64,000 nt of DNA from Candidatus Thiodubiliella endoseptemdiera (GTDB lineage Bacteria > Pseudomonadota > Gammaproteobacteria > PS1 > Pseudothioglobaceae). The stretch lies in assembly GCA_013416635.1 (NCBI GenBank), contig JACCHT010000002.1, positions 496,001 to 560,000 of the forward strand. Reading direction: 5' to 3'. Both the position numbers and the translations under genes were made by a program. The notes beneath the pieces are model-generated. The model searched no databases. It was not told the DNA's origin and was given only the letters and a program-made list of their open reading frames with translations. Below are positions 1 through 64,000 of the stretch, piece by piece (positions within the stretch are counted from its first letter, which is position 1; the number at the start of each line of letters is the position of its first letter).

Positions 1-28
1 TAGAAAATAATTCCTTAGTAAGAAATAA

Positions 29-55
29 AAAAAGCCCCATTTTTGGGGCTTTTTT
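29..55. terminator. Rho-independent terminator of an upstream gene
   Basis: A 10-bp stem (AAAAAGCCCC paired with GGGGCTTTTT) closes a 6-nt loop and runs into T residues. It must end a gene that lies before the window, since nothing coding precedes it here. The A/T flanks are symmetric, so it could act in either direction. Confidence 0.85.
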
Positions 56-82
56 GTGCCTAATTTTCGTTAAAATACCCTT

Positions 83-1177
83 ATGGAACTCTCTCCCACT
101 TATCAAAAAATTAACGATTTAATTCAGCGTTCCACTGCTTTGTCTCAGCATCTTAATTTAGAAGAAAAGCGTGGTCGTCTTGAAGAAGTGCTATTAGAAA
201 TGGAAAACCCTAATGTTTGGTCTAATCCAGAAGTGGCACAAGCACTCGGCAAAGAAAAATCAACCTTAGAATCGATTTGCCAGACTTTTAATAACGCAGA
301 TGCGATTTTAGAAGATGCTAAAGAACTGCTAGATATGGCACAATCTGAAAATGATGAAGACACTGCTAACAGTGTGATTACTGATTTGGAAACAATTGAA
401 ATTTCCATTGCGAAGTTAGAATTCCAAAGAATGTTCAGTGGCAAACTGGATATGAACTACGCTTACTTGGATATTCAATCTGGCTCAGGTGGTACAGAAG
501 CCCAGGACTGGGCAGAGATGGTGCTACGAATGTATTTGCGCTGGGGTGAAAAACACGATTTTAAAGTCAAACTCATGGAAGTTTCAGCTGGCGAAGTGGC
601 TGGTATTAAATCTGCTACCATTCATTTTGAAGGAGAATACGCCTTTGGCTGGCTCAGAAGCGAAATCGGCATCCATCGTTTGGTTAGAAAATCTCCCTTC
701 AATGCTAATGGTAAACGCCACACCTCTTTTTGCTCTGTATTTGTATCGCCCGAGATTGACGATAAGATTGATATTGAAATCAAAAAAACCGACATTCGTA
801 TTGACACCTATCGTGCTAGTGGTGCTGGCGGTCAGCATGTTAATAAGACTGATTCGGCTGTACGCCTCACCCACTTGCCCACCAACACCGTAGTGCAATG
901 CCAAGATGGACGCTCACAACATGCCAATAAAGACCAAGCGATGAAACAACTCAAATCCAAACTTTATGAATTAGAAATGCAAAAACGCAATAGTGAAAAT
1001 CAAGAAACCGAAGACGCTAAATCTGACATTGGCTGGGGCCATCAAATTCGTTCTTATGTATTGGACCAATCTCGCATCAAGGACCTACGCACAGGGGTTG
1101 AATCATCTAATACACAAGATGTCTTAGATGGCAACTTAGATAAATTTATTGAGGCAAGTTTAAAAGCGGGATTATAG
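83..1177 (+). CDS. prfB: Peptide chain release factor 2 (no programmed frameshift)
   Basis: This is RF2, which reads UGA and UAA stop codons in the ribosomal A site and triggers release of the finished chain. The 364-residue product has the SPF tripeptide that reads the stop codon (residues 204-206) and the GGQ catalytic motif (249-251). The length matches E. coli RF2. In E. coli the gene carries an in-frame UGA near codon 26 and needs a +1 frameshift; here the corresponding stretch (around residues 22-27) reads straight through in one frame with no stop, so the autoregulatory frameshift is absent. The gene is monocistronic and converges on hxlR with a 6-bp overlap. Confidence 0.97.
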
Positions 1178-1504
1178 CTTTCTTTGTTTTTGGTAACTTT
1201 TACCCCATTTTTCTAACGATAAAATCGTATTTTTAAGTGATTCCCCCTGCTCCGTAAAACTATACTCAACCTTAGGTGGCACAACTTTATACACTTTTCG
1301 ATGAATTAAACCATCACTTTCAAGCTCTCTTAATTGCTTGGTAAGCATTCTTTGTGTAATATTTGGCATAATTTTTTTTAACTCGCCAAATCTTTTTTTA
1401 CCATCAATTAGATGATAAAGAATGACGCCCTTCCATTTTCCACCAATTAAACTAAGTGTTAGCTCTACAGGGCAATTTTCACCTCTTTTTTCATTTTTTT
1501 TCAT
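1172..1504 (-). CDS. HxlR-family redox-type transcriptional regulator
   Basis: A 110-residue winged-helix protein of the HxlR family ([15 protein letters not shown], then [22 protein letters not shown] as recognition helix and wing). It has a single N-terminal cysteine at residue 11 in the context NCPVE. Family members such as YodB and HypR use a cysteine at this place to sense quinones, hypochlorite or diamide (established for those proteins, inferred here). It is divergent from the lipoprotein-VOC-nitroreductase-MdaB operon and probably represses it and itself. The 3' end overlaps prfB by 6 bp. Confidence 0.85.
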
Positions 1505-1520
1505 AGTCCGCCCCTCCCTT

Positions 1521-1588
1521 TAGTATATTAAATGATACTATATGCCAATTATGTGCCTACTTGACAATAATATACTATATATTATAAC
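1521..1588 (+). promoter_or_regulatory. Promoter with A/T palindromes, likely HxlR operator
   Basis: A good sigma-70 promoter reads TTGACA (1561-1566), a 16-nt spacer and TATAAC (1583-1588), directed at the plus-strand operon. An inverted repeat TAGTAT/ATACTA lies at 1521-1540, and a second A/T palindrome overlaps the spacer (ATATACTATATAT). HxlR-type repressors bind such dyads. The assignment to HxlR is inferred from the divergent layout. Confidence 0.6.
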
Positions 1589-1614
1589 ATAGCGTTTTTA
1601 AATTTAATTAAGGA

Positions 1615-1774
1615 GAGACCTTTGCATAAATATGAATAATCATCAAAACGCCATCTTTCATCAAATTACAAACTTTTTAAAAACACCCTTAGCCCTGCTA
1701 GGAGTGGATTTAAAAATTTCCAATTTAATAAAATCTGTCATTTTGCTAATCATCCCTATTTATGCAAAGGTCTC
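1615..1774 (+). repeat. MITE copy 1, inserted in a Shine-Dalgarno sequence
   Basis: This is a non-coding miniature inverted-repeat element of 160 bp, nearly identical to nine others in the window. Its ends are perfect 18-bp inverted repeats (GAGACCTTTGCATAAATA and its complement). The 5-bp direct repeat AAGGA flanks it on both sides. The downstream AAGGA is the ribosome binding site of the next gene, so the insertion went into the Shine-Dalgarno sequence and the duplication restored it. The element now forms most of that operon's 5' leader. Confidence 0.95.
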
Positions 1775-1783
1775 AAGGAAAAA

Positions 1784-2821
1784 ATGAAAAAAATAATACA
1801 AAGTATCTCTATGGTTTCATCATTAGCTATATTAACGGCTTGTGGTAATCTAGCACTTGAGGACAAGGTTACATTTGAAAAAGAACAATTACCCAAAATA
1901 GAAAAACTGGTTATTAATAAAAACATCGACAAACAACAAGCTAACCAAATGATATTAACAGCAAGAAAATATGCTGCCTTTTGGAATACAGGGATAGAAA
2001 AATATGCAAAACAAGCGTTGGCAAATGATTTTATAGACCTTAATCTTCCTCAAGGTAGGAAACAAGGAAAGCAAGGACCTTTAGATGCCTCAAAGTGGTT
2101 TAGAGGGGTTGTGCCTAATTTAAGTGCCAAAATAAAAGAAATGATAATTGCCAAAAATCAAGTTATTTCACGCTTAGAATTTACAGGAAGCTTTACAGGT
2201 AAATTCCATAATACCATTGGCAGAGGTCAAAAAATTAAATTTAGTGCTGTTGATATTTACACCGTGAAAAATGGAAAAATACAAACCAATTGGCATCTTG
2301 AAGATAATCAATCGTTAATGAATCAACTCACTAAATACCCATCAACCAAAGGCTTTAAATTAAGTAGTAACGCTGTTAAAGAAGGTAAAAATATAACTGC
2401 TAACCAATATTGGAATAATTTTGGTTGTTCTGGAAAGAATGAACGACCTGATTTATCTTGGACGGGCACGCCTAAAAATACCAAAAGTTTTGCTGTTTCG
2501 TTTTATGATAAAGATGCGCCAACAGATAGCGGATTTTGGCATTGGACAGCTTACAACATTCCAGCAGACACAACAAATATCAATCCAACTTCCCTGCCAA
2601 AAGGTGCAGTTGATGCCAATACAGATATGGGTAAACCTGGATATTTTGGACCCTGCCCTCCTGTAGGTAGAACGCATAACTATGTATTCACACTTCACGC
2701 TTTAGATGTGGAAAAATTGACACCGCCAAAAGGAGCAACTTCAGCGTTAGTTCGTTTTTTTATCAATCAACACACCATTGCAAAAGCGACTTTGTCTGTT
2801 GTTGCTGGGCCTAGAAAATAA
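1784..2821 (+). CDS. Lipoprotein: SnoaL-like domain fused to YbhB/YbcL (PEBP) domain
   Basis: A 345-residue fusion. Residues 1-20 are a lipoprotein signal ending in the lipobox LTAC, so the protein is probably membrane-anchored in the periplasm or outer membrane. Residues about 50-185 look like a SnoaL/ester-cyclase type domain (AAFWNTGIEKYAKQ, TNWHLEDN). Residues about 200-345 are a PEBP domain of the YbhB/YbcL family, with the ligand-pocket motifs FYDKDAP, FWHWTAYNIP and GPCPPVGRTHNYVFTLHAL. It is the first gene of the HxlR-linked operon, and its ribosome binding site AAGGA was duplicated by the MITE. The substrate is unknown; the fusion is unusual. Confidence 0.8.
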   Translation: MKKIIQSISMVSSLAILTACGNLALEDKVTFEKEQLPKIEKLVINKNIDKQQANQMILTARKYAAFWNTGIEKYAKQALANDFIDLNLPQGRKQGKQGPLDASKWFRGVVPNLSAKIKEMIIAKNQVISRLEFTGSFTGKFHNTIGRGQKIKFSAVDIYTVKNGKIQTNWHLEDNQSLMNQLTKYPSTKGFKLSSNAVKEGKNITANQYWNNFGCSGKNERPDLSWTGTPKNTKSFAVSFYDKDAPTDSGFWHWTAYNIPADTTNINPTSLPKGAVDANTDMGKPGYFGPCPPVGRTHNYVFTLHALDVEKLTPPKGATSALVRFFINQHTIAKATLSVVAGPRK

Positions 2822-2838
2822 GCAATTAAAATATTGTA

Positions 2839-3237
2839 ATGAATATTCAATTTAACCATATTGCTTTGAGGTGTGAAAATATAGACATTATGGCTGATTT
2901 TTTTGTTGATGTGATTGGGCTAGAAAAAGGCTTTCGTCCGCCTTTTACTTTTCCTGGGTTTTGGCTATACAGCCCAGAAAATAAAAAAGAAGCGATTATT
3001 CACATCTTTGACAAAGGGGCTAAATTTAGTAATTTTTCATCAAGTGGTAATAATGGTTTGTTTGATCATATTGCATTTACTAGAAACACTAAAGAAGGTT
3101 ATTCAGAGTTCATTGCCCATCTTAAGCAATTAAACATTCCTTTTGATGAAAATTTTGTTCCTGATACCAATGTTAAACAAGTATTTGTTTCGGGTCCAGA
3201 AGGTTTAGTTGTTGAAAATGATATTACAATCAATTGA
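2839..3237 (+). CDS. VOC-superfamily (glyoxalase-like) protein
   Basis: A 132-residue single-domain VOC protein that begins with the typical FNHIALRCENIDIMADFF beta-alpha unit and has the C-terminal GPEGLVVE strand. Metal-binding candidates are His7, a His in IIHIFDKG, and Glu126 in the GLVVEND strand. The family includes glyoxalases, ring-cleaving dioxygenases and fosfomycin/bleomycin resistance proteins; the reaction cannot be assigned. It lies 17 bp after the lipoprotein gene and 24 bp before the nitroreductase, in the same operon. Confidence 0.8.
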   Translation: MNIQFNHIALRCENIDIMADFFVDVIGLEKGFRPPFTFPGFWLYSPENKKEAIIHIFDKGAKFSNFSSSGNNGLFDHIAFTRNTKEGYSEFIAHLKQLNIPFDENFVPDTNVKQVFVSGPEGLVVENDITIN

Positions 3238-3261
3238 TATTTAAAAAAATAGGAGAAAATA

Positions 3262-3915
3262 ATGACACATCAAATTATAAAAGATTTAAATTGGCGACAT
3301 TCAACCAAAAAATACGATACCAGTAAAAAAATATCTGCCGAAGATTTAACCGTGATTTATGAGGCAATGCGTTTATCGGCATCGTCTATCAACTCACAGC
3401 CTTGGCGATTTATTGTGATTGAAAGTCAGGAAGCCAGAGAGAGAATGAGCAAGACTTTTGTGAATAAATTTCAATTTAATGAGCCTCATATATTTGACAG
3501 TTCGCAGGTGATTTTATTTTCACACAATCCACACTATACGCGTGAAGATTATGCCGAAGTTGTGGATAACGGTATAAAGGATGGTAGAACCAAAGCAGAG
3601 GATAGAGATTCCGCCTTTGGTGGGTTTTTCTTTGCTGAACTTAATACCGATGAACAGGGTAATACAGCCCCATGGACAAAGGCTCAACTCTATTTAGCAC
3701 TCGGTAATACCATGCACACTTTAGCACGGCTTCGTATTGATTCAACACCGATAGAAGGGTTAGACGCTGAACTGGTTAATAAAGAATTTGTCAAGGAATT
3801 AGGCGGCTACCAGTGTGAAGTTGCTTTAGCAATTGGCTATCAACATACAGACAACTACAACGCATCCTTGCCAAAGTCGCGTCGTCGTTTAGAAAGTGTT
3901 TTATTTAAAATATAG
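3262..3915 (+). CDS. Nitroreductase-family NAD(P)H oxidoreductase
   Basis: A 217-residue FMN nitroreductase of the NfsB/YdgI type. The FMN-phosphate segment WRHSTKKYD is at the N terminus, followed by RLSASSINSQPWRFIVIES, the classic motif for flavin and dimer contacts. The C-terminal SLPKSRRRLESVLF is also typical. It would reduce nitroaromatics or quinones with NAD(P)H in the cytoplasm. It has a strong ribosome binding site (AGGAGA, 8 bp before ATG). In Bacillus, HxlR regulators control nitroreductases of this sort, which fits the neighbourhood. Confidence 0.88.
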   Translation: MTHQIIKDLNWRHSTKKYDTSKKISAEDLTVIYEAMRLSASSINSQPWRFIVIESQEARERMSKTFVNKFQFNEPHIFDSSQVILFSHNPHYTREDYAEVVDNGIKDGRTKAEDRDSAFGGFFFAELNTDEQGNTAPWTKAQLYLALGNTMHTLARLRIDSTPIEGLDAELVNKEFVKELGGYQCEVALAIGYQHTDNYNASLPKSRRRLESVLFKI

Positions 3916-3926
3916 GAAGTAAAAAA

Positions 3927-4478
3927 ATGAAAAAAATATTACTCGTTACCGCTGGATACTCTATTTTTGATGCCAAAGGGCAATTGAATAGTTTTTTAAG
4001 TTATTTAACCAATCAGGCATTAAGCGAAAAAGGCTACAAAGTTAAAGCATCTGATGTAACAAAAGATACTTTGGACATGGACAGGGAGCTGGACAAATTA
4101 CTTTGGGCAGACACAATTATTTATATTACGCCAATGATGTGGTTTAATATGCCAGCACCCTTGGTTAAATGGTTGGGCGAGGTTTTAATTTATGAAAAAA
4201 CCTTTACAATCACTGACGAATATGGCGAAGGCGGTCAAGTGCCAGCCGCTAAATTTATGATTGTTACCACCTCTAATATGAAAAGTAGCGATCTAGGCAA
4301 AGGTTTTGTCCTAAAAAATGCGCCACATATCGATAATTTGTTACAACCCTTAATAATGACCAACCATTATTTAAGCATTAGAGAACAACTTCCAACTTTT
4401 CATGCAGATAATGTGATTGCAGGTGAAACTGATTGGATTAAAAAGGCTTACATTAAACACCTTAACACACATTTTTAA
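3927..4478 (+). CDS. Flavodoxin-fold NAD(P)H oxidoreductase, MdaB-like
   Basis: A 183-residue flavodoxin-fold quinone reductase. It starts MKKILLVTAGYSIFDAKGQLN (phosphate-binding turn of the FMN) and carries WADTIIYITPMMWFNMPAPLVKW, closely matching MdaB and related NAD(P)H:quinone reductases. Two-electron reduction of quinones avoids semiquinone radicals. It is the last gene of the HxlR-linked operon, 11 bp after the nitroreductase. Exact substrate is not known. Confidence 0.85.
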   Translation: MKKILLVTAGYSIFDAKGQLNSFLSYLTNQALSEKGYKVKASDVTKDTLDMDRELDKLLWADTIIYITPMMWFNMPAPLVKWLGEVLIYEKTFTITDEYGEGGQVPAAKFMIVTTSNMKSSDLGKGFVLKNAPHIDNLLQPLIMTNHYLSIREQLPTFHADNVIAGETDWIKKAYIKHLNTHF

Positions 4479-4722
4479 CGCTACCATTTTCAAAAAATAA
4501 TGAGACCCCTAATCCAAAAATAGAAATCACAAACCTAGCGCCACCGACGAATTCAAAACCCTTTACCTCATCTGCATTTACAAAAAAATAGTCATCAAAC
4601 CTATGGGTGGGACTAATATTTTTTGCAAACACAGATGGGGTAAGGGATGGCACTATCTTGGATTGGGGGGGTAAATATCCTGTCTCCGATATAAGATAAG
4701 ACCTTACGAGTATTTATTAGTA
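4479..4722. other. Intergenic stretch with a decayed coding fragment
   Basis: No intact gene. On the plus strand, 4494-4590 can be read as a short fragment containing PNPKIEITNLAP, ending at a stop near 4591. An almost identical peptide (PNPNIEITNLAP) is encoded on the minus strand near 12,340-12,420, so both are relics of the same lost gene. The remainder holds a G-run near 4665 and no recognisable signal. Confidence 0.5.
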
Positions 4723-4883
4723 GAGACCTTTGCATAAATAGGGATGATTAGCAAAATGACAGATTTTATTAAATTGGAAATTTTTTAAATCCACTCCTAG
4801 CAGGGCTAAGGGTGTTTTTAAAAAGTTTGTAATTTGATGAAAGATGGCGTTTTGATGATTATTCATATTTATGCAAAGGTCTC
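4723..4883 (-). repeat. MITE copy 2
   Basis: A 161-bp copy in the opposite orientation to copy 1. It is flanked by the 5-bp target duplication TAGTA. It lies about 40 bp upstream of the next gene, so its insertion moved or replaced part of that gene's promoter region. Confidence 0.95.
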
Positions 4884-4924
4884 TAGTATATAATTTATTA
4901 TAGAATGATAATATAAGGTGAATT

Positions 4925-5356
4925 ATGAGTAATAACATAGTAATAACAAATAAAGAGGAACTTGAGGGTTTGATAAAAACATACAAGCCTCTTACTTTAG
5001 AAGCGATAGAGGCGATAGAGCCTATAGATTATATAGCTATATTAGAGGGGACTTGGTGTGATAGCGATGGCAACACAGTGATAAGTTTTATAAAAAAGAC
5101 GATTTTTCTTCCTTTACTCGATGTAAGCCAAGTATTTTATGTAAACACTGTAAAAGCACATACGGATATAGGCAATGTAACTACTTATGCTTTAATCGGA
5201 ACGATTGCAGTAGATGTTGGACTAACTTGGGAGTTCGCACTTTATTTGACAGTTGATAGTGACGGTAAATCAATTGAACTCTCATATAATGCAAGTATTG
5301 TTGGAGGCGGAGGGTCTGGGATTGGATCTGCTGGCACCCTTACAAAGAAGTGCTAA
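4925..5356 (+). CDS. Hypothetical protein with Gly-rich C terminus
   Basis: A 143-residue protein with no family that I recognise. The N terminus is acidic and helical (about residues 8-40), the middle (about 40-120) is beta-rich with many Val, Thr and Ile, and the end is a glycine-rich tail with GGGGSGIGSAG and a Cys as last residue. The shape is reminiscent of a precursor peptide or a small secreted protein, but there is no signal peptide and no maturation gene beside it. A weak AAGGTG ribosome binding site precedes the ATG, and an A/T-rich stretch with TATAAT-like hexamers lies just after the MITE. It stands alone between the MITE and the convergent oxyR-like gene. Confidence 0.65.
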   Translation: MSNNIVITNKEELEGLIKTYKPLTLEAIEAIEPIDYIAILEGTWCDSDGNTVISFIKKTIFLPLLDVSQVFYVNTVKAHTDIGNVTTYALIGTIAVDVGLTWEFALYLTVDSDGKSIELSYNASIVGGGGSGIGSAGTLTKKC

Positions 5357-5420
5357 TATAAAACTTGCTATAAACTTAAAAAATAAACCTTTTTGATTGT
5401 TGTTAGTTCTTTTTTTTATA

Positions 5421-6248
5421 CTATTTTAAAAACAAACTCAACGCTAAAATATCGTCTTGATTAGGATTGTTTTTACGATAAACAATCCCAATATCCCGAG
5501 ATAATTTTATTTGGTTTTTATCAATACTTAGGGTCGGGTATTTATCTAAAATACCGCTATCAATAGCAATTTTTGGCAAGAAACTCACACCAATTTCCAT
5601 ATTAATCATTGTTACCAAAGTTTCTAAACTGGTGCAAGTATGTTGTGATAACTTGGCTTTATTAATATTATCTAAAATATGTTCTCGCAAACAATGCCCT
5701 TGTTCTAATAATAGCAACTCATTATTTTGGGTGTTTTTGTGTTTAACCAAAACCAAATCATCAATAAAACTCACCACCTGAACAATATTTTCTTTTTCCG
5801 CAAATGGAAAAGCAAAAATAGCAAAATCCAGTTTTAATTGTTCAATTTTTAACAAAAGGTTTGGACTGGTATCTTCAATAATAACAAGTTTAAGTTTGGG
5901 GTATTTTTCTTTAACTTTGGCAATAAATTTCGGCAATAAATAAGCAGAAATCGTGGGAATAACGCCAATCTTAATGATGGATTCTAAAAAATTTTGATTG
6001 GCAATAGCAACTAAATCTTGCATTGAAAATAGCACTTTTTCCGCATATTTAACCACCTTTTCGCCCAAAGGCGTAAACAACACAGATTTATTCGTCCGCT
6101 CGACTAACTGGACATTCAAATCTTGTTCTAATTTGCTAATCCCCGCACTTAAAGTTGATTGACTGACAAAACACACCGCTGCTGCTTTGGAAAAATGCAG
6201 CTGTTGTTTGAGTGCTAATAAATATTTCAGATTTTGTATTGAAGGCAT
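5421..6248 (-). CDS. oxyR: OxyR-like LysR-family peroxide regulator
   Basis: A 275-residue LysR-type regulator with the winged HTH at residues 3-62 (LHFSKAAAVCFVSQSTLSAGISKLE) and an OxyR-type sensor domain. The peroxide-reactive cysteine is Cys186 in GHCLRE, matching Cys199 of E. coli OxyR. The resolving cysteine is not at the usual +9 position (an Ile is there). The next candidate is Cys205 in TCTSLETL, where E. coli has Ala. It is divergent from the Prx-Grx peroxidase gene and presumably activates it. Identification as OxyR rests on GHCLR, TSLETL and the context. Confidence 0.85.
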   Translation of the reverse strand: MPSIQNLKYLLALKQQLHFSKAAAVCFVSQSTLSAGISKLEQDLNVQLVERTNKSVLFTPLGEKVVKYAEKVLFSMQDLVAIANQNFLESIIKIGVIPTISAYLLPKFIAKVKEKYPKLKLVIIEDTSPNLLLKIEQLKLDFAIFAFPFAEKENIVQVVSFIDDLVLVKHKNTQNNELLLLEQGHCLREHILDNINKAKLSQHTCTSLETLVTMINMEIGVSFLPKIAIDSGILDKYPTLSIDKNQIKLSRDIGIVYRKNNPNQDDILALSLFLK

Positions 6249-6273
6249 AATAATCGTTTTTTACGATTATTAT
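6247..6273. promoter_or_regulatory. Perfect 27-nt palindrome over the oxyR start
   Basis: ATAATAATCGT and its exact complement ACGATTATTAT are separated by TTTTT. The dyad overlaps the oxyR start codon and lies 73 bp before the peroxidase ATG. It has the size and position of a LysR-type recognition or autoregulatory site, with the T-N11-A core typical of the family. Binding by OxyR is inferred. Confidence 0.6.
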
Positions 6274-6345
6274 AACCAATATTATTCGTTTTACTTAATA
6301 ATTAACCCTGCGTAAGATGACAATTTTAAAACCAAGGAGCAACTT

Positions 6346-7074
6346 ATGCTAAATGATAAAACTGAAAAAAATATCCCATTAATAACTTTTAAAACGCAAC
6401 AAAATAACCAGTGGCACGATGTCAGCACAATGGATATTTTTAACCATAAAACCGTTATCGTTTTTTCCCTACCAGGTGCTTATACGCCGACTTGTTCCTC
6501 CTCTCACTTGCCACGCTTCAATGAATTAGCTCCTGTTTTTAAAGACAATGGCGTGGACACAATTGTGTGCATTTCAGTCAATGATACCTTTGTGATGAAC
6601 GAGTGGCAAAAAGACCAAGAAGCCGAAAATATCACTATGCTACCTGATGGCAATGGCGAATTCACGGAGGAAATGGGAATGCTGGTCAATAAAAGTGATT
6701 TGGGTTTTGGCAATAGATCATGGCGTTATTCAATGCTGGTTAAAGATGGCGTAATTGAGAAAATGTTTATTGAGCCAGAAGTAGAAGGCGACCCATTTGA
6801 AGTCTCTGATGCCGACACAATGCTTAATTATATTAATGCCGATGCCATTGTGCCAAAATCTGCCACAATATTTAGTCGCAAAGGCTGCCCTCATTGCCGA
6901 AGGGCTTTGGATTTATTGGCAAAAAACAAAGTTTTTGTTGAAGTGGTAGAACTCGGCAAAGGCATTACTTCTCGTTCGTTAAGAGCAGTCAGTGGCAAAA
7001 GTAGCACGCCACAAATATTTATTGGTGGGCAATATATTGGCGGTGCAGATGAATTAGAGCAATTTTTTAAATAA
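6346..7074 (+). CDS. Hybrid peroxiredoxin-glutaredoxin peroxidase (Prx5-Grx)
   Basis: A 242-residue fusion. Residues 1-160 are a Prx5-type peroxiredoxin with the peroxidatic cysteine in PGAYTPTCSSSH (about residue 50). Residues about 168-242 are a glutaredoxin with active site CPHC and the GSH-binding STPQIFIGG and GGADEL motifs. The Grx domain recycles the Prx domain with glutathione, as known for the Haemophilus influenzae hybrid. It reduces H2O2 and alkyl hydroperoxides in the cytoplasm. It is divergent from oxyR and has an AAGGAG ribosome binding site. Glutathione would be regenerated by the reductase encoded at 17,221. Confidence 0.95.
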   Translation: MLNDKTEKNIPLITFKTQQNNQWHDVSTMDIFNHKTVIVFSLPGAYTPTCSSSHLPRFNELAPVFKDNGVDTIVCISVNDTFVMNEWQKDQEAENITMLPDGNGEFTEEMGMLVNKSDLGFGNRSWRYSMLVKDGVIEKMFIEPEVEGDPFEVSDADTMLNYINADAIVPKSATIFSRKGCPHCRRALDLLAKNKVFVEVVELGKGITSRSLRAVSGKSSTPQIFIGGQYIGGADELEQFFK

Positions 7075-7086
7075 AAGGAGTAAATA

Positions 7087-7782
7087 ATGATGGCAAGACT
7101 AAAACGCATAACTCCAGCAGATATTCCTCAGCACATCATACAACGAGGTAATAACAAACAGGTGTGTTTTGCAAATGAAACTGATATGAAAGCCTACTTA
7201 CAATGGCTTAAAGACTTTTCAGATAAATACAGCGTTAGTATCCATGCATGGGTACTTATGACTAATCATATTCATTTGCTTTGCACACCTAAAACCAGTG
7301 ATGGCATTGGTAAAATGATGCAATCTTTAGGCAGAATGTATGTTGGGTATTTTAATCACACTTATAAGCGTAAAGGTACACTTTGGGAAGGACGATACAA
7401 GTCATATATCATACAATATGAGCGTTATTTACTGAGTGTTTATCGTTATATTGAACTTAATCCTGTGCGTGCAGGTATGGTAGTAAGTCCAAGTGAGTAT
7501 AGTTGGTCAAGTTATAATTTCAATGCTTTGGGTGTTGCCAATAACCTGATTACGCCACATCAGGAATATTTGGCATTGGGTAATAATGCAAAGGCAAGAA
7601 GTGCATCTTATATTGAATTGTTTAAAACAGAAATAGACGATAAACTACTCGGTAATATCAGGAAAAATATTAACAAAGGGCTGGCACTTGGTAATGAGGT
7701 TTTTATCAAAGAAATTGAAGTTTTGAATAATGCTAGGGTAAATAGTAGAAAAGCGGGAAGACCGAAGAAAAATGTTGAATAA
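7087..7782 (+). CDS. RAYT/Y1 transposase, copy 1
   Basis: A 231-residue REP-associated tyrosine transposase (IS200-like Y1 HUH nuclease). It has the metal-binding HUH motif NHIHLL (about residues 60-65) and the catalytic-tyrosine region SLGRMYVGYFNHTY. The C-terminal tail is basic (SRKAGRPKKN). These enzymes mobilise short palindromic elements by single-strand cleavage. It lies 12 bp after the Prx-Grx gene and uses an AAGGAG site there. It is nearly identical to the gene at 12,922 (a handful of substitutions), so the duplication is recent. Its stop codon lies inside the flanking 32-bp repeat. Confidence 0.92.
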   Translation: MMARLKRITPADIPQHIIQRGNNKQVCFANETDMKAYLQWLKDFSDKYSVSIHAWVLMTNHIHLLCTPKTSDGIGKMMQSLGRMYVGYFNHTYKRKGTLWEGRYKSYIIQYERYLLSVYRYIELNPVRAGMVVSPSEYSWSSYNFNALGVANNLITPHQEYLALGNNAKARSASYIELFKTEIDDKLLGNIRKNINKGLALGNEVFIKEIEVLNNARVNSRKAGRPKKNVE

Positions 7783-7855
7783 ATTACACTCTGACCCTGA
7801 TTATTCTTTGAATAAATTACACTCTGACCCTGATTATTCTTGACCCTGATTATTC
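7775..7855 (+). repeat. Tandem 32-bp repeats at the RAYT 3' end
   Basis: Two complete units (7775-7806 and 7808-7839) with core ACACTCTGACCCTGATTATT are followed by a 16-bp partial unit (7840-7855). A single unit follows the second RAYT copy (13,607-13,638). The complement of the core (GGGTCGGAGTG) precedes that copy at 12,862-12,872, so this is the transposase's end sequence. Confidence 0.85.
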
Positions 7856-7856
7856 T

Positions 7857-8039
7857 TTAGATTTCACCGATGAAAGTGGCTTAGACACCGAAATGTATTT
7901 ACAGAAGTTATTTCAAATTTTGGATAAAAAACCAAGTCATAGAAACTCAAATTTAAGCGATGAACCCAATGCTTTTCCGTATGTTAATAGCGATTTATTC
8001 AAAGAACGCATTGATATACCTAGTTTTACATTGTCATAG
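7857..8039 (+). pseudogene. Fragment of a type IIG/Eco57I-like DNA methyltransferase
   Basis: A 60-codon open fragment reads LDFTDESGLDTEMYLQKLFQ, then a segment ending NAFPYVNSDLFKERIDIPSF. The AFPYVN-(G/S)-x-LF-x-E-x-(I)-x-IP-x-F pattern is characteristic of the large SAM-dependent DNA methyltransferases and restriction-methylases of this class. Both ends of the gene are missing, and the fragment starts at the RAYT repeat. It is a relic of a restriction-modification gene, which supports reading this segment as a former defence locus. Assignment is from motif memory only. Confidence 0.6.
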
Positions 8040-8358
8040 CGTGGGAACAAGGGTAAAATCTAAAAACAATTCGGTATTACAAGAAATTGAGTAACAATTA
8101 AAGCTTGTATTTGTGATTCTAGGGGAATTTTTAAATAATGAAAACCACTTGTTCATTATCTTTCAAGTCAAAAATGGTAAAGTCAAAATTGAAATTCTTA
8201 TCAAACTGAGATGTATCATTGCTCAAATTAATATTTAGATAAAATCAGGGTGTAAATAAAGAATGACACTCTTTTTAATAAACAGTAAAATATAAATTTT
8301 TTACAACACAATAGAACAAAATAGAGGTTTGGTATGCTTTATTTTTTAGGGGTGTCTT
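8040..8358. other. Non-coding gap upstream of the DUF262 cassette
   Basis: No intact reading frame. Short open pieces such as LNNENHLFIIFQVKNGKVKI near 8,130-8,200 suggest further gene debris. The stretch must also hold the promoter of the following operon (A/T-rich segment 8,280-8,330), but no strong consensus stands out. An AGGGGTG motif at about 8,348 serves as ribosome binding site. Confidence 0.5.
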
Positions 8359-9477
8359 ATGCAAGAACTTGAAGGTTTAGATGAGATTGAGAAAACAGAC
8401 GATGATATTGGCGATAATGATGAAGATATTACCAGTCCATTTTCAGTTAAAGATATAAAAGTTACGCACGCTACTGTTATGTTACCAACAATTATAAACC
8501 GCTTAACAAGAGGGGAAATTGGCATACCAGATTACCAAAGACATAGTGATTTATGGACTAATAATCAAAAAAGTAGACTCGTTGAATCTATATTATTAAA
8601 GCTACCTTTACCTGTTTTCTATTTTGATGTTAGCAACCCTGAAAAGTGGATGGTAATTGATGGATTACAAAGAATTTCCACTATCAAAAGTTTCTTTGTT
8701 AAAAAAGAACTAAAACTTAGAGGTCTGGAGTTTTTAAAAAATCTAAACGGTAAAAAATATGATGATTTGCCCACAAGTATGCAAAGAACCGTTGAAGATA
8801 CAATGTTTGTTACTTATCAAATAGAGGCTCAAACTCCAAAAGAAGTTCGTTATTCTATTTTTAACCGAATCAATACAGGTGGATTGTCACTAAAGCCTCA
8901 AGAAATAAGGCAGGCATTAAATCAAAAAGGTTACGGTGTTGAATTTTTAGCTGACACAGTAGAAAATGATATTTTTAAGAAAATAGTTGGAATTTCCAAT
9001 AAAAGAATGGCAGGGCAAGAATTAGTCTTGCGATTTATGGCGTTTAAAATTCTTGGTGATGATAAATTTAAAACAATGAGTAAATTTTTAGATTTGGCAA
9101 TGGAGGAGATAGATGCTAAAAATGAGCAAGAATTGGAGGTTTTAAAATCTAACTTAATTGAAGTGTTGGGTTTTTCTGAACAAGTTTTAGGAGAAAAGCA
9201 CAAATTTAGTCGTTCTATCGCTGATAAGTCTAAAAATAAATTAGTTAATTTATCGTTATTTGATGTTTTGACTGTTTGTTTTGATGAAATAGGAAATAAG
9301 GTATTATTTTTAAACAATAAAGATTTTTTTGTTAAAAATTTAAAAACTATGCTATTAGATGAAAGTAGTGAGTTATTTGTTTCTATCACTAAGGGAACAA
9401 GTAGTAAGTTGGCAAAAGATACTCGTTTTAGAGAGATACGAAATTTGATTATGAAAACATTAGAAAATAAAGAATGA
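8359..9477 (+). CDS. DUF262 (GmrS-like, ParB/Srx-fold) protein, cassette gene 1
   Basis: A 372-residue DUF262 protein. After an acidic N terminus (residues 1-25) come the hallmarks IPDYQRHSDLWT (about residue 56), VFYFDVSN and the motif DGLQRISTIKSF (about 108-119), equivalent to the (D)GQQR motif, and then FNRINTGGLSLKPQEIRQAL. DUF262 is the nucleotide-hydrolysing half of GmrSD type IV restriction enzymes and occurs in several anti-phage systems. There is no DUF1524 HNH domain at the C terminus, so the nuclease part is missing or supplied by a partner. It overlaps the ATPase gene by 4 bp (ATGA). Confidence 0.88.
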   Translation: MQELEGLDEIEKTDDDIGDNDEDITSPFSVKDIKVTHATVMLPTIINRLTRGEIGIPDYQRHSDLWTNNQKSRLVESILLKLPLPVFYFDVSNPEKWMVIDGLQRISTIKSFFVKKELKLRGLEFLKNLNGKKYDDLPTSMQRTVEDTMFVTYQIEAQTPKEVRYSIFNRINTGGLSLKPQEIRQALNQKGYGVEFLADTVENDIFKKIVGISNKRMAGQELVLRFMAFKILGDDKFKTMSKFLDLAMEEIDAKNEQELEVLKSNLIEVLGFSEQVLGEKHKFSRSIADKSKNKLVNLSLFDVLTVCFDEIGNKVLFLNNKDFFVKNLKTMLLDESSELFVSITKGTSSKLAKDTRFREIRNLIMKTLENKE

Positions 9478-10616
9478 AAATAGATAGCGTTAAGGTAAAA
9501 AAATTTAAAAGCCTGAAAGATGTTGATATTAAACTTAATAATTTAACCTTAATTACAGGGGTTAATAGTAGTGGTAAGTCATCATTTATTCAATCCTTAT
9601 TATTTTTTAAGCAGAATGTTAATAATATTTTATTTACAGACCTTGGTGCTAAACTTGACAAAAAGAGTGGCAACAAGGATTTTTCAAAAATAATAGCAAA
9701 TTTTAAGGATAAATATTTAGACTTAGGCGATACAAGTTTATTATTCAATCAAGAGGCTTTGAGTAAGGAAATTATATTTGAAATTAATTGTAAAGAAGAA
9801 AAAGCAAAAATTACAATGAATTCTAAATTTGAGATGACTTGCAATGAAGGTTTTAAACATGAAACGCTAGATATGTTTAGAGATAATAAGTTTAATTTTA
9901 ATTATTTAAATACAGATAGAGTACCACCTAAGAATACTTTCGACTTTTCTCAAAAAGATGTTGATAGTAGTTCAATTGGAATAAATGGAGAATATACAGC
10001 TCATTATTTAGCAGAAAATAGACACCAAAATTTAAAGGTTGAATCATTAAAGCATAGTAATAGCCAAACTTTACAATTGTTGGAAAATACCGAAAAATGG
10101 TTAAGTGAAATAAGTAGTGGAGTATCAATTTCTGCCACCATTGATATATCAACACAAAGTGTTAAATTAGCTTATCAATATGAATATGGCGATAATACAA
10201 CCAGTAATTATTCACCGCTTAATGTGGGTTTTGGCTTAACTTATGTTTTGCCTGTGATTGTTTTGATTCTTAAATCAAAACCAGGAGATTTTATTATTAT
10301 TGAAAACCCAGAGTCTCACTTACACCCAGCAGGGCAATCAAAAATAGCCGAAATGTGTGCAATCGCCGCTAATAACGGTGTGCAGATTATTGTAGAAACA
10401 CATAGCGACCATTTTTTAAATGGTGTGCGAGTTGCTACTAAAAATGGCGTTATTACACCAGATAAAAGCCAAATTTATTTCTTTGAAAAAGAAGAAAATG
10501 GCTTGGAGACTATTCCTCACCCTATTAATATTGATAAATATGGTAATTTAGATGATTACCCAGAAAGTTTTTTTGATGAATGGGACAATAATTTAGACAG
10601 GTTGTTGGATTTGTAA
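9474..10616 (+). CDS. AAA15/SMC-like ATPase (DUF3696), cassette gene 2
   Basis: A 380-residue ABC-type/OLD-like ATPase. Walker A is TGVNSSGKSS at about residues 29-37. The C-terminal half has the signature-like NVGFGLTYVLPVIV, Walker B IIIENPESHLHPAGQ and the switch His in VETHSDHFLNGVR. The end carries the DUF3696 region (FFEKEENGLETIPHPINIDKYGNLDDYPESFFDEW, split here only for reference to that motif's position near 335-369). There is no TOPRIM domain. It is translationally coupled to the DUF262 gene and sits 1 bp before gene 3. It is likely the sensor or motor of a defence complex. Confidence 0.88.
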   Translation: MKIDSVKVKKFKSLKDVDIKLNNLTLITGVNSSGKSSFIQSLLFFKQNVNNILFTDLGAKLDKKSGNKDFSKIIANFKDKYLDLGDTSLLFNQEALSKEIIFEINCKEEKAKITMNSKFEMTCNEGFKHETLDMFRDNKFNFNYLNTDRVPPKNTFDFSQKDVDSSSIGINGEYTAHYLAENRHQNLKVESLKHSNSQTLQLLENTEKWLSEISSGVSISATIDISTQSVKLAYQYEYGDNTTSNYSPLNVGFGLTYVLPVIVLILKSKPGDFIIIENPESHLHPAGQSKIAEMCAIAANNGVQIIVETHSDHFLNGVRVATKNGVITPDKSQIYFFEKEENGLETIPHPINIDKYGNLDDYPESFFDEWDNNLDRLLDL

Positions 10617-10617
10617 A

Positions 10618-11463
10618 ATGGATATAATCATTAACGAATTATCCTTGATTGGTCAATTTCAAAAGAAAGATGATTTTGTCGCCAATATAACCAAGTTATT
10701 GCCAATTTTTAATATAATAGACAAACAAGGATTTGGTCTTTTAAAAGAACACGCATTTTTTGATTCTAAAATTACCGATATAGAAACTTTATCCTCTATT
10801 CTTAAGTCTAAAAACAGTAATATTAGAAAAATAAAATCACTTTTATTGAAGTTAGCTCGTAATCCCCCTTATTGGAATGATTCGCGACGACACAATTGTG
10901 ATAGCGACACTTATTCTTTCAACGGAAACAATATTTGTGACACTTCATTAGCAGAGGCAAGTCAAAGAGATAAAATAATTTTATCTTTTGAGCATGACGA
11001 CTATATAAATCAAGAATTGACAATTAAAAAAAACGATGTTAATCAAGCAATATTTAACATAGTTAAAAAAGATACTTTTTTGGAAAAACTTTATCAAGAT
11101 AAATTAATATCAGCGTTAAAATTTTGTTGTTTTAAATTTAAAAAAAGCAATATAAATTTTGAAACACTTGAAAAAAAATTTGGCTTTAGCGGGTTAAACC
11201 AAGAACAAACAAGAAACTTCATCAGTTCTTTTGATGTGTTTACATCGATGACTTGGTGTGATATAGATAAATCTAGCAGTAAGAAAAATGGATTAAATTA
11301 TAAAAGTTATCAAGGAGATTGGTTTAATGGCACCTTACATCAGGATAAATCAATAAAAAAGTTTAGAGTATCACAAAAATATAGATGTTTTGGTTACAGG
11401 GAAAATGATATTTTTAATGTATTACGATTTGAAATAAACCATAAGAATAGTGACAAAGGGTAA
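10618..11463 (+). CDS. Uncharacterised third gene of the DUF262/ATPase cassette
   Basis: A 281-residue soluble protein starting one base after the ATPase stop codon. I do not recognise a catalytic fold. Visible features are RNPPYWNDSRRHNCDSD (about 81-97), AEASQRDKIILSFEH and a C-terminal segment rich in aromatic and basic residues, ending FNVLRFEINHKNSDKG. It is rich in Lys and Asn and has several Cys and His that could bind metal. Strict coupling to the first two genes implies a joint function, possibly as effector. From memory the trio resembles the Menshen-type defence systems (ATPase with DUF3696 plus partners), but I could not verify that. Confidence 0.6.
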   Translation: MDIIINELSLIGQFQKKDDFVANITKLLPIFNIIDKQGFGLLKEHAFFDSKITDIETLSSILKSKNSNIRKIKSLLLKLARNPPYWNDSRRHNCDSDTYSFNGNNICDTSLAEASQRDKIILSFEHDDYINQELTIKKNDVNQAIFNIVKKDTFLEKLYQDKLISALKFCCFKFKKSNINFETLEKKFGFSGLNQEQTRNFISSFDVFTSMTWCDIDKSSSKKNGLNYKSYQGDWFNGTLHQDKSIKKFRVSQKYRCFGYRENDIFNVLRFEINHKNSDKG

Positions 11464-11703
11464 AAATTCAATACATTCCAGTTGATTATTTGCTTAACAA
11501 TCAGTACCCGTATTCATGATGGAGCAACAGAAATACCGATTGAAGAACTGGACAAATCAAGTGTAATAGTAGCTTATATTGTAAATATATTGCACTATAA
11601 AAGATAGAAAAGTACATCACCCCAAAACCTCCGACAACTCTTTAAATTTTTTTACATAACAAACCCAATGAATATCAAAAACAATTCGTAGGTTTTATTG
11701 ATA
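11464..11703. other. Gap with a short coding relic
   Basis: No intact gene. A readable relic on the plus strand at about 11,490-11,607 gives STRIHDGATEIPIEELDKS followed by VIVAYIVNILHYKR and a stop, which looks like the end of a lost protein that I cannot name. The rest carries the promoter region of the toxin-antitoxin operon. Confidence 0.4.
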
Positions 11704-11734
11704 GTCTATAATAGACATTTTAGACAAAATAGAC
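11704..11734 (+). promoter_or_regulatory. Operator of the toxin-antitoxin operon
   Basis: A perfect palindrome GTCTAT-A-ATAGAC lies at 11,704-11,716. The pentamer TAGAC then recurs three times at exact 9-bp spacing (11,712, 11,721, 11,730), ending 5 bp before the antitoxin start codon. Phd/YefM antitoxins bind such dyads to repress their own operon, so this is the likely autoregulatory site. Confidence 0.6.
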
Positions 11735-11738
11735 AATT

Positions 11739-11993
11739 ATGCAACAAATATCAAGCAGTCAATTAAAGCAGAATATTGCTTTTTTACAGAACGCCCTTAG
11801 GTCTGATGTGCTGGTTACGAAACAGAGTAAGCCTTATGTGGTGGTGATGGATTATCAAAAGTATAAAATGTTTGAAAATAAAATAACGCCAGATTTGGAG
11901 CGTGTGTTGTTATCTATTAAAAATAGTTTTAATGATATTGAGCAAGGGAGAATGCATCCGATAGAAACTTTGTGGAATCAGTTGGATGATTGA
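11739..11993 (+). CDS. Phd/YefM-type antitoxin
   Basis: An 84-residue antitoxin. The N terminus (QISSSQLKQNIAFLQNAL) and KPYVVVMDYQKYKMFE match the DNA-binding half of Phd/YefM proteins. The C-terminal part (residues 50-84) is acidic and probably wraps the toxin. It overlaps the toxin start by 8 bp, typical of coupled toxin-antitoxin pairs, and is preceded by a palindromic operator. Confidence 0.85.
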   Translation: MQQISSSQLKQNIAFLQNALRSDVLVTKQSKPYVVVMDYQKYKMFENKITPDLERVLLSIKNSFNDIEQGRMHPIETLWNQLDD

Positions 11994-12294
11994 TTATTCA
12001 GCTACTTTTCTCAAAGAAGCCAAGCAATTATCCAAAAAATATAAAAGTTTTAAAAGTGATTTACGATGTGCGGTTGAGGAAATACAGAATAAAGAATTAG
12101 GCACCTCGTTAGGCAAGGGATTGTATAAAAAGCGTGTAAAAAATTCATCAAATAACGCTGGCAAAAGTGGTGGGTTTAGGGTTATTATTTATCACATAAA
12201 AAACAGTAAAATTGTTTTAATGTCGGTTTATTCTAAATCTCAAAAAGACAGTGTAAGCAGTTCAGAATTACAATCTATTTTAGGAAATTTATAA
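11986..12294 (+). CDS. RelE/ParE-superfamily toxin
   Basis: A 102-residue basic protein of the RelE/ParE fold: MIDYSATFLKEAKQLSKKY at the start, then LGKGLYKKRVKNSS and GGFRVIIYHIKNSKIVLMSVYSKSQKD. The RVIIYHI and LMSVYSK strands are typical of the HigB/RelE branch, which act as ribosome-dependent mRNA nucleases; ParE gyrase poisons share the fold. It follows its antitoxin with an 8-bp overlap. Confidence 0.82.
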   Translation: MIDYSATFLKEAKQLSKKYKSFKSDLRCAVEEIQNKELGTSLGKGLYKKRVKNSSNNAGKSGGFRVIIYHIKNSKIVLMSVYSKSQKDSVSSSELQSILGNL

Positions 12295-12437
12295 ATAGGC
12301 AGAAGAAGAAAACTAATACCAATACCCCGATCCAAAAGTAGAGATTGAAAATTGCAAAGAGTGGTGCCAGGTTTGTGATTTCTATGTTTGGATTGGGGCT
12401 AAAGTAGTGCCATTTTTTAAAAAGGACTATTAACAAT
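12295..12437. other. Relic of a small membrane-protein gene
   Basis: On the minus strand this stretch encodes a hydrophobic fragment with PNPNIEITNLAP followed by a transmembrane-like run (about 12,300-12,400). The PNP-x-IEITNLAP block is also present near 4,500. No intact start is convincing, so it is read as debris. The last 15 bases hold the leader of the glcF relic, including GGACT upstream of its ATG. Confidence 0.4.
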
Positions 12438-12828
12438 ATGCAAACTACAGATATTAAAAATCTCAAAGCCAACGACATCATTCGCAAATGTGTGCATTGC
12501 GGATTTTGCCTTGCCACTTGCCCGACTTATCAATTATTAGGCAACGAATTGGACTCGCACGGGGGCGAATTTATTTGATTAAATCTGCTTTGGAAAATAA
12601 CGACACTTCTGCCAACAGTTTGCAACATTTAGACCGATGTTTGACTTGTCGCTCGTGTGAAACCACTTGCCCGTCGGGGGGGGATATGGGCAGTTGATAG
12701 ATATTGGCAGGGAGCTTGTTGAAGAAAAACGCCCTGTATGGCAAAAGGTTTATCGTTCTACCGTGCGTCAATTTTTGACCACGCCTGTTTTATTCAACGC
12801 TGTTGGGTTTTTATTTAGGCACTCCAAA
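12438..12828 (+). pseudogene. glcF: Glycolate oxidase iron-sulfur subunit, truncated and frameshifted
   Basis: The 5' part of glcF. The first ferredoxin motif [20 protein letters not shown] is intact. A missing C near 12,557 shifts the frame, after which [13 protein letters not shown] and the second cluster CLTCRSCETTCPSG follow. A second shift near 12,675 leads to LIDIGRELVEEKRPVW and VRQFLTTPVLFNAVG. Homology then stops at the RAYT end sequence (12,829), so more than two thirds of the gene is gone. The truncation shows that this is a real pseudogene and not only an assembly error. Confidence 0.85.
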
Positions 12829-12872
12829 AATAATTAGGGTCAAAATAATTAGAAATAATTAGGGTCGGAGTG
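12829..12872 (+). repeat. RAYT left-end repeats
   Basis: AATAATTAGGGTC occurs twice (12,829-12,841 and 12,854-12,866), and the second copy continues GGAGTG. This is the imperfect complement of the repeat after both RAYT genes. It marks the upstream boundary of the second transposase unit, exactly where the glcF homology ends. Confidence 0.75.
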
Positions 12873-12921
12873 TTATTTTTACGCTAAAATAATATTTCTC
12901 TTTTGTATTCTGTATTTCAAA

Positions 12922-13614
12922 ATGGCAAGACTAAAACGCATAACTCCAGCAGATATTCCTCAGCACATCATACAACGAGGTAATAACAAACAGGTGTGTT
13001 TTGCAAATGAAACTGATATGAAAGCCTACTTACAATGGCTTAAAGACTTTTCAGATAAATACAGCGTTAGTATCCATGCATGGGTACTTATGACTAATCA
13101 TATTCATTTGCTTTGCACACCTAAAACCAGTGATGGCATTGGTAAAATGATGCAATCTTTAGGCAGAATGTATGTTGGGTATTTTAATCACACTTATAAG
13201 CGTAAAGGTACACTTTGGGAAGGACGATACAAGTCATCTATCATACAATCTGAGCATTATTTACTGAGTGTTTATCGTTATATTGAACTTAATCCTGTGC
13301 GTGCAGGTATGGTAGTAAGTCCAAGTGAGTATAGTTGGTCAAGTTATAATTTTAATGCTTTGGGTGTTGCCAATAACCTGATTACGCCACATCAGGAATA
13401 TTTGGCATTGGGTAATAATGCAAAGGCAAGAAGTGCATCTTATATTGAATTGTTTAAAACAGAAATAGACGATAAACTACTTGATAATATCAGGAAAAAT
13501 ATTAACAAAGGGCTGGCACTTGGTAATGAGGTTTTTATCAAAGAAATTGAAGTTTTGAATAATGCTAGGGTAAGTAGTAGAAAAGCGGGAAGACCGAAGA
13601 AAAATGTTGAATAA
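12922..13614 (+). CDS. RAYT/Y1 transposase, copy 2
   Basis: A 230-residue near-duplicate of the protein at 7,087, in direct orientation. It keeps the HUH motif NHIHLL and the Tyr region YVGYFNHTY. Differences are few (for example SSIIQSEHY against SYIIQYERY, and LLDNIRK against LLGNIRK). This copy is bounded by the end repeats on both sides and so looks like the complete element. Together the two copies bracket the defence cassette and the toxin-antitoxin pair. Confidence 0.92.
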   Translation: MARLKRITPADIPQHIIQRGNNKQVCFANETDMKAYLQWLKDFSDKYSVSIHAWVLMTNHIHLLCTPKTSDGIGKMMQSLGRMYVGYFNHTYKRKGTLWEGRYKSSIIQSEHYLLSVYRYIELNPVRAGMVVSPSEYSWSSYNFNALGVANNLITPHQEYLALGNNAKARSASYIELFKTEIDDKLLDNIRKNINKGLALGNEVFIKEIEVLNNARVSSRKAGRPKKNVE

Positions 13615-13638
13615 ATTACACTCTGACCCTGATTATTC
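13607..13638 (+). repeat. RAYT right-end repeat unit
   Basis: A single 32-bp unit identical to the units after RAYT copy 1 (core ACACTCTGACCCTGATTATT). It overlaps the transposase stop codon. Confidence 0.85.
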
Positions 13639-13640
13639 CA

Positions 13641-13717
13641 TTAAAAACATCCTGGACTCTGTTAGGAATGGATTTAAAAAATCTCCAATTTAATAAATTT
13701 GTTATTTTTCTAATCAT
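13641..13717 (+). repeat. Decayed MITE remnant
   Basis: This segment aligns with the inner and right part of the MITE (from the TAAAAACA segment through the GGATTTAAAAAAT core to CTAATCATC) but with many substitutions and no terminal repeats. It shows that the family has been in this genome for longer than the near-identical copies suggest. Confidence 0.7.
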
Positions 13718-13756
13718 CTGTAATTATTAAAGACTTCTGTAAATATAAACTAAGTT

Positions 13757-14938
13757 ATGATTTTCAAAATAATAAATAAAACAGGGCTACTTATATTGGT
13801 GCTCGTATTAACTGGATGCTCAAAAACACTGACACCTAAATCTATAGTTGTATTCGGAGATTCTTTGTCTGATCAAGGTAATCTTCTTGCAATCTTTAGT
13901 TATGCACCTCACTTCCAAAACATTCATATGACTACGCCACCATCGTCGCATAATGGTCGCGCGTTTACCAATAAATTATTAGCAGTTGAGTATTTAGCCA
14001 AACATTATAAAATTGATTTGTCACCTGCTTGGAATTATAAAAAATCAAATACTGATATACAGGCAAGCATTCATAAAAATAAGTCATATGCGAATACTAT
14101 TGCTGCCATCGTATCAAATAGTAACTTTCAAGAAATGGATAAAAACAGTGATTTACGCAAAGAAGCAGAGTTTTTGATTGAAACTTTACTTGATAAAGTG
14201 CACTCAACGACCTTGGATGGCAATAATTATGCAATTGCCAATACAACGATTGCCTCTGATTATGATGGATTCTTTAATGTGTTATTCAATGCATTGTCTT
14301 TGCCTCACCAAATTGCAAAATATAAAAAACATGGGGATAAAAGCGACATTGAAAAAACCTTATTTGTTATTATGACAGGTGGCAATGATATTTTTAATAT
14401 TACTCTAGATCAATCTCTTTCTGTGTATGATAAAAAAGTAGCAGTCTCTAATTTAATCCCTATTATAGTTAACTCTATTCATGAATTACAGACACTTGGT
14501 GCAAAAAAAATACTGATTCCTGGCTTGCCAGATATTGGAAACGCGCCAGCTTTTTACAACAAACCCTTTGAGCAATTAATATCTGAATTATCTAAACACT
14601 TTAATGAGGAATTGAGTAAAAGCATTCATCAGAACTTCTCTAAAAAACAAGTCAAATGGTTGCCGATTGAGCCATGGCTTTCTAATTTAGAAAATAATTG
14701 GAAACCTTCTCAACTCAAACATAAGGCATGTGTATCCGATATTTCCAATCAATACATTGACTGGAAAAAATTATTTATTCAACAAGAGCTTGATGTAAAG
14801 TTCGTTGGCAATTGCACGCAACAGGCGCTAGACAATGGGGAGTATTTTTATTATGATTCTGTCCATGGCACTAATGCTGTTTATGAAAAATTAGGTAAAT
14901 TACTGATACAGACTACTTCGAAATTTTTCTCTCAATAA
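13757..14938 (+). CDS. SGNH/GDSL lipase-esterase lipoprotein
   Basis: A 393-residue lipoprotein (signal with lipobox LTGC, Cys at about residue 22). It has the GDSL block VVFGDSLSDQGNLL with the nucleophile Ser, the block III GGNDIF, and the C-terminal catalytic D-x2-H in YYDSVHGTNAVYEKLG. The fold and motifs match SGNH esterases/phospholipases of the outer membrane or periplasm. It is preceded by a decayed MITE and followed by a complete one, so it is an isolated gene in the accessory region. Substrate is unknown. Confidence 0.88.
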   Translation: MIFKIINKTGLLILVLVLTGCSKTLTPKSIVVFGDSLSDQGNLLAIFSYAPHFQNIHMTTPPSSHNGRAFTNKLLAVEYLAKHYKIDLSPAWNYKKSNTDIQASIHKNKSYANTIAAIVSNSNFQEMDKNSDLRKEAEFLIETLLDKVHSTTLDGNNYAIANTTIASDYDGFFNVLFNALSLPHQIAKYKKHGDKSDIEKTLFVIMTGGNDIFNITLDQSLSVYDKKVAVSNLIPIIVNSIHELQTLGAKKILIPGLPDIGNAPAFYNKPFEQLISELSKHFNEELSKSIHQNFSKKQVKWLPIEPWLSNLENNWKPSQLKHKACVSDISNQYIDWKKLFIQQELDVKFVGNCTQQALDNGEYFYYDSVHGTNAVYEKLGKLLIQTTSKFFSQ

Positions 14939-14984
14939 AAGAATACACGCCCCACCAGTCCAAAGGTCAAGTAAACTTCTTTCT

Positions 14985-15145
14985 GAGACCTTTGCATAAA
15001 TATGAATAATCATCAAAACGCCATCTTTCATCAAATTACAAACTTTTTAAAAACACCCTTAGCCCTGCTAGGAGTGGATTTAAAAAATTTCCAATTTAAT
15101 AAAATCTGTCATTTTGCTAATCATCCCTATTTATGCAAAGGTCTC
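14985..15145 (+). repeat. MITE copy 3
   Basis: A complete 161-bp copy, but the flanks do not match each other (TTTCT before, TCAGA after). Absence of a target duplication suggests that a later deletion or recombination joined it to the IS3 relic that follows. Confidence 0.95.
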
Positions 15146-15414
15146 TCAGAATGTGTTGCTTTATGATGGGGTGTCAGCATTATCAGCGGTTCTTTTAAAG
15201 GCTTTATCTTGTTTTTTATTCAACTCAACTCCATTTATAAATCATGTTACGACGAATACCTAAATCTCGAGCAAGGCTCGCAATACAGGTATTTGGTTGG
15301 TTTGCTAATTGCAAAGTTTGTAGTTTAAACACTTTTGTAAATTTTTGTTTCTTTATGGTCATTTTGGACTCCTAAATTGTTATGATTTAGTGTCCAGTTT
15401 TTTGGGGAACTTCA
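15146..15414 (-). pseudogene. IS3-family left end and OrfA relic
   Basis: On the minus strand a reading frame from 15,360 gives MTIKKQKFTKVFKLQTLQLA and SLARDLGIRRNMIYKW, the helix-turn-helix of IS3-type OrfA. It is interrupted near 15,240 and continues in another frame as ELNKKQDKAFKRTADNADTP. The IS end (CCCCAAAAAACTGGACAC on the minus strand) lies at 15,391-15,414, directly against the catalase. OrfB and the other end are missing. Confidence 0.75.
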
Positions 15415-16701
15415 GGCGCTTATGGCACATTTACAGTTACAAAGTCTTTGAAAAATAAAACCATTGCGAGTTTTTTGCAAACAGTTGGTCAACAAACCGA
15501 AGTGTTTGCACGATTTTCTACTGTTGGTGGCGGTCAAGATTCGAGTGATTATGCCAGAGACCCTCGTGGGTTTGCTTTGAAGTTTTATACGGGTGAAGGA
15601 AATTATGATATGGTGGGTAATAATACGCCTGTATTCTTTTTGCGTGATGGTATTAATTTTCCTGATTTTATTCATTCACAAAAGAAAAATCCAAAAACCA
15701 ACTTGCCTGACCCAGCAGCAATGTTTGAGTTTTGGGCAAATCATCCACAATCGTTACATCAAGTTACAATCTTAATGTCCGATAGAGGCATTCCAGCCAG
15801 TTATCGTTATATGCACGGATTTAGTTCTCATACTTTTAGTTTTTGGAATGACCAAGGAAAAAGAACTTGGTTTAAGTGGCATTTTAAAACCAATCAAGGG
15901 ATTAAAAATTTAACCAATAAGCAAGCAGCCACAACTTGCCCATTTGGCGCACAAGAAGATTTGGTCAATGCCATTGAACGGGGTGATTTTCCGAGTTGGA
16001 CAACTAAGGTGCAAATGATGAGTGAAGAAGAAGCCAAAGATTACAAAATTAATCCCTTTGATTTAACAAAAGTTTGGCCACATTCTAATTTTCCGCTAAT
16101 TGAGGTAGGTCAATTAGAACTCAATCGCAATGTGGATAATTATTTTTCTGAAACCGAGCAAGCTTGCTTTTCACCCAGTAATTTGGTGCCCGGTATTGGC
16201 ACTTCACCTGACAAAATGTTACAAGCAAGATTGATGGCGTATCCAGATGCACATCGCTATCGTGTTGGTGCTAATGCCAATCAACTCCCTGTGAATGCGG
16301 CAAAATACCCTGTTAATCATTATCAGCGAGATGGGAAAATGGCAGGAATGTGCCCAGAAGGTGGTGAGAATGTGCAAACTTCAAAAGTTAATTTTTATCC
16401 AAATGACCAAATCAATGAGGGTGCACCAGCACCATTACCAACAATTGCAGAGCCGCCAATGCCAGTTGAACAAGATGCTTGGATAAATCGTTTTGATACT
16501 GTCAATACTCAGGATTATTACCAACAGACTGGGGATTTGTTTAGATTAATGAATGAATCACAAAAATCACAACTGACTACCACTATTGCCGAGGGTTTGA
16601 TACAAGCAAAAAGTGAGGTGCAGAAAGCAATGCTTGAACAGTTTTCCAATGCAGATATTGATTACGCCCAACGCATTAAAGTTATAATGAAAAATTTATA
16701 A
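15415..16701 (+). pseudogene. katA: Clade 3-type catalase missing its N terminus
   Basis: The remaining 428 codons start at GAYGTFTVT and cover most of a monofunctional haem catalase: FARFSTVGGGQDSSD, NNTPVFFLRDGINFPDFIH (with the distal Asn in VGNNTP) and RLMAYPDAHRYRVGAN (with the haem-ligand Tyr). The first 60 or so residues are gone, including the catalytic distal His that normally lies just before GSGAYG. The IS3 end abuts the break, so an insertion removed the start. The protein cannot work as a catalase even if expressed from an internal ATG (15,448). Confidence 0.9.
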
Positions 16702-16704
16702 GGA

Positions 16705-16865
16705 GAGACCTTTGCATAAATATGAATAATCATCAAAACGCCATCTTTCATCAAATTACAAACTTTTTAAAAACACCCTTAGCCCTGCTAGGAGTGGATT
16801 TAAAAAATTTCCAATTTAATAAAATCTGTCATTTTGCTAATCATCCCTATTTATGCAAAGGTCTC
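16705..16865 (+). repeat. MITE copy 4, inserted in a Shine-Dalgarno sequence
   Basis: A 161-bp copy flanked by the duplication AAGGA. The right-hand AAGGA is part of the AAGGAG ribosome binding site of the ferritin gene. This is the second case of insertion exactly at a Shine-Dalgarno sequence, after 1,615. Confidence 0.95.
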
Positions 16866-16878
16866 AAGGAGAATAACC

Positions 16879-17163
16879 ATGGCAAATGAAGGCTATCACG
16901 AAGCAGAACAAAACTTAACTCAAGCAACCAAAGATATGCACAAAGCAATCGTGTCTTTAATGGAGGAATTAGAGGCAATTGATTGGTATAATCAGCGCAT
17001 TGATGCTTGTCAAGATGAGGAATTATCGGCAATTTTGGCTCACAATCGTGATGAAGAAAAAGAGCATGCGGCAATGGTGTTGGAATGGATTAGACGAAAA
17101 GATGGTGCTTTTGATAAGGAATTAAAAGACTATCTTTTTACTGAGAAACCGATTGCACATTAA
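16879..17163 (+). CDS. Encapsulated-ferritin (EncFtn) family protein
   Basis: A 94-residue two-helix ferritin-like protein closely matching the EncFtn family (MHKAIVSLMEELEAIDWYNQR, ILAHNRDEEKEHAAMVLEWIRR). The Glu near residue 32 and the E-x-x-H at residues 60-63 are the ferroxidase ligands formed across the dimer of such proteins. The chain ends at TEKPIAH, without the C-terminal targeting peptide that loads EncFtn into encapsulin shells, and no encapsulin gene lies nearby. It probably oxidises and stores Fe(II) to limit Fenton chemistry, in line with the peroxide-defence neighbours. The start was set at the ATG 8 bp after AAGGAG; longer upstream reading is MITE sequence. Confidence 0.88.
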   Translation: MANEGYHEAEQNLTQATKDMHKAIVSLMEELEAIDWYNQRIDACQDEELSAILAHNRDEEKEHAAMVLEWIRRKDGAFDKELKDYLFTEKPIAH

Positions 17164-17220
17164 TTTTTCTATATTTTAGAGGGGCTAACAAACTGTTTTT
17201 AGATTAGGGAATATATAAAT

Positions 17221-18552
17221 ATGACAACACATTATGACATGATAGCGATTGGTGCAGGTTCTGGTGGTTTGTCGGCGGTTGAGCGTGCAGCAGAATACGG
17301 TAAAAAATGCTTAGTAATTGAAGTGAAAACCATTGGTGGCACTTGCGTGAATGTGGGCTGTGTGCCTAAAAAAGTAATGTGGTTTGCTGCCAATACTGCC
17401 ACACAGATTAACAATGCGCAAGGTTTTGGTTTTGATATTGAGGTTAAAAACTTCTCATGGAACAAGCTCAAACAAGGTCGTGATAACTACATCAAAGGTA
17501 TTACCGACTGGTATGATGGCTATTTAGAGAAACTCGGTATTGATTATATTCATGGCTTTGGCAAATTGGTGGATAAAAATACGGTGTCTGTCAACGGTGA
17601 AGAATATACCGCTGAGCATATCGTGCTTTCCCCAGGTGGTGAACCTGCTGTGCCGCATATTGAGGGGGCAGAATACGGCATTACTTCAGATGGGTTTTTT
17701 GAATTAGAAGCGCTGCCTAAAAAAGTCGCTGTCATTGGTAGCGGGTATATTGGTGTTGAATTAGCAGGTGTGCTTAATGCACTCGGCAGTGAGGTTGAGA
17801 TTTTTGGTAGAGCCGATTCCTTGTTGCGTGGCTTTGATCCAATGATCCAAACTGCTTTGGACAAAGACTATACCGCCCACGGCATCCGCATTCATCACAG
17901 TACAACGATTGATAAAGTATCAGCAGATAAAACCCTATTCACCAATCATGGTGAGTTTGGTGGTTTTGATGAAATTATTTGGGCAGTGGGTAGAAACCCA
18001 ATGACTCAGCATTTAGGATTAGAAAATGCAGGAATCAAATGCGACCAAAGAGGTTTTATCCCAACGAATAAATTTCAAACTACCAATATTGATAGTATAT
18101 TTGCACTTGGTGATGCGACGGGTCGTACTCCTCTTACCCCTGTTGCTATTGCCGCAGGTAGAAGATTATCGGATAGAATTTACAATAACATGACTGACCG
18201 ACATTTAGACTACAAGAGTATTGCCACCGTGGTATTTTCACATCCACCGATTGGCACAATTGGTTTAACTGAAACTGAAGCCAATGAAAAATTTGACAAA
18301 GTTAAAGTTTACAAATCAGAATTTACCCCAATGGCAGACGCCCTCTTAGACCACAAAACCACTACCGCATTAAAATTAGTCTGTGTAGGTGATGATGAAA
18401 AAGTCATCGGTTGTCATATTATGGGGCACGGTGCCGATGAAATGCTACAAGGTTTTGCAGTTGCCATAAAGATGGGTGCAACCAAAAAACAGTTTGATGA
18501 TACTGTTGCTATTCATCCAAGCAGTGCTGAAGAATTGGTAACGATGCGATAA
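17221..18552 (+). CDS. gor: Glutathione-disulfide reductase
   Basis: A 443-residue flavoprotein disulfide reductase. The FAD motif [15 protein letters not shown] is at the N terminus, the redox-active pair in [13 protein letters not shown] (Cys about 42 and 47), the NADPH-binding [11 protein letters not shown] with downstream Arg residues, the second FAD motif [16 protein letters not shown], and the C-terminal catalytic His-Glu in HPSSAEE. It regenerates glutathione in the cytoplasm and so supports the Grx domain of the peroxidase at 6,346. It follows the EncFtn gene by 57 bp. Confidence 0.96.
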
Positions 18553-18663
18553 ATGCTATTCGATATTACTCATGTAGTTTTGTAAAAATTGCATTATTTC
18601 TAATTTATCTAGATGGAGAGTCGCTTTTTTTTAAAATTTAAGATTTTATGTTTAAGTATTTCT

Positions 18664-19847
18664 TTAAACATACTGCCCTGCTACCCAGCCCGAAGACCAT
18701 GCCCACTGGAAATTATAACCACCTAACCAACCTGTGACATCAACAGTTTCACCAATGAAATATAATCCTTGTTGCCTGTTAGATTCCATTGTTTTTGACG
18801 AGAGTTCTCGGGTATCAACACCGCCCACGCAGACTTCTGCAGTACGCATGCCTTCTGTACCACTTGGGGCTAATGTCCAATGATTGAGCTGTTTTCCCAA
18901 GTCTGATAAATCAGTTTTTTTGATTTGATTAATTGAGGTATTGGCTAAATTTTTATCGGTTAATGTATCAGCTAAACGAGTGGCTAAGCGCTTAGAAAAA
19001 TAGGTGCTTAGGGTGGTTTTGAGTAGGGTTTTTAAGTGGGTATTTTGCATTGCTAATAGCCAATCACTTGCGTCCAAATCGGGTAATAAATTAATGGTAA
19101 TTTTATCGCCTTTTTGCCAATAGGACGAAATTTGCAAGATAGCAGGACCGCTGATACCACGATGTGTAATTAAAATCCTTTCTCTAAAACTTTGATTATT
19201 ACACGCCACAACCGCATCGACGCTAAGCCCTGATAAATCCTTAAAATAATATTCAATATCGGTTTGGCTGAAAATCAATGGCACTAATGCAGGTTTAAAA
19301 TTAATAGACTTGTGACCGAATTGTTTGGCGATTTGTAAACCGAAATCAGTCGCCCCCATTTTGGGGATAGATGCACCTCCTGTGGCAATAACTAATGAAT
19401 CTGATTGAAAATCACCTTGATTAGTAATGAGTGTGTATTGGGTTTGATGGGTGATGTTTTAATCTGAGTGTTGCATTGTATATCTGCTGTTTGGCAATTT
19501 TCTAACAGCATTTCCAAGATAGCTTTTGATTTTTCATTACAGAATAATTGTCCTAAAGTTTTTTCAGTCCAATGCAATCCTGCCTTTTCTAATAATGCTA
19601 TAAAATCCCATTGTGTATAGCGTGATAATGCAGATTTGCAAAAATGGGAGTTGTTGGAAATATAAGCTTCGGGGTCGATGTGCAAGTTGGTGAAATTACA
19701 ACGACCGCCGCCTGAGATGAGGATTTTTTTGCCAATTTTGTCTGCCTTGTCAATAAGTAAAACTGTGCGTCCTCGTTGCGTGGAATGTGCAGCACACATC
19801 AGTCCTGCTGCTCCTGCACCGATGATAATCACATCATAGCGTTTCAC
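18664..19847 (-). CDS. HI0933/YhiN-family FAD-dependent oxidoreductase (frame broken)
   Basis: Together two frames give a complete flavoprotein of about 390 residues. The start reads YDVIIIGAGAAGLMCAAHS (FAD dinucleotide-binding) and LISGGGRCNFTN, and the end has GLYFIGETVDVTGWLGGYNFQWAWSSG, both typical of the family. A one-base shift near 19,440-19,460 divides it; the sequence on both sides is well conserved, so this is probably a sequencing error or a very recent mutation. Function in the family is not settled (some were called aminoacetone oxidases). It overlaps the upstream TlpA fusion gene by 4 bp. Confidence 0.82.
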
Positions 19848-21097
19848 AATAACGATTGCACAGTGTCAATAACATTCTGGTCATCCCATTCCAACGCCCC
19901 GCGATAACCATAACGAATGACACCCTCTTTATCAATTAGAAAATTAGATGGGTAGGCATACACGCCCCATTCTTTCACGGCTTGCCCACTTTCGTCTAAT
20001 AAAATAGGCAATGTTAGCCCTATTTTTTTGACAAATTTTGTAATTTTGTGCTGTGACTCACCGACATTAATAGTGATAATTTTAAAATATTTTGAGTTAA
20101 ACTTTTGTTGCAAACGCACCAAAGACGGGATTTCTTTGATGCAAGGGTTGCACCAACTTGCCCAAAAATTAATCAGCAATACTTGTCCTTTATAATCGCT
20201 GATTTTTGCTATCTTACCGTCAAGAGTTTTGAGTTTCAAAGGTAGGTTTTGTTTGCCATGGTATTTTTGCAAAAGCGGCGCACTAAAAGTAACTTTAGCA
20301 CTTGCATTAATATCTACATCAGGGGGTGATATTTTTGGCACTTGAATAGTTTTCATTAACCGCATAGCCTGGCGATAAGTGTTTGCCAGGCGTTCTTTTG
20401 CTTTAATGCCGAGTTTTGATAAATTTCTTACCTTTTTCATATGGAAGCCGTAACCCACCCCTGTTAAACGATGTATAAATACGGCACTGCCGCCTTGTTT
20501 GAGTTGATTTTCAATCTCTTTACTACGCATAAACTTGGTGCCAAATTGTGGCAATAGGACATAAACAGGTAAATGACTAACCTTAGAAATATTGACATAT
20601 TTTGCTACGCCTCCTAAATCAGGTTTACCATCAATAAGGTGTGGAGAGTGGAAAATATGCCCTTTGAGTAAAGTGGAATTTGGGTTGTGTAGTTGCCATT
20701 GATAAGCAATTTTAAGTGCTAATTGCGCTCCTCTGCCTGTGGCTACAAAGAATATATTTTTAAATGATTTATTTTTAGCAATAGCAATTAGATCAACCAA
20801 GTCGTCAATATTAAAACGATTAATGCTACTTTTATATTTAGGAATCATATAACTCCCGTGTAAATCAAGCGCCCATACATCAACACCATTTTCTGCTAAT
20901 TGTTTTGCTGTCGTTTTATAACCTTTGCCAAAACCACGCCCTGATGGCAGATAAATAAACAAAGTTTCACCCTCTGAGTAGTAAGTATCAATACTAATCG
21001 TATTACCAGATTTTAATTCAATTTCTAAATCCTGCCCCGCAAAAGAAATCGAAGACAAAAAAACAAAAAGCCAACTGTAAAAATTACGATTCATCAT
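19844..21097 (-). CDS. Secreted alpha/beta-hydrolase-like domain fused to TlpA/ResA thioredoxin
   Basis: About 417 residues. A signal peptide (FLSSISFAG) is followed by an alpha/beta-hydrolase-like region (about 25-265), whose nucleophile elbow reads A-T-G-R-G with no Ser, so esterase activity is doubtful. Residues about 285-417 are a TlpA/ResA-type thioredoxin (VLLINFWASWCNPCIKEIPSL, active site WCNPC, and cis-Pro in YPSNFLIDKEG). It probably acts on disulfides in the periplasm. I chose the ATG at 21,097; a TTG at 21,109 is possible. It is part of the minus-strand operon running from dapB. Confidence 0.82.
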   Translation of the reverse strand: MMNRNFYSWLFVFLSSISFAGQDLEIELKSGNTISIDTYYSEGETLFIYLPSGRGFGKGYKTTAKQLAENGVDVWALDLHGSYMIPKYKSSINRFNIDDLVDLIAIAKNKSFKNIFFVATGRGAQLALKIAYQWQLHNPNSTLLKGHIFHSPHLIDGKPDLGGVAKYVNISKVSHLPVYVLLPQFGTKFMRSKEIENQLKQGGSAVFIHRLTGVGYGFHMKKVRNLSKLGIKAKERLANTYRQAMRLMKTIQVPKISPPDVDINASAKVTFSAPLLQKYHGKQNLPLKLKTLDGKIAKISDYKGQVLLINFWASWCNPCIKEIPSLVRLQQKFNSKYFKIITINVGESQHKITKFVKKIGLTLPILLDESGQAVKEWGVYAYPSNFLIDKEGVIRYGYRGALEWDDQNVIDTVQSLL

Positions 21098-21109
21098 TAT
21101 AAATGTCAA

Positions 21110-21340
21110 TTAAGTAATACAACATTGTGCCTTCAGATGAACGGCTGGACCAACAACTTTGGCTGGATAAAACTTATTTTCAGGATTTGCCTGTGCGACT
21201 GCTGTTTCAAAATCTTTAACAATTTCAACACTCGCCTCTGGCACTCGATTACGCTTAATGCGTGGAATACGAACGACTGCAAATTGTTCTTTAGCGAAAT
21301 TTGCCCGTGGATGCGGGTCTAAAGAATAGCCGTTAACCAT
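21110..21340 (-). CDS. Small conserved-looking hypothetical protein downstream of ETHE1
   Basis: A 76-residue basic protein (starts [20 protein letters not shown], contains RIPRIKRNRVPEASVEIV, ends with a C-terminal Cys pair QCCIT). I do not recognise it. The ATG overlaps the stop codon of the ETHE1 gene (ATGGTTAA), which supports the start and indicates translational coupling. The two adjacent Cys at the C terminus are notable beside a persulfide dioxygenase, as they could carry sulfur; this is only a guess. Confidence 0.6.
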   Translation of the reverse strand: MVNGYSLDPHPRANFAKEQFAVVRIPRIKRNRVPEASVEIVKDFETAVAQANPENKFYPAKVVGPAVHLKAQCCIT

Positions 21341-22040
21341 TAGAAATAATATTAGCGCCACACACTTGGTTTGCTGGCACGGCGACATGAATTTTTGCCG
21401 GTAAAGATAAATCCATCGCATTCACTCGACTGACAAATTCTGCCCTATCAACACCGCCGCCAATCATCTCATTAAAGGCTTTTTCTTCCCAAATAGAACT
21501 CACTGTTCTACCGCCGTAATCGTGTGCAGGATAAATGGCAGTTTCATCTGCTAATGTAAATAAATGCTGAATTGAGTCAAATAACTTATCGGCTGACCCT
21601 CCTTGAAAATCACAACGACCACAACTTCTAATCAGTAGCGCATCACCTGTAAAAACTTTGTCGCCAATCACATAAGACACACAGCCATCTGTATGACCTG
21701 GCGTTGACATTGCGGTGATTTTATACTTGCCAAATGTTAGATTATCGCCATCCTTAATTAAAATATCAGCACAGGCTACAGGATTTCCCTCTCCCAATAC
21801 GATTTTAGCATCAGAAAATTTCTTTTTTAGTGGGCAAGAGCTGGTAATATGATCTGCGTGCACATGGGTTTCAATGATATATTTGAGTGTTAAGCCCAAT
21901 TCTTCAATCAAGCCAATATCGCGTTGTTTCGTTTCGTGAACAGCGTCAATAATAATCGCTTCTTTACTCTTAGAATCAGCTAATAAATAAGTATAAGTTG
22001 AGCTAACTTTTTCAAATAATGGTCGAAATATTAAACTCAT
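21333..22040 (-). CDS. ETHE1-type persulfide dioxygenase (MBL fold)
   Basis: A 235-residue metallo-beta-lactamase-fold protein of the ETHE1/Blh class. The metal motif [12 protein letters not shown], the second His in [35 protein letters not shown] and the late His in YPAHDYGGR place it among iron-dependent glutathione-persulfide dioxygenases, which oxidise GSSH to sulfite and GSH. This fits a sulfide-oxidising cell with an active glutathione pool. It overlaps the YciI gene by 4 bp. Confidence 0.9.
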
Positions 22041-22339
22041 GGCAACACTTTTTTAAATGGCTTCACCACAACACTGGCATACGCACCCGAGGCTAAATAA
22101 GGGTCGGCATCCGCCCAAGTTTGTGCATCCTCAAGACAATCAAATTCTGCCACCACCAACGAACCAGTAAAACCCGCTTCACCCGGTTCATTGTTATCAA
22201 TCGCAGGATGAGGGCCTGCCAAAATCAAACGCCCTTGGTTTTTTAAAGCGCTCAATCGTTCAATATGTGCAGGACGCACTGACATTCTTTTTTCCAATGA
22301 ATTTGCCACATCTTGTGCAATAATTGCATACAACATCAT
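22037..22339 (-). CDS. YciI-like protein
   Basis: A 100-residue protein of the YciI family (ferredoxin-like fold). It shows LYAIIAQDV at the start, ARPAHIERL-type segment [20 protein letters not shown] and the Asp-containing [20 protein letters not shown]. The conserved His-Asp pair is seen in the family, but no firm reaction is known. It is coupled by 4-bp overlaps to genes on both sides. Confidence 0.85.
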
Positions 22340-22982
22340 TTATTTCTCCAATTACGCTGGTTAAACAGTGCCAATAATCCAAACACAGCACCACCCAATA
22401 TATCCATCAGCATATCTTTTTGTGCATCCCAAATATCACCTTGTGACCCTAAAAAAGCAGCACCCGATTCTCCTCCTTCAGTAATCGCATAAGCCATCTC
22501 AATGATTTCGTAACTTGCCGCCCAAAAGCCCAAAGCAAACACAGCAAACAGCCATGCCATTAAATTATTATGCACCCATTTTTGACGCAAACTCACTTCA
22601 ACCGCAGGATAAGCAAAAACACCCACCAAAAAATGCCCCAAACGGTCAAAATTATTACGCCCTTCAGGCAAGATAAAATCAAAACCCAATTCTGACAACG
22701 CTTTATTACCCCAATCAAAAGGCACCAATTCAAAAGTAAAATACCCGCCAATAGTGTGATAGCACAAAAACAGAGTCATCAAAAAATACCCAAAATTTGA
22801 AAATTGAAAGCGAGAATAAGTCAATACCAAAATACCAATCATTATCCAAATCGGAATATTTTCTGCCCACCAAGTTGCTCTGTCATAAGGGTTAATTGCC
22901 AATGTAACGAATAAAAGCGTGTAAATTGCCAACAAAGTAAGTGGCGTTTTATGTGATTGTAATTGCATAGTTTTTAAGTCCA

Positions 22983-22983
<1 letters not shown>
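22336..22983 (-). CDS. DUF2238 (YjdF-like) inner-membrane protein
   Basis: A 215-residue membrane protein with about six hydrophobic segments. It has the family's [29 protein letters not shown] and [18 protein letters not shown] blocks, rich in conserved His, Glu and Asp on one face. Function of the family is unknown. The ATG shares a base with the dapB stop (TAATG), which fixes the start and indicates coupling. Confidence 0.87.
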
Positions 22984-23741
<758 letters not shown>

Positions 23742-23757
23742 TTATACCAAAGTTACT

Positions 23758-24588
23758 TCAATGTGTTAATTTTGGTTTGATTTTCAAAAATACAGGATGC
23801 TTATATTTTTTATTTTTAGTGAGTCCATAATATTTAAAAGTAATTTCACTACCAATTTTAGGTGGTTTTTGGCGTTGTGCATCGGTGAAACCAGAGCCAA
23901 CTTTGAATATTTTTTTTGTTTTAGTTTGGCATTTTAGCGAACCCATTTTGTTTTTATACTTACCCTTTCCGCTAAGTATTGCAAGAATGATACATTCATC
24001 TTCTTGGTATTTTTTGACCTTTAAGGCACTGGATAAACGACCAGTTTGATATAGGGTTTTAGGGTTACGGACAACAATGCCTTCACCTTTTTTGCTAATA
24101 ATTTTGTTTAGAAAATTAGTTAAGTGTTGCTTGGATTTAACAGGAATTTGCTTAATAATCCTTATATTTTTATTGGGATATTGTTGCAAATAGTCCTGTA
24201 AAAATTTTAAGCGTTGCAAGATTCCGCCTTGTTGCTTAGGCACTTCAAAAATATTAAAACTTACTTTGTTCCATCGGCTGTCAGGATTTTTTTGTCGGAC
24301 AATTGACGAAACTTTTTCAAAATCCCTGCGTTTTGTCCAAAGTTCACCATCAATGGCAAAATCTGGAAATCCAGCTGTCCAAGATTTTGGTGGATTTAAT
24401 GTGATTCCACCTCGGCTAATTAACTTTTCTCCATCCCAAAATCCTCTAATACCATCCAATTTTTCACTCATTACCCAACCGACAACATCCAGTTTTTCGT
24501 TGTAGGTTTTGAGAAGAAATAAATCGGGTTTTTCTGCAAAAACCAAACAAGAAGAAAAGAGTAAGAATAATAGTGTTTTAATTTTCAT
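23758..24588 (-). CDS. Secreted minimal ATP-dependent DNA ligase (Lig E type)
   Basis: A 276-residue DNA ligase with an N-terminal signal peptide (LLFLLFSSCLVFAE). The adenylation motif is SEKLDGIRGFWDG with the nucleophile Lys43, followed by FAIDGELWTKR (motif III), GEGIVVRN (motif IV) and LKVKKYQ (motif V); then a small OB domain. There is no DNA-binding domain, as in Lig E. Lig E enzymes are periplasmic and have been tied to DNA uptake or extracellular DNA. It overlaps recQ by 4 bp. Confidence 0.92.
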   Translation of the reverse strand: MKIKTLLFLLFSSCLVFAEKPDLFLLKTYNEKLDVVGWVMSEKLDGIRGFWDGEKLISRGGITLNPPKSWTAGFPDFAIDGELWTKRRDFEKVSSIVRQKNPDSRWNKVSFNIFEVPKQQGGILQRLKFLQDYLQQYPNKNIRIIKQIPVKSKQHLTNFLNKIISKKGEGIVVRNPKTLYQTGRLSSALKVKKYQEDECIILAILSGKGKYKNKMGSLKCQTKTKKIFKVGSGFTDAQRQKPPKIGSEITFKYYGLTKNKKYKHPVFLKIKPKLTH

Positions 24589-26733
24589 TGGTTTTGATTG
24601 AGTTGCTTAAAAATTGATAATTGATGGTGTGCTTCATCGACAGAACCCAACTGCTCAATGCCTTGCGAAATCCAGTTTTTGACCTTTTCATCGATAACAA
24701 CTGTGTCAAAAAGTTGCTGTCTTTTTGCGTCCTCAAGCATCCCTTCTGCGACCAATTTATTGATATGCCCTAAGATTGTGGGGAGCGCTAATGCGCGTTG
24801 TTGGGCGATTTCTGCTATGGGTAAATCTTGCTCAATGAGATTTAAAGTTGTTTGATAAGTGGGGTGTATTTTGTTGGATTGCTCAACTTTAGTAACAGAC
24901 GCCTCTTGCACCAAATTTTGCACGGGTTCCTGAAAATCTTCTGTTCTCAATGTTGCTAATAATGTTAAAAAACGCTTGCCATATTTTTCAATTTTTATTT
25001 TTCCAACGCCGTTAATTTGCAATAAACTGGCTTCATTATCTGGCAAAAAATGTGCCATTTCTGTCAATGTTTTGTTGTCAAAAATGATGTAAGCGGGCAT
25101 GCCTTCTTCTTGGGCGATTTCTGCTCTTAATGCTCTTAATTTTTCAAAAATTTCTGCGTCAACTTCATATTCTTGCTTTGCAATTTTCTTAGGTTTTAAT
25201 ACCTTGCTTTGCGTTTGTAAATTACTCGTGCGAATATCAACCGCCTGCTCAGACTTCATAATTTGCATCGCTAAATTCGTTAATTTCAACCCTTTAAATT
25301 CACCTATTGTTAACGCATCTATTTCTAACAAACGGTCGCCAATAACTTTCCATTCTGCTCTGCTGATGCCACTGCCAACGCCATAAACAGACAATTTTTG
25401 ATGCTCGCTATTTAAGACTTTTTGGTTTTGCGAACCCAATAAAACATCCACAATATGCCCTTGCCCAAATCGCTGTTCGGTGCGATAAACCGTCGATAAA
25501 AACATTTTCGCCTGCTCGCTAATATCGCTGCGTTCAACATCAGGGTTTAGGCAATTATCACATTGGGTTTTGCACGCTAGCATTTCATCGTCAAAATAAT
25601 GACTTAATGCTTGATGTCGGCAACCTTCAGAAAAAGCGTATTTTTTAATTAAACTGAGTTTGTGGTAAGCGGCACTTCGATAAGTTTCGTCTTCAATATC
25701 AGCGATAAAACGCCCTAATAAGCCCAAATCTCCTGTGGAATAAAGCAATAAAACTTCACTAGGTAGCCCATCTCTACCCGCTCTGCCCATTTCTTGATAA
25801 TAGGCTTCCATGGTTTTTGGAATTGACATATGCACGACAAAGCGGATGTTGCTCTTGTCAATGCCCATACCAAAGGCGATGGTGGCAACCATAATATCGA
25901 TGTCATCATTCACAAATTGATTGAATGCCTGATGGCGTTCTGTTGCTGACAAACCTGCGTGGTAGGCACTTGCTTTTAAACCCTGTTTTTTAAAAAGCAC
26001 TGAGTGTTTCGGTATTTTTGCGTGAAAGGGTGTAAATAATACCTTGTTCATTTTGATGATTTTGCAAAAAATCCATCAATTGTAATTGCCCATTTCCTTG
26101 TCGTGGTTTGACATTGATAAATAAATTATCTCTAAAAATTTTGCCACGAATAATATTACTGTCTTTAAACTGTAATTGATGAACAATGTCTTTTTCCACT
26201 TGTGTGGTTGCTGTTGCGGTAAAAGCAGCGACACCGATATCGGGAAAATGGGTTTTTAACAAGCCTAATTGACGGTAATCTGAGCGAAATTCATGTCCCC
26301 ATTCACTCACACAATGGGCTTCATCAACAGCAAAAAAAGCAATATTGAGGGTGCTTAAAAACTGTAAAAAATAGCTGTTTTGCAATCGTTCTGGTGCGAC
26401 AAAAACAAATTTTATTTCACCCTTTTTTAAGCCAACCTCCGCCTGATTATTTTCTTCATGACTTTGCAATGACGACATCATCACCGCCTGAATACCCTTG
26501 GCTGTCAAGCCATGCACTTGGTCCTGCATCAATGCCAATAAAGGCGAAACCACAACCACAACGCCATCCATTAGTAAACCTGGCAATTGATAACACAGCG
26601 ATTTACCACCCCCTGTCGGCAGGATTAATAAAACATCTTCACGATTAAAAATTTTGTCAACAACCACTTCTTGTAGTGGACGAAAACCATCAAACCCAAA
26701 AGTATTGTGTAGGATTTGATGTTTATCAGGCAT
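24585..26733 (-). CDS. recQ: ATP-dependent DNA helicase RecQ (frame broken)
   Basis: Two frames together encode a full RecQ of about 715 residues. Walker A is LPTGGGKSLCYQLP, the DExH box VDEAHCVSEWGHEFR, motifs V-VI ATIAFGMGIDKSNIRFVVH and YYQEMGRAGRDG. Zn ligands lie in CDNCLNP. The HRDC domain (IIFDNKTLTEMAHFLP) and a C-terminal helix-turn-helix (LPIAEIAQQRALALPTILGH) follow. The break near 25,990 is a T5 run that needs to be T6, so it is likely a homopolymer error. RecQ unwinds DNA in recombination repair. Confidence 0.92.
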
Positions 26734-26738
26734 AATTT

Positions 26739-27570
26739 TTACAGTTGATCTTCTAAAAATCCGTTTTTCTTAGTGACACAATCAATATCCTGCAAGGCTT
26801 TTAGCATTTCAGACATTTTATCAATCGGAATCATATTCGGCCCATCGCTAAGTGCATCGTTAGGATTTGGATGAGTTTCCATAAAAAATCCTGAGACACC
26901 AACGGCTGCCGCGGCTCTAGCAACGACTGGCACCATTTCTCTTTGCCCGCCAGATGTGCCGCCTTGCCCACCGGGCTGTTGTACAGAATGCGTGGCATCA
27001 AAAACAATCGGTTGCCCCGTGGAACGCATACTAGATAAGCCACGCATATCGGAAATCAAAGTATTGTAGCCAAATGAAGTGCCACGGTCGCACAATGTAA
27101 TTTGCTGATTACCTGTTTCAAAGACTTTATCAACTACATTTTGCATATCCCACGGTGCTTGGAATTGGCCTTTTTTGATATTAACAGGAATCCCTTGCTT
27201 GCAAACATTTTGAATAAAGTTAGTTTGACGCACTAAAAAAGCGGGGGTTTGCATCATATCTACCACTGATGCAACTTCATCTAATGGAGTGTCTTCGTGA
27301 ACATCGGTTAAAACTGGCACGCCAATTTCGTCTTTAACTTTCTGCAAAATACGCAACCTTCTTCAATTCCCAAGCCCCTAAAACTATTGGTACTAGTGCG
27401 ATTTGCCTTATCATAAGACGATTTATAAATAAAATTGATACCAATTCGTCAGTAACTTGCTTCAAATAAGCAGCAGTTTCCATCGCTAGCGCTTCAGATT
27501 CAATTACGCAAGGACCTGCGATAAGGAAAAATGGGTATTCAAGGCCGACTTCAAAATCTAATAATTTCAT
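26739..27570 (-). CDS. kdsA: 3-Deoxy-8-phosphooctulonate synthase (frame broken twice)
   Basis: KDO8P synthase condenses PEP and arabinose-5-phosphate for lipopolysaccharide. The start [13 protein letters not shown] and the later segments [43 protein letters not shown] and [17 protein letters not shown] are all conserved. Two one-base losses (near 27,354 in AA and near 27,441 in CC) shift the frame; restoring them gives the expected [12 protein letters not shown] and [16 protein letters not shown]. The gene is indispensable for most Gram-negatives, so the breaks are probably sequencing errors. It is divergent from trpC. Confidence 0.93.
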
Positions 27571-27616
27571 ATTATTGTTTATTATAAAAACTCAGCGTCA
27601 ATTATATTCGTTTAAA

Positions 27617-28422
27617 ATGACAACTATGACAAATACGCCCGACATTCTTAAAAAAATTATTGCCCGCAAGGAAGAGGAGATTGCCGCTCGTAAAGAAGTG
27701 ATTTCTGCAAAAAAAATGCTTGAAACTGCCTATAATAACCGTGATACACAAGACTTTTACCAAGCATTAAAGGACAAAGCAGATTTAAAACAGAACGCCG
27801 TTATTGCAGAAATCAAAAAAGCATCACCTTCTAAAGGCATATTGCGTGAAGATTTTAACCCAGTTGAAATTGCTAAAAGTTATCAAAAAGCAGGGCAGCG
27901 TGTTTATCAGTGCTGACCGACAAAGATTTTTTCCAAGGTGATGATCAATATTTGACCGATGTGCGGAATGCTGTATCAATCCCCGTTTTACGCAAAGAAT
28001 TCATCATTGACCCTTACCAAGTTTACGAATCCAGAACGCTCGGTGCCGATTGCATTTTGCTCATTGGTGCTTGTTTAACTGATGAGCAAATGGAAGACCT
28101 TGCAATGCGTGCGATTGCCATCAATATGGATGTGTTGGTTGAGGTGCACAATATGGAGGAATTACTTCGCACTTCACAATTAGGCTTACCGATGATTGGC
28201 ATCAATAATCGCAACCTACACTCTTTTGATGTGTCTTTAAATACTACGATTGAACTAATGAAAGCAGTGCCAGAAGACACTTTAATCATTACTGAAAGCG
28301 GTATTTTGACTGCAGAAGATGTTGCTTTTATGCGTGAAAATGAAATTTACAGTTTCTTAGTCGGCGAGGCATTTATGCGTCAGGACAATCCAGGCATAGC
28401 ATTACAAGAAATGTTCAAATGA
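27617..28422 (+). CDS. trpC: Indole-3-glycerol phosphate synthase (frame broken)
   Basis: Two frames together encode TrpC, which closes the indole ring in tryptophan synthesis. The conserved stretches [27 protein letters not shown]-like [49 protein letters not shown] and FLVGEAFMR are present. The break near 27,894 lies in GGG where GGGG would restore [12 protein letters not shown]. The start is the ATG at 27,617 (or 27,626). It overlaps the osmC-like gene by 4 bp. Confidence 0.93.
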
Positions 28423-28829
28423 ATACAGTTAAATGGGTTGATGGCATGACAATGATTGGCGAATCTGCCAGCGGACATACCATTGTGATGGATGGTCCAA
28501 AAACATTAGGGGGTAAAAATCTCGGCGTGCGTCCAATGGAAATGTTGCTACTCGGCATGGGTGGTTGCACCACAGTTGATGTGGTGTCCACACTGAAAAA
28601 AATGCGTGAAGAAGTGCATGATTGTCGTGTAGAAATCAGTGCAGAACGCTCCGAAGAACACCCAAAAGTTTTTACTAATATCCACCTACATTTTATTATT
28701 GAAGGCAGTAACTTAAATGACAAAAAAATTGAAAAAGCCATTAGTTTATCCGCAGATAAATACTGCTCTGCTTCTATTATGCTCGGTAAAACTGCCACTG
28801 TCACTCACGACTTTGAAACTTATGAATAA
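28419..28829 (+). CDS. OsmC-family peroxidase
   Basis: A 136-residue OsmC/Ohr-family protein. The first cysteine is in LLGMGGCTTVDVVSTLKKMR and the second in SADKYCSASIML, the pair used to reduce organic hydroperoxides in this family. It resembles the YhfA branch. It overlaps trpC by 4 bp and the next small membrane-protein gene by 8 bp. Confidence 0.9.
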   Translation: MNTVKWVDGMTMIGESASGHTIVMDGPKTLGGKNLGVRPMEMLLLGMGGCTTVDVVSTLKKMREEVHDCRVEISAERSEEHPKVFTNIHLHFIIEGSNLNDKKIEKAISLSADKYCSASIMLGKTATVTHDFETYE

Positions 28830-29043
28830 CATCTGGGGTTGGGTTGGCACAATCACAGGTATCACTGGCGGTATATTAGTGGCGCTTAATTTTGAATATT
28901 CAAAATTTGGCTATATTTTCTTTATGATTTCCGCGGTTAGTTGGGCTGTTCAAGGGTTAAAAAATGATGACAAATCGTTAGTCCTGCTCAACACTGTTTT
29001 TATTTGCGTCAATGCATTAGGTATGTACCGTTGGTTTTATTAG
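28822..29043 (+). CDS. Small inner-membrane protein
   Basis: A 73-residue hydrophobic protein with two or three transmembrane segments (WGWVGTITGITGGILVALNF, YIFFMISAVSWAVQGL, LVLLNTVFICVNALGM). It resembles small YgjV/PnuC-like membrane proteins, but no function can be given. The start overlaps osmC. The final G of its stop codon TAG belongs to the MITE inserted there; before insertion the stop would have been TAA. Confidence 0.7.
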   Translation: MNNIWGWVGTITGITGGILVALNFEYSKFGYIFFMISAVSWAVQGLKNDDKSLVLLNTVFICVNALGMYRWFY

Positions 29044-29203
29044 AGACCTTTGCATAAATATGAATAATCATCAAAACGCCATCTTTCATCAAATTACAAA
29101 CTTTTTAAAAACACCCTTAGCCCTGCTAGGAGTGGATTTAAAAAATTTCCAATTTAATAAAATCTGTCATTTTGCTAATCATCCCTATTTATGCAAAGGT
29201 CTC
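29043..29203 (+). repeat. MITE copy 5, at a gene start
   Basis: A 161-bp copy with target duplication TATTA. Its left end completes the stop codon of the upstream gene and its right end supplies an ATG (29,191) for the downstream one. Confidence 0.95.
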
Positions 29204-29538
29204 TATTAATCTTCTTCGCTCTTTCTTTCACTGCTTATGCGGATAATCCAATTCGTGTAGAATTAGAAAAACTGGATATAGAAGCTATACTTGAACGCCA
29301 ACAACAGCGCAGTCAAATTGAAATTGACCTTTATTATAAAAAACAAAAAGATAAACAAACAATTTACCAATATCAGTCCAAATCTAATAAACCACAGTGG
29401 AATAAAACTGAAAATGCCTTATCAAATATTGAAAAAAGTATAGAAAATAAATTACAATTTAAAGGTAGTTTAGGCGAAATCAAGGTTAAACCCGGCCTTA
29501 AACAAAAAATTAATGTTAAGTACAAATATGCTTTCTAA
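29191..29538 (+). CDS. Small secreted protein whose start codon comes from the MITE
   Basis: A 115-residue protein with a signal peptide (LLIFFALSFTAYA, cleavage before DNPIRVE). The mature part is highly charged and helical (LEAILERQQQRSQIE-like Glu/Gln/Lys-rich stretch, residues 18-90) and ends KQKINVKYKYAF. The first four residues (M-Q-R-S) are encoded by the MITE end. In the reconstructed pre-insertion sequence the frame extends back to a TTG at 29,031 (LVLLIFFALS), which could have been the original start. There is no Shine-Dalgarno sequence before the MITE-borne ATG, so expression is uncertain. Function is unknown. Confidence 0.6.
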   Translation: MQRSLLIFFALSFTAYADNPIRVELEKLDIEAILERQQQRSQIEIDLYYKKQKDKQTIYQYQSKSNKPQWNKTENALSNIEKSIENKLQFKGSLGEIKVKPGLKQKINVKYKYAF

Positions 29539-29539
29539 T

Positions 29540-29700
29540 GAGACCTTTGCATAAATATGAATAATCATCAAAACGCCATCTTTCATCAAATTACAAACTT
29601 TTTAAAAACACCCTTAGCCCTGCTAGGAGTGGATTTAAAAAATTTCCAATTTAATAAAATCTGTCATTTTGCTAATCATCCCTATTTATGCAAAGGTCTC
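29540..29700 (+). repeat. MITE copy 6, upstream of tRNA-Ser
   Basis: A 161-bp copy with target duplication CTAAT. It ends 38 bp before the tRNA gene, where the -35 region of the tRNA promoter would be. Confidence 0.95.
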
Positions 29701-29738
29701 CTAATATTTTTTTATTTCAAGTATAATACTTTTCTCAC

Positions 29739-29831
29739 GGAGAGTTGGCCGAGTTGGCTGAAGGCGCGCCCCTGCTAAGGGCGTATAGGGTTTATCCCCT
29801 ATCGAGGGTTCGAATCCCTCACTCTCCGCCA
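29739..29831 (+). tRNA. tRNA-Ser (anticodon GCU), CCA encoded
   Basis: The acceptor stem GGAGAGT pairs with ACTCTCC, the anticodon loop is CTGCTAA with anticodon GCT, a long variable arm follows (class II tRNA), and the T arm is GAGGG-TTCGAAT-CCCTC. The discriminator G and CCA are encoded. A TATAAT box is present at 29,722-29,727; the -35 region falls at the MITE boundary and is poor. Confidence 0.97.
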
Positions 29832-29873
29832 TATTACCTTTTACGCATCATCTTTTTTCTTCTTGGCTGCGTT

Positions 29874-29934
29874 GAATTTCAAAAAATACTTAGTTACATA
29901 GTTTTTTCTATGTGCTTTCGTATTTCTGAAATTC
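29874..29934. repeat. Imperfect 61-nt stem-loop
   Basis: GAATTTCA pairs with TGAAATTC, AATAC with GTATT and CATAG with CTATG, around a TTTTTT loop, with 7x7 and 3x2 internal loops. It lies 43 bp after the tRNA. It could be a processing or terminator structure, or a mobile palindromic unit; I see no second copy in the window. Confidence 0.5.
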
Positions 29935-29998
29935 GCCTTACCAGAAGAAAAATACTTGTAATAATTCTAATGCTTTTTTTAATTGCATAAAACTTATT

Positions 29999-30155
29999 GA
30001 GACCTTTGCATAAATATGAATAATCATCAAAACGCCATCTTTCATCAAATTCAAACTTTTTAAAACACCCTTAGCCGGGCTAAGGGTGATTTAAAAATTT
30101 CCAATTTAATAAAATCTGTCATTTTGCTAATCATCCCTATTTATGCAAAGGTCTC
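29999..30155 (+). repeat. MITE copy 7, degenerate, with 19-bp flanking duplication
   Basis: A 157-bp copy with several small deletions in the middle. Unlike the others it is flanked by a 19-bp direct repeat (TAATTGCATAAAACTTATT, 29,980-29,998 and 30,156-30,174). Confidence 0.92.
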
Positions 30156-30229
30156 TAATTGCATAAAACTTATTAAAGATATTTACCCTATTTCAATATC
30201 CTTACTAATATATAACAAACAAAAGTTAG

Positions 30230-30281
30230 GGGTTGTGAATAAAACTGATTCATATCCATCCACATATTTTATTTACAACCC
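30230..30281. other. Hairpin upstream of thiG
   Basis: Two 15-nt arms (GGGTTGTGAATAAAA and TTTTATTTACAACCC) pair with one mismatch around a 22-nt loop. No gene lies between the MITE and thiG, so this may be a leader structure or a relic. It does not match the TPP riboswitch. Confidence 0.45.
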
Positions 30282-30351
30282 TTGAGTCTTAGTAGTATCA
30301 AAACCCTATTTTTTAAGGTAAAATTTTCAGATTATTTACACCAATCTTATT

Positions 30352-31131
30352 ATGACTGACACCCCTTTAATAATTGCAGGAAAAATATACAACTCTCGTT
30401 TGTTGGTTGGCTCGGGCAAGTATAAAGACCTTAATGAGACTAAATTAGCAACAGAGGCTGCGGAAGCAGATATTATTACGGTGGCAATTCGTCGGACCAA
30501 TATCGGACAAGATGTGAATGAGCCCAATTTATTGGATGTTGTATCACCAGAAAAATATACCATTTTGCCAAATACAGCAGGTTGTTACACTGCCAAAGAT
30601 GCGGTACGGACTTGTCAATTAGCGCGTGAATTATTGGGTGGGCATAACTTGGTTAAATTGGAAGTATTGGGTGATGAAAAAACACTTTACCCGAACATTG
30701 TTGAAACTTTAGTCGCTGCACAAATCTTGGTAGATGACGGTTTTAATGTAATGGTTTATACCAGCGATGACCCAATTATTGCTAAAGAATTAGAAAATAT
30801 CGGCTGTTGTGCTGTAATGCCGCTCGCCTCACTCATCGGCTCAGGACAAGGTGTTACTAACCCTGCCAACATCAAACTCATCAAACAACACGCCAATGTG
30901 CCTGTACTCGTTGATGCAGGTATAGGCTGTGCAAGTGATGCAGCAAAAGCGATGGAACTCGGTTGTGATGGCGTATTAATGAACTCTGCAATCGCCAATG
31001 CTGAAAACCCAATCTTGATGGCAAGTGCGATGAAACATGCTGTTATTGCAGGCCGTGAATCTTTCCTTGCAGGTCGAATGATAAAAAAAGCTTATGCTTC
31101 AGCTTCATCGCCGATGGAGAATTTAATTTAA
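30352..31131 (+). CDS. thiG: Thiazole synthase
   Basis: A 259-residue TIM-barrel enzyme that makes the thiazole phosphate moiety of thiamine from deoxyxylulose-5-phosphate, ThiS thiocarboxylate and dehydroglycine. Motifs are [51 protein letters not shown] (with the Schiff-base Lys), [17 protein letters not shown] and [27 protein letters not shown]. No other thiamine genes are nearby and no TPP riboswitch was seen. A MITE follows the stop codon by 2 bp. Confidence 0.96.
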
Positions 31132-31133
31132 TT

Positions 31134-31303
31134 GAGACCTTACATAAATAGGGATAACTAGCAAAATGTCAGATTTTATTAAATTGGAAATTTTTTAAAT
31201 CCACTCCTAGCAGGGCTAAGGGTGTTTTTAAAAAGTTTGTAATTTGATGAAAGATGGCGTTTTGATGATTATTCATATTTATGCAAAGGTCTCCAAAGGT
31301 CTC
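31134..31303 (-). repeat. MITE copy 8 with a duplicated end
   Basis: A reverse-orientation copy, target duplication TAATT. The left end lacks TGC (GAGACCTTACATAAATA), and the right end is extended by a repeated CAAAGGTCTC. It fills the space between convergent thiG and pepA. Confidence 0.93.
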
Positions 31304-31306
31304 TAA

Positions 31307-32628
<1,322 letters not shown>

Positions 32629-32693
32629 TTTTTTTACAACCTGTTTTGATAAAATAATGCGTATAATTTTATCATTTTCCACACAGACTTATT

Positions 32694-33413
32694 ATGTTTA
32701 AATTATTACTCATTATCTCAGTATTATTTATCAATACTGCCTTTGCCAATAAAGTCGATATCGTCAACAGTCTTAGTCCTTTTTTCGGAGAAATAAAGAA
32801 AAAAGATGTTTCTAAAACTAAATTTGATGGCGTGTATGAAGTCATTTTGCACAATCCAATCAAATCATTACTCATCTCAGCCGATGGTAAATACTTAATT
32901 CAAGGTGATATTATCAACCTACAAACAGGCACACCGCTAAAAGCAAGTTCACATATTAACGGTATTAAACAAGCATTAATCGGTACCATTAATAATAAAG
33001 ATAAAATCATTTTCAAAGCAAAAAATGAAAAATATAGTGTCCATGTCTTTACCGATGTCGATTGCCCCTACTGCAAAAAATTACACGCACAAATGTCGAA
33101 AATGAACGCACTCGGCATCACCATCAAATACCTTGCCATGCCACTCAAATCACTCCATCCAACTGCTCAAGGAAAAATGGAAAAAATTTGGTGTGCAGAC
33201 GACAGGGTAAAAGCAATGAATGACTACAAAACCAAAAATATAATCCCAGATTCAGAAGCCTGCAAAAATCCAGTCGCAAAACAATTATTAATCGCAAAGC
33301 AACTTGGCATACAAGGCACACCCGCTATTTTCCTTGCTGATGGAACACACATACCTGGTTATTTACCTGCCAAAAAACTTTTAAAAGAAATCCAGAAGAA
33401 ACTTGGAAAATAA
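32694..33413 (+). CDS. dsbC: DsbC-family thiol:disulfide interchange protein
   Basis: A 239-residue periplasmic protein with signal peptide (LLLIISVLFINTAFA). An N-terminal dimerisation domain (about 20-80) and a thioredoxin domain with FTDVDCPYCKKLHAQM (active site CPYC) and cis-Pro in GTPAIFLADG match DsbC/DsbG disulfide isomerases. It has a second Cys pair typical of DsbC (about residues 163 and 182). It overlaps rsmB by 11 bp. Confidence 0.92.
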   Translation: MFKLLLIISVLFINTAFANKVDIVNSLSPFFGEIKKKDVSKTKFDGVYEVILHNPIKSLLISADGKYLIQGDIINLQTGTPLKASSHINGIKQALIGTINNKDKIIFKAKNEKYSVHVFTDVDCPYCKKLHAQMSKMNALGITIKYLAMPLKSLHPTAQGKMEKIWCADDRVKAMNDYKTKNIIPDSEACKNPVAKQLLIAKQLGIQGTPAIFLADGTHIPGYLPAKKLLKEIQKKLGK

Positions 33414-34638
33414 TACTCGACTCATTGCCCTAAATGCAATCTGTTCAGTTGTTTTAAAGAAAAAATCACTCTCTACTTTTCCCTACCCAAACGATGTCAG
33501 TTCGTTGACAAAATCTTTGGTTTTTGGCACTTTGCGTTTTTATCACCAACTCAACGACATTGTCACTGAACGACTCAAACACTCATTAGAAAAAGAAGAT
33601 TTAAACATTCACTGCTTGATGATTTTAGGTGCTTACCAAATTTTGCACAGCAATATTGCCGAACACGCCAGTATTTTCGAAACCGTGAATATCGCTGAAA
33701 CCATTGGACAACCATGGGCAAAACCATTAGTGAATGCCATCTTGCGACAGATTCAACGCGATAAAGAAAAACTACTCAAACAAACACATTATTCACACCC
33801 AACTTGGCTATTAAAAAAAATCAAGCAGTATTACCCCAACGATTTTGAACAAATATTCAAGCAGAACAATACCCAAGCACCAATGACACTTCGCCTACAT
33901 CCACAGCACGATATTGACGCCAACCTTGACGCGACAAAAATCACAGTTGCACCGCAAGCACGAGTTTTAAATCAGGCAATGGATGTGTATGATATTCTTG
34001 ATTTCAACGAAGGCTCGTGCTTCGTCCAAGATGCTTCTGCCCAACTCGCAGGACACTTACTTAATCCAAAAAACACCGATTTAATTCTCGACGCCTGCTG
34101 TGCTCCTGGTGGCAAGACTACCCACCTCAGCGAACTCGCACCAACATCTAAAATTATTGCCCTAGACAGTAGCAATGACCGCCTAAAACGCGTCCAAGAA
34201 AATATCAATAGATTTAAAATCAACAACATTAGCCTCACGCAAGGCAATGCCCAAACTCAAGATTGGTGGGACGGAAAATTATTCGACAAAATTTTGCTTG
34301 ATGCACCCTGTTCGGCCACTGGCGTTATTCGTCGTCATCCTGATATCAAATTACTACGAAAACCCAAAGATATCAGCGTTTTAGTTGCTCTACAAAAAGA
34401 CATTCTCAATAATTTATGGACAATGCTTAAACCAGGTGGCATATTACTCTATGCCACTTGCTCCGTCCTAAAAAATGAAAATGAAACTCAAATTGCGCAG
34501 TTTTTACAAAACCACTCAGATGCAATAGAAGAAAAAATCATGCTTGATTGGGGGCTTAAAACCACTCACGGCAAACAACAAATACCCTGTTATGAGTTTG
34601 ATGGCTTTTATTACGCCATACTTAAAAAATTGGTGTAG
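33403..34638 (+). CDS. rsmB: 16S rRNA (cytosine-967 C5) methyltransferase
   Basis: A 411-residue SAM enzyme. The N-terminal NusB-like RNA-binding domain (to about 140) is followed by the methyltransferase domain: DACCAPGGKTTHLSEL (SAM), LLDAPCSATGVIRRHPDIK with the catalytic PC motif, and YATCSVLKNENETQI with the second catalytic Cys. It methylates C967 of 16S rRNA. The start is TTG, overlapping the dsbC stop. Confidence 0.94.
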   Translation: MENNTRLIALNAICSVVLKKKSLSTFPYPNDVSSLTKSLVFGTLRFYHQLNDIVTERLKHSLEKEDLNIHCLMILGAYQILHSNIAEHASIFETVNIAETIGQPWAKPLVNAILRQIQRDKEKLLKQTHYSHPTWLLKKIKQYYPNDFEQIFKQNNTQAPMTLRLHPQHDIDANLDATKITVAPQARVLNQAMDVYDILDFNEGSCFVQDASAQLAGHLLNPKNTDLILDACCAPGGKTTHLSELAPTSKIIALDSSNDRLKRVQENINRFKINNISLTQGNAQTQDWWDGKLFDKILLDAPCSATGVIRRHPDIKLLRKPKDISVLVALQKDILNNLWTMLKPGGILLYATCSVLKNENETQIAQFLQNHSDAIEEKIMLDWGLKTTHGKQQIPCYEFDGFYYAILKKLV

Positions 34639-34703
34639 AATTACCTAATATTTTTTTATTTAAAGGATATTTTATATAACTCTTATAACTCTCGGAGGAG
34701 AAC

Positions 34704-35120
34704 ATGAAAAAAATACTACTAGGTATTACTACATTAATACTGCTAACATTAAACGTTCAAGCAGCTAATCCAAAATATGTCATTCAGGTCAGTACAGATG
34801 ATGCTAGAACACAAAAAATTGCACTTAATAATGCAGTTAACTTACAAAAGCATTATGGTGGTGCAGACAAGGTCGACATTGAAATTGTTGCTTTTGGTCC
34901 AGGTTTAGGCATTTTAACAACAAACAATAAAAACTCTAGTCGCGTAGAAAGAATGGCGTTAAATAATATTAAATTTAGTGCCTGTCAAAATACTATGCGT
35001 GGTTTTAAGAAAAAGAAAGGTCATTTTCCAACATTAACTGATGGTGTTGATAAAACACCTGCTGGTGTGGTCCGAATTGGCGAACTACAACAACAAGGTT
35101 ATTCATATATTCGACCTTAA
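34704..35120 (+). CDS. Periplasmic DsrE/F-like protein
   Basis: A 138-residue protein with signal peptide (ILLGITTLILLTLNVQA) and a DsrE-fold domain (YVIQVSTDDARTQKIALNNAVNLQ, VDIEIVAFGPGLGILT). A single Cys lies in FSACQNTMRG near the end of the fold, where sulfur-carrying DsrE proteins have their active Cys. Such proteins are common in sulfur oxidisers, but the secreted form's role is unknown. The ribosome binding site is GGAGGAGA. Confidence 0.85.
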   Translation: MKKILLGITTLILLTLNVQAANPKYVIQVSTDDARTQKIALNNAVNLQKHYGGADKVDIEIVAFGPGLGILTTNNKNSSRVERMALNNIKFSACQNTMRGFKKKKGHFPTLTDGVDKTPAGVVRIGELQQQGYSYIRP

Positions 35121-35135
35121 GGAAAAGTAGCAAAC

Positions 35136-35178
35136 TATCTAATAAAATAGGCGCTTTAAGCGCCTATTTTATTAGATA
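35136..35178. terminator. Bidirectional terminator between dsrE-like and lon
   Basis: A perfect 21-bp inverted repeat with a minimal loop. Its core is AGGCGCTT-T-AAGCGCCT, flanked by ATAAAAT/ATTTTAT. It serves both converging genes. Confidence 0.92.
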
Positions 35179-35192
35179 ACTGGTTATTTTTT

Positions 35193-37529
35193 TTACTTCT
35201 CCAATGCAATATCTAACACTTCATCAATCCACTTAACTTTAATCACATTAAGTTTGCCTTTGATTTTTTCAGGCACTTCTGAGAGTTCTCGTTCGTTATC
35301 ATCAGGAATAATAACAGTTTTGATGCCGCCACGCAAAGCGGCGAGCATTTTTTCCTTGAGTCCGCCGATTGGGGTGATTTCACCTCGTAGGGTGATTTCG
35401 CCAGTCATGGCAACATCGGCTTTGACTTTTTTACCTGTTAGTACGGAAACTAAGGCGGTGCACATTGCTGCACCTGCACTTGGTCCATCTTTTGGAGTGG
35501 AGCCATCGGGGACATGAATGTGAATATCGAGTTTTTCCTGAAAGTCGTCAGCGATGTTGAGCTCTTTGGCACGGGTGCGGGTTACGCTCATTGCGGCTTG
35601 GATGGATTCTTTCATTACATCGCCGAGTTGTCCAGTGTAGTTAAGTTTACCCTTACCTTTGTAAGCAGTGGCTTCAATGGTAAGCAAATCACCGCCGACT
35701 GATGTCCATGCTAGACCTGTTACTTCGCCGATTTGGTTGTTTTCTTCTGCTAAACCAAAACGGTGTTTGTGAACACCGAGATATTTTTCTAAATTTTTAT
35801 CGCTGATGGTGGCTTTGGTTTTGCGTTTTTTCAAGACCACTTCTTTGACAATTTTTCGACAAATGGTGCTGATGGTTCTGCTGAGATTACGCACACCTGC
35901 TTCACGGGTGTAATAGCGAATGATATCTAAAATAGCAGAGTCTTTGAATAAGATTTCTCGCTCGGTAACACCGTTGTTTTCCATTGCTTTTTTGATTAAA
36001 TGGCGTTTGGCAATTTCTAATTTTTCATTTTCGGTGTAGCCTGCCAATTCAATGATTTCCATTCTGTCTAACAAAGGCTGTGGCAAGTCTAATGTGTTGG
36101 CTGTGGCGACGAACATTACTTGCGATAGGTCATAATCGACTTCAATGTAATGGTCGTTGAAGGTGTTATTTTGCTCTGGGTCTAGGACTTCTAACATAGC
36201 ACTAGAAGGGTCGCCTCGGTGGTCAGATGCCATTTTTTCAATCTCATCAAGTAAAAACAGGGGGTTTTTAACTTTAACCTTTTGCATTTTTTGAATGATT
36301 GAGCCTGGCATTGCACCGATATAGGTACGACGGTGTCCACGAATTTCCGCTTCATCTCGAACGCCACCGAGCGCCATACGCACGAATTTTCGATTGACCG
36401 CTCTAGCGATTGATTCGCCGAGCGAGGTTTTTCCGACACCTGGAGGTCCAACCAAGCATAAAATATTAGCTTTGTTGTGGGTAACCCGAGTTTGCACCGC
36501 TAAATGTTCTAGAATACGCTCTTTGACTTTGTCCAAACCATAGTGGTCGTCGTCCAAAATTTTCTGCGCTTTGGATAAATCATTGTTAATCTTAGTTTTC
36601 TTTTTCCACGGCACATCGCATAGATTTTCAATATAAGTGCGAATAATGGAGGCATCGGAAGATTGTGATGACATTCTTGAGAGTTTCTTGAGTTCGCTTT
36701 TGGCTTTTTCTTTAGCATCTTTTGGCATTTTTGCTTTTTCAATACTTACCTGCAAATCCTCAATTTCATTTTCATCTTCTGCCTGACCCAATTCTTTTTG
36801 AATGGATTTCATTTGTTCATTCAAATAATAATCTCTTTGGTTGGACTCCATTTGCTTACGCACACGGGATTGAATTTTTTTCTCAGTGCCTAAAACATCA
36901 ATTTCTCCTTGAATTGCCGATAAAATTTTATCCAGTCTCACTTGTGCACTATTGCCACCTAAGAGCTCTTGTTTTGCGTCAGTTTTTAATACCAAATTGG
37001 CAATGATAATATCGCTGAATCGTTCAACATCGCTTACATCTTTGAGCATATTCAACACTTCTTCTGGAATCTTTTTATTGAGTTTGATATATTTTTCAAA
37101 ATTTTCTAATGCCAGTCGCATCATCGCTTCTACTTCGACTTCTTTGCCTGCTTTAAGGCTGAGTTCATTGACTTTAACTTCGGTATAACCTTCAGCTTCC
37201 ACAAATTCTTTAATTTCAGCGCGTTTAACACCTTCAACCAATACTTTAATTGTGCCATCAGGCAGTTTTAGCATTTGTAAAATAGTTGCCAAAGTACCGA
37301 CGGTGTGTAATTCGGTATTTGTTGGGTCTGAGGTTTTTTCATCTTTTTGGGCGACTAAAAAGATGAATTTATTTGTGCCCATTGCCTGGGTAATAGCGTT
37401 GACGGATGATTTTCTACCAACGAAAAGCGGCATCACTGTGTGCGGAAACACCACCACATCCCGTAGTGGCAATAGTGGCACTAATTGCTGATTTAAATCA
37501 ATGATATCTGCTGTGTCTTTTGTTCCCAT
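35193..37529 (-). CDS. lon: ATP-dependent protease Lon
   Basis: A 778-residue Lon. The N domain (LVPLLPLRDVVVFPHTVMPLF onward), AAA domain with Walker A GPPGVGKTSLGES (about 355) and Walker B PLFLLDEIEK, and the proteolytic domain with VPDGSTPKDGPSAGAAM (catalytic Ser) and GEITLRGEITPIGGLKEKMLAALRGG (catalytic Lys) are all present. It degrades misfolded and regulatory proteins in the cytoplasm. Upstream hflX overlaps its start by 37 bp. Confidence 0.98.
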   Translation of the reverse strand: MGTKDTADIIDLNQQLVPLLPLRDVVVFPHTVMPLFVGRKSSVNAITQAMGTNKFIFLVAQKDEKTSDPTNTELHTVGTLATILQMLKLPDGTIKVLVEGVKRAEIKEFVEAEGYTEVKVNELSLKAGKEVEVEAMMRLALENFEKYIKLNKKIPEEVLNMLKDVSDVERFSDIIIANLVLKTDAKQELLGGNSAQVRLDKILSAIQGEIDVLGTEKKIQSRVRKQMESNQRDYYLNEQMKSIQKELGQAEDENEIEDLQVSIEKAKMPKDAKEKAKSELKKLSRMSSQSSDASIIRTYIENLCDVPWKKKTKINNDLSKAQKILDDDHYGLDKVKERILEHLAVQTRVTHNKANILCLVGPPGVGKTSLGESIARAVNRKFVRMALGGVRDEAEIRGHRRTYIGAMPGSIIQKMQKVKVKNPLFLLDEIEKMASDHRGDPSSAMLEVLDPEQNNTFNDHYIEVDYDLSQVMFVATANTLDLPQPLLDRMEIIELAGYTENEKLEIAKRHLIKKAMENNGVTEREILFKDSAILDIIRYYTREAGVRNLSRTISTICRKIVKEVVLKKRKTKATISDKNLEKYLGVHKHRFGLAEENNQIGEVTGLAWTSVGGDLLTIEATAYKGKGKLNYTGQLGDVMKESIQAAMSVTRTRAKELNIADDFQEKLDIHIHVPDGSTPKDGPSAGAAMCTALVSVLTGKKVKADVAMTGEITLRGEITPIGGLKEKMLAALRGGIKTVIIPDDNERELSEVPEKIKGKLNVIKVKWIDEVLDIALEK

Positions 37530-38816
37530 AATAGTGTAACACCTTTTAAACTTAGTAATTTAGATAGATAGTGATGAGTAACATTGATTTCAAGTACCCA
37601 CTGTCCAAAATCATCCACTTTTTCATTATGGATATAGCCAATATTGTGAATTTCACTACGAATATAGGCGCTTTTAACATCAATTTGTATTTTGGCATGC
37701 GTCATCATTCCACTCAATTGTTCAGCTAATGCCTGATAGAGTAACTCTATACCAGCACCTGTGTGTGCTGAAATCCACACACGGAAAATCTTGCCATTTT
37801 ATCTCTGTCCAATCTCGGTTCAATATTTTTACGCAATCAATTTTATTCATTACCAAAATACTTGGCACTTTGTCGGCATTAATATCGACAATAATTTCAT
37901 TCACTTGTTCAATTTTCTCAATATGATATTCATCGGATGCATCGACTATATGTAATATCACATTTGCCTGACTGGTTTCTTCCAAAGTAGATTTAAAAGC
38001 AGCTACTAAATCGTGGGGTAAGTTTTGAATAAAACCAACGGTATCGGCAATCACTGCCTCGCCAGAAGCGGGTAATATCACCCGTCTAATCGTAGAGTCC
38101 AAAGTGGCAAAAAGTTGGTCATTGGCAAATACTTCCGCCTCAGTAATCGCGTTAAATAGAGTGGATTTACCCGCATTGGTATAACCGGCTAAGGCAACCA
38201 TCGGCAGTTCGTTTTTGATACGAGCTTTGCGTCCCAAATCTCGCTGTTTATGAACTTTGTCTAAACGCTTAGTGATATTTTTAATGCGCACAGAAATCAG
38301 GCGTTTGTCCGTTTCTAGTTGGGTCTCGCCTGGACCTCTCAAGCCGATACCACCCTTTTGTCGTTCAAGATGTGTCCAACCTCTTACCAGTCGTGTAGAT
38401 AAGTGTCTGAGTTGTGCCAATTCAACTTGTAATTTTCCTTCAAATGAACTGGCTCTAAGGGAAAAAATATCTAAAATTAAACCCGTGCGATCCATCACTT
38501 GGCATTCAAGGTCTTTTTCTAAATTGCGTTCTTGTGAAGGGGAGAGTTCAGCAGAAAAAATCACCAAATCTAGTTCTAATTCTTTCACTAACTCTGCCAA
38601 CTCTACTACTTTACCCGAGCCAATAAAGTGTTTGGCTTTAGCGCTATTGCGAATAACTTTGAGATTTTTGATGACATTTAGTCCAGACGATTTTGCCAAT
38701 TCTAAAAATTCGTCCATACCATTGTGAATATGCCGATTGGTGGGCAGTTCTATATAAACAAGCAGTGTGCGTTCGCCTTGGCCAACAGCATTTTTTTGTT
38801 TATCAAATAATTCCAA
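37493..38816 (-). CDS. hflX: Ribosome-associated GTPase HflX (frame broken)
   Basis: HflX binds ribosomes under stress and hydrolyses GTP. The N domain has FSAELSPSQERNLE and DRTGLILDIFSLRA; then RGPGETQLETDKR and the G domain with VALAGYTNAGKSTLFNAIT, ADTVGFIQNLPHDLV and VMNKIDCV. A frame shift near 37,785, in a TTTT run that would be TTT, separates the last 95 residues (VWISAHTGAGIELLYQAL). The start codon is TTG; the 3' end overlaps lon by 37 bp, which may be extended by a further error. Confidence 0.92.
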
Positions 38817-38825
38817 TTTAGTAGG

Positions 38826-40082
38826 TTAAGAAGCCTTTTCAGGTTGCTTCTTTACCTTATAAACTATCAATGGCTCTTTAGTTTTCTCAACCACAGCCTT
38901 ATCAATCACGACTTCGATCGCATCGGTGAGCGATGGCAATTCAAACATCGTATCTAATAGTAAATATTCTAAGATAGAACGCAATCCCCTAGCCCCCGTT
39001 TTGCGTTTAATTGCCAATTTAGCAACAGCCACTAAAGCAGGTCTTTCAAAGGTTAGTTTAACGCCTTCCATTAAGAATATTTCTTGGAATTGCTTTACTA
39101 CTGAATTTTTTGGCTTGGTGAGAATTTGTATCAATGCTTTTTCATCTAATTCACCGAGCGCTGTTTGTACAGGTAACCGACCGACTAATTCTGGAATTAA
39201 GCCATAACTGATTAAGTCTTCTGGCTCAATTAAACTGAATAAATCGGTCAATGTTTTTTCTTTATTCAAATCCTTAACATTGGCAGAGAATCCAATACCT
39301 GTGGCTTTTTCAACGCGTCTGCCGATGACTTTATCCAAGCCATCAAATGCACCGCCGCAAATGAATAAAATCTTTGAAGTGTCAACATCAATAGTTTCTT
39401 GATTTGGGTGTTTGCGTCCGCCTTGTGGTGGCACGGAAGCGACTGTACCTTCAATTAATTTCAACATTGCTTGTTGCACGCCTTCGCCTGAAACATCACG
39501 AGTGATTGATGGGGAATCTGAGCGACGAGAAATTTTATCAATTTCATCAATAAAAATAATACCCTGTTCTGCACGCTTAGCATCAAAATCACATTTTGAC
39601 AATAAACTTTTAATCACATTTTCAACATCATCACCGACATAGCCTGCTTCGGTTAAAGTCGTCGCATCTGCTACCGTAAAAGGCACATCTAAAAGTCGTG
39701 CCAAAGTTTGTGCTAATAATGTCTTACCTGAGCCTGTCGGGCCAATCATTAAAATATTGGATTTATCTAACTCAACTTCATTAGAAACATAGCCCGTTTG
39801 CAAGCGCTTATAATGATTATAAACCGCAACGGATAGGACTTTTTTCGCGTGGTCCTGGCCAATCACATATTCGTTTAAAAAATCGCGTAGTTGCTTAGGT
39901 GTGTATTTCCAATCTTGGTGTACTTCAGCTAGCTCTTGAACAGTTTGCTCTTCAAGTAAACCATGGCAAGATTCGATACATTCGTTACAAATATAGACGC
40001 CAGGGCCTGCAACTAAGCGCCCAACATCAGATTTTGCTTTGCCGCAAAATGAACAATTTAATTCTTTAGTATTCTCTGACAT
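38826..40082 (-). CDS. clpX: ClpXP ATPase subunit ClpX
   Basis: A 418-residue ClpX. The zinc-binding domain (CSFCGK and CNECIESC, residues 10-38), Walker [16 protein letters not shown], the GYVGDD pore loop and Walker [12 protein letters not shown], the IGF loop [10 protein letters not shown] for ClpP docking and the [13 protein letters not shown] sensor are present. It unfolds proteins for ClpP. It lies 3 bp after clpP in one operon tig-clpP-clpX-hflX-lon. Confidence 0.98.
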
Positions 40083-40085
40083 AAT

Positions 40086-40682
40086 TTAGCGTTTTGTTAG
40101 CACTTTGTCGATTAGACCGTATTTTGCCGATTCAGCCGCAGACATAAAGTTATCCCTGTCAGTATCTTTTTGGATATTTTTGATAGACTGACCAGTATGT
40201 TTTTTAAGGATGCTATTGAGTTTTTCCCTCACCTTAAGAATCTCTTGGGCGTGAATATCAATATCACTTGCCTGACCAGAAAAACCACCGAGCGGCTGAT
40301 GAATCATCATTCTTGCATTAGGTAGTGCAAAGCGTTTGTCCTTAGCGCCCGCTGTTAGCAATAAAGCACCCATACTCGCTGCTTGACCGATACATAAAGT
40401 CGAAACATCGGGCTTGATGAACTGTATAGTGTCATAAATTGCCAACCCCGCAGAAACTGAACCCCCTGGGGAATTAATGTATAAATGAATGTCTTTGTCT
40501 GGATTTTCAGATTCTAAAAACAACATTTGCGCGACAATGACATTTGCCATGTAGTCTTCCACTGGACCCACCATAAAAATAACGCGTTCTTTTAAAAGAC
40601 GCGAATAAATATCATAAGCTCGCTCGCCACGGGCAGATTGCTCCACCACCATTGGGATTTGATTTAGATTTTCTATTGTCAT
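40086..40682 (-). CDS. clpP: ClpXP protease subunit ClpP
   Basis: A 198-residue serine protease. Catalytic Ser lies in [16 protein letters not shown], His in [12 protein letters not shown], and Asp near [10 protein letters not shown]. The start was chosen at [15 protein letters not shown] (40,682), since the in-frame extension lies in the tig coding region. It is translated with ClpX as the tetradecameric protease. Confidence 0.97.
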
Positions 40683-41981
40683 TATGCTTGGCTTGTTGAG
40701 TAACCGCTTCAAAAGTTGTCTTTTTCGCAGTCACTTTGGCACTTTTTAAAATCACTTCTTGCACCATTTCTTCCACTACCATTGACTCAATAGAAGTCAT
40801 TCTAGAAGGGTCTGCATTATAGTAATCTATCATTTGCTGTGCTTGCTCACCATAAGACGCTGCCATTTCTGCTAATTTAGCATCCAATTGTTTTTTTGTG
40901 GCTTCAATCTTATTTTCAGTTGCAATTTGATTCACCAATAAACCCAATTTAACGCGTCGTGCCGCCTCAGGATTAAAAGTAGAAGCAGGCATATCACCTT
41001 GGGATGCCATACCTTGTTGCTGCATACGCTGTTGCATATCTTGCAATAGGACTTTTGCCTCTTGGTCAATACTTGCCTGTGGCACTTCAAAATCATTGAC
41101 TTCTAATAATGCACCAAATAAAGCATCTTTATTTTGGTTGGCTAAACGGGTTTTAAGCTCTACACCCATTTGCTCTGACATACTTTTCCTCAGTCCATCC
41201 ATTGTCTTCTCGCCAAATTTTTCTGCAAATTTATCGTCTAATTTTGGTGCTGTCGGTGCAGCCACTTCTTTCATGTCCACCTCAAATACCACTTCTTTAC
41301 CTGCCAATTGTGGCGCATGATATTCTTTTGGAAAAGTTAAGTTTAGCGTAGTAGATTCGCCAGCAGAAATACCTTGTAGCCCGTCTTCAAAACCTGCAAT
41401 CATTGAGCCTTTGCCCAATACCATTTTAAAATCAGCAGCAACACCACCTTTAAATACTCTCCATTTAACGAGCCTTTAAAGTCAATTATCACCTGGTCAC
41501 CGTCTTTAGATTTGCGTTTAACCGCTTTAAATTCAGTCTTTGAATCGGCCAAACCTTTTAAAGTTTTGTCTTCATCTGCTTTGGTAATTTTAGCCTCTAA
41601 TTGCTCAACTTTTACTTTTGAAAAATCAGCAATTTTAATTTCTGGATATACTTCGAACTCAACTGTGTAAGAAAAAGTTTTTTCATTTTCGGCATCAATT
41701 TTAGTAATATTTGGTCGTGACGCTGGATTAACTTTTGCGTCTGTTAATGCGTCCACCAAAGTATCATTCACTACATTATTAACCGCATCTGAATTCGCCT
41801 GAACACCAAATTGCTTACGCAAAATAGCCATTGGCACTTTGCCTTTTCTAAAGCCATCAATTTGTACTTTGGTGGCGATGTCTTTAAGGACTTCGTCTGT
41901 TTTTTGCTTAAATAAGTCAGCTGTCAATTCAACTGTCAATGCTCTTTTTAGTCCGCTTAATATTTCTAGTGAAGTTTTCAT
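40612..41981 (-). CDS. tig: Trigger factor (frame broken)
   Basis: Trigger factor binds nascent chains at the ribosome exit. The N-terminal ribosome-binding signature [17 protein letters not shown] is present, then the FKBP domain ([14 protein letters not shown] and [20 protein letters not shown]) and the helical C domain ending [11 protein letters not shown] break near 41,452 is restored by adding a T in a TTT run. As read, the last frame runs 71 bp into clpP; the expected end lies near 40,690, so another small error at the 3' end is possible. A TATAAT box at 42,017-42,022 (minus strand) may be its promoter. Confidence 0.93.
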
Positions 41982-42038
41982 TTTATAAATCCGATATTAT
42001 TCTTAAAAAAGGGTTGATTATACCTGAATTGCAGGCAA

Positions 42039-42066
42039 TAAAAAAGGCAGTAAATACTGCCTTTTT
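42039..42066. terminator. Bidirectional hairpin terminator
   Basis: AAAAAGGCAGT pairs with ACTGCCTTTTT around AAAT. It is the terminator of the minus-strand cytochrome c4 gene, now separated from it by the inserted MITE. Confidence 0.88.
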
Positions 42067-42067
42067 A

Positions 42068-42228
42068 GAGACCTTTGCATAAATAGGGATGATTAGCAAA
42101 ATGACAGATTTTATTAAATTGGAAATTTTTTAAATCCACTCCTAGCAGGGCTAAGGGTGTTTTTAAAAAGTTTGTAATTTGATGAAAGATGGCGTTTTGA
42201 TGATTATTCATATTTATGCAAAGGTCTC
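42068..42228 (-). repeat. MITE copy 9, next to a terminator
   Basis: A 161-bp reverse-orientation copy with target duplication TTTTA. The insertion point is the A/T tract of the terminator beside it, between cytochrome c4 and tig. Confidence 0.95.
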
Positions 42229-42249
42229 TTTTAGACTTTAAAAATATAT

Positions 42250-42891
42250 TTATTTCAAACCAGAGATATAGGCTGAAACTGCGTCAATCTCTTTATTGGT
42301 TAAATTCTTAGTAAAGTTAATCATCATACCTTCATAGTCATTCGTTCTGCTCGGCTTGTTTTCACCTGTTTGCAAGTTGATTGAATACTGACGGAATAAT
42401 TTAAGCTGTTTAGCAATATACATTGAATGTTGCGATGCCAATGCTGGAAAACCTGCTGATGGCACACCTTTACCTTGTGGACCGTGACAAGCAATGCAAG
42501 CGGTAACATCAGTTGATTTTTTGCCACCACGATAAATCTTTTGCCCCAACACAAGAGCATCTCCTGTCGCAGGAACACCTGAGGAAACTTTTTGCGATGC
42601 ATAATAAGCAGCTAAGTTAGCGATATCTGCCTTGGTGAGTGGTGCAACCATCCCTGCCATTACAGCATCAACACGGGAACCTGTTTTAAATTCTTTAAGC
42701 TGTTTTATTAGGTAATCTTCATTCTGTCCTGCAATTTTTGGAAAAGTAGGTGCGATTGAATTACCGTCAACACCATGACAAGCAATACAAGTAACTGATT
42801 TGGCTTTTCCTTGTGTTACATCACCTGTGGCGAAAGACTGCGTTGAAATTAAAGTCAATGTTAAGGTAAAAATTAGTGCTAATTTATTCAT
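42250..42891 (-). CDS. Dihaem cytochrome c4-type protein
   Basis: A 213-residue periplasmic protein with signal peptide (LIFTLTLTLISTQSFA) and two c-type haem sites, CIACHG near residue 37 and CIACHGPQG near residue 130. Each half is a cytochrome c fold with a Met axial ligand (in VMAGMVAPL and YEGMMINF). Cytochrome c4 feeds electrons to terminal oxidases. The start is at 42,891; the longer frame has no ribosome binding site. Confidence 0.93.
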   Translation of the reverse strand: MNKLALIFTLTLTLISTQSFATGDVTQGKAKSVTCIACHGVDGNSIAPTFPKIAGQNEDYLIKQLKEFKTGSRVDAVMAGMVAPLTKADIANLAAYYASQKVSSGVPATGDALVLGQKIYRGGKKSTDVTACIACHGPQGKGVPSAGFPALASQHSMYIAKQLKLFRQYSINLQTGENKPSRTNDYEGMMINFTKNLTNKEIDAVSAYISGLK

Positions 42892-42954
42892 AATGGGTTT
42901 TCCTTTTATGCGAAAAAATAAGGCGACATTATACGCAATATTAAACCTCAAAAT

Positions 42955-42986
42955 AAAAAAACCTTTGCAAAATGCAAAGGTTTTTA
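42955..42986 (-). terminator. Terminator of the small cytochrome c gene
   Basis: AAACCTTTGCA pairs with TGCAAAGGTTT around AAA, with A/T tracts on both sides. It lies 28 bp after the stop codon of the minus-strand cytochrome. Confidence 0.9.
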
Positions 42987-43014
42987 TTATTTATTTAAAC
43001 TGTTTAAAAAATAA

Positions 43015-43308
43015 TTATTGTGTCGCTAACCAATCAGCGATTTCTTGCTCATGTCCTTTAGCCAAACCTGCCATTGCACTCATAGTTGGGTCTTTGCGTG
43101 CACCCGACTGAAAGTCTTTAAGTTGCTTAACAATATAAGCCGCTTGTTGCCCAGCAAGGCTAGGATAAATTGGAATAGCTGATTTACCTGTAGCACCGTG
43201 ACAAGCAGAACAAGGAGTATAAGCCGCTGGAACACCTGCTTGAACCATTGAACTCATTGACATTACTGCCGCCGTTACTACTAAAACTTTTTTTGTTGTT
43301 GAAAACAT
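43015..43308 (-). CDS. Small monohaem cytochrome c
   Basis: A 97-residue periplasmic protein with signal peptide (VLVVTAAVMSMSSMVQA) and one haem site, CSACHGATG. The Met ligand is in SAMAGLAKG. It resembles c553/c5-type carriers and one half of cytochrome c4. It has a GGAGAT ribosome binding site and its own terminator. Confidence 0.92.
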   Translation of the reverse strand: MFSTTKKVLVVTAAVMSMSSMVQAGVPAAYTPCSACHGATGKSAIPIYPSLAGQQAAYIVKQLKDFQSGARKDPTMSAMAGLAKGHEQEIADWLATQ

Positions 43309-43391
43309 AATTATCTCCTGATTTTTATTTTATTAAAATATATAATGGTACCTTTTACCATAGTGCAATATTATACCTTCCTTATATCAAC

Positions 43392-43991
43392 ATGAGCAAT
43401 AATTATCACCCCGCAAAATTTTTACTCTCCTGCCCGTCACTAAAAGGCTGTCCGCCAGATCAAGGCTATGAAGTGATTTTTGCTGGTCGTTCAAATGCGG
43501 GTAAATCCAGTGCCATTAACACCATTACTTTACAAAAAAAGTTGGCAAAAGTTTCTCGCACCCCTGGCAGAACACAGCATTTAGTGTTTTTTGAATTGGA
43601 TGAAGATCGGCGTTTAGTGGATTTACCAGGTTATGGATATGCCAAAGTGCCTGAGGCGGTGAAAAAGCAATGGCAAATTGATATGGGCGAATATTTTGCA
43701 AAACGCAATTGTTTAGCAGGTGCAGTGCTGGTGATGGATGTGCGTCGCCCGCTAACACCGTTTGATCAGATGATGCTAGATTGGTGTATAAATGTGAATT
43801 TACCCACACAGATTATTTTAACCAAATCTGACAAGATTAAAAAAGGTGCTGCTAGTAACGCATTAATGAAAGTTAAACGCGCGATTGAGTCTTATCCTTA
43901 TGTACAAGTGCAATTGTTTTCCAGTTTAAAAAAACAGGGCTTAGATTTATTAGGTGCAAGATTAGACACTTTTTTTGCCTATGTGGATTAA
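43392..43991 (+). CDS. engB: Ribosome biogenesis GTPase EngB/YsxC
   Basis: A 199-residue GTPase for 50S assembly and cell division. Motifs are [16 protein letters not shown] (G1), [13 protein letters not shown] (G2), [11 protein letters not shown] (G3), LTKSDKI (G4). It is complete and its stop codon overlaps the next gene's start (ATGTGGATTAA). Confidence 0.97.
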
Positions 43992-46455
43992 CGCTGACAC
44001 CAGCAAACTCAGTCAAACTGACACGGTTATCTTGGCAAATAATCGTCAAGTTTTAGCATTTCAAAAAACTTGGGGATTGCAAAAAGGCAATTCTGCTTTG
44101 CCAAAAGCTCTGTCTTGGCAACAATTTTTACAAGAATCTTGGCAATTCCTTGAACCTAATTCATCGCAACGATTACTCTCAAACAATGAATCCCGCACCC
44201 TAATTGAACGCTCAATGTTGAAATTGGGGCAAAATGAAGTCAATAGCCGTCTATTAGATGAAGTGATTAAAAACAACGATTATTGCAAAAACCATCTAAT
44301 TGAATACGCTCAATTATCGCAAACAAATATTACCAATTGCATCTTATTCGTAGATTGGATGGAAGATTATCAGCAGACCAAAAAGAATAACAATCTACTG
44401 GACATCAATGATTTATCAGCATTGGTGATTAAACACCCTATTGAGATTAGCAAACCTTATATTTATGGTTTTAAAACGCTAACGCCCGTGCAGTCGTTAC
44501 TTTTAGATAAAATTGGCTATCAAGTGCTGAAAGGCGAACCAAAAAATCCACAAAATGACAATCAAATTTTTCAAACAACTGAGGATGAAATCAACACAGT
44601 CGCACAGTGGGCAAAGGATTTACACGCACAGAACCCTGACAAATATATTGCCATTGTCTGCCCAACTTTGAACCGTGAGCATCATCAAATAAAATCTATC
44701 TTTGACCAAGTATTTGCTGATACGCTGATTGAAACAGGGGGAAAATCTTATAATATTTCCCTAGGTCTGCCCTTGAGCGACTATCCGTTAATTCGCCATA
44801 TTCTCAATATTTTGACGCTGTGCCAACAACTGCAAAGCAACCATATTAGCACCGATACTTTTAATGCAGTCATCACTTCACCCTATATTTCTGACGCGCA
44901 AAAAGAACAATCAGCTCGTGCTTTATTAGTAAATAAAGTGCTAAAACTTGAAAAAACACATTTTCGATTTTCTCATTTAAAAAATATTTTAGACGCCACG
45001 CCACAACTCAAAAATAGCATACAGTTCACCCTTACACAAGTGTCAAAGACAAAACAACCCCACGATCAATGGCTGTCATTATTTGATAACTGTTTGCAAA
45101 ACTGGGGTTTTGCCGTTGACAGAACCTTATCCAGTACGGAATATCAACTTTTTAACAAATACCAATCTGCCCGTTTAGGACTCAATCAACTGTCACAAGC
45201 AAGCGAAACGATAACAATGTTAAATGCCATTTTAGATTTAAAAAAGTGGCTATCGCAAGTGATTTTCCAAGCCCAATCAGCCAAAACACCGATTCAAATA
45301 CTCGGCAGTTTAGAAGCCGAAGGCTTGGTTTTTGATTATGCCTGGGTAGTAGGAATGACCGATGAATTTTTGCCCGTTGCACTCAATGCACCGCGTTTTA
45401 TCCCCAGCATATTGCCCAGAAGCATCAAATTCCACACAGTAATTTTGCGTTGATTAGTAAAGACGCACAAGACACACTCAACAATTTAACGCACTTAGCA
45501 AAGTCGGTGATTTTCTCTTATGCCAAAACCCATTTTCAAAGCGAACAGCAACCCACTCCTTTATTTGAATTCACCACCACCACCACCATCTGCACACAAA
45601 TATCAGCCTGTAGCAATGGATAATCTAACGGATACCCAGTCTAATCCAATCACAGATACCCAAGTAAACAACGGTGTCGGCATCTTAAAAGACCAAATGG
45701 CATGTGCATTCAAAGGCTTTACCCACCGACTAAAAACACACACTTTTAACGAACCACACATCGGACTAAGTAGAATGGAACAAGGCAATATTATCCACAA
45801 AGCCTTGCAATATTTTTACCAAGACATCCACACACAAAAAGCATTATTGGCATTAGACGATGATAAGTTAGAAGGATTAATTCAGCAAAAAATACTGTCT
45901 GCACTTAATTATTATGATGAATCAGGTTTTAAAAACATTGAACAAATCAGAATTACCCAAATCCTCCACCAATTCATTGCCATAGAAAAAACTAGAAACC
46001 CCTTCACCGTAGTATCTACCGAAGAAGAAATGCACGCCGTCGTCTCTGGATTACAATTCACCACCCGACTCGACCGACTCGATGAAATGGACAACGGCGA
46101 TAAAGTTATTTTTGACTACAAAACCGGAAATCCTACCGTCAGTCACTGGTGTGGCGAAGCCATCCAAGAACCGCAATTACCCATCTACGCAACAAGTAAA
46201 GATACGCAAGGTATCGCATTCATCCAGCTCAATGCCGACAAAATCAGCATCAAAGGACTATCAAAAGACGAAGAATCCCTGCCCAAGCAATCTGCTAGAA
46301 ATTCCTGTAAAGAATGGGATGAACAAATCATCATTTGGGAAAAAATACTAAACGCTGCCAGCCAAGATTTTCAACAGGGCAAAGCACAAGTTTTACCTAA
46401 TAAAATTGCTTGCCAATATTGTGAATACGATGCACTCTGTCGCATTAAAAAATAA
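43981..46455 (+). CDS. AddB-like PD-(D/E)XK nuclease/DNA repair protein (frame broken)
   Basis: Pieces in different frames together encode about 820 residues of an AddB/RecB-nuclease-like protein of the kind annotated as probable DNA repair protein. The N part is a degenerate helicase region ([31 protein letters not shown]). The C part has the nuclease motif [11 protein letters not shown] and a four-Cys iron-sulfur site ending [10 protein letters not shown]. One break near 45,404 (CCCC needs one more C) and another in the ACC repeats around 45,570-45,590 divide it. The start is the ATG at 43,981, overlapping engB. Confidence 0.82.
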
Positions 46456-46525
46456 TGACACTAAAAAATACCACCTCATTCCCACACGCAGCATAGGAAT
46501 GAGAAAATAGTGAAGTTACTCCTAC

Positions 46526-46581
46526 AAAAAACCCAGTAATTAAACTGGGTTTTTAATTGACAAGGTCGAACCTTGTCAATT
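46526..46581. terminator. Double hairpin between AddB-like and autotransporter genes
   Basis: The first hairpin is AAAACCCAGT/ACTGGGTTTT (46,527-46,554) and the second AATTGACAAGG/CCTTGTCAATT with loop TCGAA (46,555-46,581), overlapping the autotransporter stop codon. The pair separates the two converging genes. Confidence 0.88.
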
Positions 46582-48502
46582 AGAACTTCCAACGGAGGGT
46601 GCCTTCGATGCCGTTGCTGTGGGCTTTGTTGTTGGTGGATTGGGTGCGTTGGTAGTTGATGGTGGTGTTGGTGTCGCCTTTTTGGTAGGTGATGCCTAGT
46701 TTTAGGCTTATTTCTTGCTCGGCGTTTTGGCTGATGTAGGTGGTACCTTCTCTGCGAATGTCGGATTTGTATTCGAGGTTGGCGAAGCGGGTGAGGTTGC
46801 CGTCTTCGTAATCGCTGGTGTGATTGATGTCAACGCCGATGGCAAGGGCTTCGTCGGTGGTGGTTTCGCTGTTGGTAAGGGCGTCGGTGGCTTTCATTTT
46901 GATGCGGCTGATGTCGTATCTTGCGTAGGGGGAAAGGCCTAATTTGCCTTTTTGCATATTGCCACGATAGGCGACGGAGGCGAAGTAGCCGTTGCTGTTT
47001 TGGTTGTCGCTGGTGGTGGCGGAGTTGACTTTGTGGGTGCCTTTGGCAATGCCGAGGACGGCTTCGATGGCGGTGTGTTGGTTGAGTTCTAATGCACCGT
47101 AACTGGAGAGTGTGTATTGGGTGGTGTCCACATCGCCTGTGAAGTCGGTGCCGGTGGCGCTGCGGTCTTCTTTGCCTAAGCCTAAAGCGAAACCGATTGT
47201 TTTGGTTTTGTCAATGCGTCTGTCAAGTCCAACATTGATGGATTTGAGGTTAAACTCAGTTTTGTTGGTGCCTGTGCCGTTGCTTTCACCGATGATGATT
47301 TTGGCACTTGTCCAAGTGTCCCAGCGGTTAATCTTGTGATTAGGGGTGGGAATGGTGCTGGACATTCCGTTGGCATTTAGCACTTGATTAAACGCCGTGC
47401 CGAGGTTGCTATTGGCGAAGTTTATTTGAATGCCGTTGACAAAGCCGTTAGTAAAACTACTTTGCTGATTTTGCTTTTGACGAAGGTGAGAGAGCCTGCC
47501 CATCACCGTTTTGCTGACTCTGGAGAGTAGCACTTTGGTGGCTGCTTTGGATTCTTTACGCACGGCGGTGGCGATGATTTCAGCATTGTTGACGGTAACG
47601 GTGGTGGTGGCTTCGATGCCATTTACGGCTACTTTGAAGGTAAATTCTTCGCCTTCCATAGCAGCAGTGGTGTCAAAGGTAACGGTTTTGGTGTCGGTGG
47701 CACTCAGGGTGATGCCAGCAGGGGCTGTCCAAACATAAGTAAGGGCGGTGTCGGGGTCAAAGGCGTTGGCGGTGAGGGTAACGGTTTTGTTGATGCTGGT
47801 TTTGCCACCGCCAGTGATGTTGACGCCTGTGGTGGCTTCATCTACATTGTTGAGGGTAAGGGTGATGACTTGCTCGGCGTTTTTGTCGTCGCCAGTGCCG
47901 GTGGAGGCTTTGACTTTGACGGTGTAGGTGTTGGGGGTGGTTTCAAAGTCGGTGGTGCTGCCGTTAAAAGTCAGGGTGTTGTTGTTGGTGCCGCTGAGGG
48001 AGAATAGATTGCTGGGGTTTTCAAGAATGCTAAAGGTGGCAGAAGTATCGCTGGCTACTAAAGTGTGGGTTTTGCTGGTGCCTTCGTTGGCGGTTAGGGT
48101 GGCAGTAGAATTGATGGCGAGGCTGCCGCCGCAGTTGCCGTCGATGCACAGAGTGTAATCAACAAAACTAGAATAAGATGCGGAAGTTAAGTTAATAATA
48201 TCGCCTGCTACTAAATTTGTACTTGCAAGAGTGAAAGTGCAAAAATTTATTGTATGAGTGTATTCGCCATTACTTTCAGTTGGTGACCCTAGAGAACAAG
48301 TTGATTTAACAGATCCATTTAGAGCGATACTAAATGTGCTTCTTCTGCTATCGGTTGTTACAATTGGAGTATTTGCAAAATCAGTATTAACATGGTACTC
48401 TTTGGTGGCAGGGTTAGGGTTAAGGGTAGCGAAGGCTTGAGTGGTAAGCAAAAGCAAAAAAGCACTGATAACAAAACGAGAAAGTGTGTTGATGGTATTC
48501 AT
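46580..48502 (-). CDS. Autotransporter adhesin with cadherin-like and Ig/PKD-like domains
   Basis: A 640-residue surface protein. Signal peptide 1-25 (FLLLLTTQAFA); residues 30-130 a Cys-containing domain; about 135-225 a cadherin-like repeat (ITLTLNNVDE end); about 228-305 an Ig/PKD-like repeat (TLTANAFDPDTALTYVWTAPAG); a linker; and about 370-640 a C-terminal outer-membrane beta-barrel with terminal Phe (GTLRWKF). The coding strand is clearly G/C-richer and Thr/Asn-rich compared with neighbours, which suggests transfer or a distinct repeat family. It probably mediates attachment to host or particles. Confidence 0.85.
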   Translation of the reverse strand: MNTINTLSRFVISAFLLLLTTQAFATLNPNPATKEYHVNTDFANTPIVTTDSRRSTFSIALNGSVKSTCSLGSPTESNGEYTHTINFCTFTLASTNLVAGDIINLTSASYSSFVDYTLCIDGNCGGSLAINSTATLTANEGTSKTHTLVASDTSATFSILENPSNLFSLSGTNNNTLTFNGSTTDFETTPNTYTVKVKASTGTGDDKNAEQVITLTLNNVDEATTGVNITGGGKTSINKTVTLTANAFDPDTALTYVWTAPAGITLSATDTKTVTFDTTAAMEGEEFTFKVAVNGIEATTTVTVNNAEIIATAVRKESKAATKVLLSRVSKTVMGRLSHLRQKQNQQSSFTNGFVNGIQINFANSNLGTAFNQVLNANGMSSTIPTPNHKINRWDTWTSAKIIIGESNGTGTNKTEFNLKSINVGLDRRIDKTKTIGFALGLGKEDRSATGTDFTGDVDTTQYTLSSYGALELNQHTAIEAVLGIAKGTHKVNSATTSDNQNSNGYFASVAYRGNMQKGKLGLSPYARYDISRIKMKATDALTNSETTTDEALAIGVDINHTSDYEDGNLTRFANLEYKSDIRREGTTYISQNAEQEISLKLGITYQKGDTNTTINYQRTQSTNNKAHSNGIEGTLRWKF

Positions 48503-48523
48503 AATAATAACCCCTAAGGAAAA

Positions 48524-48553
48524 GTAAAAAATGGGTCTTAATAAGTTAAGACC
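48524..48553 (-). terminator. Terminator-like hairpin before the autotransporter
   Basis: On the minus strand GGTCTTAA pairs with TTAAGACC around CTTA, followed by a T tract. It lies 28 bp after the stop codon of the microsatellite frame and 22 bp before the autotransporter start, so it could end the upstream unit or attenuate the adhesin gene. Confidence 0.65.
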
Positions 48554-48580
48554 TAAAAGGTATGTGAGAAAATTTGTCTA

Positions 48581-48818
48581 TTAAGTAATGGCGAATGAGA
48601 AATTGGTGCTGTAGGTGCCGACTTCGCCGCTGGTGATGCCGTAGCGGGCAGATAGGTGGCAGAATTGACCGACTTTGTCGGGGGTGGAGAATATGTAGGC
48701 GTTCATTGTGTTAGACGCCGTTCGGGCGGTGTTGGTGTTAGATATTGCTAATTGCGTGTGCTGTGCTGTGCTGTGCTGTGCTGTGCTGTGCTGTGGCGGT
48801 ATTATATGTAAATTTCAT
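48581..48818 (-). CDS. Small surface-type reading frame interrupted by a microsatellite (currently out of frame)
   Basis: From ATG 48,818 the frame reads MKFTYNTATAQHSTAQHS through the pentanucleotide repeat and then stops at 48,738. In the other frame the stretch after the repeat is open to 48,581 and gives MNAYIFSTPDKVGQFCHLSA and YGITSGEVGTYSTNFSFAIT. One more 5-bp unit, or two fewer, would join them into an 80-codon frame. There is no Shine-Dalgarno site; the ATG is only 9 nt after a promoter -10 box, suggesting a leaderless message. The base composition matches the adjacent adhesin. Function unknown. Confidence 0.45.
48756..48795 (+). repeat. Pentanucleotide microsatellite (CTGTG)7
   Basis: Seven perfect CTGTG units (48,761-48,795), preceded by an imperfect GTGTG unit. 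The unit length is not a multiple of three, so slippage changes the reading frame. Copy number could also be affected by the indel errors seen elsewhere in this sequence. Confidence 0.95.
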
Positions 48819-48827
48819 AAGTTGGGT

Positions 48828-48855
48828 ATTATCCCTAGTTTTGAGACCTTGTCAA
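48828..48855 (-). promoter_or_regulatory. Sigma-70-type promoter before the microsatellite frame
   Basis: On the minus strand TTGACA (48,855-48,850), a 16-nt spacer and GATAAT (48,833-48,828). Transcription would start a few bases before ATG 48,818 and run through the repeat toward the autotransporter. Confidence 0.7.
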
Positions 48856-48863
48856 GAGATGGA

Positions 48864-49244
48864 TTAAAATTTGTCGATGATTTTAGAAAGGGTTACAAAA
48901 CCGCCCATGACGATTATTAGTAGCACCATATTTTTGTTTAGGGATTTTTGGATGGAATGCTCAACTTGTTCGGCGAGTAAGGTGAATTTGCCTTCTAGGG
49001 CGGTGAATTTGCCTTCTAGTTTGGAGAATTTGCCGTCGAATTTGTTTTCTAGGGCAATGACGCTGTCGGTTACCTCGTTGAGTTTTAGATCAAGGTGGTT
49101 GATGTGGTTGTATTGGGATTTGAGTAGTAAAGTGTTGATGTCGTCTTGGGACAGGCCTTTGCCTTGAGAGAAGCGTTCCTCAATTTCCTTGACTTTGGGG
49201 GTAATCATCTCGATGAGCATATCATCTACATTGGTTTTGTTCAT
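48864..49244 (-). CDS. Coiled-coil protein with C-terminal membrane anchor
   Basis: A 126-residue protein. Residues 50-100 form a coiled coil with near-heptad repeats (KLEGKFTALEGKFTLLAEQ), and residues 105-121 are a hydrophobic anchor (MVLLIIVMGGFVTLSKI). The architecture resembles DUF1640/Bdr-like proteins. It lies upstream of the microsatellite frame, same strand. Role unknown. Confidence 0.7.
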   Translation of the reverse strand: MNKTNVDDMLIEMITPKVKEIEERFSQGKGLSQDDINTLLLKSQYNHINHLDLKLNEVTDSVIALENKFDGKFSKLEGKFTALEGKFTLLAEQVEHSIQKSLNKNMVLLIIVMGGFVTLSKIIDKF

Positions 49245-49322
49245 GGGGGTTTTGATTAGTTTTAAGTGGGTTATTATCCCTAAAAAAGCGGGGGTGTGTG
49301 GGGTTTTTGGTGGGCATTGTTT

Positions 49323-50426
49323 TTACAAAATGGTATTCGTTGGGGTTGGTCTGATATTTTGATATAACGCAATAACATTTCGTCTTTTGGCTTGAATTTC
49401 AACGCCAATATTTTCTGGATTCAGTTGGGAGATGTCGATTGCATTTAGCAGATTTCTGAGTTCAATAATGCGGCTAACATCAATATCTAATAATTCAAAA
49501 GTTGTGAGTAGCTCTGTAAATCGCTCTTGTCGTCTGAGTGCGTCGGTTTTGGCAAAAAAATCGACTGTTTTATTGCTGGATTGTGTATCAAATTTATTGG
49601 CAAAGTGGTGGTATTGATTAACAAGTTTGGAGAGTTCTTGGTATTTTTTTGGGCATTTAATGCGTTTACATAATGCGGTAATGGCGGTTTGTTTTTCGTC
49701 TTTTAGCCAAATGGCGAATTTTATTTGTGGCTTGGTATTAAGATTGTCCAAGATTAAGAATGGGTTTTGGTGGGGGAGATTGTCGGGTATTTTAAGTGCA
49801 GGGAAAACGCGGGCGTAAGCACCGCAAGCCAGTAAAACTTTAAAAAATGGGGAGGGGGTTGTATAGGATAAAGATTTTTCTAATTCTTTAAAAACCCGCT
49901 CAGGTGTGAGGGCATCTACCTCGCCCGAGGTTACCATTTGCTGCATAAGTTGGTGGGTTGGATGGGCAACTTTGAAGCCAAATTTTTTGAAGCGTGCGGC
50001 AAAACGCGCTACTCGTAATATCCGCACGGGGTCTTCGCTAAATGCGGTGGATATGTGTTTGAGTAAGCCGTTATTTAAATCGGCTTGTCCATTAAAAGGG
50101 TCGAATAATACGCCGTCTTTTTGGGCAATGGCGTTAATGGTTAAGTCTCTACGGGATAAATCTTGTTCAAGGGTAACGCTTTTTGATGTGTCAAATTCAA
50201 AGCCTTTGTAGCCCTTGCCCACTTTGCGTTCCACTCTGGCAAGTGCATATTCTTCTTGTGTACCTGGGTGTAAAAATACGGGGAACTCTTTGCCTACTTG
50301 ACGATAGCCTAAGTCCAGCATCTCTTCTGGTGACGAGCCGACAATCAGCCAATCTTTTTCGGTATTGTCATTGGCAATGCCTAATAATTTGTCACGAACG
50401 GCACCGCCGACTAAATAAATTTTCAT
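49323..50426 (-). CDS. cca: CCA-adding tRNA nucleotidyltransferase
   Basis: A class II CCA enzyme of 367 residues: MKIYLVGGAVRDKLLG, KDWLIVGSSPEEMLDLGYRQVGKEFPVFLHP, ARVERKVG and SRRDLTINAIA, RVARFAARF. It adds or repairs the 3'-CCA of tRNA. The metal-binding D-x-D of E. coli Cca (KDRDW) reads TEKDW here, so the first Asp is Glu. The C-terminal HD phosphohydrolase domain of the E. coli enzyme is absent or reduced. Start chosen at the GGAVRD-proximal ATG, 50,426. It is divergent from mpl. Confidence 0.93.
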   Translation of the reverse strand: MKIYLVGGAVRDKLLGIANDNTEKDWLIVGSSPEEMLDLGYRQVGKEFPVFLHPGTQEEYALARVERKVGKGYKGFEFDTSKSVTLEQDLSRRDLTINAIAQKDGVLFDPFNGQADLNNGLLKHISTAFSEDPVRILRVARFAARFKKFGFKVAHPTHQLMQQMVTSGEVDALTPERVFKELEKSLSYTTPSPFFKVLLACGAYARVFPALKIPDNLPHQNPFLILDNLNTKPQIKFAIWLKDEKQTAITALCKRIKCPKKYQELSKLVNQYHHFANKFDTQSSNKTVDFFAKTDALRRQERFTELLTTFELLDIDVSRIIELRNLLNAIDISQLNPENIGVEIQAKRRNVIALYQNIRPTPTNTIL

Positions 50427-50465
50427 AGTTAACAAGTAAACACAGGATTTGCCTATAATACACGA

Positions 50466-51792
50466 ATGAATTTAAAAAACGAAAAAATGCACATTCATAT
50501 TCTTGGCATTGCTGGCACATTTATGGGGTCGCTGGCACTGATTGCTAAACAAATTGGGCATAAAGTAACGGGGCAGGATCAGGGGGTTTATCCGCCAATG
50601 AGCATCCAACTTGATGAGCAAAATATTGATTACACGCAAGGTTACGCTGTGGAAGACTTGCCTATGGCTGATATTTATATTATTGGGAATGTTTTGTCAC
50701 GGGGTAATGCTTGTGTGGAAGAAATTTTAAATCAGCGTTATACTTACACTTCTGGCGCACAATGGTTGTGTGAAAATGTGTTGCGTGATAAATGGGTGCT
50801 TGCCGTTGCTGGTACCCATGGAAAGACCACCACGGCAAGTATGTTGGCTTGGATTTTAGAATATGCTGGTTATAACCCCAGTTTTTTGATTGGTGGCGTG
50901 GCTGAAAACTTTGGTATCTCCTCACGCTTGACAGAGTCTAATTTTTTCGTCATCGAAGCCGATGAATACGATACTGCTTTTTTTGATAAACGCTCAAAAT
51001 TTGTGCATTATCAGCCCCGAACTTTGGTGATTAACAATCTTGAATTTGACCATGCTGATATTTTTGATTCTATTAAAGATATTCAAAAACAATTCCATCA
51101 CCTAATTCGCACTGTGCCTAATAGCGGTCTGATTATTCATCCACAAGGTAATAAAAATATTGACCAAGTGCTGGATATGGGGATTTATTCAGAGCAACAA
51201 ATATTGCCTACTTCTAAACTATTGTTGAGTGAAAATGGCACTTCATTTAATATTGAGAATAGCACAGTAGATTGGAATCTTTTGGGTGAGCATAATATGC
51301 AAAATGGTTTAAGTGCAATCTATGCTGCCCATCATGCTGGTGTGCCACTTTGCTATTGCCTGTGAAGCATTGAATACTTTTCAAGGGGTTAAACGACGCT
51401 TGGAAGTGAAGTATCAAACGGATAATATTACTTTATACGATGACTTTGCCCACCACCCTACTGCCATTCAAACGACGCTTTTGGGCTTGCGTGCTAAAAT
51501 CGGTAATGAAAAAATTATTGCCATTTTGGAACTGCGTTCTAACACGATGAAGTCGGGTGTCCATCAACAATCGTTGGTAGATGCATTAAGTGAAGCTGAC
51601 CAAGTATTGATTTTGAAACCAGACAGTCAGGATTGGGATATTGATGCTTTATTTAATAAAAACAGTTTATTTGATTCCGTTATAGACATCGTTACCGCAC
51701 TTAGTCAAATCAAACAAGGGCATTTTGTGATAATGTCGAATGGCGGATTTGATGATATTTTTGGCAAACTTATCACTAAATTAGAAACTTAA
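50466..51792 (+). CDS. mpl: UDP-MurNAc:L-Ala-gamma-D-Glu-meso-DAP ligase (frame broken)
   Basis: Mpl reattaches recycled murein tripeptide to UDP-MurNAc. The N domain HIHILGIAGTFMGSLALIAK, the ATP loop AVAGTHGKTTTASMLAWIL, FVIEADEYDTAFFDKRSKF, NNLEFDHADIF and the C domain FQGVKRRLEVK and YDDFAHHPTAI are conserved. A break near 51,349 lies in a TTT run; one T fewer gives PLAIACEALNTFQG. It is likely a sequencing error. It converges on the tauE gene with an overlap of 12 bp. Confidence 0.94.
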
Positions 51793-52560
51793 AACCAATA
51801 TTCCTAATGTCGCCAAAAATAAGGCAAAGAATTTTTTGAGTTTTTTACCGTCAACTTGGTGAGAAACCTTAGCACCAAGTGGGGCAAAAATTACGCTCAT
51901 TGCCACAATACTCAATAATGCTCGGGTATCAATAAAACCCAAGCCACTAGTATTTTTCAAATGCCAACCTGCGACAATAAATCCAAACGCACCTGCAATG
52001 GCAATTGGCAGCCCCACGGCAGCCGAAGTGGCAATAGCATTTTTAATATCAACTTTATTGTAGGTTAAGAACGGTGTGGTCATCGTGCCACCGCCAATAC
52101 CAACAATAGCAGAAACCAAACCAATGAGATAACCAACGAGCAACCAAACCCAACGACTCAAATTATCTAGGTGGGTTGAACTACTCAGTCCAAAATACAG
52201 TATTGCTGCTACGGTAATTTCAAACCCAGCAAAGAATAACCGCAAAAAATCAAAACTCATCATTTTAGTCAGCATTGCCCCACTAAATGCCCCAAGTAAA
52301 ATCATCGGCGTCAGTTTTCTAAAATATTGCCAGTGGATTGCCCCGTGTTGATGATGTGCTCGCACACTTGAAAGCGAAGTAAAAACAATCGTTGTCAATG
52401 CGGTGCCAACTGCGGTGTGCATTAGAATAGATTGTTCAACTTGTCCTGCTAATAAATATAACAATGCAGGAACGATAATCAACCCACCACCGACACCGAG
52501 TAATCCAGCAATAAAGCCAGAGAACACACCTAAACCCAATAAAGAAATTATTTCAACCAA
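51781..52560 (-). CDS. TauE/SafE-family sulfite/organosulfonate exporter
   Basis: A 259-residue membrane protein with about eight transmembrane segments in two repeats (GFIAGLLGVGGGLIIVPALL and GLVSAIVGIGGGTMTTPFLTY), each with the G-(V/I)-GGG motif of the family. Members export sulfite, sulfoacetate or similar anions. This fits a sulfur oxidiser that produces sulfite. It starts at TTG 52,560, overlapping the end of the hydrolase gene by 13 bp. Confidence 0.9.
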   Translation of the reverse strand: MVEIISLLGLGVFSGFIAGLLGVGGGLIIVPALLYLLAGQVEQSILMHTAVGTALTTIVFTSLSSVRAHHQHGAIHWQYFRKLTPMILLGAFSGAMLTKMMSFDFLRLFFAGFEITVAAILYFGLSSSTHLDNLSRWVWLLVGYLIGLVSAIVGIGGGTMTTPFLTYNKVDIKNAIATSAAVGLPIAIAGAFGFIVAGWHLKNTSGLGFIDTRALLSIVAMSVIFAPLGAKVSHQVDGKKLKKFFALFLATLGILVLSF

Positions 52561-53272
52561 GTGCTTACTTCGTTAATGAGCAGTTCATCCTTGTCATTAA
52601 AAAAATGGTCAGCATTCACTTTTTTTTGTATGTAATTTTTATTGTTACTGGAGGCTTGTAGTCGTTCGTTAACAGAGTCAAGTACTGGCTTAATATCGTC
52701 TGTGCCATATAAATCTAACATTGGAATGCGAATATTAGCCAAATATTTAACTGCTAAATCTGGCATTCCAATGGCAACAAAATATTTGAGTGAATGCTGC
52801 TGATTATCTAAATAATGTGCGCTCATTACGCTACCTAAACTATGGGATACAATTGCATCTGCATCTAAACTTTGTTGCTGTAAATAATTAATTGCAACTT
52901 TAATACGCTTATCAGCCTGAGTCAGCAAAAATAGATATTCAGTTATCTTTTTATCATTTGCCAATACTGGCATTTGAATGGATAAAGTGTGCCAACCTTT
53001 TTCACTCAATGCAACGCGCAATGGCCGAATAACTTGCGCCCAATCGGGTGAGCGCCCAAACCATGAATAATAAGTGCAGTTCGCTTGGTCTTAGTTTCAC
53101 TGGGTGTATAAAGTGACATAAACTTATGTCCATTGGCATTTAACCACACCACTTCACCATCCATTAAACCGTCTTCCACCTGTGTTGCCCAACGCCCTTC
53201 TTTAGCGTAATCTGGCGTAGTTTGTGCAAAAGAAAAATTACTAACGAGCAATAAAATTGATAAAATTTTCAT
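52548..53272 (-). CDS. Secreted alpha/beta hydrolase, DUF3530-like (frame broken)
   Basis: A protein of about 240 residues with signal peptide (ILSILLLVSNFSFAQ). The oxyanion-side motif ALIIHGLGAHP and the nucleophile elbow VSHSLGSVM (Ser) are present, with a late DHFF His. One missing base near 53,045 shifts the frame; adding it gives HPDWAQVIRPLRVAL. The start is the ATG at 53,272, preceded by GAGGTGG; longer readings enter the MITE. Substrate unknown. Confidence 0.8.
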
Positions 53273-53310
53273 AATCCACCTCAAAGAGCAAATGAATTCA
53301 TTATAGAATA

Positions 53311-53471
53311 GAGACCTTTGCATAAATATGAATAATCATCAAAACGCCATCTTTCATCAAATTACAAACTTTTTAAAAACACCCTTAGCCCTGCTAGGAG
53401 TGGATTTAAAAAATTTCCAATTTAATAAAATCTGTCATTTTGCTAATCATCCCTATTTATGCAAAGGTCTC
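53311..53471 (+). repeat. MITE copy 10
   Basis: A 161-bp copy with target duplication GAATA. It lies 38 bp upstream of the minus-strand hydrolase start and 19 bp after the yqeY stop. Confidence 0.95.
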
Positions 53472-53490
53472 GAATAGTTAGAAAGGGTGC

Positions 53491-53938
53491 TTAAGAAAGT
53501 TTAGTTCTAATGAGTGCGGAAACTGTGCCCATATCTGCTTTACCGTCTAATTGTAGCTTGAGTATGCCCATCAGTTTGCCCATATCTGCCATAGAACTTG
53601 CACCGCTATCAGCGATGGCTTTATCAACGGCAGTGGCAATTTCAGCATCTGAGAGTTGTGCAGGCATATAGTGATTGATAATCACCAATTCTGCTTCTTC
53701 TACTTCAACTAAATCATCACGACCTGCTTGTTTGAATTGTGAGATTGAGTCTTTACGCTGTTTAACCATTTTTTGAATGACAGCCAATACCTGAGTATCA
53801 TCAACTTCAATGCGTTCATCGACTTCCTTTTGCTTAATCGCACCTAAAATCATACGAATGGCTTTTAAACTGTCTTTATCTTTCGCCTTCATCGCAGGTT
53901 TTCATATCGCTAATAATGCGTTGTTTTAATTCTGACAT
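53491..53938 (-). CDS. yqeY: GatB/YqeY-domain protein (frame broken near start)
   Basis: A YqeY protein of about 148 residues, with a tRNA-binding helical domain like the tail of GatB. The first 15 codons (MSELKQRIISDMKT) are out of frame with the rest because of one extra base near 53,897 in a GG pair; removing it gives the expected MKTAMKAKDKDSLKAIRMIL. It shows KQKEVDERIEVDD and QFKQAGRDDLVEVE further on. In many gammaproteobacteria it follows rpsU, as here. Confidence 0.92.
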
Positions 53939-53966
53939 CGTAACCCTTGTGTTTAGTTTCAATAAA

Positions 53967-53996
53967 AAAAATCAGCAATAAAAATTACTGATTTTT
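53967..53996 (-). terminator. Terminator after rpsU
   Basis: AAAAATCAG pairs with CTGATTTTT around a 12-nt A/T loop, and on the minus strand a T tract follows. It would limit transcription from rpsU into yqeY. Confidence 0.88.
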
Positions 53997-54032
53997 GAAT
54001 AAATAGCTTGTGATTTTAATCAGCCAAGTTTT

Positions 54033-54248
54033 TTAATACATACGCTTGCGGTGAATTCGGTTTTTAGCCCTTTCTTTATGGGTACGCTTAACCGCTGCTG
54101 CTTTCATACGCTTATTCACCCAAGTTGGCTTTTCGTAGAATTCTTTTTTACGCACATCGGTAATAACACCCGCTCTGTCACAAGTTCGACGGAAGCGTCT
54201 AAGTGCGATATCAAATGGCTCGTTCTCTCTTACTTTAATTGAAGGCAT
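54033..54248 (-). CDS. rpsU: 30S ribosomal protein S21
   Basis: A 71-residue basic protein ([32 protein letters not shown]) identical in layout to gammaproteobacterial S21, which helps the anti-Shine-Dalgarno region find mRNA. It lies 11 bp after rplQ, an uncommon position as rpsU usually precedes dnaG and rpoD. Confidence 0.97.
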
Positions 54249-54259
54249 ATATATTTCCT

Positions 54260-54649
54260 TTATGAATCTGTAGAATCGTCAGCAGAAGTGCTGTCGAAAT
54301 CAACTAATTGAACAATCGCCATTGGCGCTTTATCGCCAGTACGAAAACCATCTTTAAGAATACGGGTATATCCGCCTGAACGACTCTTATAAAATGGACC
54401 TAACTGGGTAAATAATTTAGCCACCATTGCGCTGTCGCGTAATTTTGAAAACACATTGCGACGACCAGCAACGCTATCTGTTTTTGCTTTGGTAATTAAT
54501 GGCTCTACCACACGGCGAAGTTCTTTTGCTTTTGGTAAAGTGGTTCTGATTGTTTCGTGAAGAAACAATGAATTTGCCATATTCTGAAACATCGCTTTAC
54601 GATGAGAAGAATTACGATTTAGTTGTCTACCTGACTTTCTATGTCTCAT
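54260..54649 (-). CDS. rplQ: 50S ribosomal protein L17
   Basis: A 129-residue L17 ([59 protein letters not shown]). It is the last gene of the alpha operon, 9 bp after rpoA. Confidence 0.98.
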
Positions 54650-54658
54650 GATATTTCC

Positions 54659-55639
54659 TTATTCACTCATTAAATCAACTGGTGGCCAATTTTCAATGGC
54701 AGTGCCTAAAATTAGACCTTTGTCAGTTAATACTTCTTTGATTTCATTTAATGACTTACGACCTAAGTTAGGTGTTCTCAGTAAGTCTTGCTCAGATTTC
54801 TGGATTAAATCACCGATATAGTAGATTTGCTCCGCTTTTAAGCAATTTGCACTACGAACCGTTAGCTCCAATTCATCTACTGCTGCCAACAACTGTGGGT
54901 CAAAATCATCTGAAGTCGGTAACGCTTCTTCTTCTTCAACTAATTCTAATTCAACAAATGAAGATAACTGCTCTTGTAAGATAGTTGCCGCACGCTTAAT
55001 TGCTTCTTCCGCATTAACAGAACCATTTGTTTCAAGTTCAATATTAAGCTTGTCAAGGTTTACTTTCTGTTCAACGCGTGCTGCGTCAACTGTAAAACTG
55101 ACACGCTTAACAGGTGAAAAACTTGCATCTAACTGCATACCGCCAATCGTTGAAGCTTCATCATCGCGCACAACTGCTGCATCATAACCAATACCCGTGC
55201 CAATCTTAAGTGTCATACGCATATGTCCGCCTGCATTGACAGTAGCGATCACTTTATCTTTATTAAATACTTTTACATCAGTGCCATTTGCTTCAATATC
55301 AGCCACTGTAATTTCACAAGGGCCTTTTTTATCAATAACCACTTCTGTTGATTCAGATGTATTTAGTGCAACTGAAACCTCTTTAAGGTTTAACAGAATG
55401 TCTAGGACATCCTCTTGAACACTGTCAATAGTTGAAAATTCGTGCATTACACCGTCAATCGCTACTTCTGTGATTGCTGAACCTGCCATAGAAGACAATA
55501 GCGTTCTCCTAAGTGCATTGCCCAAAGTATGTCCAAAACCCTTTTCCAAAGGTTCGAGAATAACTCTATATTGGTTATTTGCTGTTTCAGTTAGTTCAAC
55601 TAACTTTGGCTTTAAAAAATCTTTTGCGCTTCCTTGCAT
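54659..55639 (-). CDS. rpoA: RNA polymerase alpha subunit
   Basis: A 326-residue alpha subunit. The N-terminal assembly domain ([24 protein letters not shown]) and the C-terminal DNA/activator-binding domain ([37 protein letters not shown]) are complete. The start was set at [12 protein letters not shown]; the longer frame has no support. Confidence 0.98.
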
Positions 55640-55649
55640 AATATTCCCT

Positions 55650-56276
55650 TTATTTTGAATATAATTCAACAATTAAATGTTCTGCGATATCAGATGACAA
55701 ATCATCACGAGCAGGAACATTTTTAAATACACCTTTCAGTGCCTTAATATCAACATCAATCCATTCTGCCTGTTCGCCTTGCTCAGACAATTCAACAGCC
55801 AACTGAATACGACTTTGTTTTTTTGCTTTTTCTCTAATAGAAATCTCATCATTAGCACTCACTTGGTAAGAAGGAATGTTAACCACTGAACCATTTACTA
55901 AAATAGACTTATGCGAAACCAATTGTCTAGATTCGGCGCGTGTAGAACCAAAACCCATACGGTAAACAACATTGTCAAGACGACACTCTAAAAGACTCAG
56001 TAAGTTTTCACCTGTTGAACCTTTCTTTTGAGAGGCTTTCTTGTAATATGAGCGGAATTGCTTTTCTAAAATACCGTAAATGCGTCTTACTTTTTGCTTT
56101 TCGCGTAATTGTAAACCATATTCAGTAGGTTTTGCTTGACGGGCAGTTGCACCGTGCATGCCAGGTAGTTGTGTTACTTTACATTTAGAATCTAATGATC
56201 TAATACCACTTTTTAGAAATAAGTCCGTGCCTTCGCGACGGGCTAATTTACAAGTAGGTCCAGTATATCTAGCCAT
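55650..56276 (-). CDS. rpsD: 30S ribosomal protein S4
   Basis: A 208-residue S4 ([54 protein letters not shown]-type motif with [19 protein letters not shown]). It is a primary 16S binder and, in E. coli, represses the alpha operon by binding the rpsM leader. Confidence 0.98.
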
Positions 56277-56285
56277 AATTTATCC

Positions 56286-56669
56286 TTATACTCTGCGTTT
56301 CTTAGAAGGACGACAACCGTTATGAGGGATTGGCGTCACATCTGTGATTGATTGAATTTTTAAGCCCTCTGCATTCAAACCACGAATGGCTGAATCTCTA
56401 CCAGGACCAGGACCCTTAACACGAACTTCTAAGTTCTTCATGCCAAAAGCCAGTGCTTTTTCACCACAGTTTCCCGCTGCTACTTGCGCTGCAAATGGCG
56501 TTGATTTTCTAGAACCTCTAAAACCAGAACCACCAGAAGTTGCCCAGCATACTGCGTTGCCATGACGGTCTGTAATCATAACAATGGTGTTATTAAATGT
56601 TGCATGAATATGTGCAATACCGTCGGTAACGACTTTTTTATTCTTTTTCTTTGCAGGTGCCTTAGCCAT
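56286..56669 (-). CDS. rpsK: 30S ribosomal protein S11
   Basis: A 127-residue S11 ([54 protein letters not shown]-type end [15 protein letters not shown]). It lies in the alpha operon between rpsM and rpsD. Confidence 0.98.
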
Positions 56670-56684
56670 AATATTTACCTATAA

Positions 56685-57038
56685 TTATTTAATTAAACGA
56701 CGAGGACCCTTGCGAGTTCTAGCATTTGTTTTTGTTCTTTGACCACGAAGTGGTAATGATTTTCTGTGACGGATACCACGATAACAGCCTAAATCTTTTA
56801 AGCGTTTAATATCCATTGCGATTTGACGACGAAGATCACCTTCAACTTCAAATTTTGCAACGGCTGCACGAATTAGCTCTAACTGGTCTTCAGCCAAGTC
56901 CGATACTTTAGCACTCTCGTCTAATTTAAGTTCTGCACAAATCGCTTTTGCACGCGTTGCGCCAATACCGAAAATTGACTGCAAGCCAATTACGATGTGT
57001 TTATGTGTTGGAACATTTATTCCCGCTATTCTAGCCAT
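56685..57038 (-). CDS. rpsM: 30S ribosomal protein S13
   Basis: A 117-residue S13 ([49 protein letters not shown]). First gene of the alpha operon, with a strong promoter and a leader of about 95 nt upstream. Confidence 0.98.
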
Positions 57039-57075
57039 TTACCTTTCCCTTATATCCTATTTTTATTAAAATTCA

Positions 57076-57113
57076 TTATTGCTGTTTTTTTAACTCTTTC
57101 TTTAAAGCAATAA
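57076..57113 (-). promoter_or_regulatory. Leader hairpin of the alpha operon
   Basis: In the rpsM leader TTATTGCT pairs with AGCAATAA around a 22-nt loop. In E. coli the same leader holds the S4-binding pseudoknot for autoregulation. The position fits, but the pseudoknot itself was not modelled. Confidence 0.45.
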
Positions 57114-57139
57114 CGAAGTTAAAATTTGCAAAGCGGGCA

Positions 57140-57168
57140 ATTATACCTTGCCAACCTCTCCCTGTCAA
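57140..57168 (-). promoter_or_regulatory. Consensus sigma-70 promoter for rpsM operon
   Basis: On the minus strand TTGACA (57,168-57,163), a 17-nt spacer and TATAAT (57,145-57,140), both perfect consensus. It lies just after rpmJ and drives rpsM-rpsK-rpsD-rpoA-rplQ. Confidence 0.88.
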
Positions 57169-57175
57169 TTATCAA

Positions 57176-57289
57176 TTAACCTTGTCTTTGTTTGTGTCTA
57201 GGTTCTTTACAAATCACACGAACCACGCCATGTCGCTTAATAATTTTACAATTGTTACAAATTTTCTTGACTGATGCTCTTACTTTCAT
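57176..57289 (-). CDS. rpmJ: 50S ribosomal protein L36
   Basis: A 37-residue L36 starting [15 protein letters not shown] and ending [11 protein letters not shown]. The zinc ligands C-x2-C, C and H (CNNC, then CKEPRH) are all present, so this is the zinc-binding form. It lies 12 bp after secY. Confidence 0.97.
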
Positions 57290-57301
57290 AATACTTACCT
57301 T

Positions 57302-58597
57302 CTAATTTAAACCTGATTTTTTCATTAATGACTCATACTGATTAGACATTAAATGCGATTGTGCTTGTTGAATGAAATCCATTACTACAACCACGATAAT
57401 TAACAAACTGGTGCCGCCAAAATAAAATGGCACATTCCAATATAAAATCAAAAACTCTGGCAACAAACAAACTGCGGTAATATAAACCGCACCAGATGCT
57501 GTTAAACGCGATGTTACTGCGTCAATATAATCTGCCGAATGCTGACCCGGGCGAATACCCGGGATAAAACCACCCGATTTACGCAAATTATCAGCCATTT
57601 CTTTTGAATCAAAAGTTAACGCTGTGTAGAAAAATGTAAAAAATACAATCGCCAAACCATAAAACATAACATATAGCGGTTGACCTGGAGAAATACTCGC
57701 AGTCAAATCAGCTAGCCAACCCATGCCTTCCGATTGTGAAAACCAACCCCCTAAAGTCGCTGGGAATAAAATAATCGAAGAGGCAAAAATCGGTGGAATT
57801 ACGCCCGCCATATTAATCTTCAATGGCAAATATGAACTCTGACCACCGACCATATTACGGCCCTGCTGGCGTTTGGCATAATTCACCGTAATACGGCGTT
57901 GCCCTCGTTCCATAAATACCACAAATGCCGTTACTAATAAGGTCATTGCCAATAAGATTGCAACCAAAATAACTGCCAACTCGCCAGTAGAAACCAACGA
58001 TAAAGTTGAACCTAATGCCGAAGGTAAGCCTGATACGATACCTGCAAAAATAATCATCGAAATACCGTTACCAATACCTTTTTCTGTAATCTGTTCGCCT
58101 AACCACATCAAAAATAAGGTGCCTGTGGTTAAAGTAACTACAGTAACCAAGCTGAATGTAAAACCACCATTGGTTACCAAAGCGACACCACCTGCACTTT
58201 GTGACTGCAAAGCAATCGAAATACCATACGACTGAAACACTGCCAATATCACTGTACCCAAACGCGTATATTGGGTAATTTTGCGTTTTCCAGTCTCACC
58301 TTCTTTTTTAAGTTGTTCTAATTTTGGCACTACCGAAGTCATTAATTGAACAATAATCGATGCCGAAATATAAGGCATAATACCCAGTGTAAAAATAGAC
58401 AATCTTTCTAGCGCACCGCCAGAAAACATATTAAACATATCCAAAATCGTGCCTTGCTGATCTTGCACCAAAGACGCCAATGCGGTTGATGAAATAAAGG
58501 GAATGGTAATATGTGTACCCAGTCTAAAAACAATTAACGCGCCCAATAAAAAGAAGATGCGTTTTGATAAATCTTGAGAAATTCCAGGCTGACTCAT
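57302..58597 (-). CDS. secY: Protein translocase subunit SecY
   Basis: A 431-residue inner-membrane channel with ten transmembrane segments (LSKRIFFLLGALIVFRLGTH, GIMPYISASIIVQL, ERGQRRITVNYAKRQQGR in the cytosolic loop, FYTALTFDSKEMADNLRKSG). It pairs with SecE/SecG for Sec export. Start by MSQPGISQDLSKR; 5 bp after rplO. Confidence 0.98.
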   Translation of the reverse strand: MSQPGISQDLSKRIFFLLGALIVFRLGTHITIPFISSTALASLVQDQQGTILDMFNMFSGGALERLSIFTLGIMPYISASIIVQLMTSVVPKLEQLKKEGETGKRKITQYTRLGTVILAVFQSYGISIALQSQSAGGVALVTNGGFTFSLVTVVTLTTGTLFLMWLGEQITEKGIGNGISMIIFAGIVSGLPSALGSTLSLVSTGELAVILVAILLAMTLLVTAFVVFMERGQRRITVNYAKRQQGRNMVGGQSSYLPLKINMAGVIPPIFASSIILFPATLGGWFSQSEGMGWLADLTASISPGQPLYVMFYGLAIVFFTFFYTALTFDSKEMADNLRKSGGFIPGIRPGQHSADYIDAVTSRLTASGAVYITAVCLLPEFLILYWNVPFYFGGTSLLIIVVVVMDFIQQAQSHLMSNQYESLMKKSGLN

Positions 58598-58602
58598 ATA
58601 AG

Positions 58603-59037
58603 TTATTCTTTTACTGAACCTTTGGCAGCTTCAATTGCTGCTTTTGCGCCTTTAGTTGCCTTAATACCTGTCAATGTTATTGCTCTAGTAATTTCACCCG
58701 AAAGCATCACTTTAACCCGCTTAATATTCTTAGTAACTAAGTTGTGTTGCTTTAACACTTCAACGGTAATTTCTTTTTCTTCTAATTTGTTTAACTCAGA
58801 TAAAGTAACTTGAGAAGTAATAATTGAAACACGCGAAGAGAAACCGACCTTAGGAAGACGACGCTGTAATGGCATCTGACCACCTTCAAAACCAATCTTA
58901 CTAAAACCACCTGAACGAGATTTTTGACCCTTGTGCCCACGGCCACAAGTTTTACCAAAACCACTACCAATACCACGGCCAACGCGTTTTCTAGATTTCT
59001 TTTCACCTTCAGCAGGTGACAATGTATTTAATTGCAT
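58603..59037 (-). CDS. rplO: 50S ribosomal protein L15
   Basis: A 144-residue L15 ([57 protein letters not shown]). The start at 59,037 is the usual MQLNTL. Part of the spc operon. Confidence 0.97.
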
Positions 59038-59050
59038 AATATTCATAATT

Positions 59051-59329
59051 TTAACCTTCTACCTTCAATAGGTAAGATACCTTGTTAATCATACCTCTAA
59101 CTTCAGGTGTATCAACCAGTTCTACTGTATGGTTAATACGCTTAAGCCCAAGACCTTTTATTGTTGCACGATGTGTTGGCAAGCGACCGTGAAAACTCTT
59201 AACCAAAGTAACACTGACTGTATTCTTAGTTGTCGCTTTCTTTACAGGTGTCTTTTTGGCTACTGCTTTTTTAACAGGTGCTTTTTTAACGGATACTTTT
59301 TTAGTCGCTACTTTTTTCTCTTCAGCCAT
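59051..59329 (-). CDS. rpmD: 50S ribosomal protein L30 with Lys/Ala-rich N-terminal extension
   Basis: A 92-residue protein. Residues about 36-92 are a normal L30 ([40 protein letters not shown]). Residues 1-35 are an extension built of lysine, alanine and valine ([19 protein letters not shown]), as in histone-like tails; ordinary bacterial L30 has about 58-60 residues. The ATG shares a base with the rpsE stop (TAATG), which supports the long start. Confidence 0.93.
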
Positions 59330-59847
59330 TAGGTTTCTCCTCTAATTTCTTCAACACTCTTACCTCGTTTAGCCGCTACCGATTGTGGAGATGACATTGA
59401 AGTTAAACCCTCAATCGTTGCACGAACAACACTAATAGGGTTACGAGTACCATTACATTTAGCTAAGATATTATGTACACCCACTGCTTCTAATACGCTA
59501 CGCATTGGACCACCAGCAATAACACCAGTACCTTCTGAGGCAGGTTGCATATAAACTTTAGCCGCACCCACATTAGAAGTAATCGGATAATAAAGCGTAC
59601 CATCTTTAAGTGGGACGCTTTTCATTGCTTTCTTCGCTTTATCCATTGCTTTTTGGATAGCCATAGGCACTTCACGCGCCTTACCCGTGCCGTAACCTAC
59701 TTTACCATTGCCATCACCCACAACGACCAATGCTGAGAAGCCGAAGATACGACCCCCTTTAACTACTTTTACAACACGGCGGATATTAACCAACTTTTCA
59801 ATATAGTCGTCGCCGTCTTCTTTGTTATTTTTTCTAAAATCTGCCAT
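59329..59847 (-). CDS. rpsE: 30S ribosomal protein S5
   Basis: A 172-residue S5 ([59 protein letters not shown]). It ends in TAATG overlapping rpmD. Confidence 0.98.
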
Positions 59848-59874
59848 TCTTTATGCCTTTTTTATAATTTTTTT

Positions 59875-60214
59875 TAAAAGTCCAAACCGCCATCTCTGGC
59901 CGCTTCTGCTAATGCTTTAACGCGACCATGGTATTTAAAACCAGAGCGGTCAAATGCCACTTTGGTTACTTTTACCGCTTTTGCCGCTTTGGCAATCTCA
60001 GTACCAATCTTTTTGCTGCTACGACATTGCCGCCATTTTTTTCTTTTATGCTAGAAGCAGAAGCTAAAGTCTTCGTGCCACAAGCACTGATTAGTTGAAC
60101 ATAAATGTGCTGAGAAGACTTATAAACGCATAAACGCTCAACGCCTTTTTCAGCATGCTTTGCTCTAAACTTAGTTGCTCTTCTTAAACGAGCTTGTTTT
60201 TTAGAAAGTTTCAT
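59875..60214 (-). CDS. rplR: 50S ribosomal protein L18 (frame broken by a missing base)
   Basis: The first 80 codons end early as read. Adding one A to an A5 run (plus-strand T5 at 60,010-60,014) restores [15 protein letters not shown] and [20 protein letters not shown] to the stop at 59,875, giving 113 residues. L18 binds 5S rRNA and is essential, so this is almost certainly a sequencing error. Confidence 0.95.
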
Positions 60215-60241
60215 ACAATACCTTTAATTAATTAATTCGCT

Positions 60242-60787
60242 CTATTTCTTTTTCGCTTCTTTGCGAACCACATACTCATCGGTATAACGCACACCTTTAC
60301 CTTTATAAGGTTCTGGCGGACGATAAGCACGAATTTCTGCAGCCACTTGACCAACTTTTTGCTTGTCCATACCTTTAACAACAATCTCAGTTTGGGAGGG
60401 TGTTTCAGCAGTAACACCTTCTGGCAATTCATACTTCACAGGATGTGAGAAACCCAAAGTTAAATCCAATGCTTTACCTGCTACTTTGGCACGATAACCA
60501 ACACCAATCAGTGTCAATGTTTTTACCCAACCTTCTGAAACACCTTTAATCAAATTAGCGGTATTGGCTCTTGCAGTTCCTGCTTGTGCCCATGCTTTCT
60601 TTTGATTTTTTTTATCAAGTTTGGCAATATCGAATGTTAAAACATTTTCTGCATTGGTAATCGTTACTGCTGGATGTACCTCCATTTGCATTTGACCTAA
60701 TTTGCCCTTCACTGTCATTGAGGAACCATTTAAGGATACTTCAATACCTGCTGGGATTGCGATGGGTTCTTTTGCGACTCTAGACAT
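60242..60787 (-). CDS. rplF: 50S ribosomal protein L6
   Basis: A 181-residue L6 (MSRVAKEPIAIPAGIEVSLN, GVSEGWVKTLTLIGVGYRAK, PPEPYKGKGVRYTDEYVVRKE). Part of the spc operon. Confidence 0.98.
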   Translation of the reverse strand: MSRVAKEPIAIPAGIEVSLNGSSMTVKGKLGQMQMEVHPAVTITNAENVLTFDIAKLDKKNQKKAWAQAGTARANTANLIKGVSEGWVKTLTLIGVGYRAKVAGKALDLTLGFSHPVKYELPEGVTAETPSQTEIVVKGMDKQKVGQVAAEIRAYRPPEPYKGKGVRYTDEYVVRKEAKKK

Positions 60788-60799
60788 CTTATAACTCCT

Positions 60800-61195
60800 T
60801 TAAGAAACGCTGCACAAAACTTCACCACCCACATTTTGGGCGGCTGCTTTTTGTCCAGTCATTACACCTTTGGGCGTTGAAACAATAACGATACCTAAGC
60901 CATTCATAATGCTTGGCATTTCGGTACTCTTTACATAAACGCGTAAACTTGGCTTTGAAATTCTTTGTAATGAATCAATGACCGGCTTGTTGTCATAATA
61001 CTTCAACTTAACGCTCAAAGTTTTAGCGGCTTTTTCACCGGCAACACTAAATGATTCAATATAACCTTCTTGCTGCATCACACTAGCGATAGCAGACTTT
61101 AAACTTGATGCTGGAATGTTAACTTCTTTCTTTTCAACCATTTGTGCGTTGCGAATGCGGGTTAACATATCAGCGACTGGATCAGACATACTCAT
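60800..61195 (-). CDS. rpsH: 30S ribosomal protein S8
   Basis: A 131-residue S8 ([46 protein letters not shown]). In E. coli S8 represses the spc operon. Start at MSMSDP; MSDP two codons later is equally possible. Confidence 0.98.
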
Positions 61196-61206
61196 AATCT
61201 ATTCTC

Positions 61207-61512
61207 CTACCAACTTGCTTTAGATAAACCAGGAACTTCACCGTTCATGGTGCGCTCTCTTAGTTTAATCCTAGAGAGACCAAATTTACGGTAAAAACCA
61301 TGTGGACGACCCGTCAAACCACAACGACTACGTTGTCTTGTTGGTGAAGCGTCACGCGGTAATGCCTGTAACTTAATTGTTGCCTGAAAGCGTTCTTCAT
61401 CAGAAGAATGTACACTTTTAATTATTTTTTTGAGTTCAAGACGCTTAGTTTGGTATTTTGCAACCAACTTAGTGCGTTTGAGGTCTCTATTTATCATAGA
61501 CTTTTTAGCCAT
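61207..61512 (-). CDS. rpsN: 30S ribosomal protein S14
   Basis: A 101-residue S14 ([55 protein letters not shown]). It is the zinc-independent form, without the C-x2-C pairs. The start overlaps rplE by 8 bp. Confidence 0.97.
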
Positions 61513-62056
61513 TATCTTTATCCTTAAATGGGAAATTAAACATTGCCAATAGTTTCTTAGCGTCTTCATTATTTTGTGCACTGGTAGTGATAGCAATATC
61601 CATACCGCGCGTTCTTGTTACTTTTTCGAAATCAATTTCTGGGAATACGATTTGCTCCGTTAAACCCATATTGTAATTACCACGACCATCAAACGATTTC
61701 TCATTCAAGCCACGGAAATCACGAATTCGTGGAATCGCAATATTAACCAAGCGATCTAAAAATTCATACATCTTTTCTTTGCGTAATGTTACTTTGCAAC
61801 CAATCGCGTTACCCTCTCTTAACTTGAAACTGGCAACGGATTTGCGTGCAATACAGGTCATTGGTTTTTGACCTGAAATTAAACTCATTTCTTCCAATGC
61901 ACTTTGCAAAATTTTCTTATCACCTAAGGCACTCCCTAATCCCATGTTAATGGTGATTTTTTCAATCCTAGGGATTGCCATTGGATTTTTCTGACCCAAC
62001 TCTTTTTGTAGAGCAGGTAGAATCTCATTTTTATATTGTTGTTGTAATCTAGACAC
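61505..62056 (-). CDS. rplE: 50S ribosomal protein L5
   Basis: A 183-residue L5 ([59 protein letters not shown]). Binds 5S rRNA with L18. Confidence 0.98.
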
Positions 62057-62083
62057 TGTATTTTCCTTTATCCTTTAACTGTC

Positions 62084-62395
62084 TCAAACGATTGCATCGC
62101 CGTTTGATTTAAAAAATCTTTCTTTGTTACCGTCTTTGTTGGTGCGAATACCAACTTTGTCCGCTTTCTCAGTCTTTGCATTGTAAAGTGCAACATTTGA
62201 AATTGCTATTGGCATTTCTGTATCAACAATACCGCCAGTAACGCCTGCATTTGGATTGGGTTTAACATGCTTTTTAGCAATATTTAAACCTTCGACCACA
62301 ACTTTGCTTGTAGTTACTTTTGTTACTGTACCCATTGCACCTTTGTCTTTACCTGCAATAACAATAATCTCATCATTTAATTTAATTTTTTGCAT
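62084..62395 (-). CDS. rplX: 50S ribosomal protein L24
   Basis: A 103-residue L24 ([36 protein letters not shown]). KOW motif present. It overlaps the rplN stop codon by one base. Confidence 0.97.
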
Positions 62396-62763
62396 TATAG
62401 TACCTCTGGTGCTAATGACACAATTTTCATAAATTTCGCATTACGCAATTCACGTGTTACAGGACCAAAGATACGCGTACCTACTGGCTCAAGTTTTGTG
62501 TTTAATAACACCACTGCATTGTTATCAAAACGAATGCGTGAACCATCGGCACGGCGAACACCTTGTGCTGTGCGAACAACAACGGCATCATAAACATCGC
62601 CTTTTTTCACTTTGGCACGCGGTGCAGCTTCTTTAATACTGACTTTCACCACATCACCAATATTTGCATAACGACGCTTAGAACCGCCCAATACTTTAAT
62701 ACACATTGCTTTGACACCGCCGCTATTGTCGGCAATATGTAATTTTGTTTGCATTTGAATCAT
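62395..62763 (-). CDS. rplN: 50S ribosomal protein L14
   Basis: A 122-residue L14 ([60 protein letters not shown]). First gene of the spc block. Confidence 0.98.
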
Positions 62764-62793
62764 ATCTTATTCTCTTTATTAATAGGCTAACAA

Positions 62794-63060
62794 TTAATCA
62801 ATCGCAACTGATTTTTCAAGGACTTCTAACAACGCCCAACATTTGGTTTTAGAAAACGGCTTTGCTTCAACAACTCTCACTGTATCACCTAAACCACACT
62901 CATTGTTTGCATCATGGGCATGCACCTTGGTGCTGCGTTTGATGTATTTTTTATAAATTGGGTGACGAACTTTACGCTCAATTTCGACCGCAATTGTTTT
63001 ATCACGACTATTACTAACAACTTTGCCTGTTAATACGCGTTCTACTTTTTTATCGTTCAT
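62794..63060 (-). CDS. rpsQ: 30S ribosomal protein S17
   Basis: An 88-residue S17 ([38 protein letters not shown]). It overlaps rpmC by 4 bp (ATGA). End of the S10 operon. Confidence 0.97.
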
Positions 63061-63245
63061 ACTTTTTTCTCTTCAATAATAGTTTTAACTCGTGCAATTG
63101 ACCTCTTAATATTCTTTAACTTGGAAGTGTCATCTAATTGCGCACTTTTATGTTGCATACGCATTTCAAAGTGTTCTTTCAAAAGCCCCATCAAAGTTTC
63201 TTTAAGTGCAGAAGCATCTTGACTTCTTAATTCTTTTGCGTTCAT
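63057..63245 (-). CDS. rpmC: 50S ribosomal protein L29
   Basis: A 62-residue L29 ([38 protein letters not shown]). It overlaps genes on both sides, by 4 bp and 1 bp. Confidence 0.97.
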
Positions 63246-63655
63246 TACATTGCCATCCTTTTAATTACTTTCGTTTTTACTGGTAATTTTGCTGATGCAA
63301 GTGCAAATGCTTCCATTGCAACAGTTTCATCAACCCCTTGCATTTCAAATAACATTTGACCTGGCTTAATCTGTGCAACCCAATATTCAACACTACCTTT
63401 ACCTTTACCCATTCGAACTTCTAATGGTTTTTTGGTAATGGGCTTATCTGGAAAAACACGAATCCAAATTTTACCTTGGCGTTTTACATGGCGAGTCATT
63501 GCTCTTCGTGCAGATTCAATTTGTCTTGCAGTCATACGGCATCTGCCAACAGCTTGTAAGCCAATTTCACCGAAACTGACTTTGTGACCAGTTGCAAGGC
63601 CACGATTACGGCCTTTCATCATTTTTCTAAATTTTGTGCGTTTAGGTTGTAACAT
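63245..63655 (-). CDS. rplP: 50S ribosomal protein L16
   Basis: A 136-residue L16 ([60 protein letters not shown]). Near the peptidyl-transferase centre of the 50S. Confidence 0.98.
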
Positions 63656-63666
63656 TTCTCAATCCT

Positions 63667-64000
63667 TTATTTCTTACCAATTTGATTAGTAGCACCGCGA
63701 CGAGCAACCTCATCTAGCGTGCCTTTTTTATGGTCTAAGATTTCACCTTTAAAGATCCAAACCTTAATACCAATCACACCATACTGTGTATTTGCACCAT
63801 AATGGGCATAATCAACATCAGCTCTAAATGTGTGCAATGGCACACGGCCTTCACGATACCATTCAGAACGCGCAATTTCTGCACCATTCAAACGACCGCT
63901 AACCATTACTTTAATACCTTGTGCGCCTAAGCGAGTGGCATTGCCTAATACTCGTTTAACTGCACGACGATACATTACTCGCTTTTCTAATTGTTGTGCA
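63667..64000 (-). CDS. rpsC: 30S ribosomal protein S3, C-terminal part (cut by window end)
   Basis: The last 110 or so codons of S3 ([68 protein letters not shown]). The frame is open to base 64,000, so the 5' half, with the KH domain, lies beyond the window. Confidence 0.97.

Follow-up and report, generated by a model that had tools for sequence, protein, structure and literature searches.

The pentanucleotide tract described here is probably the hypermutable element of a leader open reading frame (ORF), one of a genus-wide family of repeat-gated transcription attenuators located before adhesin genes. The conserved design, as it can be read from the sequences, appears to be a leader ORF that runs over an intrinsic terminator, from which adhesin transcription follows as the likely output. 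The copy present in the window (the whole stretch of 64,000 nucleotides that was analysed) seems to be a derivative that lost this leader terminator. The original prediction had assigned to the site the form of a phase-variable contingency locus; that form is real and homologous leaders occur in sister species, but what is conserved goes beyond a small protein subject to phase variation, and the window copy may no longer switch anything important because its leader terminator, retained in a paralogue at 572k of the same genome, is gone.

The tract occupies positions 48757-48795 of the minus strand and consists of (CAGCA)n/(CTGTG)n with a period of 5, 7.8 copies and a 100% match over 39 nt; the number of such runs expected by composition is about 10^-15 per 64 kb. 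The predicted (CTGTG)7 tract inside a small frame is thereby confirmed as present and perfect. Stretches of the source genome (G000) amounting to 500 kb were taken as repeat background; no other perfect repeat with units of 2-9 nt was detected in these 500 kb, and three consecutive CTGTG units occur nowhere else in the source genome. Of the fully contained tracts found in the genus, only one is longer than that of the window. The CGCCCGAACGGCG motif that follows it was considered as the terminator itself and rejected, being without a T-run and folding weakly.

A sigma-70-type promoter (48828-48855, minus strand, 11/12 matches) precedes the tract, with TTGACA at 48855-48850, GATAAT at 48833-48828 and a spacer of 16 nt, and the ATG (48818-48816, minus strand) lies 9 nt past the -10 box, all as originally proposed. 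The 3' end of a gene for a 126-aa protein of unknown family, duplicated together with the cassette (48864-49244, minus strand), abuts this promoter, and similar promoters are found in the 572k, 94k and 237k copies of the source genome as well as in G006. As sequenced, the window ATG is in the OFF phase: the apparently leaderless leader ORF (48738-48818, minus strand) has 26 codons, reads MKFTYNTATAQHSTAQHSTAHAISNI and stops at 48738. Past the tract one frame is open for 57 codons and the other two stop after 2 and 5 codons. Simulated unit changes gave a fused ON-frame ORF of 80 codons (48581-48818, minus strand) with one unit more and of 75 codons with two units fewer, the long forms all ending at 48581; both of the predicted changes consequently fuse the two halves, but 80 codons result only from the added unit. 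The openness of this ON frame is by itself non-significant (p 0.33, dinucleotide shuffles). The second half, YIFSTPDKVGQF, lies out of the start frame as described, but it also has its own ATG, which had not been mentioned. This 41-aa ORF (MNAYIFST..SFAIT, 48581-48706, minus strand) derives by a 174-nt in-frame deletion from a 99-aa ORF of the 572k paralogue and retains the C-terminal motif of a family of ~200-260 aa that ends just ahead of the adhesin gene. Having its own ATG, its stop could be reached by ribosomes in any phase. A terminator-like hairpin (GGTCTTAACTTATTAAGACC + CATTTTTT, 48534-48553, minus strand), which starts 27 nt beyond the ON stop, lies past the small ORF and ahead of the adhesin ATG.

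The gene downstream (46580-48502, minus strand) encodes an adhesin-like protein of 640 aa with a signal-peptide-like N-terminus and a C-terminal autotransporter beta-domain, in agreement with the predicted autotransporter on the same strand. The C-terminal part matches PF03797 (E 1.2e-11, above cut-off), as do all 14 aligned relatives above cut-off, and a profile match to the autotransporter EstA (3kvn) was obtained with E 4e-5. A barrel of 12 strands is predicted by an alignment-based model (mean pLDDT 64; single-sequence prediction gave only 30.5), and by this model the protein would have the C-terminal 12-strand beta-domain that defines autotransporters (type V secretion). The relative at 94k has 1059 aa and the same barrel.

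A second copy of the cassette is located 28 kb away in the source genome (C9:572k, L020), with flanking pieces near-identical to those of the window. Its upstream gene and promoter match those of the window, it contains about 2 pentamers versus 7.8 there, and the frame opened by its ATG ends after 5 codons; then follow an intrinsic terminator (GCCACGATTATCAGTGG + T7), the 99-aa ORF and the adhesin start. At a deletion junction in the window (48710-48711, minus strand) 170 nt of the paralogue (L020 4577-4746) are absent, including the leader intrinsic terminator, and the window small ORF is shorter by the 174 nt (58 codons, in frame) mentioned above. A terminator at this place is present in sister species too, and for that reason the window copy is read as the derived state. 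It is most likely locked open at the leader terminator or dependent on the hairpin at 48553-48534, and may be transcriptionally unlocked, with a partly vestigial tract. The 572k copy also contains an unrelated stretch (L020 3038-3871) between the adhesin N-terminus and the beta-domain.

DNA and pattern searches of 12 genomes of the genus located the leader family in six of them: G000 (94k and 572k), G003, G004, G006, G007 and G011. A comparable leader was not found by these searches in the other six, and the autotransporters of G005 are without one. The common layout comprises a promoter, an ATG ~7-10 nt past the -10 box, GCACA/GCACC pentamers ((GCACM)n), an intrinsic terminator and finally a gene whose product begins much like a signal peptide. 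The same class of tract lies at the same place in G003, G004 and G007, so that in these genomes and in the window a pentanucleotide tract is found in a leader ORF directly behind a promoter; the G003 contigs examined end before the downstream gene. Absence of a conserved homologue of the downstream frame had been named as an outcome that would speak against the locus, and it is countered by these homologous leaders with the same tract type in sister species. The G006 leader precedes an ORF of 2420 aa that shares this autotransporter beta-domain, and that of G011 precedes tandem cadherin/JDVT-CTERM genes. Two clusters of G011 (C1 735-774k and 1727-1750k, L147-L151) contain ~18 leader-like starts ahead of tandem adhesin cassettes, and the copies at 738k, 742k, 750k and 1736k are without terminator; in the copy that was compared, an in-frame deletion of 15 nt accounts for the loss. 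At G000 C9:237k (L043) a GTG-start leader with terminator was observed beside a recombined fragment in which the small-ORF family is joined to a piece of autotransporter beta-domain. In a pattern scan of 85,000 genomes, CAGCA tracts downstream of an ATG proved numerous in unrelated taxa; among those examined there was no sign of homology to the genus leaders. Five loci of Tenacibaculum sp. bin11 (L174, L180, L183, L201 and L230) have ATGAAATGCACAGCACAGC.. tracts preceded by a similar sequence, in several cases extending to the contig end, and possibly represent an unrelated multi-copy repeat family.

The terminator stem is GCCAC..GTGGT followed by T5-7 in most copies and GCCTC..GAGGT (or GAAGT) followed by T6-7 in G011, one stem pair being changed on both arms in G011 versus the rest. 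The hairpin of G007 (ACACCCTTGC..GCAAGGGTGT) is followed only by a short T-run, which makes this terminator less sure. Nine tract-bearing copies with a terminator were measured, and each has a single frame that runs through the terminator, both others ending 31-64 nt short of the stem; the tract-less G011 copy at 629k differs in that two frames cross and the stop lies 19 nt before it. With this exception, OFF frames of the relatives end well before the stem and the ON frame passes it, and in the relatives measured the terminator is reached only by the long leader; the window copy has lost this terminator and retains only the hairpin 27 nt beyond the ON stop. At six loci, one per genome, the open frame is longer than in dinucleotide shuffles (per-locus p 0.0003-0.15), the combined value of 9e-7 being a guide and not an exact probability because the loci are related. 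In leader comparisons substitutions fall with similar frequency on all three codon positions, and indels that lie ahead of the terminator or span it have lengths divisible by 3, which is often not so for those further on. From these two patterns translation up to the terminator seems to matter, the peptide being free to drift; in other words, being translated seems to count rather than the leader peptide.

The number of units varies between copies: 7.8 in the window, about 2 at G000 572k, 4 in G003 C102, 3 in G007, 1-2 in G011, 15-16 in G004 C267 and 2 in G004 C408, with about 9 to the contig end in G003 C59 and at least 16 to the contig end in G004 C102. Tandem G011 copies are OFF at 763k and ON at 766k and 773k, a difference of exactly one 5-nt unit. 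By comparison of paralogues and species, tract length differs between closely related copies and shifts the frame, as in SSR contingency loci.

The attenuator would operate as follows. Transcription would begin on the ATG or immediately beside it and translation would set in at once, that is, initiation would be leaderless. When the number of pentamers sets the ATG in the open frame (ON), a ribosome would trail RNA polymerase across the terminator, about 55-70 nt past the tract, and block its folding, and by this ribosome-driven antitermination the adhesin would be transcribed. In the two other phases (OFF) the ribosome would halt 31-64 nt short of the stem, the terminator would form and transcription would end. 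Slipped-strand mispairing would add or remove a unit and thereby switch the state, presumably also in living populations. In the window copy, with its leader terminator deleted, the leader can fuse with the truncated downstream ORF.

A classic translational contingency locus, in which the repeat switches a small leader or gene-1 protein that is itself the functional product, is unlikely. It would account for the ON frame of G000 94k, which is continuous for 257 codons past the tract and lacks an ATG where the family usually starts, and for that of G004 C408, which enters the conserved C-terminal motif; it is opposed by the absence of third-position excess in leader comparisons, by the lack of a Pfam family and by the erosion or absence of the downstream part in most copies that keep the terminator. 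That the repeat number reflects an assembly or sequencing artefact is very improbable: two contigs of other genomes do terminate within such tracts, so that the unit counts there are lower bounds, but the window tract is embedded in a 686-kb contig and the same tract class recurs at homologous places in independent assemblies. Contig breaks at tracts in G003 C69, C72 and C118 were also considered and are unsupported, only G003 C59 and G004 C102 ending inside one.

Several observations count against the attenuator: the window is without a leader terminator and its ON-frame openness is by itself non-significant, its 41-aa ORF can be started from an ATG of its own, the G011 copies have only 1-2 units, the terminator-bearing 572k paralogue has too few repeats to slip readily and an ATG frame of just 5 codons, and half of the twelve genomes yielded no comparable leader. 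The window copy could be a decayed remnant whose tract expanded or persisted without function after loss of the terminator and of the greater part of the downstream ORF, with the adhesin expressed constitutively or from another promoter. This is a serious possibility, if a somewhat doubtful one, and can be true together with the attenuator explanation for the family. The 170-nt and 174-nt deletions relative to the paralogue, the further terminator-less copies of G011 (738k, 742k, 750k and 1736k) and an ON-frame openness in the window not beyond chance are consistent with decay; a tract of that rank in the genus directly behind an intact promoter, and an ON frame that reaches the same SFAIT-type end just ahead of the adhesin as other copies, argue against it.

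SSR contingency loci with pentamers are known, as in Neisseria opa, where the repeat lies in the surface protein's own coding sequence. Like opa, the genus leaders would undergo slippage of a pentanucleotide close to the start codon in a transcription unit for a surface protein; they differ from it in that the tract sits in a separate upstream ORF. In trp-type attenuation the position of the ribosome on the leader decides terminator formation; a ribosome on the leader would likewise govern the terminator here, but the state would be set by DNA repeat number and not by amino acid supply. The closest likeness is with pil1 of Streptococcus gallolyticus, in which the length of the leader depends on that of the repeat and the terminator is unfolded by a translating ribosome, a mechanism tested by deleting the terminator, abolishing the start codon and inserting a stop (Danne et al., 2014; PMC3894217). 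In pil1/pil3 as in the genus leaders a pentanucleotide repeat lies in a short leader ORF behind a promoter, and a unit change that shifts the frame extends the leader until it ends at, within or beyond an intrinsic terminator that precedes genes for surface adhesins; the OFF stop precedes the stem by 39-49 nt in S. gallolyticus (PMC3894217) and by 31-64 nt in the genus. The unit is GCAGA in S. gallolyticus versus GCACA/GCACC, the organism is Gram-positive with a recognisable RBS whereas the genus leaders are Gram-negative with an apparently leaderless ATG, and the controlled genes are a pilus operon versus autotransporter and cadherin/JDVT-CTERM adhesins. The logic is common to both, sequence and start signal differ, and homology is not claimed. 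The terminator-less window copy resembles the delta-term mutant of S. gallolyticus, which is locked high, and its hairpin, 27 nt past the ON stop, stands at the border of the low-expression spacing in that system (at least 28 nt; PMC3894217).

A literature search returned no description of this mechanism beyond S. gallolyticus, and no paper treating Bathymodiolus or chemosynthetic symbionts jointly with phase variation, most subscription papers being outside the search; the two SUP05 matches, judging by titles and abstracts, were about other subjects. If this logic has, as it appears, arisen a second time and independently before the adhesin genes of deep-sea mussel symbionts, pil1-type gating would be a more general design. 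Thiotrophic symbionts of the Bathymodiolus type might, at a little under an even chance, carry multi-copy, apparently leaderless, repeat-gated terminators, each for a different adhesin, with the clonal population of one mussel forming an adhesin ON/OFF mosaic and terminator loss, as in the window, locking single cassettes on. In the gills of B. thermophilus, attachment-related proteins account for 23.9% of the proteome of the symbiont (PMC6976577), and a countable repeat that reports ON and OFF would make this large, variable attachment arsenal of mutualists measurable from existing metagenome reads.

The window also contains about ten near-identical copies of a MITE-like repeat of ~161 bp each with ends AGACCTTTGCATAAATATG, at positions 1615, 4723, 14984, 16705, 29043, 29538, 29998, 31133, 42068 and 53311; more copies are present in L020 and L021, and diverged copies in G011.
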